Shown here: positions 1 to 64,000 of the stretch, piece by piece
Numbering within the stretch: position 1 is the stretch's first letter
Layout: each line of letters opens with the position of its first letter
Origin: an uncultured bacterium
Lineage (GTDB): Bacteria > Patescibacteriota > Gracilibacteria > Absconditabacterales > Absconditicoccaceae
Assembly (NCBI GenBank): GCA_947168815.1
Contig: CAMVNG010000002.1
Span: forward strand, 124,001 to 188,000
Length of the DNA stretch: 64,000 bases
Direction of reading: 5' to 3'
Made by a program: the position numbers and the translations under genes
The notes under the pieces: model-generated
The model's input: the letters and a program-made list of their open reading frames with translations, nothing else
Told to the model about the DNA's origin: nothing
The model's database searches: none

Positions 1-2
1 AT

Positions 3-239
3 GACTGAAAAACAAAAGTAAAAGAAAAACAAGTTGAGGATTATACTAAAATAGCCTATATAGATAATTTATCACAGTTAAATCCATGAACCTATTATTT
101 TGTAATCGATAATTTAACGAATAAATCTTGAAGTATTAATAAAACACTTTATAAACAAATAACTGAAAGGTGAAGAGTTTTGTTTAATTCTTGAGAATCT
201 TACAACAATATTTTTGTTCTCGAAGTTTTAGTGAAATAA
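3..239 (+). CDS. C-terminal fragment of an unidentified protein
   Basis: An open frame enters from the left edge and ends at TAA 237-239. About 78 residues are visible, with UGA=Gly at several positions. The end reads YYFVIDNLTNKSG, then an NSGESYNNIFVLEVLVK tail. It looks like a soluble beta-rich C-terminus, possibly the lumenal tail of a membrane glycosyltransferase, since the next gene begins 15 bases later and belongs to a glycan cluster. That family guess is inference from context only; no catalytic motif is visible and the start lies outside the window. Confidence 0.5.
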
Positions 240-254
240 AATCTATAGAAGGAA

Positions 255-1208
255 ATGAGTGAGAAGATATCAATTATTATTCCAATCTATAATGAAGAGA
301 AAAATATTCAACCGCTCTATGATGAGATTTTTGATGTATTGAAAAAAGATTTTTCATCTTTTCAGTCAGAAATAATAATTGTTAATGATTGAAGCACTGA
401 TAGTTCTTGGAGTAAAATTTGTGAAATAAAGGATAAGAAAAAAGAGAATATAAAAGTAATTAATCTTCAAAAAAATTATGGTCAATCAACAGCTTTAGAT
501 GTCGGATTTAGATATGCAAATTGAGATTATATAGTTACTTTAGATTGAGATTGACAAGATAATCCGCACGAAATAAAGAAACTCTATGATAAATTAAAAA
601 AAGATAATCTTGACGTTGTAGCTTGACGAAGAAAAGAAAGAAAGGATAAATTACAGGTAAGGATTATAACAAAACTAGCAAGATTCTTTAGAAAAATGCT
701 CATCAACGATAAAATTCATGATAGCTGATGCACATTGAGAATTTATAAAAAAGAATGTATTAAACAGCTCCATCTCCGAGGAGAAATGCATAGATATATC
801 CTTGAAATTTTGCAAATTAAATGATATAGGGTATCAGAAGTTGAAGTAGAGCATAGGGCAAGGAAATACTGAAAGTCGAAATATAATTGGGAGAAAACAA
901 TTAAAGGTTTTATTGATCTGCTTTACATCCGATTTATTGCGAAATATCAATCAAGACCACTTCATTTATTCTGAGGTGTTGGTATTCTATCATTTCTTAT
1001 CTGATTTATTAGTTTTTGTTTCTCTTTTTATGAAAAGATATTTCATAATCTTTCTTTAAACAGAAATGGTTTCTTTTTATTATGAGTTTTCTTGATCCAG
1101 ACTTGAATTATGATTTTTATCTTTTGAATTGTGATTGATATCTTAATGAGAATATATCATAATTCTTGAGAAGAAAAAGCAGTTTTGATAAAAGAAATAA
1201 AGGAATAA
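255..1208 (+). CDS. GT2 glycosyltransferase, DPM1/GtrB-like, with C-terminal membrane helices
   Basis: A 317-residue polyprenyl-phosphate sugar transferase of the GT2 family. The N-terminus has the GT-A opening ISIIIPIYNEEKNI, then IIIVNDGSTDSS and the nucleotide-sugar/metal motif LDGDGQDNP (DxD type) near residue 100. The last ~80 residues form two hydrophobic segments, typical of DPM1/GtrB enzymes that load a hexose onto undecaprenyl phosphate at the inner membrane face. Many conserved glycines are UGA. The ATG at 255 follows a GGAA stretch and directly precedes the conserved strand. The stop overlaps the region just ahead of the next glycosyltransferase, so the genes are probably cotranscribed. 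The sugar is unknown. Confidence 0.88.
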
Positions 1209-1229
1209 TGTTTTATCCTTATATTGGAT

Positions 1230-2354
1230 ATGAAAAAGAAAATATTGGTCTTAAATTATGAATTTCCACCTCTTTGATGAGGCGCGGCTCCTGTTTCTTA
1301 TGATATTGCTAAAGCATATGTTGATGCATGATATGATGTTGATGTTGTAACAATGGGATTTTGAGACTTAAGACAGTATGAGGAGATAGATGGAATACAT
1401 ATTTATAGAGTAAAATGTATTAGAAAAAAGAAAGAAGTGTGCCAATGGTGGGAACAGCTTACATATCTATTTTCTTGATATTATAAAATTAAAAAGTTAT
1501 TTAAGGAAAAAAAATACAAATTTTGCCATTGTCATTTTTTATTACCTACTTGAATTTTAGCTTTATTAGTAAAGAAAAAATTTTGAATTAATTATATGCT
1601 TACGGCTCATTGATCAGAAGTTCCATGATATAATCCTGATAGATTTACTTTTATTCACAAATTCACTCCGCCTTTATTAAAAAGGATAATTAATAATTCA
1701 GAACTTGTGACATGTCCTTCAAAGTATTTAGCAGATTTAATTAAAAATAATATTCCTTGAATTAATAAATCTATACAAATAATTCCAAATTGAGTTGATA
1801 CAAATAGATTTATACCTTGAAAAAAAGAAAAAATAATTATATCAACAGGAAGGTTATGGCCATTAAAATGAATCCATTTATTGGCACAAGCTTTTTCAGA
1901 AATTAAGGATACTAAAGGCTTTGAACTACATATTTGTTGAGATGGACCTCTTATGAATAAGATAAAGACAATTCAGGCTAAAACAAACAATAGAATTGTT
2001 TTGCATTGATGGATGAATAATAATAGTGAAGAGTATGTACAGCTTTTATGAAAGGCTATGATATATTGTTTACCATCTGTTTCTGAGAGTTGATCGTTAT
2101 CGATATTGGAGGGAATGTCTTCAGAGTGTGCAATTATTACAACAAATATGTGAGTCTGTTCAGAAATGGCTAAAGACGTTTGATATTATGTTGAACCGAA
2201 TATAGAAAGTATAAAAAGCAAACTAGAATATCTAATTTGAGATGAAAAAATATGTTTAAAAGGGGGAATTGAGGCAAGAAAAAAATCAATAAAATTTTAT
2301 GATAAACCATCTCTTTTGTGACGTTTTATTGAAATTGTATGAAAATATGTTTAA
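1230..2354 (+). CDS. GT4 family glycosyltransferase
   Basis: A 374-residue GT-B fold retaining glycosyltransferase. It opens with ILVLNYEFPPLGGGAAPVS, the Gly-rich acceptor-side loop of GT4 enzymes, with two glycines encoded by consecutive UGA codons. The C-terminal half holds IIPNGVDTNRF, ISTGRLWPLKGIHLL, CGDGPLMNK and the E-x7-E nucleotide-sugar motif in SESGSLSILEGMS. The ATG at 1230 was chosen because it starts the first beta strand; an upstream ATG overlapping the previous stop is in another frame. It most likely adds a sugar to a lipid-linked glycan made by this cluster. Donor and acceptor cannot be told from sequence. Confidence 0.88.
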
Positions 2355-2395
2355 GTAAAATGAGGTAAAGAATTATTTTAATTGTGAAAGATATT

Positions 2396-3577
2396 ATGAG
2401 TAACTTACTAGTTATAAGTAATTGATATCCTCAATTATGATCAAATCGCTATAATAAAAACTTTGTGAAGGAATACACTGATTTGGCTAAAGATAAGTTT
2501 GATGAAGTTTATATTATATCGTTTCAGCCATATTTTCCTAAATTTTTGTGTAACTTTAAAATCTTTGAAAAGTATTATATACACTCAAATTTCTCAGACT
2601 ATTTATATGATAATATAAAAGTATTTTATCCAACAGATTTCACTGTTCCTTACATTTTTGAAAAAAAAAGAAGGTTAGAAGCACAATTAAAAAATGCTCA
2701 AGAAATAATAAGAAACAATCATTTAAAATTTGATATTATTCATAGTCATTTTCTTCAAAATTGAATAATATGATCTAATTTGAAAAAGCTGTATTGAGAT
2801 GCTAAAGTTATCCTACATTGTCATGATTCAAAATTAAAAAGTATGTTGGAATCAGATCCCGAAAAATATGCAGCAATGTTTAAATGAATTGATTGATGCA
2901 TATCTTTTTGTGATAATTATGAAGTGATAAATAATTTTTTTGATGAACATAAGATAGAAAATAAAAATGTTAATATACCAAATTTTGTTAATGTTGAGAA
3001 ATTCTATCCAAGAGAGGATATTAAGAATTTGAGAAAAAAGTACTGATTTAATGATTCTGATAAGATATTGATTTGTGTGTGAAATATAATTTACGAACAT
3101 AAGTGACAAAATGATATCCTTAACATATGGAAGGATTTAGAAACAAGAATTGAAAATCTTCATTTATTGTTAATATGAAACTGAAAAGATAAAGAAAAAA
3201 TGTTACATACTATTAAAGATATGAATGCAAAAAATATTCATTATTTATGAGCAAAATCTAATGAAGAAATTGTTGATTATTTAAACATTTCTGATTTATT
3301 TGTATTCCCTAGTAGATATGAATCATTCTGAATAGTTCAGATAGAGTCTATTGCATGTTGAACACCAGTGATAGCATATAAAAATTGATGAAGCGAATAT
3401 ATAATCAAGAAAGAAGTCTGAAAAGTATTAGATAAACAAAATATAGAGATGTTAAAGAAATGAATACTTGAAATGATAAATATAAAATACGATAGGGAAT
3501 ATCTTCATAAATATGTAGTTGATAATTATTCTTGAGAAATTGTTAAAGAGAAATTACTTGATCTATATTCTAATTAG
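2396..3577 (+). CDS. GT4 family glycosyltransferase
   Basis: A 393-residue GT-B glycosyltransferase. The N-terminus LLVISNGYPQLGSNRYNKNF is the usual start of GT4 proteins acting on polysaccharides. HSHFLQNG marks the acceptor domain edge. The C-terminal domain shows IPNFVNVEKFYPRE, ICVGNIIYEHKGQNDIL, LLLIGNGKDKE and the E-x7-E motif within SRYESFGIVQIESIACGTP. It is on the same strand as its neighbours with a 41-base gap, so it is probably part of the same operon. It resembles the preceding GT4 in fold but is clearly a different sequence. Substrate unknown. Confidence 0.87.
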
Positions 3578-3681
3578 AGCAATTTATTTCGCTATCTGTA
3601 AGATATCCAAATAGTTTGAATTTATTTATAAATTTTTTATTCTTGAAAAAGAGTTTATAATAGAGTGAATTGTTAATTACT

Positions 3682-4650
3682 ATGAATAAATTGATATCAG
3701 TTATAGTTCCCATATATAATGTCGAAGAATATCTAAGACAATGTTTGGATAGTATCATTAATCAAACTTATAATAATTTAGAAATAATACTTGTTAATGA
3801 TTGATCAACTGATAATAGTGGAAAAATATGTGATGAATATGCACAAAAAGATAAAAGAATAAAAGTTATTCATCAAGAGAATGCAGATTTATCAGCAGCA
3901 AGAAATTCTGGTTTGAAAATCTCAACTTGAGAGTATATAGCATATATAGATAGCGATGATTATGTTGATTTAAGTATGTATGAGAAGTTATATTGATTAA
4001 TTGAAAGTACTAAGGCAGATATAGCTATATGTAATTGGCGTTTTCAGAGAAAGGATTGAACTCGAATTGAGAATACGATATTCCCTAACAAAAAAGTAAT
4101 AACACCAATTGAAGCATTGGAATATTTTCATTACCATATGTATGTTCGAAATAAGTTATATAGAAGAACAGTTGTAAAAGATTTATTATTTGTAGAGACC
4201 TTTGCTCAAGATGTTATTTATAATTTTAACATTTTTAAAAAGATAAAAAAAATAGCATGTTTAAACGAGTGTATGAATTATTATAGATATAATCCAAATT
4301 CAAGACAGCATGCAAAAAAATTTAGGAAAGATCGATTAATCTTTTTAGAACAATGAATAAATCAAGAAATCTTATATGCAAAAGAAAATAAATTACCCAA
4401 ATTGGAAAAACTTCTAATTGATGCCAGGTATGGAATTTTGTTAAAATGGTTCCGTGTAATAGCAGGAGAAAATAAAATCGATATGAAAATCGTTAATAAG
4501 TTATTGCGTTATGTAAGAAAGGATATTCTACAATTCTTAAAATCAAAAAGAAGTATTGTTAAAAAACTATTTATATTGTTAAGTTGTGTAAATTTTAAAT
4601 TTGCATGCTTAATATATAGAGTAATTAATCGTTTTATAAAAATTCCATAA
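3682..4650 (+). CDS. GT2 family glycosyltransferase
   Basis: A 322-residue inverting GT-A glycosyltransferase. Motifs in order: [20 protein letters not shown] at the N-terminus, [34 protein letters not shown], and the metal-binding YIDSDDYVD near residue 95. FAQDVIYNF near the middle is the likely catalytic-base region. Two UGA codons fall on conserved glycines (NDGST and STGEY). There are no membrane helices, so it acts in the cytoplasm, probably on the lipid-linked glycan of this cluster. It lies 104 bases after the previous gene, a gap containing a TATAAT at 3656-3661 that could serve a separate transcript. Confidence 0.88.
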
Positions 4651-4660
4651 TAAAAAGTCT

Positions 4661-5608
4661 ATGATAAACGTGCTTTTTTGTTTCGATGATAATGATTGAA
4701 ATTACGCAAGACATTGTGCTGTTTCAATGATTTCCTTATTGGAAACAAATAAGATGAATAAAATAAAAATATTCATAATGACTTCATTTATGTCACAGGA
4801 AAATATTGATGAATTCAAAAGAATTGTAAATCAATTTAATCAAGAAATAGAATTTATTATAAGTGAAAATATTATACCAGAAGAGTTGAAAAGTATAATA
4901 ATAAACCGCAAGAATTTGACGCGATGAGCATGGTATCGTTTATTTTTCCCATTGTTTATTAAATGAATTGAGAGGATTCTCTATTTGGATTGTGATGTAT
5001 TGGTTATAAAAGATATTTCTGATATTTATAACATGGATATGAATTGAAAGGCTATTGCTTGATATTATGATACGATTTTCTCTTGTTATAAAAATAAACT
5101 ATTTAATTTAAAAAACTATATAAATAGCGGGATACTGTTGTTTGATGTATGAAAATATCAAATGGATAAAATTAGTGTTAAGAAAATGAAAGAAATTAAT
5201 AATTTGTACTCAAATTATTTTAATGGTTGTGATCAAGATAAAATTAATATAATATTTAAAGATGATATTTTTGTTTATAAAAAATGAATGAATTATTTAA
5301 TTGAAAATAAATATATCAATAAATGAATTCAGAATGCACAAATACTTCACTGTTTAGAAAAACCGTATGTAAAATATAGTAGTATCCCTGATAAAATTAG
5401 AGATTTATATTATCATTATTTGAATTTAACCAAATGGAAATGATATCCAGAACAGGAAGCAAAATTTTGATTTATTAAATATCTTTATAATAGTTTTTAT
5501 TTATTCTTCTCCCGTCTCTTGGCTGCTGTTTTACCAGAATCTATTATGAAAAAGCTTATAACGACTGTCCGAATTTTAAAGCAGAAAATAATTGCTAAAT
5601 TTTCTTAA
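4661..5608 (+). CDS. GT8 family glycosyltransferase (LgtC/RfaJ-like)
   Basis: A 315-residue retaining glycosyltransferase of the GT8 family. The N-terminus INVLFCFDDNDGNYARHCAV matches the opening of LgtC-like proteins. RGAWYRLFFP is followed by the DxD motif in RILYLDCDVLVIKD, then INSGILLFDV and CDQDKINIIF, which are hallmark GT8 blocks. A late ILHCLEKPYVKY carries the conserved His of the metal site. The gene starts 10 bases after the previous stop, so it is surely cotranscribed. It probably adds a galactose- or glucose-type residue to an outer glycan; the exact sugar is not deducible. Confidence 0.9.
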
Positions 5609-5632
5609 CAAAGAATTCTTGATTAAATATCT

Positions 5633-7156
5633 TTAAGAACATTTTTTTCATGAAAAACTTACTAATAATTTTCTGATAGTTTTGTAATTGAAGATTCATA
5701 TTAATAGAAAGAAGATAATAATAACACTGATTAAAACGAATATATTGATAATATAATTTGTATCAAAACAGTAGTTTTTAGTATAATAAATTATCATTCA
5801 AAGCAATATACACAAAAAGATATTTTTTATGATAAAATTCCATTTAATATTGAATGAATAATGATCTTTTTTGATAAGACAAAGACTTAAAAACCAATTG
5901 ATGATATTGCTTATTCAAAAAGCAATTCATGCTCAAATAATTCATCAAAATTTAATACTAAAGTAAGCAATTATGATAGTGAAAATGCATGAAATTCATG
6001 TAATAAACACTCTTTCTTTTACTTTTCATAATCATGCTAATACTTGGTAATTAAATGAAGATAAGAGATTGAATACTAAAAATATTCAAATATAGCTTAG
6101 AAGCTCTCAAGAAGGTAGATATTTTTTTCAGAATAGAATCACTGAAATTTCTGGTCATAGTGCAATAAAAATTGTAGAAAGAGTAAGTATTACACATGTA
6201 AAATAACTATAAAATGATCATATTAATTTCTCAATATTATATTTTTCTGCTTTTTCATCATATTCAGAGACAAGAGGATATAGAAGAGATTTTATTGGCC
6301 ATAGAAGAGTTATTCCTATAAAAAATAAACTTAAAAAATTAGAATAATATCAAGCGTCAGTAGGTCATAAGAAATAGAGTACCATTTGTAGTATGATTTG
6401 TCCGAAGAGATTCCAAATACTATTTCATATGAGAGCCCATAAAGCGTATTTTGTATATTTTTTTAAAGTAGTATTCTCAATTTTAAAGATTCATTTGATA
6501 AAATTTTTACGAAATTTTAGATAGAGAATAATAGCAATTATTATAGCAATTAGGAGTCATCATAGTCTTGAAACACTATAATTTTCAATATTACCAGAAC
6601 CAATGAAAAAAAAGTAAATTGAGAAAAGGAAAACAGAAAGCGTTTTAATAAATTCAATTCATTGATATTCGAATGTTTTTTGAAATGATAAAAAAATACT
6701 TTGTATTACTTGTAATATATTCGTTCCTATAAAATAGAAACAAAAGTATTTTAATATAGACCCCGCAATTTCTGAGTGAAAATAATGGATTGCTAACCAA
6801 TCGCTTCATAACCATAATCATGTTGAAATAAGTATACCAGTAACGATTTGAGTAAAAAGACTCAAATATATGGTAGTCTTTATGTTGTTAAATTCTTTAC
6901 GAATAAAGAATTTTGGTAAAAAATATTGTAGACTAGCAGTTAATCAAAGATCATTATAAGTATAGAGGAAAGTGATAAGTGAAATGATACTGTAAAGAAC
7001 TCAAAAATCACTTACAGAGACTTCTGGGGAATTAGAGATAAGAAACCTAATAATATACCATAATGGAGCAGATAGGTATCAAAAAAAATAGAGCCAAAAT
7101 CATTTTTTGACGATTTTATTTGTAAGAGTTTCTTCACTACGGTTTAAAGAAGGCAT
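5633..7156 (-). CDS. Wzx-type polysaccharide flippase (MATE/MOP superfamily)
   Basis: A 507-residue multi-pass membrane protein on the opposite strand. Hydrophobic segments alternate with short basic loops along the whole length. The start NRSEETLTNKIVKKGFWLYF, then LGYLSAP-like helices, and the central WALIGNSIWNLFGQIILQMV and LGPTDAGYYSNF are typical of lipid-linked O-unit exporters. These flip undecaprenyl-linked sugars across the membrane. The ATG at 7156 begins just before the first helix; the frame stays open for ~35 codons upstream without an ATG. It ends 24 bases from the convergent GT8 gene. It is the likely export partner of the glycosyltransferases at 255-5608. An alternative is another MOP-family exporter. 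Confidence 0.82.
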
Positions 7157-7239
7157 AAAAGTAATAAAAATTCTTTTTAAATGAGTCTTAATATATGCAC
7201 AAAATAGTATTAAGAAATGGATAAAAAAATAAAGATTAG

Positions 7240-7266
7240 TTTGTAATATATTTTGATTAATGTCAA
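7240..7266 (-). promoter_or_regulatory. candidate promoter of the flippase gene
   Basis: On the minus strand TTGACA (7266-7261) is followed after 15 bases by TACAAA (7245-7240), about 85 bases ahead of the flippase ATG. The -35 is a perfect sigma-70 hexamer but the spacer is short, so this is a candidate only. Confidence 0.35.
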
Positions 7267-7350
7267 TTATATTATATTTTTTTTAATAATTTGTTTAATG
7301 ATTTTTTATGTTTAATCACTTGTTTTATTCTATTGTAATTATTTTTGAAA

Positions 7351-7356
7351 TATAAT
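7351..7356 (+). promoter_or_regulatory. candidate -10 box of the giant surface protein gene
   Basis: TATAAT lies 28 bases before the ATG at 7385. No convincing -35 is present at 16-17 bases. The rest of 7157-7384 is AT-rich and shows no other gene. Confidence 0.4.
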
Positions 7357-7384
7357 TGATTTGATTTATATCCCTTTTGCAATT

Positions 7385-10300
7385 ATGAAAAAATTCAAAC
7401 AAAAATTAATGTTATTGAGCTCAATTCTTTTTATATTTACTTGAGTTCGATTATTATGTTTAAATGCATTTGCACAGGTTGTTGTAGATGATGGTGCAGC
7501 TAATATCGGTCAAGGAGGAGATTGAGAATGAACAGCAACATTATTGCCATGACCAGAATTAAATGTAAAATTTAAGGCTTTAATGTGAATAAGCAATCCA
7601 ACTACTTCTAGTAGTTCTTGGAATAGTCTACAGATTATTCGTTCTGAAACAAAAGCCGAGTGAAAAAGCTATCAAATATTATCAACAAGTGATTCAAATA
7701 GTAAAATATATGCCTGGTATGAAGGAAATACATGGAATGGAGGTGTAATTTATTATTATTCTAATGCAAACGTGTTGTATATGAACGAGGATTCTAGTTC
7801 AACATTTGCAAATTTTGCATGATTAAAATCTATTGATTTCAGCTGATGGAATGCAAGTAGAGTAATGAATATGAGTGGTATGTTTTATTATGACTATAAT
7901 TTGGTGGAATTAGATATCAGTGAATGGGATACAAGTAATGTAACAAATATGAGTTATATGTTTTATTATATAAATAAAATAACAAGCTTAAAAATTTGAG
8001 AATGGGATACAAGTAAAGTAGAAAATATGAGTCATATGTTTGCGGATTTAGAAGCAGAAGAATTAGATATCAGTGAATGGGATACAAGTAATGTAACAAA
8101 TATGAGTTATATGTTTGAAGGTTCAAAAGTGGAAGAATTAGACGTAAGTAATTGGGATACAAGTAATGTTAAAGATATGAGTTACATGTTTTCAAGCAAT
8201 TATGAATCAAATAGTTTTATCGAATTGGATTTAAGTAAATGGGACACGAGTAAAGTAACAAATATGAGTCATATGTTTTATAATGCGCAAAATCTTAGTG
8301 ATCTAAATATAAGTAATTGGAATACTAGTAATGTTACAGGGATGGATTATATGTTTTATAATACATACAAGCTTACAAGATTAGACATTTCTAATTGGAA
8401 TGTAAATAAAGTTACAGACATGAGTTATATGTTTGCAAATGATATGTATAGAGTAGAAGGTATTAGGAGTTTAAACTTAAATAATTGGAATCTTAATGCT
8501 GATGTAAATATGGAAGCTATGTTTGCTGGTACTAAAATTGAAAACTTGTCAATTAGCAATTGGAATACGAGTAGTGTAAAACGTATGAATCATTTATTCT
8601 GAGGGGCATCGATAACACATTTTGATATTAGTAGTTGGGATGTGAGTAGCGTAACTGGTATGTATTCTATGTTCAATGGTGCTAATTTTTCTAATTTGGA
8701 TTTGAGTAATTGGGATGTGAGTAATGTTGAGAATATGAATTATATGTTTGCAGGTGCTAGAATAAAAAATTTAAATATTAGTTCATGGCAAATAAATAAT
8801 TGAAATCTTTATGCAATATTTAGTGATTTGTGATATGTAACATTAAATATTGAAGATTGGAAAATTTGAAGCGCAGCAAAAGTAAGTTATATGTTTCAAG
8901 GTTTCTCAGCGGAAGAATTGGATCTGACTAGTTGGGATATTAGTCAAGCAACAGATTTGAGCTATATGTTTTATGAGTCAAACAATCTTATTTCATTAGA
9001 TGTAAGTAATTGGGATACAAGTAATGTGACAAATATGAGTTACTTGTTTTATTGAGCATATAATCTAACTTCATTAAATGTAAGTAATTGGAATACAAGT
9101 AAGGTGACAAATATGAGTCATATGTTCCGAAATCTTTATAATTTAACAAGTCTAAATGTAAGTAATTGGAATACAAGTAATGTGAAAGATATGAGTTATA
9201 TGTTCTGAAATCTTAATAATTTAACAACATTGGATATTAGTGGGTGGAATGTAAGTAAAGTAACAAGTATGTATTATATGTTTTATTATCTTGAAAAGAT
9301 TACTACCTTAGATTTAGGTAATTGGGACACCAGGAATGTAACAAATATGAGTCATATGTTTTATAGTGCAAAAAATCTTGAAAATTTAAATGTAGGTAAT
9401 TGGAATACAAGCAATGTAACAAACATGGAATCTATGTTTTATAATGCAAAAAATCTTAAAAATTTAAATGTAGATAATTGGAATACAAGTAGAGTTACAA
9501 ATATGAAAGCTATGTTTTACGATGCATCTAGTCTTGAAAACTTAAATGTAAGTAATTGGAATACAAATAATGTTACGGATATGACTTCTATGTTTTATAA
9601 TCTTTGAAAAATTACAAGTTTAGATGTAAGTAAATGGAAAACTCAAAATGTTACATCTATGAGTTCTATGTTCTCCCATATGTCAAGTCTTGTGTCATTG
9701 GATGTTAGTAATTGGAATACGATAAATGTAAAAAGTTTTAGTTCTATGTTTTATGATACATCCAAGCTTCAAAATTTAGATGTAAGCAATTGGAATACAT
9801 ATAGTGCAACAAGTACAAGTCACATGTTTTATAATGCAAGTGGCCTTACAAACCTAGATGTAAGTAATTGGAATACAAGTAGGGTGACAGATATGGAATC
9901 TATGTTTTATAATGCAAGTAGCCTTACAAACCTAGATGTAAGTAATTGGAATACAAGTAAGGTGACAGATATGGACTATATGTTCTATAATTTAAATAGG
10001 ATTACTGAATTAGATTTAAGTTCATGGAATACAAGTAGTATAAAATATATGAATCGTATGTTCGAAAAATGTAGTAATTTAGAAAAAATTTATGCAGCGG
10101 ATAGTTTTGTAACAAATAATGTTTCTTCATCAACAATAGTTTTTGGTTGAAATAATAAGTTAGTATGATGAAATGGAACAATCTATAGGGATTCCAATAG
10201 AGGTGTTACATATGCAGTAGTTGATAAACCTTGAAAAAAATGATATTTTACGAATAAGAATTATTATTACGTTTCATTTTATACAAAAAATTGACTTTAT

Positions 10301-13300
10301 AAAACTGAGCTTGTTCAAATATGAAATAAATTAGATTCAATACCCGAATTGCCAGGAAGAGAAGTATGAAGTTTCTGATGACGATATGAATCATGATCAA
10401 CAGAGCCTTTTAATTTTGATAATGTTTTAACTAAGAGTATAGCATTATATGGGGAATGGAACTGTTGAAATTGATATATGGATACAGGGAAGGATTGTAT
10501 TGAGTCTGTAATAATTTCGTTCGATACAAAATGAGGATCAGAAAAAAATAGTATAGAAGTTCCAAAATGAACAAAATTAAATGAAATTTCAGTAAAATAT
10601 TCCCATACAACAAATATTAGAGATGATTGAACTCTAATTAAGCCATATCCTGAGAAGGACTATACGACAAGTGATACAATAACAATACCGTGAGCAAAAG
10701 CATTGAATATGAAAATTATTTATCAGACATCTAATACAGATGCTCTATATGTATGACCTTGAAAATTTAATTATACAAATATGCCAAGTAGCACAATAAC
10801 GTTGGCATGATCTGATTATAATAATTGGAGGGATTGATATAAATATGTAGTATATACAAAAGTATTATGAGATTCTGTATCTTTTGTATTTAATAGTAGA
10901 CTTTGGGGTAGCTGATATGGATATTTTGCAGAAGTTTCATGAAATGCATTATATGATTTATGAGATAATCCTCTCAAAGAAAATTATAGTTTTGGAGGAT
11001 GGTATAAGGATAATAATCTTTTAGAGAAATTGGAAGATTCTAACTATGTTGCAAACGAAAACTTAACACTTTTTGCAAAATGGAATGAAACAAAAACTAC
11101 GACCTTTTTGCCATGATTGGAAGTTAATGAAAAAATAATTTCTTTAGCTTGAGATGCAAGCAATATAAAACAAATAGTACGTTCCGAAAGTAAAACAGAA
11201 TGAAATAGCTATAAACTATTATCAACAAGCGATTCTGAAGATATATTTGCATGGTATGATAAATGAACAATTTTCTATTATACTGAAGCTAATCACATAT
11301 ATTTAAATGAGGATTCTGAGTGAATGTTTAAGAATTTAAGTTCACTTTATTCAGTAGATATGGAAGGTCGAGATACAAGTAAAGTAACTGATATGAGCTA
11401 TATGTTTTCTGGTACTAATATTCAAAACATTGATTTGAATTTTTGGGACACAAGTAGTGTGACAGATATGAGCTATATGTTTGCAAGTGTAAAATCTAAA
11501 ACAATAAAGATAAATGAATGGAATACAAGTAGTGTGACAAATATGAGCCATATGTTTTATAACGCATCCAGTCTTACGAGCTTAAACATAGGAGAATGGG
11601 ACACAAGTAGTGTAGTAGATATGAGCTATATGTTTTATAATATATATAGAGCAGAATCACTAGATGTAAGTAATTGGGACACAAGTAGTGTGACAGATAT
11701 GAGCTATATGTTTTATTATTCGTTTAGCTTGAAATCATTAGATGTAAGCAATTGGGACACAAGTAGTGTGACAAATATGAGTTATATGTTTTATTCTCAG
11801 CAGCAATTACAATTATTAGATGTAAGTAATTGGGATACAAGCAAAGTAACAGATATGAGCTATATGTTCTATAATACATATAACTTACAAACACTAGATG
11901 TAAGTAAATGGGACACAAGTAATGTAATAAATATGAGCAATATGTTTCATTATGCAAGTAATATGCAATCATTAGATGTGAGCAAATGGGACACAAGTAG
12001 CGTAACAAACATGAGTGGTATGTTTTATAGTATGTCTAAACTAGCGTCATTAGATGTAAGTAATTGGGATACAAGTAAAGTAACAGATATGAGTTATATG
12101 TTCTATTATACGCATGATTTACAGTCATTAGATGTGAGTAATTGGGACACAAATAGTGTAAAAGATATGAATCATATGTTCCATGGTATGAATAATCTTA
12201 CAAGTTTAGATGTAAGTAAATGGGACACAAGTAAAGTAACAAATATGAGTTATTTGTTTGGTTCTCTAAGCAAATTAACGTCATTAGATGTTAGCAATTG
12301 GAATACAAGTAGTGTAACAGATATGAGCTATATGTTTTCAATGGGATGGGAATCTGATAATCATATAAGTCTAGAAGTGAGTAATTGGGATACAAGTAAA
12401 GTTACAAATATGAATGGTATGTTTTCTAGTCTAAATACAGATTATTTAGATTTAAACAGATGGGATACAAGTAATGTAACTGGAATGAGTAGTATATTTT
12501 CTAATACAAAACTAGAATCCTTAAATATTAATAATTGGAATGTTTCGAAAGTTAAAGATGCAAGTTATATGTTTAATAGTATAGAAATAGAAGAATTAGA
12601 TTTGAGTGGTTGGAATACCGAAAATATGGGAAAAATGTACGGTATGTTTACCGACACAAATATTGATAAATTAAATTTAAATTGATGGAATCTTAGTAAT
12701 TATAAGGATCCTTGGTGAGCAATGTTTTCTGAAGCTAAAATTGGAAATCTAAATGTAGACAATTGGATTATTTCAGAAAACACGGCATTAAACCAATTCT
12801 TTTCAAATATTGAAGTTGATACATTGGATTTAAGTACTTGGGATGTAAGTGGAGTAAATAATATGGAATGAATGTTTGGCAAGGCAAAAATAAAAGTACT
12901 AGATTTGAGCACTTGGGATACAAGTAATGTTACAAACATGAGAGGAATGTTCTCAGAATGTGAGCAGTTAACGACCATTTACGTAACAGATAGTTTTACA
13001 ACTAGTAATTTAAGCCAAGGAGATTATTATTGAGGTTATGAAATGTTTAATAATAACTGGCATATCGTTGGAGGAAACTGAACAGTATATGATCCAAATC
13101 GTGCTCATGATATTTATGCTAGAATAGATAGACCATGAGTGAAATGATATTTTACTGATAAAAATAATGTATATGTAAGCTTTTTAGTAAATTGAAACAT
13201 TTATACAACATCAAGAACTTCAACTTGATGAAAAATTCAAGAACCAGTTAATCCTAAAAGATCAAATAGCATTTTCTTATGATGGTATACAGATGAAGGT

Positions 13301-16300
13301 TGAAATTATAAATACAATTTTAATTTACCTATTTATGATAATTTATATTTATATGCAAAATGGGCTTGTAAAGAATGAACAGAACCTTCATGAAATAGAT
13401 GTGTGCCAAAAGCATGAGTATATAAAGAAATTGAAATTGTAAAACCAGAGTCTCTTGAATCTTATGATTGAGAAGATTCATATATTATTATGGATAGAAA
13501 TATGTGAGCTTTATGAGATGGAAATTCTTGCTCAAGGCCAGATGTAGAAGAAATATGTTGATATGAACCAACTTGTGAAGATTCATCATCTGGAGGAGAT
13601 GGATGATATGGATATTGATATGGTTTTTGATGATCATCTTGAGGCTCATCAAGTTCAAATGATGATAGTTGTAAATCAGAATATTTGTCGTGTGTTGAAA
13701 CTTACAATAATACATATGGTCAATACTGTGAAGAATATGGATTATATTATCAATGGTGAAATGATTATTGATTCTGATGAGATGAAGAGGAAGTTTCAGA
13801 AAGAGTAAACACATTATGATGTAGTTCTAGTTCTTCATCAACAAGTAGTGAAGTATCCGGATATTGATATGGATGAGTCCCTGTAGTTACAACAGAGCAG
13901 TGTAATGATATAAAATATTCATGGAGTAATCCATATGAAGAATCAAAATTTATTTATGATTCAAGTTATTCTGATTGGTCTACTGAAACAAATGATGATT
14001 TGTGGTGAGCTATTGAAGATACAGATGTATCAAGACAATGACCATGTCCTAACTGATGGCATGTGCCAACACAAAAGGAATGGAATGATGCATTAACTTA
14101 TTGGAATAATAGAGAACTAGCATGAGATGAAACTGATAACATGTCATTTAAAGAATATCTTTGACTTCAATGAGCATGATATCGTTCTCCATTATCTACT
14201 TTAAATAATGTATGAGAGGCATGGTATTGGACAACAACACCTAGTTGAAGCCAAATGTATAGATTAAGAATACAGGGAAATTCAGTTTGAATTAGTTCAA
14301 CTAATCGTATGAATGCTTTACCTGTTCGTTGTTTTAAGAACCAAAGTTTAGAAAGACAAGTAACTTTTGATAGTAATTGATGAAATTCAATTTCTGCTCA
14401 AACTGTTATGGTTTGAGAATATGCCACAAAGCCAAACAATCCTATTAAAGCATGATATGTTTTCTTGTGATGGTATAAAGATAATTGAACATTTAACAAT
14501 GAATTTGATTTTTCAACAAAGATAAAATCAAATATAACACTATATGCAAAGTGGGAGAAATTAAATAAGGTTACATTTGAAACTAATTGATGATCATCAA
14601 TAAGTGCAATTTATCTACGTTCTTGAAAACAAATCCTTTGAGATGAAATATCATGAAAAAAGGTTTCTCATACAGAGAATATTGATGATAATTGAGTTAG
14701 AGATTGATGATACTGAAATGACCAAAATTTGAAAGATGTGGTTACTATACCATGAGCAGAACAATTGAAAATAGTATTAACATACCAAAGTGAAGATGGT
14801 TATGATTGAGTATGTATTAAAAAGTGAGACTATTCATACTATGATTTTGATGGATGTGATAATTCTGATACATGAAAATTATGGAATAGTTCAAAACAAA
14901 CTAAAGAATTCATTATTGAGTGAGATACTGTAACATTTATTTTTGGTTCTGATGGTGGTGTTGATGATTACTATTGATATTATGCAGAAATTACATGATA
15001 TAAAAAACTAAAAAATCCAACAAAAACATCATATAGTTTTGAGTGATGGTATAAAGACTCAGGTTTATCAGAAATTTGGGATTTCAATACTGATACTGTA
15101 AATTCAGATATTACATTATATGCAAAGTGGAATAAAGTTCCTGTATATACATTTAAGGCAGGTGAATGAACATTCTCAGATTGAGAAACGGAGAATATTG
15201 TTATATTTGAAAAGAAATCTGCAAAGAAATCAGGATATTATACTTGTGAAAATGTAAATAAATTCAGTGTCCCTTACGCAGAAAAAATTAATCTTGAATT
15301 ATATGATATTAATAGTAGTTCTTTGAAAATCATTGATAAACAATGAGTCGTTAAAGAAATAGCACCTGAATATGATTATTACTCACATCAAGTTGCTCAA
15401 TCAGTTGAAGTAGAATGAGATTATGTAAAGATAGTTAATGAAGAAGATTCATGCTATACTATTTCATTAAGTTGAATTGGATACTATAAAGATAAAGAAA
15501 TAGAGCAGCCAACTAGACAATGATATAGTTTTGAATGATGGTACAGAGAATGAGCAAATTGAGAAGAAATTGATTTTGATGTAGAAAAAGATTTTGTCAA
15601 AGAAGATACAACACTACGCGCTAAATGGAAGAAAAACTTAGTCCATACATATAAGGCAAATGGAGGAAAATTCTCTGATGATACAACAGAAAAAGCTGTT
15701 GAATATTGAAAGAAATGAATCGAGAAAAAGGTTGAATGATTCTGATTCTGAGCAGGAAGAATGGATGTTGAAATGCGTATCTATGGATCAAATTGAATTG
15801 TTGTAGATGTTTCAAATGACAAATGTTATAATTCAATTAGTTTCGGAAATAGTGAACAAACTAAAACTGTAGCCCAAGAAAGTTATGGATATTGATTTAA
15901 TTTCGAATGAGACAGTATCATAATAGAGAAAAATGGATGTGATACTGCAAAAGTTACTATCTATTGATTATGATACGAAATAGAAAATACAACAATAGAA
16001 AATCCAACAAGAGAAGGATATACTTTTGCTTGATGGTATAGAGAGATATCAGATGGAAAATTTGTAGAATTTAAAGTATGAAAAGATTTTGTAGATGAAG
16101 ATACCACAATATATGCAAAGTGGGATAAAAATGTTAAGTATAAGTATGATGCAAATGAAGGAAAATTCTCAGATAATACAGATGAGAAAGAATTCGAATT
16201 TGAGAAAAAAGAAGTTATCAAAAAATTAGAATGATTCTGAGATGATTCTGCAAAAATAGTAATTACAGGTGCAGAAAATCTTGAAGTCGATGGAGTGAAT

Positions 16301-19300
16301 ATTACTTGTAGTGAACCATTAACCATTAAAACAAGTAATAGTACAAAAACAATTCCTGAATATTGATTTGGATATTGAAATAAGTTTGAATGAGACAGTA
16401 TCATTGTAGAAAATAATTGATGTGAGGATACAAAAGTTGAAGTGAGATGAAGAGTATATGAAATAACTACTGTTGAGCAGCCAACAAGACAATGATATAC
16501 TTTTGATTGATGGTATAGAGAATGAGCAAACGGTGAACAAATTGATTTCGATATCGAAAAAGATTTTGTTGCAGAGGATATTACATTATATGCTAAATGG
16601 TTAAAAAATATCGTTTATACCTATAATGCTAATTGATGAAAATATAGTGATGACACAGATGAAAAATATTTTGAATATCCACGTGAAAATGTAACAAGAG
16701 AAACAGTATGATTCTGATACGGAAATGGAAAAGATGACGTGTTTATGAAAATAATCTGAGCTAATTGAATTGATGTAGACGTTTCAAATGACGAATGTTC
16801 AGATAAAATCAAGGTATATAACAGTTTAGATACTCTAACAGTCAAGCCTAATAGTTTTGGTTATTGATATGGTTTTGATGGTGATTCAATTGGTATAAAA
16901 AAGAATTGATGTGACGCAGCAAAAGTAACTTTGAAATGAGTATGATATAATATTTGAAATGAAGAGGTGGAGACTCCAACAAAGGACGGATATGAATTTG
17001 TTTGATGGAATACAGATCCAGAAGCACAAGATAAACTAGATGTATTGCCAAATGAGGCATTAGATACTACATTCTATGCAATATTCACAAAGAAAATTGA
17101 AGTTACGTTTGATATAAATGGAAATAATTGAAGTACTCAAAAGGTTAGTTGTAATTTATATAATGATGATGAATACTGTCCTATTACAGCACCTGAAATT
17201 CCAGAACCAGAAGGTTGGGAAGTAATAGGATATGATACTGATAAGGATTGACATGAAAATAATTGGTCTGTATGAGAGCAAAAAGTAGTATCAGAAGATA
17301 TGACTTATTATGCTCAAGTAAAAAGACTTCCAATCCAAAAATACGTTACTTTTGATGTTAATGGTAATACAAGTTTTAAATATGGAGAAAATCCTGTAGT
17401 TACAACTTCATGACAATATGAACTTTGTCAAACACCAGTAACATATAACTGAGTTGTTGATAATACATGTAGTGCAGAAATTGTATTCCCTACAATTCAA
17501 GCAAGTTGAACAAAAGAAGTTCTTTGATGGAGTAGATCTCCAGAAAACTTGAGTGATATTATTAATGTTGATACTTTAATGAGGTTAACATTAAAATGAG
17601 AAACAACAAATGTAACATACTACGCTCAAACTAAGAAAGATAAAGTAACCTATAGTGTTATTTTCAACTGAAATGGAGCTTTGTTAAGAAACAATACTGA
17701 ATCTGAATTACAAACACAATGGACAGCATCATGTGAAACAGAAGATTCATATAATTCAGAAGATGAAACAAAGTCTACAGAATGTGAAATTCAATTGCCT
17801 GAAATTATAAGAGAAGGATATACAGTTCGTTGATATAGTACAGGAATCGATGATTTAGAAGCTTCAATAAATAGAACACAAGAGAAATTGGTTTTAACAC
17901 CAGAAAATAATTGGACAATTTATTATGCAATAAGTTTTAAGCCATTATATACTGTATTTAAAACAAATTGAAATCTACAAATTCAATCTAAGACAACAGT
18001 AACAACAGAAAATGATGTTACTGAGCCATGTAGCTTAAGAAATGCAGCAACAACTTGTACAATTAAAACTCCAGTTATTGTTGGAACAAAACAATGAGAA
18101 GTATGGTATTCTTCAAGTGATGAAAAAGCAAATAGGTTCGATAACAGACAAAATGAAGATACTGAAATTATTGTATCAGAAGATACACCAAAAACATATT
18201 ATGCATGGTCTGTAAGTAATCCAGCGACATTTACTGTTTCATACTTAACTGGAAAGTGAATTGAATCAATCTGAGAAATTCCAGCAGGTGCAGATCAATG
18301 TACTCCAGAATTAACCTATAATGATGAAGAATTAAAAACTTCATGTACTATTACAAATTTACCTAATGTAATTCAAAAAGTAGGTTATAATACACCATTA
18401 TGGTATGATCAAAATGATGATTCAGAAGGATTTACACCAAATTCATCATACAATACAGAAATTAGTTGAGATATTACATTTGTAGCAAATGCAACAGCAA
18501 ATACTGATACACAGTATATTGTAAAGCATTATTTCCAAATGCTTGAAGATAATAAGATTACAAATAAATATGAACTTAAATATACAGATACAAAAGTTGG
18601 TGAGACAGATACAAATCTTATATTATCTAATTTACAGGTAGATGAAGATAAGAGTGTAGGATTTAAATACAGATTAGGAAAAGTAAATGGTCAATTTACT
18701 TCTAATGAAATACCTGAAGATGAATTAGAAGGATTATTAGAACAAAACTTAGATGCATATGATGGAGCGAAAGTACTAGAAATTCATTTGTTCTACCAAA
18801 GAAAAAAATATGCATTTGCATTAGAAAATAATGATGCATCAAAGATTGATGTAACATGAAGTTCTTCTAATAACAACTATTACTATGAACAAGAATTAGA
18901 TTTAAGCTGATCAGTAACAAATGATTGTTATGTTCGAAGTGGATGGAATGGAATCGATACTTGATTAGAAATTATTGAAACTTCAGGAACTAAGAATATT
19001 GCAAAATTGAAAATGCCATCAAGAACATTAACAGTTTCTCCTGAAGTTAAAGAAAAAACATATAATGTTAGCTTTAATAAAAATGCTGAAAATGTTGAAT
19101 GAAAAATGGAAACATTGCTAGCAGTTAAATGTTCAGAATGATTAACATTACCAGTAAATCAATTGAAGAAAAATGGATATAGTTTCTTATGATGGAGTAG
19201 AGCAGCAGAATCTGAAAAAGAATTTGATGATAACGAAACATTAGATACTCCTCTTACAAAAGATAACAATAAGCATGAAACATTATATGCTCAATGGCAT

Positions 19301-22300
19301 CTAGATGCATATGAAATTAATTATGCATTAAATGATGGAATTGTTCTAGAACCAAATCCTTCAATTTATACTTATGAGAATGGAGATATTTTAATTAATA
19401 ATCCAATAAAAACAGGATATACATTCCTTGGATGGAGTGGTACTGATATTAATGGATCTTCATATGAAGTAATTATTCCTTCAGGAAGTACATGAGACAG
19501 AAATTATGAAGCAAATTGGGAAATTAATCATTATTCTATTTACTTCAATACAGAATGAGGAAGTGAGGTAGAAACAATTACTCAAGAATATGCGACACCA
19601 GTTACTGCACCAGGTAATCCAACAAAAGAAGGATATACTTTCTTAGGATGGAATAAAGAAATTCCTTCAACAATGCCAGCAGAAGACATAACTATTACTG
19701 CTAATTGGCATATTAATACATATAATTTCACATTAACAGGAAATGGAGGAATTATCAATGGAGAAGATGAAATTTATTCAAGATGAATTGTTTATAATGA
19801 CGAGATAGAAGTTCCAGAAGTTGAGAGATTATGATATACTTTCCTTGGATGGAATATTGAATTGCCTGAAAGAATGCCAGCAGAAGATACTTGAGCAACA
19901 GCTCAATGGCAAGCAAATAAGTATGCAGTAAAATTTGTTAACTGAGATGAAGAAAAAATTCAAGAATTTGAATATGATGAAGAAAAAGCTCTTGATGAAA
20001 ATACATTTGAAAAAGAATGATACACTTTTGCAGGATGGATTTCATGAGCAAGAACTTATAACGATAAACAAGTAGTTAAGAATTTAACAGCTAATAGTTG
20101 AGAAGTTATTGAATTAAGAGCTGAATGGAATCCTGTTCCATACACTGTGACCTTCTACAAAAATGATGGAACAAATGAAAAAACTGTAGAGCACTTTGTA
20201 TATGATAAACAAAGAGCTATTCAAACAAGTTATGAAAGAGATGGATACTTCTTTAAGGGATGGAATACTGAAAGTGATGGTAATTGAGAAACAAAAGAAT
20301 CTCCGGTATTGAATTGGACAAATGAAGGATGAACTAATATAAATCTTTATGCACAATGGGAGCTTGTACCATATACAATTGTATATACATTAGATGGATG
20401 AAATCCTGTTGAAGAAAATCCAAATAATTATGGAGTAGAAAGCGAATTTGCTTTGAAAGCCCCATCAAGAGTTGGATATGATTTCTTATGATGGACAGGA
20501 TGAGTTATTGATGAGACGTATAGAAATGAATTTAATTGGACATCAGAACCTAGTAAAGAAATTGTTATTACACTTGGTAGTACATGAGATAGAGCTTATA
20601 CTGCTAAATGGCAAGCAAGAGATGATATTTCATATACTGTAAAGCATGTATTGCAAGCACTTGATGGATCATACGATGATGAAAACGGATATCCTGATTA
20701 CTTAGAGTGAACAGCAGATTCAACTGTAGTGCCAGTGGTAAATAAATATAGTTGATTCTCTGATGCTACAACATGAGAATATACTATTAATCCAGATGGA
20801 TCAACAGTAATATTCTACCATTATCCAAGAAATTCTTATAAATTAACATTTAAGAGAGATAACGGAAGTGATGATACATCAGCAACATTAAAATATGGAG
20901 AAACTATTGAATATCCTGAGAATCCAACAAAAGTATGATATACATTCTTCTCTTGGAGCGAAATTGATGAAACAATGCCAGCAAAGGATTTCGAGATTTG
21001 GGCATTATATGACATTAATCAATATACATTGTCATTAAATACAAATGGAGGATCTGAAATAGCTCCAATAACACAAGATTTTGATACTGAAATTACGGTA
21101 CCAGAAACAACTAAGATTTGATATACTTTCGCTGGATGGGAACCTAAGATTCCAGCAAGAATGCCAGCAGAAAATATTTCATCTAGTGCACAATGGAATG
21201 CTAATCCATATAAAGTAATATTCCATGCTAACAACTTAACAAGTACAGATATTGAAAATTGAGTTGAAGAGTTATTAGATGTTCAAGATTTTGTATATGA
21301 TGAACCTCAAAAATTACAATCAAATAGCTTTGAAAAAATTGGATATCATTTCTTATGATGGTCTAATAGTAGTCTATCTACAGAGGTTATTTATACAAAT
21401 GAACAACAAGTTAATAATTTAACAGCTCTATTTGGATGAACTATTGATCTTTATGCAGTATGGGAGCCTGATGATGATACTGTATATAAAGTTAAATATC
21501 TACTTCAAAATATAGAAAATGATGAATATACAGCTCTAGATAATGAAGAAGAAACACTTGGTTGAGTTACAGATACTCCAACAAAAGCAGAGGCTAAAAC
21601 ATTTGAATGATTTACTTTAGAGCCTTTTGAACAAAAGAATATTGATGGAGATGGTTCAACAGTTGTAGAGATTAAATATACAAGAAATGAATATACAATT
21701 ACTTTCAATAGTAATAAAGGAAGTGCTATTAATCCTATGACATTGAGATATAATTCTTGAGTTATAGCTCCAGAAAATCCAAATAGATTAGGATATACAT
21801 TTAATTGATGGACACCAAGTCTTCCATCAAATATGCCAGCTAATAACTTTGAAGTAACAGCAGAGTGGTTAGCTAATACATGAACTCATTTCACAGTTGA
21901 ATATTATGTAGAATATACAACTTGAGGATATTCTGAAACTCCAACACAAACAGTTGTAAAGACTGGGACAACAGATACCTCAACTAATTTCACTGCACCT
22001 GAAATGGAGTGATTTGTTGTACAACCATATGAAAATAAAAATATTGAACCTGATGAAAGTACTGTATTGAAGATTTACTATAAGAGACTTATTCATACAG
22101 TAACTTATGACTCAAGATGAGGAAGTGAGGTTGCAACAAAAGAAGTAAGATTCTGAGAAAAGATTGAAAGACCTGCTATTACAAAAGTTGGTTACCGTTT
22201 TGATGGATGGTCATGAAAGGAATATATGCCTAATGAGGATGTAACACTTACAGCAGAATGGACTGCAAGATCTGATATTAAATATACAGTAAAACACTTA

Positions 22301-25300
22301 CAAGAAAATGCAAATGATGAATGATACACTGAAAATGAATCCGATAGAGAAGTGATAATCTGAACTACGGACACTCCAACTCAAGCTGTTAGTAAAGAAT
22401 ATCCATGATTTGAGGCACAACCATTCTCACAAGAAAATATTAAATGAGATAATTCAACAATTGTAGAAATAAAGTATAACAGATTAAATTATGATATTAC
22501 ATTTAATTCTAATAAGTGAACAAAAGTAAATAAAATTACTGCAAAGTATGATGAAAATCTAACTGCTCCTGAAGATCCAACAAGAAAATGATATACGTTT
22601 GATGGATGGAACCCTCAATTCCCTTCAACAATGCCATTGAACTGAGCTGAATTAACAGCACAATGGTCAGCAAATACATGAACTGCATATGTGGTTCATC
22701 ATTATCTAGCAAATCTTGATTGAAGCTTCCCTGAAAAACGAGATTATGAAGATGAATCACAAGGAGAAACTGATACTCCAACAAAAGCTGCTCCAAAAGT
22801 TGTTGCTGGTTATACTGCACAAGCTTTTGAACAAGAAAATATTGAATGAGATTGAAGCACTGTAGTTAACATCTACTATGACAGAAATATCTATACAGTT
22901 AGTTATGATGCTAATTGATGAACAACTCCAACAGAAGAAAGAATGATTTTCGGAGATGTAATTCCAAACAAAGAAACAACAAGACCATGATATGATTTTG
23001 TTGAATGGACTTGAGCAACAACTGTACCAGCTGGTGATGTTACTGTAAAGGCAATCTGGAATGAAAGAGATGATACTTTGTATACTGTTAAACATTACTT
23101 ACAAAAAGTATCACTTGATGGTTATGCAGAAGTAGCTGCAGATAGAGATGAATTACATGGTAGAACAAATAGTGATACACAAGCTGAAGCAAAGACTTAT
23201 GATTGATTTACAGCAAAAACATTCTCTCAAAAAGCTATTGAATGAGAAGGAACTACTGTAGTACAAATATTCTACGATAGAAACGAATATACATTAACTT
23301 TTGATTCTAATGGTGGAACATCAGTTGCAAGTATTACAGCTAAATATGGAACTGCTTTAACATATCCAACTAATCCAATTAGAACATGATATGCATTTAC
23401 ATCATGGAGTCCTAAATTCCCTAGTGAGATGCCATTGGATGGATGATTGTTAACAGCACAATGGTCAGCAAACAATAATACTCAATATTCAATTGAATAT
23501 TATTATCAAAAACTTGATGGTAATTATCCAGAAGAACCTTCTTTGAGAAAGACAGCTTCAGGAACTACAGATACTCAAACAGATAAAGTTGCTGAAACTA
23601 TTTCATGATATACGGTACAAGATTTTGACCAAGTTAATATTGATCCTGAAGGTGATGCAGTTCTTAAATTATACTACAACAGAAATGCTTATACATTAAA
23701 TTATTATTCAGAGGTTCTTTGAGTAAAACAAGAAGGAGAACAAGCAGAAAAAGAATTAAAAAGAAGTGTTACTTTGAAATATCAAGAGCCTATTGATACT
23801 ACACCATTAGCTAAATCAGGATACCGTTTTGAATGATGGAAGAATCTTCCTGCTAATTGATTAATGCCATATAATGATCTTGATTTAGAAGCACAATGGT
23901 CAGTAAATGAAAACACTGAATATAAAGTATATCATTTATTACAAAATGTTTATGATGATAATTACTCTATAGAAAAGGTCACTGAAAAAACATGAACAAC
24001 TGATACATTAACTAATGCTGAAACTATTCCATTTGTTTGATTTACAGCTAAAGCATTTGATCAACAATATATTAATGGTGATAATTCAACAATAGTAGAG
24101 ATTAGATACGATAGAAATAGTTATACAATTGATTTCGATGGAAATCAATGAACTACACCAAATGCAATTACTGAAAGATTCGGTACTGATTTAACAGCAC
24201 CAGCAATTCCAGTAAGAACATGATACACATTCGCTGGTTGGTCTCCATCATTCCCAAGTGTTATGCCAGCTGAAAATAGAACACTTACAGCTTGATGGAC
24301 AGCTAATACGACAACAAAATATACAGTATCTCATTATTTACAAAATGTTGAAGATGATGCATATACTGAAGATATTCCAAATAGAGAAAACAAAATTGGT
24401 ACTACAGATACTTTAACTGATGCATCTACTTGAACTTATGATGGATTTACAGCACAGAAAATCAAACAAGAAAATATTAGTTGAGATGATTCTACAAATG
24501 TAAAAATATATTATAAGAGAAACTACTATACAATTAGCTTCGATGCAAATAGTTGAAGTGAAACAGATCCAATCACTGATAAATATGGTGCAACTATTAT
24601 TGCTCCAAATGATCCTACAAGATTAGGATATACATTCAAGTGATGGAATCCATCATTACCTTCAACTATGCCAGTAGGAGATAGTACAGTAGTTGCTCAA
24701 TGGAAAGCAAATACAGATACAAAGTATACAATCGAATACTACTTACAAGGAATTGATTGAAAGTATCCTCAAGTAGCTAGTTTAACAAGAATTGCAACTT
24801 GAGAAACAGATGCTGAAACAAATGTAGTTGCTGAAGATATCTTAGGATTTAAAGTACATACAATCCAACAAACAAATATCAATTCTGATGAATCTGGTAT
24901 TGCTAGAGTTTATTATACAAGAGAACAATATCAAGTAAGTTATGATACAAATTGATGAACTGCAATCCAAGAAAGAATGGTAAAATTTGAGGATGATATT
25001 CCAACTCCAGAAACAACTAGAGAAGGATATACATTTAACTCATGGGCTAATATGCCTTCTAATGGAAAGATGCCTGCTGAAAGTATTAAATTGCTAGCTC
25101 AATGGACACCAAATACAGATACAAAATATACTGTTAAACATCTATGGGAGAAAGTAGATGACTCTGGTTATGAGGTTCATGCAACAGAAGAAAAAATGGG
25201 TACAACAGAAGAGCTAACTGAAGCATCTGCTATTGATTATGATTGATTTACAGCTCAAGAATTTAAACAACAAGTTATTAATTGAGATGGAAGTACTGTT

Positions 25301-28300
25301 GTTGAAATTAAATATGATAGAAATACCTATGATATTACATTCGATACTAATTGATGACTTGCAAAATCTCCAGTATCAGCTAAATATGAAGAAACACTAG
25401 AAACAACAGAAGATCCAGAAAAAGAATGATATACCTTTGAAGAATGGGAACCAACATATCCAAAGAGTATGCCATTACGTGGAGCTCGTTTGATGGCAAA
25501 GTGGACGCCTAATACTGATACTGAATATACAATTGAATACTATCTTCAAGATATTGATAATGCAGATGATGAATATCCAGATGAACCATCATATTCAACA
25601 ACTGCAACTTGAACAACAGATACAATAGCTGATGTTGTTGTTCCAGTAATTGAATGATTTACTGCACAAGATGTAGATCCAGTAATAATTAGTCCAGATG
25701 GATCTTCAGTTGTAAAAATCTATTACAAGAGAAATTCACATCAAGTAACTTACGATGTTGATTGAGGAACAACGATTCCAAGTGAAACAGTAAAATATGA
25801 AGATTATATTCCAACACCTGCAACAGCTAAGACTTGATATACATTCCTTGAATGGTTGAATATGCCATCTGATTGAATGATGCCTGATTCTGATGTTGAG
25901 TTACTTGCATCATGGAGAGCAAATAACAATACAAAATATACAGTTGTTCATTTGCAAGAGAATGAAAATAATAGTAACTATAGCGAAGTTGCTAGAGAAA
26001 CATTAACTTGAACTACAGATACATTAACAAAGGCAGTAGCTAAATCATATCCATGATTTAATGTAGAAGATTTTGTTCAAGAATTCATTAATTGAAATGA
26101 ATTAACTATCGTTGAAATTAAGTATAAGAGAAATCAATATACAATTAGTTTTGATGCAAATAGTTGAAGTGCAACAGAACCTATTACAGCTAAATATGGA
26201 GCTTCATTAACAGCACCAAAAGATCCAACAAGACAATGATATACATTTGCTGGATGGAATCCTGAATTCCCTTCAACAATGCCTCTTGATGGAAAAACTT
26301 TGAAAGCTCAATGGACAGCAAATGATAATACTCAATATACTATTGAATATTATTTACAAGAATTAAACGGTGAATATCCTACTAATCCATCTTCAACAAG
26401 AAGTGCTATTTGAACAACAGATGAAGAAACAAATGTAGTAGCTGAAACTATTGAATGATTTAAAGCTCAACCAATCTCAAATGTTAAAATTGCATGAGAT
26501 GGATCAAGTGTTGTAAAAGTTTACTATACAAGAAATTCTTATACATTGAGTTATAATACTAATGGATGATCTTCAATTCATGATGTAACATTGTTATATG
26601 AAGAAGCAATTCCATTGCCAGAAACAACAAGAGCATGATATACATTCAGTTCATGGAAGTATTTGCCATCTAATGAAAAGATGCCTGCAAGTAATCTTGA
26701 AATCATTGCTCAATGGACAGCTAATAATAATACAAAGTATACAGTAAGACACTTATTAGAAAATACTTATGATGATGAATACTCTGAAGATGAAAGTGCA
26801 AGAGAAACAAAGACATGAACAACAGATTCACAAACAAAGGCAGTAGCTAAATCATATCCATGATTTACAGCTCTACCTATTAGTCAAACAACAATTTCAT
26901 GAGATGAATCAACAACTGTAGATGTTAAATATACAAGAAATGTATATGTAGTAGATTTCAATACAAGAGGATGAACTACAATCGATGCAATTACTTGAAA
27001 ATATCAAGTTGCATTAACAGAACCTAGTGCTCCAACAAAAACATGATATGTATTTAATTGATGGAACTTTGACTTCCCTGAAACAATGCCATTAGATGGA
27101 AAGACATTAGTAGCTAAGTGGAAGGCTAGTACAGGAACTCAATATACAGTATATCATTATTTAGCTGATTTGAATTGAACATTCGGTTCAGAACCTGCTG
27201 ATGTTGATTACTTAAAATGAGAGACTGAACAATTAACACAAGCAAAGACAAAAGTATATGCAGGATTCGAACCAAGAGATATAAAACAAGAAACAATATT
27301 AGCTGATGGATCAACTATAGTTAATGTATACTATGATAGAAAAGAATATACAGTTACTTATGATCCAGATTGAGGAACACCAGTTGAAAGTGTATCATTA
27401 AAATTTGAATCACCGATTCCAAACAAGACAACATCAAAACCATGATATGATTTTGTTGAATGGGCTTGAGCAACAACTGTGCCAGCAGATGATGTAACTG
27501 TAACTGCTATATGGTCTACTAGAAATGATACAGTATATACAGTTAAACACTTCTTAGAAAACGCTAACGATTCAGAATATGCTGAAAAAGTAGCAGATGA
27601 AACTATAGAAACTGGTAGAACAGAGTGAATGACAAATGCAAAAGCTAAGAATTATAAATGATTTACTGCTCAAACAATTGAACAAAAAACAATTGAATGA
27701 GATGGTTCTACAGTAGTAGAAGTATACTACACTAGAAATTCATATACTATCAACTTTAATAGTGATGGATGAACTGCTGTAAGTCCTATCACATCTAAAT
27801 ATGGAGCAACAGTTACTGCACCAGAAAATCCAACAAAGACTTGATATGAGTTCAATTGATGGAGTCCTAATATGCCAACAACAATGCCAGAGAATGGAGC
27901 AACATTAACCGCTCAATGGAATGCTTCAACAACAACATATACTGTTGAACATAAATTACAATCATTAGAAAATGTGAATACATATACATTACGTGAGTCA
28001 GAAGTAGTTGAATGAATAACAGAGTCAATGACAAACGCAAAGGCTAAAGATTATTCATGATTCGCAGCTGATGAAATCTCACAAGTTGTAATTAATTGAG
28101 ATCATTCAACAATAGTACCTGTATATTATACAAGACAAAGTTATAAACTTAATTATAACGTTGCTGGATGAGAAGAAATTGCATCAGTAACACTTAAGTA
28201 CCAAGAAAATATTCCATTACCAACACCAAGTAAACAAGGATATGAATTTGTAGAATGGACTAATATCCCTGAGAATAATAAGATGCCTGCTAATGATGTA

Positions 28301-30433
28301 ACTCTTGTAGCTAAATGGAGTCCAAGAACTGATACATCATATACAGTTAAACATCTAACAGAAAATCTAAATGATGGTTGATATACTGAGGTATTAAGTG
28401 ATAGAGTAGTTAAGTTTGGAACTACAGAAGAATTAACTAATGCGACAGCAAATACTTATGCAGGATTCACAGTACAACCAATCAAACAAAAAGAAATTGC
28501 ATGAGATAGTTCAACTGTTGTAGAAGTTAAATACTCTAGAAATAGTTATACAATTAGTTTTGACTCTAATGGATGAACAGCTGTTCCTTCTATAACAGAG
28601 AAATATCAAACTGCATTAACTTCTCCAGAAAATCCAACGAGAAAAGGATATTCATTCTGATGATGGGAGCCAAAATTCCCTCAAGTAATGTGAAGTGAAG
28701 ATACTACATTAGTAGCTAAATGGAATGCTTGAGAATCAAGTTATATAGTTAATCATTATGTAAAGAATTTGGCTTGAGATTGATATACATTAAAGGAACA
28801 AGAGACACTTGCTTGAAAGACAGAAAGTCAAACACAAGCTAAAGAGAAATCATATGAATGATTCAGTCTTGAAAAAGCAATTGTACAAAAAGAAATTAAA
28901 TCAGATGGTTCTACAATTGTTGATATCTACTATAAGAGAAATGCATATCATATCACATGGATTGCATGAACAGGAGTTGAGGCAATCAATGAATCTTGAG
29001 ACTACGCATATTGAACAACAGTAAAAGTTCAAGCAAGAACTAAGGTAGGATACACATTCTCATGATGAGTATCTGAAAAAGAATTTGCTGCTGTAGTACC
29101 AGCTCGTAATTCTAACATCATTGTATCAGCAACTCCAAATACTTATACAGTTAGATATCATGCAAATGGATGAGAAGGAAAGATGGATGATCAAATCTTT
29201 ACTTACGATATGACATGAACATTAAATGAGAATACTTATGTTAATTCATGAAAAGTTCTAGTAGGATGGAGCTCAGAAAAATGAGCATTGTATCCTGCAT
29301 GATCTAAAGTTATTAATTTAACAACTAAATGAGTATTTGATTTATATGCTGAGTGGCAAGCGTCATATAAGGTTATTTATAAGGATGCAAATGCAGTATT
29401 ATTTGAAGAAGAATATGCATCTGGTGATGTTATTAAGCCATCTAGAACACCAAGTAAAAATGGATACCGTTTTGATTGATGGGATGGAATGCCTAAAGAT
29501 AATTTAATGTGAGAAGAAGATATAGAAGTAACTGCTAAATGGATTAATGATCAACCTGCTAAATCTTCTAGTGGATGAGGATGAGGTGCAAGAGTAGTAA
29601 CTAAAGATACATCATCTGTATCAACACCTGTATTAGTTTCTGAAGATTCTGCTACCTCAGTTAAAAAAGAAGAAAAAACATCTACTGTAGAAGAACCTGT
29701 AATACAAGAAGAGGATGATCATACTTCAGCAAAAGATACATGAGAAACAGTTAAAAATGTTGAATCTCATCCAACTGTTACTGAAGAAGTATTAACAGCT
29801 TACCAATGGTCATATAAGAACAAAGTAACAACATTAGCTCCAGTAGAAAGAGCTATGCCAGAAGGATATGTATATAGATGACATATGGCTAAGATGGTAG
29901 TAAATTACGCATTAAATGTTCTTTGATGGGAATTACCAGAAGAGACACCAGAAGAATGTTCACGAAGTGATGATGCATCTGATTGGGAATCTAATGAAAT
30001 TAAGAATTATGCTAGAATGTCTTGTGAACTTGGAATAATGTGAATAGATATGGATAACTTCGAACCAACAAGATATGTAACAAGAGCTCAATTCGGAACA
30101 ATACTTTCAAGATTATTATGGTGAGATACATACAATCAACAATGGTCGTCAACTAATTCTTATTATGAACGTCATCTAAATGAGTTGAAAGAAAAAGGAA
30201 TTATTACACAAATTGATAATCCAGAACAAAGAATTGAATTAAGAGAATGGGTTTGGGTAATGTTAAGAAGATCTGATGAATATATTAAATCAAGTAATAC
30301 CTATAAGCTTTGAAGAAGTAATGTTAAGACATCAAATGTAGATTGAAAAGTAGAAAATAAAGAAGAAACATGAACAATGAGTACTATATTTGATTCTCTC
30401 TTTAAAAAAGTTTCATCAGATAGTGAAAAATAA
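7385..30433 (+). CDS. giant secreted BspA/InlB-repeat surface protein with SLH-like C-terminus
   Basis: One frame runs 7,682 codons without TAA or TAG. Residues 1-30 are a signal peptide (basic start, hydrophobic core, AFA|Q cleavage). Residues ~60-150 form a cap (IIRSE, LSTSDS, YAWYEG, LYMNEDSS). Residues ~150-905 are BspA/DUF285 repeats of the type LDVSNWDTSSVTDMSYMF. Residues ~920-1235 are InlB-like. A second cap and DUF285 block cover ~1240-1870. A FISUMP-like domain lies at ~2030-2320 (RNMGALW, CPNGWHVPTQKEW, LPVRCFKN). Residues ~2320-7390 are InlB B-type (GYTFxGWxP, AQW) and MucBP-like (YTVKHYLQ) repeats. An S/T/E-rich linker and an SLH-like region (~7470-7650) end the protein. It is likely an adhesin held on the S-layer or wall. 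The ATG has no strong ribosome binding site. In standard code it would look like dozens of broken ORFs. Confidence 0.93.
7840..10090 (+). repeat. first block of BspA/DUF285 repeats in the giant protein
   Basis: Roughly 28-30 in-frame repeats of about 24-26 codons follow the pattern L-D-V-S-N-W-D/N-T-S-x-V-T-x-M-x-x-M-F. DNA copies are close but not identical, for example near 9840-9970 where two neighbouring units are almost the same, suggesting recent unit duplication. DUF285 repeats are known from bacterial surface proteins, including BspA relatives. The copy count is by eye. Confidence 0.9.
11098..12995 (+). repeat. second cap plus block of BspA/DUF285 repeats
   Basis: The cap motif (IVRSESKTEG, LSTSDSED, FAWYDKG, IYLNEDSEGMF) recurs at 11,150-11,320 and is followed by about 22 DUF285 repeats to 12,990. 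Repeats here are more uniform (WDTSSVTDMSYMF) than in the first block. The whole cap+DUF285 architecture therefore occurs twice in this protein, and once more in the gene at 62780. Confidence 0.88.
13480..14345 (+). other. FISUMP-like domain with a Gly/Ser/Cys-rich insertion
   Basis: The segment starts YIIMDRNMGALWDG and ends with GPCPNGWHVPTQKEW, a long helix-rich stretch, AGYRSPLS, WYWTTTPSGS and LPVRCFKN. This is the layout of the Fibrobacter succinogenes major paralogous (FISUMP) domain, found in secreted lectin-like proteins. Between the two parts lies an insertion (about 13,530-13,870) rich in Gly, Ser, Tyr and acidic residues with several Cys, many of its glycines encoded by UGA. The function is unknown; a carbohydrate- or adhesion-related role is inference. 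Confidence 0.75.
15130..17095 (+). repeat. four tandem long modules of about 480-495 bases
   Basis: Similar modules begin near 15,136, 15,640, 16,134 and 16,612. Each contains an entry of the type Y-K/N-A-N-G-G-K-x-S-D-D/N-T, an FGFG-like turn, a VDVSND-Cys segment, a GYGFxFEGDSIxIxxNGCD segment, and then an InlB-type PTRxGYTFxGWYR...YAKW unit. The first copy lacks part of the pattern. This is a higher-order duplication distinct from the later composite repeats. Confidence 0.7.
20620..29010 (+). repeat. about 20 tandem MucBP-like/InlB composite repeats
   Basis: Twenty occurrences of a YTVKHYLQ-type entry were found by eye, starting near 20,627, 21,479, 21,880, 22,270, 22,672, 23,065, 23,467, 23,902, 24,303, 24,712, 25,110, 25,510, 25,920, 26,320, 26,720, 27,125, 27,520, 27,925, 28,325 and 28,730. 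Each ~134-residue unit joins a MucBP-like half (ending TVVEIKYDRN) to an InlB B-type half (FDSNGG, PTRxGYTFxGW, MP, AQWTAN). Spacing is near 400 bases, except the first interval, which holds an extra InlB unit. Confidence 0.85.
29800..30340 (+). other. SLH-like C-terminal anchoring region of the giant protein
   Basis: The region contains GYVYRGHMAKMVVNYALNV, then a Cys-bearing loop, IKNYARMSCELGIMGIDMD, YVTRAQFGTILSRLLWGD, HLNELKEKGIITQIDNP and RIELREWVWVMLRRSDEY. The order R-x-x-M-A-K-M, A-x-x-L-G-I-M, V-T-R-A-Q-F-G matches S-layer homology repeats of other ultra-small bacteria as I know them. There is no LPxTG motif and no C-terminal membrane helix, so SLH binding is the likely anchor. Confidence 0.75.
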
Positions 30434-30452
30434 CAACATTATTTAAATAAAT

Positions 30453-30486
30453 AAAAAGTAGAATGTGGAGTCATTCTACTTTTTTA
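30453..30486. terminator. bidirectional intrinsic terminator after the giant gene
   Basis: Inverted repeat AAAAGTAGAATG (30454-30465) and CATTCTACTTTT (30472-30483) with a 6-base loop, flanked by A-tract and T-tract. It can end both the giant plus-strand gene and the convergent xth operon. Confidence 0.85.
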
Positions 30487-30502
30487 TAATGAAAACAAAT
30501 TT

Positions 30503-31288
30503 TTATTTTAAGATAAGTCAAATAGGGCAGTGGTCAGATCATTCAACTTGATCATAGTGAATCATATCAATAACATCATTTATTGTATTTTTAGAAACCC
30601 AAAAATAATCCAATCTCCGTCAAACATTTCTAGGTCTAGCTCATGCTCTATAACTCCACCAAGTATATTTATCTTTTAATTCAGGATTAAAGAATCTAAA
30701 TACATCAACAAATCCTTGTTCTTCTAGATGATCCATTTCTTTTCTTTCAATAGGGAGAAATCAAATGCTATTCTCATTTTCTTTTGGCCTAGCAATATCA
30801 ATTTCTCTATGGCAAATATTAAAATCTCAAGTAGTGATAATTTTTTTTCATTGTGCTGCTAATTCAGAAATATGCTTTATATAGCTTTCATAGAATCCTA
30901 ATTTATATCCAAGCATTGGTGTCCCATCAGCTCTATCTCATCAATTAGGAAAATAGATATTAAAAAGAGTAGTATTTCACCAAGAAAGAGAAGTTACTCT
31001 TCAATCGTCATTAAAACACAATGGCTCTTCAAAACGGTTTTGTGTAGTAATTCAAGGAATATCTTTTTTATAGAATATAGCAGAACCTGCATATCCTGGT
31101 CTTTCAGAAAGATGCCAAACATAATTATAATTTTGGAAAGCAAATCTTAATTCAGTAGGAATCTGATGCTCAAAAGCTTTTACTTCTTGTAAACACAAAA
31201 TATCAGGATTTTCAGTTCAAACTCGTTCGATAAATCCTTTCTTTAAAACAGATCTGATACCATTAACATTCCATGAAATAATTTTCAT
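30503..31288 (-). CDS. xth: exodeoxyribonuclease III (AP endonuclease)
   Basis: A 261-residue EEP-family nuclease that cleaves DNA at abasic sites and degrades 3' ends in base excision repair. MKIISWNVNGIRSVL contains the catalytic Asn, ILCLQEVKA the metal-binding Glu, GYAGSAIFYKK the conserved loop, NIYFPNG the conserved Asn-Tyr-Pro region, TGDFNICHREIDIARP the Asp/Asn pair, and the C-terminus has RRLDYFWVS and GSDHCPIGLIL with the catalytic His. Full length for the family. It is the last gene of a minus-strand group with map and dut, 15 bases downstream of map. Confidence 0.95.
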
Positions 31289-31303
31289 TATGCAAGTTTA
31301 ATA

Positions 31304-32080
31304 CTAAAAATCTTCAGTAATTCCTGCTAATACTTTAGGACCATTTTCAGTAATAAGAACCGTATATTCCCATTGAGCTCAGAGGTCTCCTTTTTTACAA
31401 TAAAGGTTCCAGTCATTTAAATCACCAAATACAACATCATCTGAAACGACAGCTGTAATTGGTTCTATAGCAATTACCATTCATGGTTCTAATACAATTT
31501 TTTTCATCTCAGCAACAGGGTAATTATAGAATAGAGGCTTTTCATGGACAGCATTTCAAACACCATGTCCACATAAGGTTTTTATAACCTCAAATCATGA
31601 ATTTTTAATGTGTGTATATATTGCTTTAGAAATACCATAAGCTTCTTTTCATGTTTGTATAGCTTGAATTCATAAGTCTAGAGATTCTTTTGTTGCTCTA
31701 ATTAAATCTGCACCTAAAGGATTTAATGCCTCATCTCCTATAATCATACTTATAGCAGCATCAGAGAAACCTTTCTTATAAATAATACCTGCATCTATTT
31801 TTAAAAGATCTCCATTAACGAGAACTGTTTCATCTGGGATTCCATGAACAACACAATCATTAACAGATAAACAAAGATTTGCAGGGAAACCATCGTAGTT
31901 TTTGAATGCTCATTTTAAATCTCTTTTATCTAACCATTCTTGAGATAAAGCTTCAACTTCTAGTAATGTCATTCAAGCTTTAGTATGCTCTCTAAGATAA
32001 TATAACATTTCTGTCAAATAAGAACAAGAGTCCGTAATATTTTGAATCTGTTCTTTAGTTTTAATAATTGGTTGTTTCAT
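31304..32080 (-). CDS. map: methionine aminopeptidase, type I
   Basis: A 258-residue metalloprotease that removes the initiator Met from nascent proteins. Visible blocks: FPANLCLSVNDCVVHGIPDE with the substrate-binding His, LLKIDAGIIYKKGFSDAA with the metal Asp residues, CGHGVGNAVHEKP with the metal His, EPGMVIAIEPIT with a metal Glu, and GAQWEYTVLIT with the last Glu. All five metal ligands are present. Length is normal for bacterial type I enzymes without a zinc-finger extension. The start is the ATG at 32080; dut ends 32 bases upstream. Confidence 0.96.
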
Positions 32081-32111
32081 TCTAATACGATATTAATATG
32101 ATAATCTAAAA

Positions 32112-32600
32112 TTACATTTTTCAAGTAGATCAAAGTCCTCAAGCTCATCTTTCACTAGGATATTTTTCAGCGAAACCATCATATTCTTCTTTATCAACTT
32201 TCATTTCAATACTAGGAATACCTTCACTTCAGAAATTATGGTCTCACCAATGATGAGGTGCAAATTCTAATTGGCAAAGTCTAGTATATTTTTCTATAAT
32301 AATAGGTTTATTGGTAAAATTATAGATTTGTAAGAAATATTCACCTCTATAATCAGAATCTATAAGTGCAACAGAATTTCATAGCATGAGTCCTGTTTTG
32401 CATGGAAGAGAACTTCTTGCATATATTTTACAGCACCATCAAACTGGCATAACAGTCTTAATTCCACTGGGAATAAGTTTTAATTCTCATGGCTCAAGTG
32501 TAAAATCTATAGAGGTTTTTATGTCCCAAGCAATAGCTTCAGGAGTCTTTTTTTCTGGTAATAGATTCTCATCATAAGTGCATATAAGAATATTTTGCAT
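32112..32600 (-). CDS. dut: dUTP diphosphatase
   Basis: A 162-residue trimeric-type dUTPase converting dUTP to dUMP, which keeps uracil out of DNA and feeds dTMP synthesis. Motif 1 is in AIAWDIKTS, motif 2 is ARSSLPCKTGLML, motif 3 is VALIDSDYRGE, motif 4 lies in TRLCQLEFAP, and the C-terminal phosphate-closing motif 5 is RGAGGLGSTG, where three glycines are UGA. In motif 3 the usual Gly before (V)ID is replaced by Ala-Leu. It heads the dut-map-xth group, so nucleotide hygiene and base-excision repair sit together. Confidence 0.92.
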
Positions 32601-32717
32601 TACAAATTGATAAGCAGATAAACTGTATAGAATCTACTGAATTGAGAAGAGAAAACAAGAACAACTTTTAAGAGAAAAAAATAGTAGTAAAAGAAAAGTT
32701 AGATTTAAAATTTTAAC

Positions 32718-32745
32718 TTGCATTTATTTTTTCAAATACTAAATT
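32718..32745 (+). promoter_or_regulatory. candidate promoter of leuS
   Basis: TTGCAT (32718-32723), 16-base spacer, TAAATT (32740-32745), about 35 bases ahead of the LeuRS ATG. The -35 matches the TTGCA pattern seen at other promoters in this window; the -10 is weak. Confidence 0.4.
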
Positions 32746-32779
32746 AAAACCATCTCGCTTTATATTATCTATTAATGTG

Positions 32780-35317
32780 ATGACAGTGGATTTGACTAAA
32801 ATTGCTGCTAAATGGCAGAAAGAGTGGAACGATAAAAAAATTTATGAAACGAAAGAATGATGAAATAAACCTAAATATTATATCCTGGATATGTTTCCTT
32901 ATCCAAGTGGAGCATGACTTCATGTAGGACATCCTAAGGGATATATTGCTTCCGATACTATAGCAAGAAAAAAGCTTCTTCAAGGATATAATGTATTACA
33001 TCCAATGGGATTCGATACTTTTTGACTTTGAACAGAACAATATGCAATTGATCATAAAATGAAGCCTCAAGTTGTTGCTAAACAAAATATAGATACTTAT
33101 ATTAAACAGCTTGAAAACATTGGTTTCACTTATGATTGGTCAAGAAGCTTCTCTACAGCAGATCCTGAATATTTTAAATGGACTCAATCAATTTTCTTAA
33201 AATTCTATAATCATTATTATGATGAAGCTGCTAAAAAAGCAAAACCAATTTCAGAATTGGAAGCTGCATTAAAAGCTGAATGAAAGTCTGAAGAAGAAAT
33301 TAAGAAAATCGTTGATAATGAAAGATTAGCATATATAGATTATAAACCAATTAACTGGTGTCCTCATTGTAAAACAGGACTTGCTAATGAAGATCTTGAT
33401 GATTGAAAGTGTGAAAGATGTGGAAGTCCAGTAGAGCAAAAACCTATGAAACAATGGGTATTGAGAATTACTAAATATGCTGAAAGACTTATCGATGGTT
33501 TGGAAGGTCTTGATTGGGATGAGTCAATGAAAGAACTTGAAAGAAACTGGATCTGAAAATCATCAGGAACTCAATTCAGAATGAATATAAAAGATTCAGA
33601 AGATTTCTTTGAAGTGTATACAACAAGAGTAGATACTGTTTTCTGAATGACATTCGTTGTTATGGCTCCAGAACATCCATTAGTCGATAAAATAACAACT
33701 CCAGAACAACTAGATGCAGTTAATAAATATAAAGAACAAGCTAAGTTCAAGACACAATTAGAAAGAACAGAACTTCAAAAAGAGAAAACAGGACAATTTA
33801 CATGAGCATTTGCTATTAATCCTTTCAACTGAAAAGAAGTTCCAATTTATATTTGAGATTATGTTTTAGCAAACTATGGAACTTGAGTAGTTATGGCTGT
33901 ACCAGCTCATGATGAAAGAGATTTTGATTTTGCTAAAAAACACAATATTCCAATCATTCAAAGTATCTTATCAGAAAAGACAAAAGAACATTATGATTTT
34001 GATGCAATGGATGCTTTACCAGAAATAGCAACTGAAAAGGGAATACTAATTGATTCTGGTGAGTTTTCTTGATTAACATCTGAAGATGCTATTAAAAAGA
34101 TGCAAGTTTGGTTGAAAGCAAACAATATGTGATCAGAAAAAATAAATTATAAGATTCAAGATTGGGTATTCTCTCGTCAAAGATATTGGTGAGAACCATT
34201 CCCAGTTGTTTTCTGTCCTGAACACTGAACAGTACCTTTGAAAGATTCTGATTTGCCTTTAACTTTGCCAGATGTTGAACATTATGAACCAACAGGTACA
34301 GAGGAGTGACCATTGGCAGAAGTAAGTGATTGGATTAATACTACTTGTCCTATCTGCTGAAAACCTGCAAAGAGAGAATCAAACACAATGCCAGGATGGG
34401 CTGGTTCAAGTTGGTATTGGATGAGATATATGGATCCACATAATCACGATGAAATGGTTTCAAAAGAAAGAGATGAATACCGAAGAAATGTAGATGTATA
34501 TATTTGATGAGCTGAACACGTAACAAGACATATGATTTATGCAAGATTTTGGCAAAATTTCTTGTATGATTTATGATTAGTTTGTGAAAAAGAACCATTT
34601 AAGAAATACCAAAAAGTATGACTTATTATGGCAGAGGATGGTAGAAAAATGTCTAAGAGATGGTGAAATGTTGTAAATCCTGATGATATTATTGCTGAAT
34701 ATTGAGCTGATGTTTTCAGAACATATGAAATGTTTATGTGACCATTTGATCAATATATAGCTTGGAATACAAATTGAATCAAATGAGCAAAAAAATTCTT
34801 AGATAAGGTAATTGCATTATGGGATAAAGTTGATGATTCATTACAACAAGAAGATAAAAAAGTATTAACTATACTTCATCAAACAATTAAAAAGCTTACT
34901 GAGGAAATTGATGATTTTAAATTTAATACTTCAATTTCTCAATTGATGATTTTGGTTAATGCTTTAACAGAACAAGAGAAAATTACTAAATCAACATTTG
35001 AAACTCTTACTCTATTACTTGCTCCATTTGCTCCACATTTGGCTGAAGAATTCTGGAATATCTTATGAAATGAATTCTCAATTTTCTCTAAATGAAAATG
35101 GCCAGAATACGATGAAAAATATTTAGTGGCTGCTGAAGTAACATTAGCAATTCAATTTAATGGAAAAATGAGATGAACATTACAGCTTCCAGCTGATGCT
35201 ACACAAGATCAAGTACTTCAAGCAATTAAAGAGAATGAGAAATTATGATGATACTTACAATCAGAACCTAAAAAGGTTATTTTCATCCCATGAAAAATTA
35301 TGAATATCATTCTTTAG
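32780..35317 (+). CDS. leuS: leucyl-tRNA synthetase
   Basis: An 845-residue class I aminoacyl-tRNA synthetase charging tRNA-Leu. The HIGH signature is HVGH at residues 48-51, after [11 protein letters not shown] zinc-binding segment ([12 protein letters not shown] ... [12 protein letters not shown]) precedes the CP1 editing domain, which shows [14 protein letters not shown] and [18 protein letters not shown]. The KMSKS loop is KMSKR at 623-627, followed by WGNVVNPDD. The C-terminal anticodon-binding region is present. The ATG at 32780 is chosen over an overlapping ATG five bases earlier in another frame. Two patatin genes follow directly. Confidence 0.96.
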
Positions 35318-35323
35318 TTTGTA

Positions 35324-36097
35324 ATGATAAATATGCCGTGAGATGAAAAGTTTGTATTAACGATTTCTTGATGAGGATCTAAAGGAATGTACGCATGCTG
35401 AATTCTTAAAGCAATGGAAGAAAAATGAATAAAGGAAAAGATTGAGGCTGTGTACGGTGTTAGTGCATGAGCACTAACATGAGCATATTGGTTAAGTTGA
35501 TGGAAAGCTGAAGGAATATTCAATAAATATATGGAAAGTTGATTATTCTCTATTAAAAATATTTCCCTTTTCCCAATGAAAGGATTAATGAAGGAATGAA
35601 CAATGGAGAAATTAATTAAGTGAGAAATGAGAAGAAATTTTGAACAGCTAGAACTTCCATTATATGTATGATGTACAGATCTTTTGAAATGAAAGTTTAT
35701 GGTATATAATTCCTGAGAATTAATGAAACCAGTATTATGAAGCTTGGCTTTACCAGGAATATTTGCTCCTATAGAATATGAAGGTGCTCTCTTGGTAGAT
35801 TGAGGAGTGACAAACAATTTCCCTATAGATGTTGCTAGAAAAAGATTTCCAAAAGCTAAACATATATGAATTCTTCTTTCAAAATTCAAAAAAAATCAAA
35901 AAATAACAAATCTACTTGATACACTTCAAGTAACGTATGATCTCTTATTAAAATGACATCTATCTCAAAGTTATGATAAAGCTGATATTCTCTTTTATAG
36001 AGATTTAAAAACCTGAACAGTTGAAAATAATGAAAAAAAATTAAGACATCTATTTGAACTATGATATCAGGATGGATTAGATGCTTTTAGTTATTAA
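35324..36097 (+). CDS. patatin-like phospholipase
   Basis: A 257-residue Ser-Asp dyad lipid acyl hydrolase. The oxyanion loop GGGSKG is at residues 16-21 (first two glycines UGA), the nucleophile elbow GVSAG has Ser47, and the catalytic Asp is D159 in VDGGVTNNFPID. Between them lies CTDLLKGKFMVYNSG, usual for bacterial patatins such as the RssA group. There is no signal peptide, so it acts inside the cell or at the inner leaflet. A second ATG at 35333 is an alternative start. It begins 6 bases after leuS and is followed by a paralogue 9 bases downstream. Confidence 0.92.
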
Positions 36098-36106
36098 ATC
36101 AAAAAC

Positions 36107-36895
36107 ATGTGGCCGTTTGCGAAAAAGAATCCGGAGCGTTATGTTTTGGTTGTCTCATGAGGAGGTATGAGATGATTCTATGGATTATGAATTACAAAGG
36201 CTATTGAGGAACTTTGATTGAGGGAAAAAATTGATGCTGTATTTTGAGTAAGTGCCTGAGGTTTACTTGCTAGTTATTGGGCTGCTGGTTTTGATCCTGA
36301 TGAGTGTCTAGATATCTTTTTTCATTCTGATTTTATGAATCTAAAAAATGATATAAATCTTATTCCGAAAGATTCAATCCTTAAAACTGATGCTCTTGAA
36401 AAACAGTTAAGGAGAGATTTACCTGATACTTTTTCTGAATTAAAAACACCGATTTATATTTGATGTACTGATACTCAAACTTGACAATATACTGTTCTTT
36501 CTGAAGGAGATTTATGTTCTGCATTACTATGAACAATAGCAATTCCTTGAGTTTTCCCTGCCGTAAAAAGATGAAATGAGGTCTTGATAGATGGGTGAGT
36601 GACAAATAATTTTCCTATAGCTATAGCAAAAGAAACTTTCCCTAATCATAAAATTATTTGAATATCTTTAAATAAGTATCGTAAAAAGCCTAAAATTTCA
36701 AACATGTTAGATAACCTTATTGTCTCTTTTGAAATTATGCTTAGAAAAGATATTGAACCTCAAGGAGCAATGGCTGATATTTTCTTTTGTAGGGAACTAG
36801 ATACTCCAGTCCTCGAATTTAATTTGACTAAATTAAAGAAAATCTTTGATTTGTGATATGAAGATTGATTGAGGGAGTTAAAAGAAATCATTTAA
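36107..36895 (+). CDS. patatin-like phospholipase, second copy
   Basis: A 262-residue paralogue of the preceding gene. It keeps VVSGGGMRGFYG as oxyanion loop, FGVSAGGLLASYWAAG with nucleophile Ser49, and LIDGGVTNNFPIA with catalytic Asp162. The middle CTDTQTGQYTVLSEG and the AIPGVFPAV segment align with the first copy, but overall identity looks moderate, so the duplication is old. No signal peptide. Phospholipase or lipid acylhydrolase activity is expected; the substrate is unknown. The tight spacing implies one transcript with leuS and rsmE. Confidence 0.9.
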
Positions 36896-36909
36896 TAAGT
36901 TATTACGAT

Positions 36910-37611
36910 ATGCAACTATTTATCTGTGAACAATTGAAGTTAGAAGGAAATAAACTCTTTATACAAAACAATAAGGAGTTATTTGATCAATTGAGAAAAG
37001 TATTAAGGGCAAAACCTTGATATGATTTTTATGTACAAGATTATAGTTGAGAGGCAAGATATCATGTTGCTTTAGAATCTCGAGCCGAAAAGGAAATAGT
37101 AACTGAAATATTGAAAAAAGAAGAATGAAAAAAAACTATAAAAAAAAGTTGAATGCTAATTAGCTTCCCAAATAAACAAGAAAAATTGGAATTAATACTG
37201 CAAAAGTTAACTGAAATCTGAATATCAGATATCTTTCTTTGGAGCTCTGAAAGATCATTGTTGAAAGAATTAAATGATAAAAAACTTCAAAGAATTACGA
37301 AGATAATGAAAGAAGCTGTTGAACAATCTTGGTGATGGAATATTCCTAATTTAAAAATTCTATCATCTTTAGATGAACTGAAAAATGATTGGTCTATGAT
37401 TATATTTGATTTACCTAGGAATAAGGAAAACTCTAATTGAGAAGAATGAAAAAAACCTTATTTATGAGTTATATGACCTGAAGGAGGATTGACAGATAAG
37501 GATTATGAAAACTTTCCAAAAAACAGAATGGTACAATCATTATGAGAGAATGTATTAAGGATGGAAACAGCAGCTATTATTGGAGCATGGTGGATAAAAA
37601 ATATAAAATAA
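36910..37611 (+). CDS. rsmE: 16S rRNA U1498 N3-methyltransferase
   Basis: A 233-residue SPOUT-class methyltransferase that methylates U1498 of 16S rRNA using SAM. The C-terminal knot shows LISFPNKQEKLELILQKLTE, ISDIFLWSSERS, KEAVEQSWG, LGVIGPEGGLTDKDYE and LGENVLRMETAAIIGAWW, which are the family blocks. The N-terminal PUA-like domain has QLRKVLRAKPG. The G-P-E-G-G loop and the L-R-M-E-T-A segment form the cofactor site. It starts 14 bases after the patatin gene. Length matches the family. Confidence 0.9.
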
Positions 37612-37635
37612 AAAATGATTATTTAATCATCTTTC

Positions 37636-37663
37636 TTGCAAACAATATAGAAATTGATATTGT
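37636..37663 (+). promoter_or_regulatory. candidate promoter of the sbcC-like gene
   Basis: TTGCAA (37636-37641), 16-base spacer, TATTGT (37658-37663), about 31 bases before the ATG at 37694. Confidence 0.45.
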
Positions 37664-37693
37664 ATTTTTTGTTTAAGAATAGTTCTATTATTG

Positions 37694-40228
37694 ATGAAAT
37701 TAAATCTTATAGCAATTAGTTATCAGAACATATGACCGTTTAAAGATCAGACAGTTTCTCTAGTTTTTGAAAAGGGAAATTATTTAATTAAAGCACCAAT
37801 TTGAACAGGAAAAAGTTTTCTTTTCTTTGACTGACCAACATTTGCTCTTTATAAATCATCAACGAGAAATATTCTAAATATTCAGTCAAAAACCTGATTT
37901 GTTAAGTTATTATTTTCTTTAGATTGAGAAAATTATTTTGTTATAAGGAATTTAAAACAGTGAAAAGTAAAAGATTCTATTAGTTCTCATCTTTATAGAT
38001 GTGAAGTTGATGAAGAGAAATTTTTTGATGAAATATGACGTTGAAGTCCTTTAAGATATGATTTTGATATAGAAGAAGAATTAAAAAATCAGAGAATTAA
38101 TTTAGAGGAAATTGTGTATAAAAATGAAACTGATTTACAGTCAGAATTAATAAGTTTTTTACCTCCTCAGGAAGTCTTTGAAAGCACTATATTCCTTCTT
38201 CAAGATGCTAAAAATATTTTTGAAATGGCTCCTGCTGATAGACTCGAAGTATTGAAGAACGTGTTTTGATTATTAGGTATTGATGAATCTAAAGAAGCTG
38301 TTAATGAAAAGAAAAAGGAAGTAAAATTTAAAATTAAAGCACTTCAAGATACATCTGGTTATGAAGAAAAACTAGAGCGTTATCTCTGAAATATGATTGA
38401 AGAATATAATATTTTGAAAGGTAATTCAATATCTAAAGAGTTTGTAGAATCCTCACAGTGAACTATTGATGAATTGGATAACTTTAAGGAAAAATTGAGT
38501 ATTAATAATTTTTCTGTTGATGATTCTTTGTTCTCATTTAAAACTCCATTAGAAAATAAGCTTCAAGAAATTAAAAATATTTATCAAGAAAAAAGAGCTA
38601 AACAATCAGCATATCAAGACCAAAAGAGGGGAGTAGAATCTCAGCTTTTTTCTTTACAAAAAGATGAGTCTGAAAATAAATTAAAATTAGATCAAATAAG
38701 TAAAAAACTTGGTGAAATAAATCCAGAAATTTTGGCTAATCTAAAGGAGAAAAAGAAGAAGATACAAGACGAACAAGAATTAATTGAATCTAATGCGGAA
38801 ACTGAAAAATGTAAATCGTTTTATAATGAAAATAAAGATAAGTTATCTCTCCAAGAGAGAACAACTTTTTCTCTTCGTGCAAATGATCAATTTATTAAAG
38901 AATTAATAGCTTTAGGTTCTTCTTTGAAGGAAAAAAATAATCAAATAGATCAAAAAATTGAGCTTTTTAAGAAAAATCAAATTCTTGAACAAGAGAATAT
39001 AAAATCTCAAATTTTAAATTTAGAAGAGAAGAAAAGTTTTTATGAAAAACATTATGAAGAACTTCAATTAAATATAACAAATTTTGATAAACAGGTTGAA
39101 ACAGAGGCAGAATATTCATGTTGAGAAATAAAGGCTCAATGTCCTTTTATTAAGTTGATAAACAAACAGCATTTTGAACAAAGAGATCAGGAAAAACAAA
39201 AGTTATTAAAAGAGAAAGAACAACTAGAAAATGAAATTAAATCTTATGATTTTCAAAAGAAAATAGAGGAGTTGAAGAATAAAACGTTGAATCCTCAGAA
39301 TCAACAGGAGGAGAAAAATTTCCAAGAAGAGAAGAAAGAAAATGAGCATGCAATGGAAAAAATTAGAACTTTCTTACAATCATTTGAGTATAAAAAAATA
39401 GGAGAAAATCTTTTAATATATGAAAAAAATGAACAAGAAATTAAGGGCTTAGAAAAGCAGATTCAAGAGCAAGAAACGTTACAAGCTAATAAGGAATCTT
39501 ATCAGCAAGAGAAGATTAAAATAGAAACAACATTGCAGCAATTCCAAGACCAAAAGAAAAAACTAAATGAAGATATCGATCAGTTGAATATTCAAATTGC
39601 ATCTTTGCAAAAAGAATTGGATCAGGAACCAAGAAATGAAATATTAGTAGTTGAAAAAGCCTTATCAGAATATCAGCAGAATTTAGCATTGCTTAAAGCT
39701 CTAGTAGAGGATTACGTAAAAATGCAGGTAGCTTTAAAGTGATTACTTGAGGAAGAAAAGCGTTTGAATGTTCTTTATTCAATTTTGAGTAAAGAGTTAT
39801 TACTCTTTATTCTAGAATCATATCTACCTGTTTTAACAGAAATAATTAACACCTATCTGGCACAAGTTGTTGATTATGAAATAAGTATTAAATTAAAAGA
39901 AAACACCGATAAATTAGAGCTTGAGACAAAAGTACTTGATTCAAAAGGTGAGAGGGAAATTAAGAGTTTAAGTTGATGACAAAAAACTATTCTTAAGCTT
40001 GTATGGATGCTGGCAATTTCTTCTTATATGGATACTGATATGCTTTTCCTTGATGAAACAGTTAATAATTTAGATGCATGAACCGTTTCTAGAGTTGCTG
40101 AAATGCTTGATGATTTTGTGAAAAAGAAGAATATGAAATTCTATACTATAACTCACAATAGTGAAATACAGTCTATGAAAATTTGGAATGCAATATTGGA
40201 AGTGAAAAATAACTCCTTAAAGGATTAA
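37694..40228 (+). CDS. SbcC/Rad50-like ATPase
   Basis: An 844-residue SMC-type ABC ATPase for DNA end processing. The N-terminal part has NIGPFKDQ and Walker A around GTGKS (residues 37-41). LPPQEVFESTIFLLQDAKN is the Q-loop region typical of SbcC. Two long Lys/Glu/Gln-rich coiled coils follow (roughly residues 240-460 and 490-690), separated by a Cys pair (C476 and C483) where the zinc hook sits. The C-terminus has LSGGQ (759-763), Walker B in DMLFLDETVNNLD and a late THNSEI. A partner SbcD nuclease is not in the window. The gene overlaps the convergent prmC by four bases. Confidence 0.88.
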
Positions 40229-41094
40229 TTATTGCTCTTAAAATGAGCTTTAACAATTCTAATATTGAAGTGGAATGTTTTTACTTCTTCAAACTCAATT
40301 TCTTCTCAGAATTCTTTTCTTAAAATATCAACTTGTCGTGTCATCATTTCAAGGAACATAGTCAAAGAATTAACGTCTTTGGCTAATTCTTTTAATTGAT
40401 TGAACATTGCTCTATAAAGATCTAGTCAGTCATCTCATCCAACAAAAGCAAGCTTTGGCTCCCATTTTTGAACATTACTTGGAGCATTTTCTTCAAAGGT
40501 CTGATTTGGTATATATGGAAGATTAGCAACAAGGATCACCTTCTTATCCTTTATTACATCTTGGTTGTCTTTCAAAAAGGCACAAAGGTCTGATACTAAA
40601 AAGCGAGTTTGATATTTGTGCTTTATTAAATTTTCATAATTTCTTTTTGCTACTTCAAGTGCTTTCTCTGAGATATCAGCAAGAAATACATGTTCAAAAT
40701 GTTCAGGATTTTGTAAAAGAACAGAACATCATAGAACTCATGATCATGTTCAAATGTCGAGAAGAACATGTTTTTCATCATCTCTTGTTTGCATTTCTTC
40801 TGTAATAGAAGAAATCATGTATTCTGTTTCAGGTCTTGGAACAAGAGTATTTTCATTAACAAAAAACTTTATTCAGAAAAATTCGACATATCAAAGGAGG
40901 TATTCAAGAGGCTTATCTTCTTTATCATAGTCATTATAATCTTGTTGAACTCTCTTCAAGATGTCTTCTGGTATATCTTGTTCAGCATCCATCCAAAGTT
41001 CTTCTCTAGTTTTATTAAGATAATGTGAGAGTAACTTTTCCAATACAAATTTCTTTTTATATAGCGGATTCTGAATAAGTTCTTGAAGTTTCAT
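40225..41094 (-). CDS. prmC: peptide chain release factor N5-glutamine methyltransferase
   Basis: A 289-residue methyltransferase that modifies the GGQ glutamine of release factors with SAM. The N-terminal helical domain (YNDYDKEDKPLEYLLGYVEF) is followed by LVPRPETEYM, the SAM loop LLDIGTGSGVLG, an acidic LADISEKALEVAKRN segment, and the catalytic NLPYIP where NPPY is usual. GGDDGLDLYR lies near the end. In this code only RF1 is expected, since RF2 would terminate at UGA, so the substrate is probably RF1 alone (inference). The ATG at 41094 is clear. Confidence 0.93.
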
Positions 41095-41185
41095 GCAATA
41101 TTTTTTTTAGATAAATATGAAATTTTTTTCATCGAAAAAATATAAGTAAAAACTTCTTAAAATCAACATTTTAACAGCTCTAAAT

Positions 41186-41213
41186 TTGCATTTTAATCGA
41201 AAAAATTTATACT
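41186..41213 (+). promoter_or_regulatory. candidate promoter of the TraG-like ATPase gene
   Basis: TTGCAT (41186-41191), 16-base spacer, TATACT (41208-41213), 34 bases before the ATG at 41247. Confidence 0.5.
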
Positions 41214-41246
41214 TAATTTAGATTATTATTCAAAAATAAAAACCAA

Positions 41247-43730
41247 ATGAATATTCTAGAATATATTTTAATTGGAATTGTAGCTTCGTTTGCCCTTTGG
41301 TATGCGGTATTAAACCTCTATAGGGTTTTTTTCTTATCAAAAAAGAAAAAACATAGAGAAGAACAAGCTAGAAATATTAGATTCTTGCAGGTTCAAATTC
41401 CAAAGAATGCCGTTGCTAGAAGTTCAGATATTGATGCAAAGGATCATATCCAGTCAATGAAACAAAATATCGAATTGATGAACCAAGTATATAAGAATTT
41501 TTATGCTATTTTTGATGATTCTTGGATAAATAAACACTACTGAAATAATTATATTAGCATGGAAATTATTGTAGAGAAAGAAGTAATTAAATTCTACTTA
41601 TGAGTACCAAAAGAACATTTGGTAACCGTTGAAAAGATGATTTCTTCTTTTTATATTGGTGCAATTGTTGAACAAGTAAAACAACCTAAACTTCTTGAAG
41701 CTTGAAAATTCTATGCAGGTTGAAATTTTACTTTAACAAAAGATAGTGTACATCCAATTAAAACATATGAAGCTTTTGAAGCAGATCCAATGGATAGTAT
41801 TTTATCTGCATTTTCTAATATTTCTAAAGAAGAGAAGGTTGGAATACAAATCTTGGTTGAGCCTCTTCATGAAGATTGGCTAAAGAAAATGAGAAAGAAG
41901 GCTGATGATATAAAAGAATGAAAGAATATTAAAGGTATTAAGGATATTATTTCAAAAATTTGGAATGCTTGAGAAAAGGCAGAAAAAGAAAAGGAAAGAG
42001 AACAAGAAAAAAGAAAACATAATTTTTCTCAACAACAACTTGCAGATTTTGATAAGAAAATGGATGATGAACTTTTTCAAGTTAAAATGAGAACTATTGC
42101 AGTTTCTCCAACAAGGAATAGACCTAAAAAAATCATTGATGATATAGCAAGATTATTTAATCAATATAACTATATAGGATTAAATACTATTAAATTCAAA
42201 AAGGCTGAAAACTTAAAGAAATTCGCGAAAAACTATGTATTAAGATTATTCTATTCAGATAATGAACTTCTTGAAGATTTGAAAAATTTCAAGAAAACAA
42301 CAGTTCTAAATATTAAAGAACTTTCATCTATTATTCATTTTCCACATGGTAGATTTAATCAAAATCCTAGAATAGCTTGGCAAAAATTTAAAATTGTACC
42401 TGCTCCTGATGATTTGCCAACAGAAGGTATTGTAGTAGGTTATAACAATTATTGAGGAGTAAAAAAGGAAATTAGGATTACTGATAAGGATAGGTTTAGA
42501 CATATCTATATCTTATGACAAACAGGTACAGGTAAATCTACAATTATGCTAACACAAGCAATCGATGATATGGAACATGGAAGAGGATTTACATTTATTG
42601 ATCCACATGGTGATGCGATTGAACTCCTCTTGAAACATTTTCCTAAAGAAAGAATCGATGATTTAATCCATTTTGATCTTTGAAATACAGCATATCCAAT
42701 TGGTTTAAATCCATTGGAAGTTGACCCAGAAGATGCTGATGAAAAGGATGTTGTGACAAATGATCTGGTTGAAATGTTTATCCAGATGTATTGACCAGAA
42801 ATTTTCGGACCAAGAATTCAGGACTACTTTAGAAATGCTTGTTTGCTCTTAATGGATCAACCAGAGTGATGAACCATCGTTGATATTATGAGACTCTTCA
42901 CTGATGAAGCTTTTGCAGAGGCTAAAATAAGGAACTTAAAAGATCCAGTAGTAGCTTCATGGTGGAATAAAACATATAAGAAAATGGGTGATAGAGAAAA
43001 GGCAGAAATTATTCCATTCATCCAGGCTAAGTTCTGACCATTTACGACTTGAGTTTATGTGAGAAATATTATTGGTCAACCAAAGTCTGCATTTAAGATG
43101 TATGATGCTATGCAAGAGAAGAAAATAATCCTTTTGAATCTTGCAAAAGGTATCTCATGAGAAGAAACATCAAAACTAATAGGTAAAATTATCGCTATGC
43201 AAGTTAAGCTTTCTGCTTTAAAGAGAGCAAAAATTGATGAAAAAGATAGAGTTCCGCATTATCTATATGTGGATGAATTCCAGAACTATGTGTCAGCTTC
43301 TTTTGAATCAATCCTTTCAGAAGCCAGAAAGTATAGACTATGATTAGTGGTAGCTCACCAGTATACTGATCAGTTGAAACAAGAAGGTCTTTGATGAAAT
43401 CTCGATCTTTCTAAAACAATTTTTGGTAACATAGGTAATATGTTTGTATATAAGGTTGGTGCGCCTGATGCTGAGTTCTTAGCAAAAGAATTTGAGCCAG
43501 AATTCAACCAAACTGATTTGACATCAACAGAAGCATTTATGGGAGCTTGTAAGATATCTATTAATAATCAGCAAACAAGACCATTCTCATTTAAGGCAAA
43601 AGTTCCATACGATTTACCTATCAAAAATAGTCCTGAAAAAGTACAAATAATTAAGCAGATTTCTTCTTTGAAATGGTGAACAAAGAGAGAACTTGTTGAT
43701 AAAGAAGTATATTATAGAGTTTGAGTATAA
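41247..43730 (+). CDS. membrane-anchored VirD4/TraG-like ATPase
   Basis: An 827-residue P-loop ATPase of the type IV secretion coupling class. Residues ~5-30 form one membrane helix, followed by a basic cytoplasmic stretch. A ~390-residue region of unknown type includes a charged coiled segment (KEKEREQEKRKH). Walker A is GQTGTGKS at residues 424-431, then FIDPHGDAIELL. LNLAKGISGEETSKLIGKI, HYLYVDEFQNYVSASFESIL (Walker B) and YRLGLVVAHQY are the TraG/TraM-recognition blocks. No other conjugation genes are nearby. Lone ATPases of this kind occur in ultra-small bacteria and may move DNA or drive pilus-like machines (inference). Confidence 0.85.
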
Positions 43731-43753
43731 AATATCTTAAAATAACTAATATT

Positions 43754-43782
43754 ACCTTCCCTTTCAGGGGAGGTTTTTTTAT
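43754..43782 (+). terminator. intrinsic terminator after the TraG-like gene
   Basis: ACCTTCCC (43754-43761) pairs with GGGGAGGT (43767-43774, one G-T pair) and is followed by seven T. Confidence 0.85.
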
Positions 43783-43813
43783 TGAAAATTATACTATTTT
43801 TATGGCCAAAAAT

Positions 43814-43842
43814 TTGCAAAAAATCCTTTTCTCAAGTATAAT
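43814..43842 (+). promoter_or_regulatory. promoter of the Cys-module secreted protein gene
   Basis: TTGCAA (43814-43819), 17-base spacer, perfect TATAAT (43837-43842). It lies between a terminator and the gene at 43885, so it serves that gene alone. Confidence 0.65.
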
Positions 43843-43884
43843 ATTAAAGAGTTTTATAGTGCTATATAAAAAAGGAGAATGCCA

Positions 43885-45348
43885 ATGAAAAGACAGATTA
43901 GAAGAAAGATTAAAAATAGTAATAAGGGACCAAAGATTCTCTCTTTTATCGCATATACTTTAATCCTTTTTTTCTGAACAACAATTTTAGTAAACATGAA
44001 TCCTAATGCTAATGAGAGTTATAGAATTGATTGGGAAGAAAGAAATAATAAATCAATGAAATGGATTTTCTTAGCAGATAATGGTAAAGAATATAATATA
44101 TTTGCTCCACGTAATTCTTTAGATTGAGAACATGGAGCAGCAGATACATTTGATTATCTTCTTCCTCCTACATTGGAAGAGATCAATGAGATTTCTCAAA
44201 AAGAAAAGGAAGAAAAGGCTCAAAAAAGAGAAGAGAAAAGATATTACGATTTAATTAATTGAACACCTGAAGTGGCTGAAATACCAGTTTGAGAAAATGC
44301 ACTTGCTCCAACCACTCCTTACGTAGAACCTGAGGAACAAGAACATGGTTCTGCTCAATTAGAAGAGGAGTTAGAAGTCCAAGAATCAACAGGGGATACT
44401 CAAGAAATTAAACAACCTAAGGAAGCCTACGCTGAACTTTGGGATACATTGGAAGATCGTTCTGCTTTCTTAAATATGGTATTTGAATATCTTTTAGCTT
44501 GAAAGATTAAGCAACTTCCAGAAGGGGCAGTAAGATATGTTGTAACTCTTTATTGAATAGATGAAGAGACTCAAGATATGGTATTTGAAGAAAGAGGATG
44601 TATGACTCCATGGTGATATGAAATTGAACACGGACAATCAGTTCTTGCATATAAACAAAGAACAGATGCAATTAACGTTTGTAGTATCCAAAGAAGAGTG
44701 TGTAAAAATGGAAAGCTTTCATGAAGTTATACTCAATATGCATGTGATGAAACACTTTGAGCTGATTGAAACGTTCCTAGCTCTTCAAGTGACTCATCTT
44801 CATCAAATGGTGTAGTTAAGAAAGTAGCATATTCTGTATATAATTCTCAAAAACTTGATGAATATATTCAACCATCAGAACATGCGAAAAATGAAAATGC
44901 AGAGTTTGATGTTCATTGAAAAATAAATACAACAACTCAACCAAAGATTACACAAAATCCTGAAGCTGATGCAATCTCTCCTGAAAAGGAACCAGTTGCA
45001 CAAGTTAGAGACCTTTGAAAGTTGTGTAAAACTCCTTGGTGAGAAACAGTAAAACCATGACAATTCGTTAAAGCATACAGATTCCAAAACGGTTTCTATG
45101 ATATTCCTTGTCAGGTTCAATTAAGACTTTGTGTCGATGGTGATTTGGAATGATTATATGAATATCCATCATGCCAACCATGGGAAACTTCATATGAAGA
45201 TTTCTTATATGGATATATGAATAATGAACAACCTTCACCACAAAGATTGTTAAAAATGTTAAGAACAGACTTCCAACCAAGGCCTGAATATGGAAACAAT
45301 CTTTCATCTGAATTAATTGATCAGATGCTAAAAATTCTTAGGGATTAA
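43885..45348 (+). CDS. membrane-anchored extracytoplasmic protein with duplicated Cys-rich module
   Basis: A 487-residue protein of unknown function. Residues 18-36 are a single helix after a very basic start, so the rest is outside the membrane. A Glu/Lys/Pro-rich linker (~residues 95-185) leads to two similar modules at about residues 239-287 and 381-430. Both carry C-x-TPWG, a GQ-x-V-x-AY segment, C-x-x-Q-x-R-x-C, a G-x-L-x-G-x-Y-x-x-Y-x-x-C run; a Ser-rich linker separates them. The spacing suggests paired disulfides. An AAGGAG at 43872-43877 stands seven bases before the ATG at 43885, so that start is preferred over the in-frame ATG at 43879. A single-gene transcript between two terminators. 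Confidence 0.85.
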
Positions 45349-45374
45349 TAATAAAGATTAAATAATATAAAAAA

Positions 45375-45406
45375 ATAGAGTAGATAGAAAATCTACTCTG
45401 TTTTTT
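45375..45406 (+). terminator. intrinsic terminator after the Cys-module gene
   Basis: AGAGTAGAT (45377-45385) pairs with ATCTACTCT (45391-45399) over a 5-base loop, followed by GTTTTTT. Confidence 0.88.
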
Positions 45407-45420
45407 AAATTGATGGACTA

Positions 45421-45993
45421 TTATTTTTGTTTTATCTCTTCTGCAATCATATCTAGCGTCTTTTTCCTTCTCCGTTTTATAGGGAGTAGAGAGACGGTAA
45501 ACAGGTTGTGAAAAGCAATCATAATAGTACTTCCCTTGCCGATACGGAAACGAATCCTCTTTTTAGCTTGTTTGATATTCACGATATCTTCGCGAACAAC
45601 GGGCTTAATAAAGAATTTTCTTCTTTTACAAGTGATCTCAATGTCATGTAAATAATACATTCCAAGTTCGTAAAGAAGAATATCTTTATCATCCCAAGCA
45701 CGGGGCTTAACACCAGTAGGGAAATGGCGGAAATGTGGACGTTTCTCATTGTGGTATTGTTCTTTGGGAAAGAGATCTGGGTGCTTATCTTTCGCATCTT
45801 GTTCTGCATGGATAAAAGCACCAGCTAAATGAGGATATTGCCCATAGGCAAGAGTCTTACCTCTCTTTATAACTTTGATAATTCTAAGATTAGTTCCAAG
45901 TCCAAGAGAGATCCGCATCTTAGCACCATTCCTTAGTAAATCATCTAAGAAAGGATACTCGTTGTGATAGATAGGGAATGGAATGTTGTACAT
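45421..45993 (-). CDS. unrecognised basic protein, no UGA codons
   Basis: A 190-residue protein I do not recognise. It opens MYNIPFPIYHNEYPFLDDLL and is rich in Arg, Lys and His, with FRHFPTGVKPRAWDDKDILL in the middle and a very basic LPIKRRRKKTLD near the end. All ten glycines use GGN codons and none is UGA, and the base composition looks richer in G+C than its neighbours. ATG at 45993 is chosen; an in-frame TTG at 46053 would add 20 residues forming a hydrophobic start. It is transcribed alone, downstream of the pilus operon terminator. Recent transfer from a standard-code donor is possible; nucleic-acid binding is only a guess from charge. Confidence 0.65.
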   Translation of the reverse strand: MYNIPFPIYHNEYPFLDDLLRNGAKMRISLGLGTNLRIIKVIKRGKTLAYGQYPHLAGAFIHAEQDAKDKHPDLFPKEQYHNEKRPHFRHFPTGVKPRAWDDKDILLYELGMYYLHDIEITCKRRKFFIKPVVREDIVNIKQAKKRIRFRIGKGSTIMIAFHNLFTVSLLPIKRRRKKTLDMIAEEIKQK

Positions 45994-46078
45994 AAGCGTA
46001 TTGTTTTTTGTTTGTGTGTAACATAATATAATGATTGAAAGAATATAAATCAAATTAAAATATATTTAAAGTGAGTAA

Positions 46079-46108
46079 TAAAAAAGCCTCACTATATTAA
46101 TGAGGCTA
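46079..46108 (-). terminator. intrinsic terminator at the end of the pilus operon
   Basis: GCCTCA (46086-46091) pairs with TGAGGC (46101-46106); on the minus strand the stem is followed by TTTTTT. It lies just past the pseudopilin stop. Confidence 0.75.
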
Positions 46109-46134
46109 TAATATTATTTTAAAGATTGTAACGT

Positions 46135-46710
46135 TTAAAAATCAATTCTATCTTCTTCACATGTAATTGTCTTTAACTTACAGTAATTACTATCCAATTC
46201 AAAACATGCATTTTTTAATCATCTAGGTTTTACGCTAAAGAAAAGCTTGTTAATATCACTAGCTGTGTTTCATGAATAGAATTCACATGTAGGTTTAAAT
46301 GGTAAATATTTAACAGTTACACTAGAGAGAGCAGAGAGTGTTCAATTTGTATCTCATGTAATCTGCATGATTGTATAATCACCTCAGAATTCTCATGAGA
46401 AACTTCAAGCATCTTCACCTTCTTCTAGGTTTTTATTACTTAAATGGTATACATAAGGAACATTATTAGATCCAACTTTTAAAACTAAATCAATTCCTGT
46501 ATAAGCTTTTCCTTGTTGATAATTGGAAGCTTGTATTTGTAAAAATGTAGTATCAAAGAAACTAGAAACTTCTTCAGAAGCAGATTTTGCTCTTAGCTTT
46601 TCTAAACTTCACCAATTTAATCTCATTCATGTTGCAATCAAAATACCAATAATCACAATAACGACCATTAGTTCAATGAGAGTAAATCATTTTTTTATTC
46701 TGAGTTTCAT
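46135..46710 (-). CDS. type IV pseudopilin / pilin-like protein
   Basis: A 191-residue protein with a class III signal: a short basic leader MKLRIKKG, then FTLIELMVVIVIIGILIATG, with the Glu at mature position 5. Prepilin peptidase would cut after the Gly, which is a UGA codon. The C-terminal globular domain has four Cys, two of them near the end (C-x6-C-like and C-x5-C spacing), likely forming disulfides. It is the last gene of the minus-strand pilus operon, 16 bases after pilC. It could be the major pilin or a minor pseudopilin; the length favours a pilin-size protein. Confidence 0.9.
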
Positions 46711-46726
46711 TTCTCTTTATTCAAGA

Positions 46727-47878
46727 TTAAATACCAACATCTTCCATAACGGCAAATACGACACCAAAGATACCTGAAGCAACTAATGCTACAACAACTC
46801 ACATTACAATCAAAATGATTGGTTCTAGTAATTTAGAGAATTGTGAGATTGAAGTATCAAGTTCTTCTTGGTACATGTTAATAATATTTTGCATAGCATC
46901 TTCAAGACGAGCAGTTTCTTCTCACACTTTAATCATCACAGCTACATTTGGATAAATAAGATGTGTTTGACTTTCAAGTGAAGAATAAATTGTCTTACCG
47001 ATTTGAAGACCTGCCATAGTATTTTCAATCATTTCTTGGTATGCAGGCACATCAAGTACACCTCTTAATAAACGGAATGTTTGAAGATAATCAAGTCATG
47101 ATCAAATCATGAGTCTCATATATTTAGCCCATTTAATAAGATAATATGTTTTTGTCATTTTACCAACTAATGGCATAGTCAACATCATTGTAGAGAATGT
47201 TTTCTTTCCATGTTCAGTTGTTCAATAAATACCAAGAACAATTCAAACTGTAGCCATTACAATTAAAATTGTTTGCCAGTAATTCATACAGAAATCAGAA
47301 ATAGATTTTAGAACACGTGTAATAACTGGAAGTTTATCCATCTGATCTGCGAACATATCCAAGATGTTTGGAAGTACAGAAGAGAAAAGATATAGTACTG
47401 CAGCTACGGCAATAACAATCAAAATACAAGGATAAGTTAACGCTGACTTATATTTGTTCTTAATTGTATTAATATATTCATATTCATCAGCTAATTCTTG
47501 TAATACAACATCAAGATTACCTGTACTTTCTCAGGTCTTAATGATGGCACTATCTGATTCATCAAAATATTCAGGTAAACGTCCTATAGCATATGAGAAA
47601 CTCTTACCTTCATTAAGATAATATGCAAGGCTTGTAGCAATTGTTTTTAATGCATAATCAGAAGTAGATCTTCTGATAGTATCAACTGCTTGTAGAATAG
47701 AAACTCAACCTTTAAGCATATATACAAGTTGTTTATAGAAAAAGATCTTGTCCTTTGCAGAAAAAGAACTCTTATCCATATTACTAATGAAGTTAACGAT
47801 AGATTTCTCAAGTTCTGAGTGAACCTGTGTTTTTACTTCTACAGGTCCTTGTTCTTTGTTTTCTTCTGGAGTAGTCAT
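46727..47878 (-). CDS. pilC: type IV pilus inner-membrane platform protein PilC
   Basis: A 383-residue PilC/GspF-family membrane protein. Two GspF domains are visible: the first with FYKQLVYMLKGGVSILQAVD, YPCILIVIAVAAVLYLFSSV and a conserved GESTGNLD; the second with WAKYMRLMIGSGLDYLQTFR, VGEETARLEDAM and EPIILIVMGVVVALVASGIF. Three membrane segments are in the expected places. It anchors the assembly ATPases under the membrane and recruits pilins. No PilB/PilT ATPase is in the window. Some of the conserved glycines, such as that of GES, are UGA. Confidence 0.95.
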
Positions 47879-47892
47879 TTAATGTGCTACAA

Positions 47893-48678
47893 CTATCTAA
47901 AATAATATGCAGATAAAGATACATTTGTTGATTGTTCTTCATCATAAGCCATTATGTCATAAGATACTTCATCAATGACATATAAAATACGATTTTCCTT
48001 ATCTGGGATAATATAACTTTCGATATTATCAACAAAGGTAATAAGATCATCTTTGTCATCAAAAGTAATTTCTATTTCAATAGGTAATTTGTAAAACTTT
48101 ACTTTACCTTCGATTACTTCTGGTTCTCCCATATCAATGAGTTGAATTTTACCATTATTTGAAGAAGAAGCAGTTCCTGGTTCATTTTTAATTAGGTATT
48201 GATCTAAGTTCTTAAGAATTTTTTGTTCATCAATTCCCATCTTTTCAGAAGAAAGATCTCCCATTTGTACAAATGAAACAACAGATCTAAGATCACCACT
48301 TATTAAAGCAGGAATGTTTTCACAATTTCCAGTATTAATACAATCCATTACAGCATCTTCATAATGCCCAATAGACTCAAGTTCTGCTTTGTATGAAGTA
48401 TATTCATTAACTTGTTGTTGTAATGTAGTTAATTCAGCTTGTTTTGCTTCATATCTTGCATTTACAGATTCATAATGCCTTTGTGCATCTGGAAGGTAGG
48501 TTGTTCCAATAAGAACACCTAAGATGAGGAGAATGATAACATAAACCTTATACTTAGCTGATACAACTCTTGTAATAAGGAGTTGATTTTCTTCTGGATC
48601 CATAGCCACTTGTTGGCTGTATGCGCTAGTCTTTTGTTTCTCTAAAAGACTATTGATTAGTTCCTGATTCTCTTGCAT
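47893..48678 (-). CDS. PilO-like pilus assembly protein
   Basis: A 261-residue bitopic membrane protein. Residues ~45-63 form one helix (VYVIILLILGVLIGTTYL), followed by a coiled coil (~67-102) with heptad Leu/Gln and then a small alpha/beta domain that contains IEIEITFDDKDDLITFVDNI, a PilO-like ferredoxin-type segment. The gene sits between a PilN-like gene and pilC, the usual pilMNO position. Its first bases overlap the end of the upstream gene by 29 bases. All glycines are GGN, with no UGA. PilO is inferred from architecture and order, not from strong sequence motifs. Confidence 0.7.
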   Translation of the reverse strand: MQENQELINSLLEKQKTSAYSQQVAMDPEENQLLITRVVSAKYKVYVIILLILGVLIGTTYLPDAQRHYESVNARYEAKQAELTTLQQQVNEYTSYKAELESIGHYEDAVMDCINTGNCENIPALISGDLRSVVSFVQMGDLSSEKMGIDEQKILKNLDQYLIKNEPGTASSSNNGKIQLIDMGEPEVIEGKVKFYKLPIEIEITFDDKDDLITFVDNIESYIIPDKENRILYVIDEVSYDIMAYDEEQSTNVSLSAYYFR

Positions 48679-49249
48679 CGTTTACAACTTTAGCAGATAA
48701 AGTGAAAGCAAATCCGTGTAATTCGGAATTTTCTTCTTTTTTTCAGACAGTTACGTCCTTCCTCTCATATTTTCTAACAGTAATGTCTTTAAGGAAATCA
48801 AGTTCCTCAAAACTTTGAAGTAATCAAGTTCTGTTTTCTGATCCATAAAGAGTTTTTAAACTTCTTACAATACCGTTAAGTGATAATTCTTGGAGGTTTA
48901 CTTGAAAATCAGATAACTCGATAGTGTTTTCAGTATCTTCATCACCATCAACACTCTTAACTTTATCAAGAATTTCCAAAATCTTGTTAATATAAGTGCT
49001 CCAAGGAAGATGGGTTCTGTTTTTCTCCAAATCCTTTACGGCTAAAAATTCGTTAAACCCAGTTTGAGCATAATAACTATTAAGTTTCTCTTGTTGGGTT
49101 ACGATATCAGCTTGGATTTTATTAATCTCTTTGTTTTTCACGAAGGCTGCACCATAGTAATATCAGATAACAGCTCATCAGATTAGAACAAGAGCTAATA
49201 ACAGATAGGACGTCTGTTTCCAAGACTTAGTACCTTTAGATAAGCTCAT
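48650..49249 (-). CDS. PilN-like pilus assembly protein
   Basis: A 199-residue bitopic protein. A short cytoplasmic start (MSLSKGTKSWKQTS) is followed by one helix (LLLALVLIGGAVIGYYYGA, three UGA-coded glycines), a coiled segment KNKEINKIQADIVTQQEKLN, and then HLPWSTYINKILEIL, a common feature of PilN proteins where the periplasmic domain begins. The end is VTVGKKEENSELHGFAFTLS. It is the first gene of the pilus operon and overlaps the PilO-like gene. A PilM partner is not seen next to it. Confidence 0.7.
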
Positions 49250-49284
49250 AATTTTGATAAATCAAAAGATAAAAATCTAAAATA

Positions 49285-49312
49285 ATTGTAAATCTTTTTC
49301 CTATTTTTGCAA
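49285..49312 (-). promoter_or_regulatory. promoter of the pilus operon
   Basis: On the minus strand TTGCAA (49312-49307), 16-base spacer, TACAAT (49290-49285), about 36 bases before the PilN-like ATG. Confidence 0.55.
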
Positions 49313-49424
49313 ATTTGAGGGTTTTTTTTGTAACTTTTTTATGATTAATAAAAAAATGATAAAAAGAGGAGTGTGTACGGTTTTAATAGGTGTAAAAATT
49401 TTAAGATTTTTTATTCTAAAATTT

Positions 49425-49452
49425 TTGCAGGAATATTCATTATCTTTATAAT
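49425..49452 (+). promoter_or_regulatory. promoter of the DUF2207-like gene
   Basis: TTGCAG (49425-49430), 16-base spacer, perfect TATAAT (49447-49452), 31 bases before the ATG at 49484. Confidence 0.6.
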
Positions 49453-49483
49453 AATAGTGTGTTTTTTAATTTAATTGGTATTA

Positions 49484-50692
49484 ATGTACTATTTCCGAGG
49501 CTTTCATCAGACACCTGAATCTGAGAATCCAATTAAGTTTCTTTTTAAAGCAGCAATTATAACATTGGTTACTGTCTCTTTTTTATCATTAGAAGAAAAA
49601 TTAAGAGAATATGATACTATTTTATGTATTATCGGAGGAATAGTTCTGATAATATATTTATTTTGGATTATTAGAAATTATAGAAAAAATAAGATAAAAC
49701 TAAGAGATGTCGTGTTTTTTGATCCGCCAAAATATTATACAGCAGCTGAAGTAGCTGTATTAGATAAATGGTGATCAACATGAAAGGTATTTCCAGCTAT
49801 GTTATATGAACGAATCTCAAATAAAAATGTAAAACTATGAATGGATGATAATTGAGAATTGTTTTTTGAAAAATTAAGAGAAGAACCAATTCTTGCATTT
49901 GATGATAATTTTTCAATGATGTGATATGATGCATATAATAAGGATCCTGAACATGATTTTTGGGCATTGTGCTTTCCAAATAGAAATCGTGTATATTTAA
50001 GAATGATTAGTACATTGCCAGATTTAGAAAGACTTCCTTCAGACTTCTTTTATAAAGCTCAAAGAGATACGACATCACGATATGATTATAAACATAATAG
50101 AAGAAACATAAGTAGTGTAACAAATGAAGTATATCTTTTAACATGAATATCATTTTTTCTTTTCTATTTTTCATTTGCTTTATTATGGCGATTACCATTA
50201 ATATTATCAGGAGCTTGTATTTTGAGAATTATTGATATTAAATTAAAATTTAGCATTTGAAGTAAAAAATATCTTACTCAACATGGAGTACAAGTCTTAG
50301 AACAAATTAAATGATTTAAAAAATATCTATTGGCTGTAGAGGATGCTAAATTAAAAGTTACATTAGATCAAGACCCTTTATATTTCGAAAAAATTTTACC
50401 TTATGCTATAGCATTAGGAATTTGAGATACATGGGCTGATAAATGTTTTAAACATTTTGAATATAATAGATTCTGAGAACTAGTAACAGAAAAACTTTAT
50501 AATGATTCAAAAACTTCACATCATGTCTTTGAATGATTAGATGATTTACCAAGTTTTGTAAAATTTCTTAATCATTATTATAAAAATAAAAAAAAGGAGG
50601 GTAATGCTAATTGAAAAAAGAACAAATTTTGAGATGAATCAATTAAATTCATCCATTCATTGCATGAAAATAATAGAAATAAAAAGCATTAA
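49484..50692 (+). CDS. DUF2207-like membrane protein
   Basis: A 402-residue protein. Two N-terminal helices (KAAIITLVTVSFLSL and TILCIIGGIVLIIYLFWII) precede a cytoplasmic domain with FFDPPKYYTAAEVAVLD, matching the conserved PP-x-x-x-PAE-like segment of DUF2207. After two further helices (SFFLFYFSFALLWRL and following) the C-terminal region shows LEQIKGFKKYLLAVEDAKL and LPYAIALGIGDTWADKCFKHF, the clearest DUF2207 signature. The large N-terminal extracytoplasmic domain of typical members is missing. The ATG at 49484 is preferred to a TTG nine bases upstream. Function unknown. Confidence 0.78.
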
Positions 50693-50748
50693 ATAGGTAT
50701 CATATTGATTTGATGTCAATCAGATATAAAGTTTTTTTCAACTTCTAC

Positions 50749-50779
50749 TTGATTTTATTGTAAATAAAACTAATATACT
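50749..50779 (+). promoter_or_regulatory. candidate promoter of the rplJ-rplL transcript
   Basis: TTGATT (50749-50754), 19-base spacer, TATACT (50774-50779). Initiation would fall at about 50786, exactly at the start of the L10 leader. Confidence 0.4.
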
Positions 50780-50785
50780 ATTATC

Positions 50786-50850
50786 TTTGCCGTAGACCGT
50801 AGGTCGTCTAGTAATAGATATAAACTGTTCCTACCGAGGTTATTCTTAAT
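50786..50850 (+). ncRNA. ribosomal protein L10 leader
   Basis: The segment GCCGTAGACCGTAGGTCG (50789-50806) and the downstream CCTACCGAGGT (50830-50840) match the well-known L10 leader: CCGTAGG and CCTACCG pair to form the stem carrying the kink-turn bound by L10 or the L10-L12 complex. It lies directly ahead of rplJ. In other bacteria this element represses rplJL when L10 is in excess. Confidence 0.85.
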
Positions 50851-50884
50851 ACTACTATGAATATCATATATTCATCAATTAGTG

Positions 50885-50912
50885 AATAACTCTGGCAATG
50901 AGTTATTTTTTA
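50885..50912 (+). terminator. terminator/attenuator between the L10 leader and rplJ
   Basis: AATAACTC (50885-50892) pairs with GAGTTATT (50900-50907) over a 7-base loop, followed by T-rich TTTTATTT. It lies 22 bases before the rplJ ATG, so it is placed to act as an attenuator controlled by the L10 leader. Confidence 0.7.
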
Positions 50913-50933
50913 TTTCCAGGTGTTACACTACTC

Positions 50934-51446
50934 ATGACAATCTCAAAAGAGAAAAAAGTTGAGCTAGTTAAACAGTATGTTCAAGACTTAAAAGCTGCTA
51001 AAAATGTAGTAGTTCTCGGACAAAGTTGAATTCCTGTAGTGACTTCAACTCAGATGAGAAAAGATGTTCTTGGAGCTGATGGTAAATATGTAGTCATCAG
51101 AAAAAACTTGTTTATGATAGCTCTAAAAGAAGCTGGTTACGAAGATGTAGCTGAAAGCGAACTTGAGGGATCTGTAGTTGTTCTCTATGCAAATGGAGAA
51201 GAATACGCTCCTATGAAGATTGTTAATAAGTATGCTAAAGAATTCGCTGCTGATAAAGAAAGCAACACAAGCGTTAAATTCTTAGGTGGATGGTATGATA
51301 AAAAGTGGCATAACGCTGAATACGTTAATGAACTTGCTAATATACCATCAAGAGAAGAACTTCTCTCAAAATTGGCATACCTATTCAATTATCCTTTACA
51401 GTCAGTTGCGTGTGTGATTGACCAAATTGCAAAAAAAGCTGAATAG
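50934..51446 (+). CDS. rplJ: ribosomal protein uL10
   Basis: A 170-residue stalk-base protein of the 50S subunit. The N-terminus ISKEKKVELVKQYVQDLKAA is the typical helix, followed by VVVLGQSGIPVV, TQMRKDVLGADGKYVVIRKN with the rRNA-binding segment, and LFMIALKEAGYEDV. The C-terminal helix binding L12 dimers is PLQSVACVIDQIAKKAE. One glycine (SGI) is UGA, so a standard-code caller would start the gene about 105 bases late at 51039. A hairpin overlaps its stop codon. Confidence 0.95.
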
Positions 51447-51460
51447 GAATAAACCTATTC
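51441..51460 (+). promoter_or_regulatory. hairpin spanning the rplJ stop codon
   Basis: GAATAGG (51441-51447, containing the TAG stop) pairs with CCTATTC (51454-51460) over a 6-base loop, followed by AAAATTCCTTTT. It may be a weak terminator or a processing/stability element setting L10:L12 ratios. Confidence 0.5.
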
Positions 51461-51494
51461 AAAATTCCTTTTATTTATTATGTTGAATTAAATC

Positions 51495-51881
51495 ATGGAA
51501 TTAACTAAAAATCAACAACAAGTAATCGATCTTGTAAAAGAAATGAATGCTGTTGAACTTAATGGGCTTGTAAAAGCTTTAGAAGAAGAATTTGGAGTTA
51601 CTGCTGCTGCAATGGTTGTAGCTGGTGGTGCTGGAGCTGCTGCTGGTGCAGACGCTGGAGCTGCTGCTTCTGATGCTATGAATGTAGAACTTACAGAAGC
51701 TGGTGCTCAAAAAATCGCTGTAATTAAAGTTGTAAAAGAAGCTCTTGGATTAGATCTTAAATCTGCTAAAGAATTAGTAGAAAAAGCTCCTGTAATTATT
51801 AAGGAGAACGCTAAAAGTGATGAAGCTGAAGCTCTTAAGACTAAGCTTACTGAAGCTGGAGCTACTGTAACTTTTAAATAG
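51495..51881 (+). CDS. rplL: ribosomal protein bL12 (L7/L12)
   Basis: A 128-residue stalk protein that recruits translation GTPases. The N-terminal dimer domain contains [25 protein letters not shown]. It is followed by an Ala/Gly-rich hinge and by the C-terminal domain with [20 protein letters not shown] and [11 protein letters not shown]. Ten glycines are all GGN, none UGA, despite the recoded genome. It follows rplJ by 48 bases as in most bacteria. Confidence 0.97.
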
Positions 51882-51906
51882 TATTTAACTATTAAAAGTT
51901 ATCTTT

Positions 51907-51938
51907 AATCAAAAGTTAATTTTGATTTCTTTTATTTT
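51907..51938 (+). terminator. terminator-like hairpin after rplL
   Basis: AATCAAAA (51907-51914) pairs with TTTTGATT (51920-51927) over a 5-base loop, followed by TCTTTTATTTT. It may end the rplJL transcript before rpsB. Confidence 0.6.
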
Positions 51939-51953
51939 AATGTATTACAACGG

Positions 51954-52619
51954 ATGTCTGTATCTGCTCAAGATGTTGTAGCTGCTCAAGCTCATATTGG
52001 TACACTTAAGAATGAAGCTCATCCTAAGACTAGTAAATACTGGTCAGAAGTTACTAATGGAGTTGTAGTAATCAATCCAGATGTTATTGCTGAGCAAATT
52101 GAAACAGCAAAGAAAAAGGTTGCAGAAGCAAAAGCTGCTGGTAAAGAAATCTTGGTAGTATGTGAAAAGAAAATGTACGCAACAGAACTTGAAGCTTTGG
52201 CTGAAAAGGCTGGTGTATCTTTTCTAAACTATAAGGTTTCTGGAGGTTTCTTAACAAACTTCGATACCTATAAAAAGAGAATTGATTCTATCAACGAGAT
52301 GGTAAAATTCATGGATTCTGAAGCATATGCTTCATTAACTAAAAAAGAGCAACTCGTGTACAAAAGAAATTTTGATAGAGCAAATAAAGTCTATAAAGGA
52401 GTTACAAAACTCAAGAAAAGACCTGAACTTGTAATTGTTGTAGATGGAAATATGCTTGCTACTTTGATTGATGAAGTAGAAAACTTAAAAGGTAAGTTAG
52501 AAGCTATTGTTATAGCTGGAACTAACTTCTCAAGATATTGGCCAGAAGATGAAATCGTAACAACAAATATTAATAGTTATCAAAGTCTTGATTTTGTTTT
52601 GAAATCAATCCTATTATAA
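51954..52619 (+). CDS. rpsB: ribosomal protein uS2
   Basis: A 221-residue 30S protein. VVAAQAHIGTLKNEAHPKTSKYW matches the conserved GxHxGxxxxxWNPKM region, then NGVVVINPDVI, ILVVCEKK, a coiled stretch with RIDSINEM and KKEQLVYKRNFDRANKVYKG, ELVIVVDGNMLATLI, and AIVIAGTNF. The C-terminal GTN and NINSYQSLDFVLKSILL fit uS2. It is slightly shorter than usual. Ten glycines, none UGA. The order rplJ-rplL-rpsB is not the common one. Confidence 0.93.
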   Translation: MSVSAQDVVAAQAHIGTLKNEAHPKTSKYWSEVTNGVVVINPDVIAEQIETAKKKVAEAKAAGKEILVVCEKKMYATELEALAEKAGVSFLNYKVSGGFLTNFDTYKKRIDSINEMVKFMDSEAYASLTKKEQLVYKRNFDRANKVYKGVTKLKKRPELVIVVDGNMLATLIDEVENLKGKLEAIVIAGTNFSRYWPEDEIVTTNINSYQSLDFVLKSILL

Positions 52620-52655
52620 TACGACTTTCTATTTGTACTCTTCTTAATAAACACT

Positions 52656-53138
52656 ATGCAAGAAAATACTTATATGCCTAGTTCGTCCGAAAGAAAAAGA
52701 GCAATCGTTGCCTATCTTTTGATAGGATTGTTCTTTTTTTCGGGCAAAGAAGAGTTATCAGTTTATGAATACTTTCATTATAAACAAGCTATGGGTTGGT
52801 ATTGCACAACAATGATTCTTTTCTTAGCTTGGATTATATTGATTTGGATACCTGTATTAAAATGGTTACCATTCCTTTTTGTGTTGGCAAATTTGGTTAT
52901 TATGGTAATTTTTATTTATAAGGCATGGAAAGGGGAGTATTCAGCTAATCTTCTACAAAATGAAAAGTGGAAGACATTATATGCTGATGTTTGAGGATGG
53001 TTACTTTGACTCTTTGATATTAAAAAAAGAGTGTATTGAGATATTGCAACTGATACGTGAATTTCTCTTGATAATTTCGAGGAAATGAGTAATCTAGACC
53101 AAGAAATCTCACCAAATTTACCAGATAAGTTAGGTTAG
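52656..53138 (+). CDS. small membrane protein between rpsB and tsf
   Basis: A 160-residue protein that I do not recognise. Residues ~16-32 are weakly hydrophobic (AIVAYLLIGLFFFSG); two stronger helices follow (TTMILFLAWIILIWIPVLKW and PFLFVLANLVIMVIFIY). The remainder is a short acidic cytoplasmic tail ending LDQEISPNLPDKLG. Its GWLLGLFDIKKRVYGDI segment has UGA glycines, so in standard code it would appear truncated at 52994. It separates rpsB from tsf, which are adjacent in most bacteria. DUF4870- or DUF2207-like relationships are possible but not supported. Confidence 0.8.
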
Positions 53139-53142
53139 AAGT

Positions 53143-53193
53143 ACTATTTATTAAAAAAAACGGAATAATATCTCGTTTTCTTTAATAAATAGT
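53143..53193. terminator. long inverted repeat, likely bidirectional terminator
   Basis: ACTATTTATTAAA (53143-53155) pairs with TTTAATAAATAGT (53181-53193), with an inner AAAACG/CGTTTT pairing. It lies between the small membrane protein gene and tsf. Confidence 0.6.
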
Positions 53194-53229
53194 AAATTAT
53201 TACTTTTTTATTTCTATTCACATTAGATA

Positions 53230-54024
53230 ATGAATATAGATATTAACTTAGTTAAGCAATTAAGAGATGCTACTTATGCACCATTAGGTGATTGTAAAAA
53301 TGCTCTTGTAGAAGCCGAAGGTGATCTTGAGAAGGCTCAAGAAATATTAAGACAAAAAGGTATCGCTAAAGCTGGTAAAAAGGCTGGTAGAGAAACAAAT
53401 GAATGATTAATTAAAGTTGCTCACAATAATGGAAGAACATATGTATTAAAACTTCTTTGTGAAACTGACTTCGTAGCTAAAAATGAAACATTCTTAGGAT
53501 TATTTGATAAAGTATTTGATGTTCTTAAAGATGTTGATGGTGAAGTTTCAAGCTTTGAAGAATTGGATGCTTCATTAGTTGAAAAAATTAATACTTTAGT
53601 TGCTGAAGCTGTTGGATCAATTGGAGAAAATATGAAAGTTGGTGGATTACACATCACTTCAGAAAATGCTTATGCATATTCTCATCCAGGTGACAAAGTA
53701 GTTTCATTAGTATACTATACTGGTGATGAAGCTGTTGCTAAAGAATTAGCTCTTCAAGTTGCTGCTCTTGATCCTGATTATCTTACATTCGATGAAGTTC
53801 CAGCTGAAGAAAAAGAAAAATTAAAGGCTGAATTTACTGAAGAATTAAAGAAACAAGGAAAACCTGAAAATATGATTGAAAATATCGTTAAAGGTAAAAT
53901 TAATAAAGCTTTCGCTGATGTTGTTCTTCTTGAACAAGAATACATTAGAGATGGAGCTAAGAAAGTTAAAGAAGTAATCCCTGCAGGATTTGAAATTAAA
54001 AAATTCTACAGATTTGCTATCTAA
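53230..54024 (+). CDS. tsf: elongation factor Ts
   Basis: A 264-residue nucleotide-exchange factor for EF-Tu. The UBA-like start [20 protein letters not shown] and [17 protein letters not shown] is followed by [20 protein letters not shown] and the key [16 protein letters not shown], which contacts EF-Tu. The dimerisation/C-terminal domains show [16 protein letters not shown] and [14 protein letters not shown]. One UGA glycine (NEGLI) splits the gene under the standard code. Length is typical. A strong hairpin lies just upstream, so it probably has its own transcript start. Confidence 0.95.
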
Positions 54025-54079
54025 TTTTTGTCGGCGTATAATCTAAAATAATTGTTTTATCTATTTATTTCGCAAGTTA

Positions 54080-54637
54080 ATGCAAAATTATGAATTAGTG
54101 TTATTGCTTAATGCAAACACTTCTGAAGCAGATAGAAAAGCATTCTTAGCTGATCTTGAAGCGAAATTCGAGGTAAAAGACAAAGATGAAATCGGAATTC
54201 AAAATCTTTGTTATAAACTCAAGGATAAGAATACAAAAGCTTATTTTGTATCATACTTATTAAACCTTACTCCTGCTCAAGTTAAGGAAGTTAGAAATTC
54301 ACTTCTTTATAACAATGCAGTTGTAAAATACGAAATCTATAAGATGGGTAATGATCAAGAATTCTTCCACTTTGAGAAATTACAACACGAATTTGATAAA
54401 GTGTTAGAAGATATTCAAGATAAGAAATACGGTCAAAAAATTGATTTCTTTGCAAACGCAAGAAATGCAAAATACATTAACTGGAAATCAATCCCAATCT
54501 TAAGATACTACCTTACAAGATTTGGAGATATTAAACCAAGACTCTATACTGGTAATTCTGTAAATACTCAGAAGAAAGTAAGGCAGGAAATTATTAGAGC
54601 AAGAACATTAGGATTGCTCAGCTTTATAAGCAGATAG
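54080..54637 (+). CDS. fused ribosomal proteins bS6-bS18
   Basis: A single 185-residue frame. Residues 1-~95 form a bS6 domain (MQNYELVLLLNANTSEADRK, LCYKLKDKNTKAYFVSYLL, LYNNAVVKYEIYK). Residues ~118-185 form a bS18 domain (FFANARNAKYINWKSIPILR, LTRFGDIKPRLYTGNSVN, QEIIRARTLGLLSFI). A charged helical linker (~95-117) joins them. bS6 and bS18 are separate proteins in nearly all bacteria, usually encoded as rpsF-ssb-rpsR, and bind each other on the 30S platform. Here ssb is gone and the partners are one chain. The bS18 Cys/zinc residues are absent. All six glycines are GGN. Confidence 0.92.
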   Translation: MQNYELVLLLNANTSEADRKAFLADLEAKFEVKDKDEIGIQNLCYKLKDKNTKAYFVSYLLNLTPAQVKEVRNSLLYNNAVVKYEIYKMGNDQEFFHFEKLQHEFDKVLEDIQDKKYGQKIDFFANARNAKYINWKSIPILRYYLTRFGDIKPRLYTGNSVNTQKKVRQEIIRARTLGLLSFISR

Positions 54638-54667
54638 TAGTGTTTTATTTAGTATCTCTCATTCCAA

Positions 54668-54826
54668 ATGGCTAGTAAATTAAGAAGAATTAGAAAATAC
54701 CAGTGGGCTAAAAGAATTAGAACTCATGGATTCAGAGAAAGAATGAACTCATGGACTGGTAGAAGAATACTCGCTCGTAGAAGAGCAAAAGGAAGACATC
54801 AATTAACAGTACAAAGACAGAAATAA
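54668..54826 (+). CDS. rpmH: ribosomal protein bL34
   Basis: A 52-residue very basic 50S protein. [39 protein letters not shown] and RHQLTV match bL34. The normal partner rnpA is not downstream. The gene is 30 bases after the bS6-bS18 fusion. Glycines are GGN only. The stop codon falls inside a hairpin. Confidence 0.93.
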
Positions 54827-54842
54827 CCTTTCTGTCTTTTGG
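54813..54842 (+). terminator. hairpin overlapping the rpmH stop
   Basis: AAAGACAGA (54813-54821) pairs with TCTGTCTTT (54831-54839); the following T-tract is short, so termination may be partial. Confidence 0.5.
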
Positions 54843-54852
54843 CGTTTTAATA

Positions 54853-54965
54853 GAAGACATTTGTCTTACATAGATAACAAAATAGAGAAAGGTTGGAGAC
54901 GGAGGCTTGAACAATGGATGTGGTCTTTGAAATAAGCTGTTCTTCCTTCAGTTAATCTCTAGAGT
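54853..54965 (+). ncRNA. candidate structured leader of rpoB
   Basis: The 189 bases between rpmH and rpoB contain no gene. TAGAGA (54883-54888) can pair with TCTCTA (54956-54961), enclosing a stretch richer in G (GGTTGGAGACGGAGG) than the surrounding DNA. A small AAGAC/GTCTT hairpin precedes it. No known family was recognised. Confidence 0.3.
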
Positions 54966-55015
54966 GTTAGAAAACAACTTAACTATTTTGTTTATTTTCT
55001 ACTTCAAACATACCT

Positions 55016-58816
<3,801 letters not shown>

Positions 58817-58867
58817 TTAGAAATTCTAAAGATTTAAAAATATTTTAGCTTTTATTAATCTCCTATA

Positions 58868-62680
<3,813 letters not shown>

Positions 62681-62698
62681 TACCACTATAATAATGGA

Positions 62699-62730
62699 GA
62701 ACCTGAAATGAGAAATCTTTCAGGTTTTTC
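62699..62730 (+). terminator. intrinsic terminator after rpoC
   Basis: AACCTGAAA (62700-62708) pairs with TTTCAGGTT (62718-62726), then TTTCATTT. Confidence 0.85.
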
Positions 62731-62745
62731 ATTTAAATAATAGTT

Positions 62746-62772
62746 TTGTTCAATATTATTTTACCTTATACT
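62746..62772 (+). promoter_or_regulatory. candidate promoter of the second DUF285 protein gene
   Basis: TTGTTC (62746-62751), 15-base spacer, TATACT (62767-62772). Only seven bases separate the -10 from the ATG at 62780, so the message could be leaderless. Confidence 0.4.
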
Positions 62773-62779
62773 AATATAA

Positions 62780-64000
62780 ATGAAAAAAATATCTTATTTC
62801 TTAATTTTTATCTTATTCTTTTCTTTTTGAATATTTTCATATACACTTCCAAATGTACATGCAGGTACAATCAGTAGTATTTCTATCCGTGTAAATGCAA
62901 CATTGCTTGACTGAAAATCATTTAATGAAAAAGTAAAAACACTTGTTGCTGGTAATAAACAGGAAGTTAGTAATTATGAAAATAAGATTAAAACAATTGC
63001 AGAATCAAAAACAATGCCATGATCATCTGTTGTTAAAGTGAATCTTTCAACTTCAGATGAAAGACCTATTCGAGCTTGGTTTGAAGAAGATACTTTATTT
63101 TATTATTCTTCAGGTAGTAGAATTTCATTAAATGAAGATTCAACATCCATGTTTAAAAAATTTTCCAAATTATCAAATATTTCAGCATTAGCTAATTGGG
63201 ATACGAGTAGTGTTAAAATAATGAATGATATGTTTGCTTGATGTACTGATTTGGAAGAACTCTCAGCGTTGAAAAATTGGGATACATCTAATGTTACAAG
63301 AATGATTAGTATGTTTGCTTGAGATCAAAGCATTAAAGATATTTCTTGATTAGCAAATTGGAATACTTCAAAACTTTTATCAATGTCCAACTTGTTCAAC
63401 AATTGTACTAATTTAAATGATATTTCAGCACTAGAGAAACGAGATGTAAGCAATGTTAATATTATGAGTAGTTTGTTTTATAATACGGATATAAATGATA
63501 TTTCACCATTAAAAAATTGGAATATTAAAAATGTTAAAGACATCGGTTGAATGTTTGCTTGGACAAAAATAAAGGATGCAAATGCATTAAAAAATTGGAA
63601 TACAAGTAATATTGAAAATATGGGGGCAACATTTCAGTCCTGTAGTAATTTAAGTGATATTTCAGCTTTAGCTAATTGGGATACGAGTAGTTTGACTGAT
63701 ATAGGTGATATTTTTTATTGACCTAATAAATTAGAAGATATTTCAGCATTAAAGGATTGGAATACTTCAAAAGTAACTAATATGGTACAATCGTTTAGAT
63801 GATGTAAAAGTCTTAAAGATACAACTCCATTAGCTAATTGGGATACTCACAATGTGCGTAGCATGGAATTTCTTTTTGAATGATGTGAAAATTTGGAGGT
63901 TGTAGATTTGACAAATTGGAATACTTCAAAGGTAGAATCTATATTTCAAATGTTTCATGGTTGTAAAAATTTAAAAACGATTTACGCTTCAAAAGATTTC
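62780..64000 (+). CDS. second BspA/DUF285 secreted protein, N-terminal part
   Basis: The first 407 residues of a protein running off the right edge. A signal peptide is visible (MKKISYFLIFILFFSFGIFS, cut after VHA). The segment PGSSVVKVNLSTSDERPIRA, FYYSSGSRISLNEDSTSMF is the same cap found twice in the giant protein. About twelve DUF285 repeats follow, with a longer spacing form carrying ISALxNWDTSxVxxMxxMF, unlike the SLDVSNW form of the giant. Several glycines just after MFA are UGA. It is probably another surface protein; its anchor and total length are outside the window. Confidence 0.88.

Follow-up and report, generated by a model that had tools for sequence, protein, structure and literature searches.

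In the bacterial 30S subunit, bS6 and bS18, encoded in the rpsF-ssb/priB-rpsR operon, form a heterodimer before binding to the S15-rRNA complex, S18 touching S6 with its N-terminal part (PMC4647458, PMC10931766). The C-terminus of S6 is also a modification site, glutamylated by RimK in E. coli (PMC10931766). The gene that we describe here encodes the same two domains in the same gene order and keeps the RNA-binding arginines, but as one covalent chain, with no ssb between them and with neither a free S6 C-terminus nor a free S18 N-terminus. Ribosomal proteins encoded within a fusion are familiar from eukaryotes, where the partner of eS31 and eL40 is ubiquitin, a non-ribosomal protein that is cut off (cf. 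PMC10296562). In the bS6-bS18 fusion, on the other hand, the two partners are both ribosomal proteins and neighbours in the subunit, without an evident cleavage signal. The nearest context is the streamlined translation apparatus of CPR/Patescibacteria, the phylum to which this locus belongs, whose reduced ribosomes are served by few biogenesis factors and have lost proteins, whereas here proteins are joined; the study in question makes no mention of bS6, bS18 or a fusion (PMC12641178).

The window, that is, the whole stretch of 64,000 nucleotides that we analysed, comes from an uncultured member of the Absconditicoccaceae, in the SR1/Absconditabacteria line. Its first-pass annotation held that no stop separates a bS6-like from a bS18-like domain, and we confirmed a single open frame of 185 amino acids with no internal stop and no TGA codon (Table 1). 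The bS6-like domain was also said to be complete, and indeed each half matches its Pfam family over nearly the whole profile and above the cut-off; a C-terminal half failing to match PF01084 would have refuted the proposal, and this outcome is absent. The bS18 half also passed the NCBIfam S18 equivalog model TIGR00165 (41.3 bits for a cut-off of 38.75), and its best E-value to solved bS18 chains was 1.9e-8. The S6 half failed the corresponding S6 model, TIGR00166, with 29.2 bits for a cut-off of 42.9, residues 1-88 aligning to positions 1-92 of 95. With one model below its cut-off and the other above, divergence lies on the S6 side, and given its bS6 fold and its gene position we read this half as a diverged bS6.

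Table 1. Coordinates in the window of the fusion gene, its parts and its neighbours
Feature	Coordinates	Strand	Basis
tsf (EF-Ts), upstream neighbour	53230..54024	+	PF00889 for 53563-54021; one TGA=Gly codon read through
rpsF-rpsR fusion gene (bS6-bS18)	54080..54637	+	ATG start, 185 codons and TAG stop
bS6 domain, residues 3-88	54086..54343	+	PF01250 (Ribosomal_S6), 35.6 bits, cut-off 27, profile 1-90 of 90 covered (Pfam); S6 fold (Foldseek)
Junction, residues 93-129	54356..54466	+	Alignment with fused and unfused relatives; AF2 confidence
bS18 domain, residues 130-180	54467..54619	+	PF01084 (Ribosomal_S18), 47.3 bits, cut-off 21, profile 2-52 of 52 covered (Pfam)
rpmH (bL34), downstream neighbour	54668..54826	+	PF00468; operon order
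rpoB, downstream neighbour	55058..58813	+	1252 residues to stop; many TGA=Gly codons

The fusion is real, conserved and present in single copy, and neither ribosomal protein has another source. A second outcome named as refuting, another rpsR gene elsewhere, is absent too: the source genome, of 1.29 Mb on 18 contigs and 99.7% complete, has one match to PF01084 and one to PF01250, both in the ORF at 54080-54637, and hence no separate copy of either gene. The ssb gene, although often located between rpsF and rpsR elsewhere, lies on another contig of this genome (G000:C4:49016). UGA is read as glycine in SR1/Absconditabacteria (PMC8080830), and rpoB of the window is open when TGA is translated in this way, with 24 TGA codons in the translated stretch. 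Because the fused frame lacks TGA, it is open under either code and does not depend on this reassignment; the fused frames of many relatives do need it. We detected no rpsF leader of the kind through which S6:S18 regulates its own synthesis: the 55-nt gap preceding the gene had no Rfam match (whether Rfam holds an rpsF-leader model was unchecked) and folded no better than shuffled sequences (z +1.6). Elsewhere in the window, a ribosomal protein L10 leader (RF00557, 47.9 bits) lies at 50772-50920, and an ORF of 112 amino acids with hydrophobic stretches and no Pfam match lies between rpsB and tsf (52656-52994).

We sampled 49 genomes of the family, 47 of which yielded a match. Species-level genomes with a full-length fusion in a single frame numbered 30 of these 47, including the closed chromosome CP006913.1 (RAAC1_SR1_1), while separate rpsF and rpsR genes were found in 16. 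Both genomes without a match fall in one genus, the rest of which carries the fusion. In the other fused genomes the PF01250 and PF01084 families were each found once, at the fused place, the exception being G058, in which S6 fell below the limit. Most of the records are metagenome assemblies, and an assembly or sequencing artefact, through a lost stop codon or a frame error, could be invoked on that ground. We rejected it on the breadth of the fused genomes and on the closed genome: 30 species-level genomes from many samples share the fusion, no separate copies exist and, as detailed below, the junction is under selection, which leaves the artefact with practically no chance of being correct. 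The remaining genome of the 47, G064, stands alone among the fused relatives in having a frameshift in its junction (G064:C181, about 11615-11714, in an A-rich stretch); a sequence error is the probable cause, although a genuine reversion to two frames cannot be ruled out.

The order tsf - rpsF/rpsR - rpmH - rpoB was found in the 40 loci that we read, a few of them cut by contig ends. Five unfused siblings (G006, G007, G017, G021 and G054) carry rpsF-ssb-rpsR, and ten others (G008, G010-G014, G019 and G049-G051) carry rpsF-rpsR without ssb in between. In G010 and G019 the separate rpsF and rpsR share one frame, with a stop codon and a short gap between them, an arrangement that plausibly represents a pre-fusion stage. 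These gene orders at one operon position suggest that ssb was lost and that joining followed. In a rooted quick tree, the genomes with ssb between the two genes branch first, although long branches leave only modest confidence. On this basis we infer that the loss of ssb would have put rpsF beside rpsR, and that losing the rpsF stop and the rpsR start would then have made the former C-terminal tail of S6 continuous with the former N-terminal arm of S18, with no extra linker. In an RpoB tree, 20 fused rows form one clade with support of 100/99. Membership of G009 in this main clade was not rejected (AU p 0.20), and it may belong there. On the other hand, uniting all 22 fused rows, among them the isolated relative G048, in a single clade was rejected (AU p 2.5e-8), which means that either G048 fused separately or siblings split again. 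Re-splitting seems the less likely of the two, since both a stop and a start would have to arise anew.

The junction is built from the old S6 C-terminal helix (residues 98-112), a short hinge and the old S18 N-terminal arm, with the joint near residue 118. From the S6 helix to the 'WK' of S18 we counted 38-39 residues in the fusions, compared with 40-61 when the two tails are added up in each of eight unfused siblings, implying an end-to-end join with no added linker. The strongly acidic S6 tails present in some siblings are missing from the fusion, and near residue 118 the motif K-K-x-G-(Q/N)-K-x-x-F-F replaces the start of unfused S18 (for example MKKTFF). Junction length is constant across the main clade. 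Pooled pN/pS, obtained from simple counts over pairs that are not fully independent, was 0.25 for the junction (residues 93-131), 0.23 for S6 and 0.19 for S18. Over 27 fusions, residues 93-131 contain no conserved in-frame start codon (ATG, GTG or TTG). Taken together, the constant length, the lack of a conserved in-frame start and the low pN/pS indicate that the junction is translated and under purifying selection.

The same data bear on the possibility that free bS18 is also made from a translation start inside the gene, so that the fusion would be only partial. The one fusion that lends it support is that of G009 (G009:C5:2534-3097), which has retained the ATG of the old S18 start in frame (MKKKLTLF); it is possibly an intermediate that could still make free bS18. 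Moreover, no obvious ribosome-binding site precedes the start at 54080, so such a motif cannot serve to exclude starts elsewhere. Within the window gene the only internal starts are a GTG at residue 108 and, within the S6 domain, an ATG at residue 89, and with no start codon conserved across the junctions of the 27 fusions we regard this explanation as very improbable.

AF2 prediction from 12 fusions gave a mean pLDDT of 89.6 and a pTM of 0.85, with the helix at 98-112 and an S6 half in the strand/helix order E-H-E-E-H-E that Foldseek matched to S6 chains (for example 1g1x_A, TMt 0.81). The pTM suggests that the two halves are held in a defined arrangement in the model; a fit to the 30S platform remains an inference, as neither PAE nor coordinates were available. 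Confidence was lower at the C-terminus and at residues 111-120 (62), the only drop within the junction. This weak point at the hinge, together with the good conservation of the basic motif KK-x-G(Q/N)K located there, would suit the view that the fusion is only a precursor, cut by a protease near residue 118 to give the ribosome two proteins, as happens with ubiquitin-ribosomal protein fusions. Yet most of this motif goes back to the N-terminal end of unfused S18 (MKKK-xFF) and can be explained without cleavage, no known dedicated protease is implied, and other fusion lines have different junction sequences. We therefore consider processing of this kind unlikely, and favour a chain that stays in one piece.

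Functional residues of S18 are retained. According to our own alignment, R173 and R175, invariant in the 12 fusions, correspond to R61 and R63 of E. coli S18, and the equally invariant K136 corresponds to K24; in E. coli, R61/R63 form the RNA-binding site and K24 lies at the S6 interface (PMC4647458). The absence of Cys ligands from the bS18 part had been put forward as a further peculiarity. There is indeed no Cys in residues 118-185, but this is nothing special: the eight unfused bS18 of the family that we read have no Cys pair either, and its absence is hence not linked to the fusion.

Fusions also occur outside the family. G236, of family f21, encodes one of 198 amino acids with both Pfam domains above cut-off, and its siblings G235 and G238 have separate genes. 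In family f41, which belongs to another class, five of the six genomes examined carry the fusion as an open frame of 201-213 amino acids, checked with Pfam in one of them (L105), and no separate rpsF or rpsR was found in these five genomes. AF2 on the f41 fusions, with four rows only, was uninformative on geometry (mean pLDDT 61, pTM 0.54, S18 half unmodelled). The f41 and G236 junctions differ in sequence from the junction in the window, and the neighbouring genes that we read differ as well, with L105 lying beside a RimK/LysX-like ligase and tgt, and G236 beside mutL. These differences support separate origins, and although there is no tree of the whole phylum, the fusion is probably convergent within it. 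A broader proposal counts at least four origins in Patescibacteria (the main Absconditabacteria clade, G048, G236 of f21 and the f41 class) and sees in each a unit of assembly whose halves are tethered for good, by which cells poor in ribosome biogenesis factors solve heterodimer assembly covalently; we lean towards it only slightly. Upstream of the L105 fusion we also noted the RimK/LysX-like ATP-grasp ligase itself (L105:414-1253; PF08443, LysX_preATP_grasp) and a 61-amino-acid acidic protein resembling LysW, without Pfam match (L105:48-233); for this neighbourhood, LysX/LysW lysine synthesis is more likely than a RimK link to S6.

In the absence of protein, ribosome or expression data, the most likely inference is that the chain, left uncut, serves on the 30S platform as an S6:S18 heterodimer tethered in advance. 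The chain is presumed to stay uncleaved, proteolysis at the hinge not being excluded. It would fold as an intramolecular S6:S18 heterodimer, the S6 C-terminal helix linked to the S18 arm holding the partners together and supplying them 1:1, and an intramolecular association would replace the bimolecular one. The tethered pair may then dock as a unit on the central domain of 16S rRNA. Fixed 1:1 stoichiometry, which the first-pass annotation had proposed, follows if the chain is uncleaved; its suggestion that heterodimer assembly is bypassed can reasonably be inferred from what is known of S6:S18 pairing, but is untested. We hold with considerable confidence the complete account, that of a genuine rpsF-rpsR fusion, sole source of both proteins, that arose by ssb loss and end-to-end joining and works uncleaved as an intramolecular heterodimer on the 30S platform, with the cleavage state, folding, docking and order of events all inferred.

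The fusion is apparently undescribed: an earlier report was not found in the literature searched, which was limited to open-licence papers, and protein databases such as InterPro or UniProt may already list the PF01250+PF01084 architecture automatically. Natural fusions of two mutually touching ribosomal proteins seem to be rare. The present one indicates that living cells can have S6 and S18 covalently linked, and provides a convenient way to test to what extent assembly of the 30S platform is limited by heterodimer formation. It also removes two modification sites, the S6 C-terminus and the S18 N-terminus, and offers a phylogenetic marker whose intermediate gene orders are preserved in sister genera. 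Finally, its apparently repeated origin among the tiny cells of one phylum suggests that fusion is favoured, by selection or by gene order, and the S6:S18 region of the ribosome seems to tolerate, and perhaps to favour, a permanent link.
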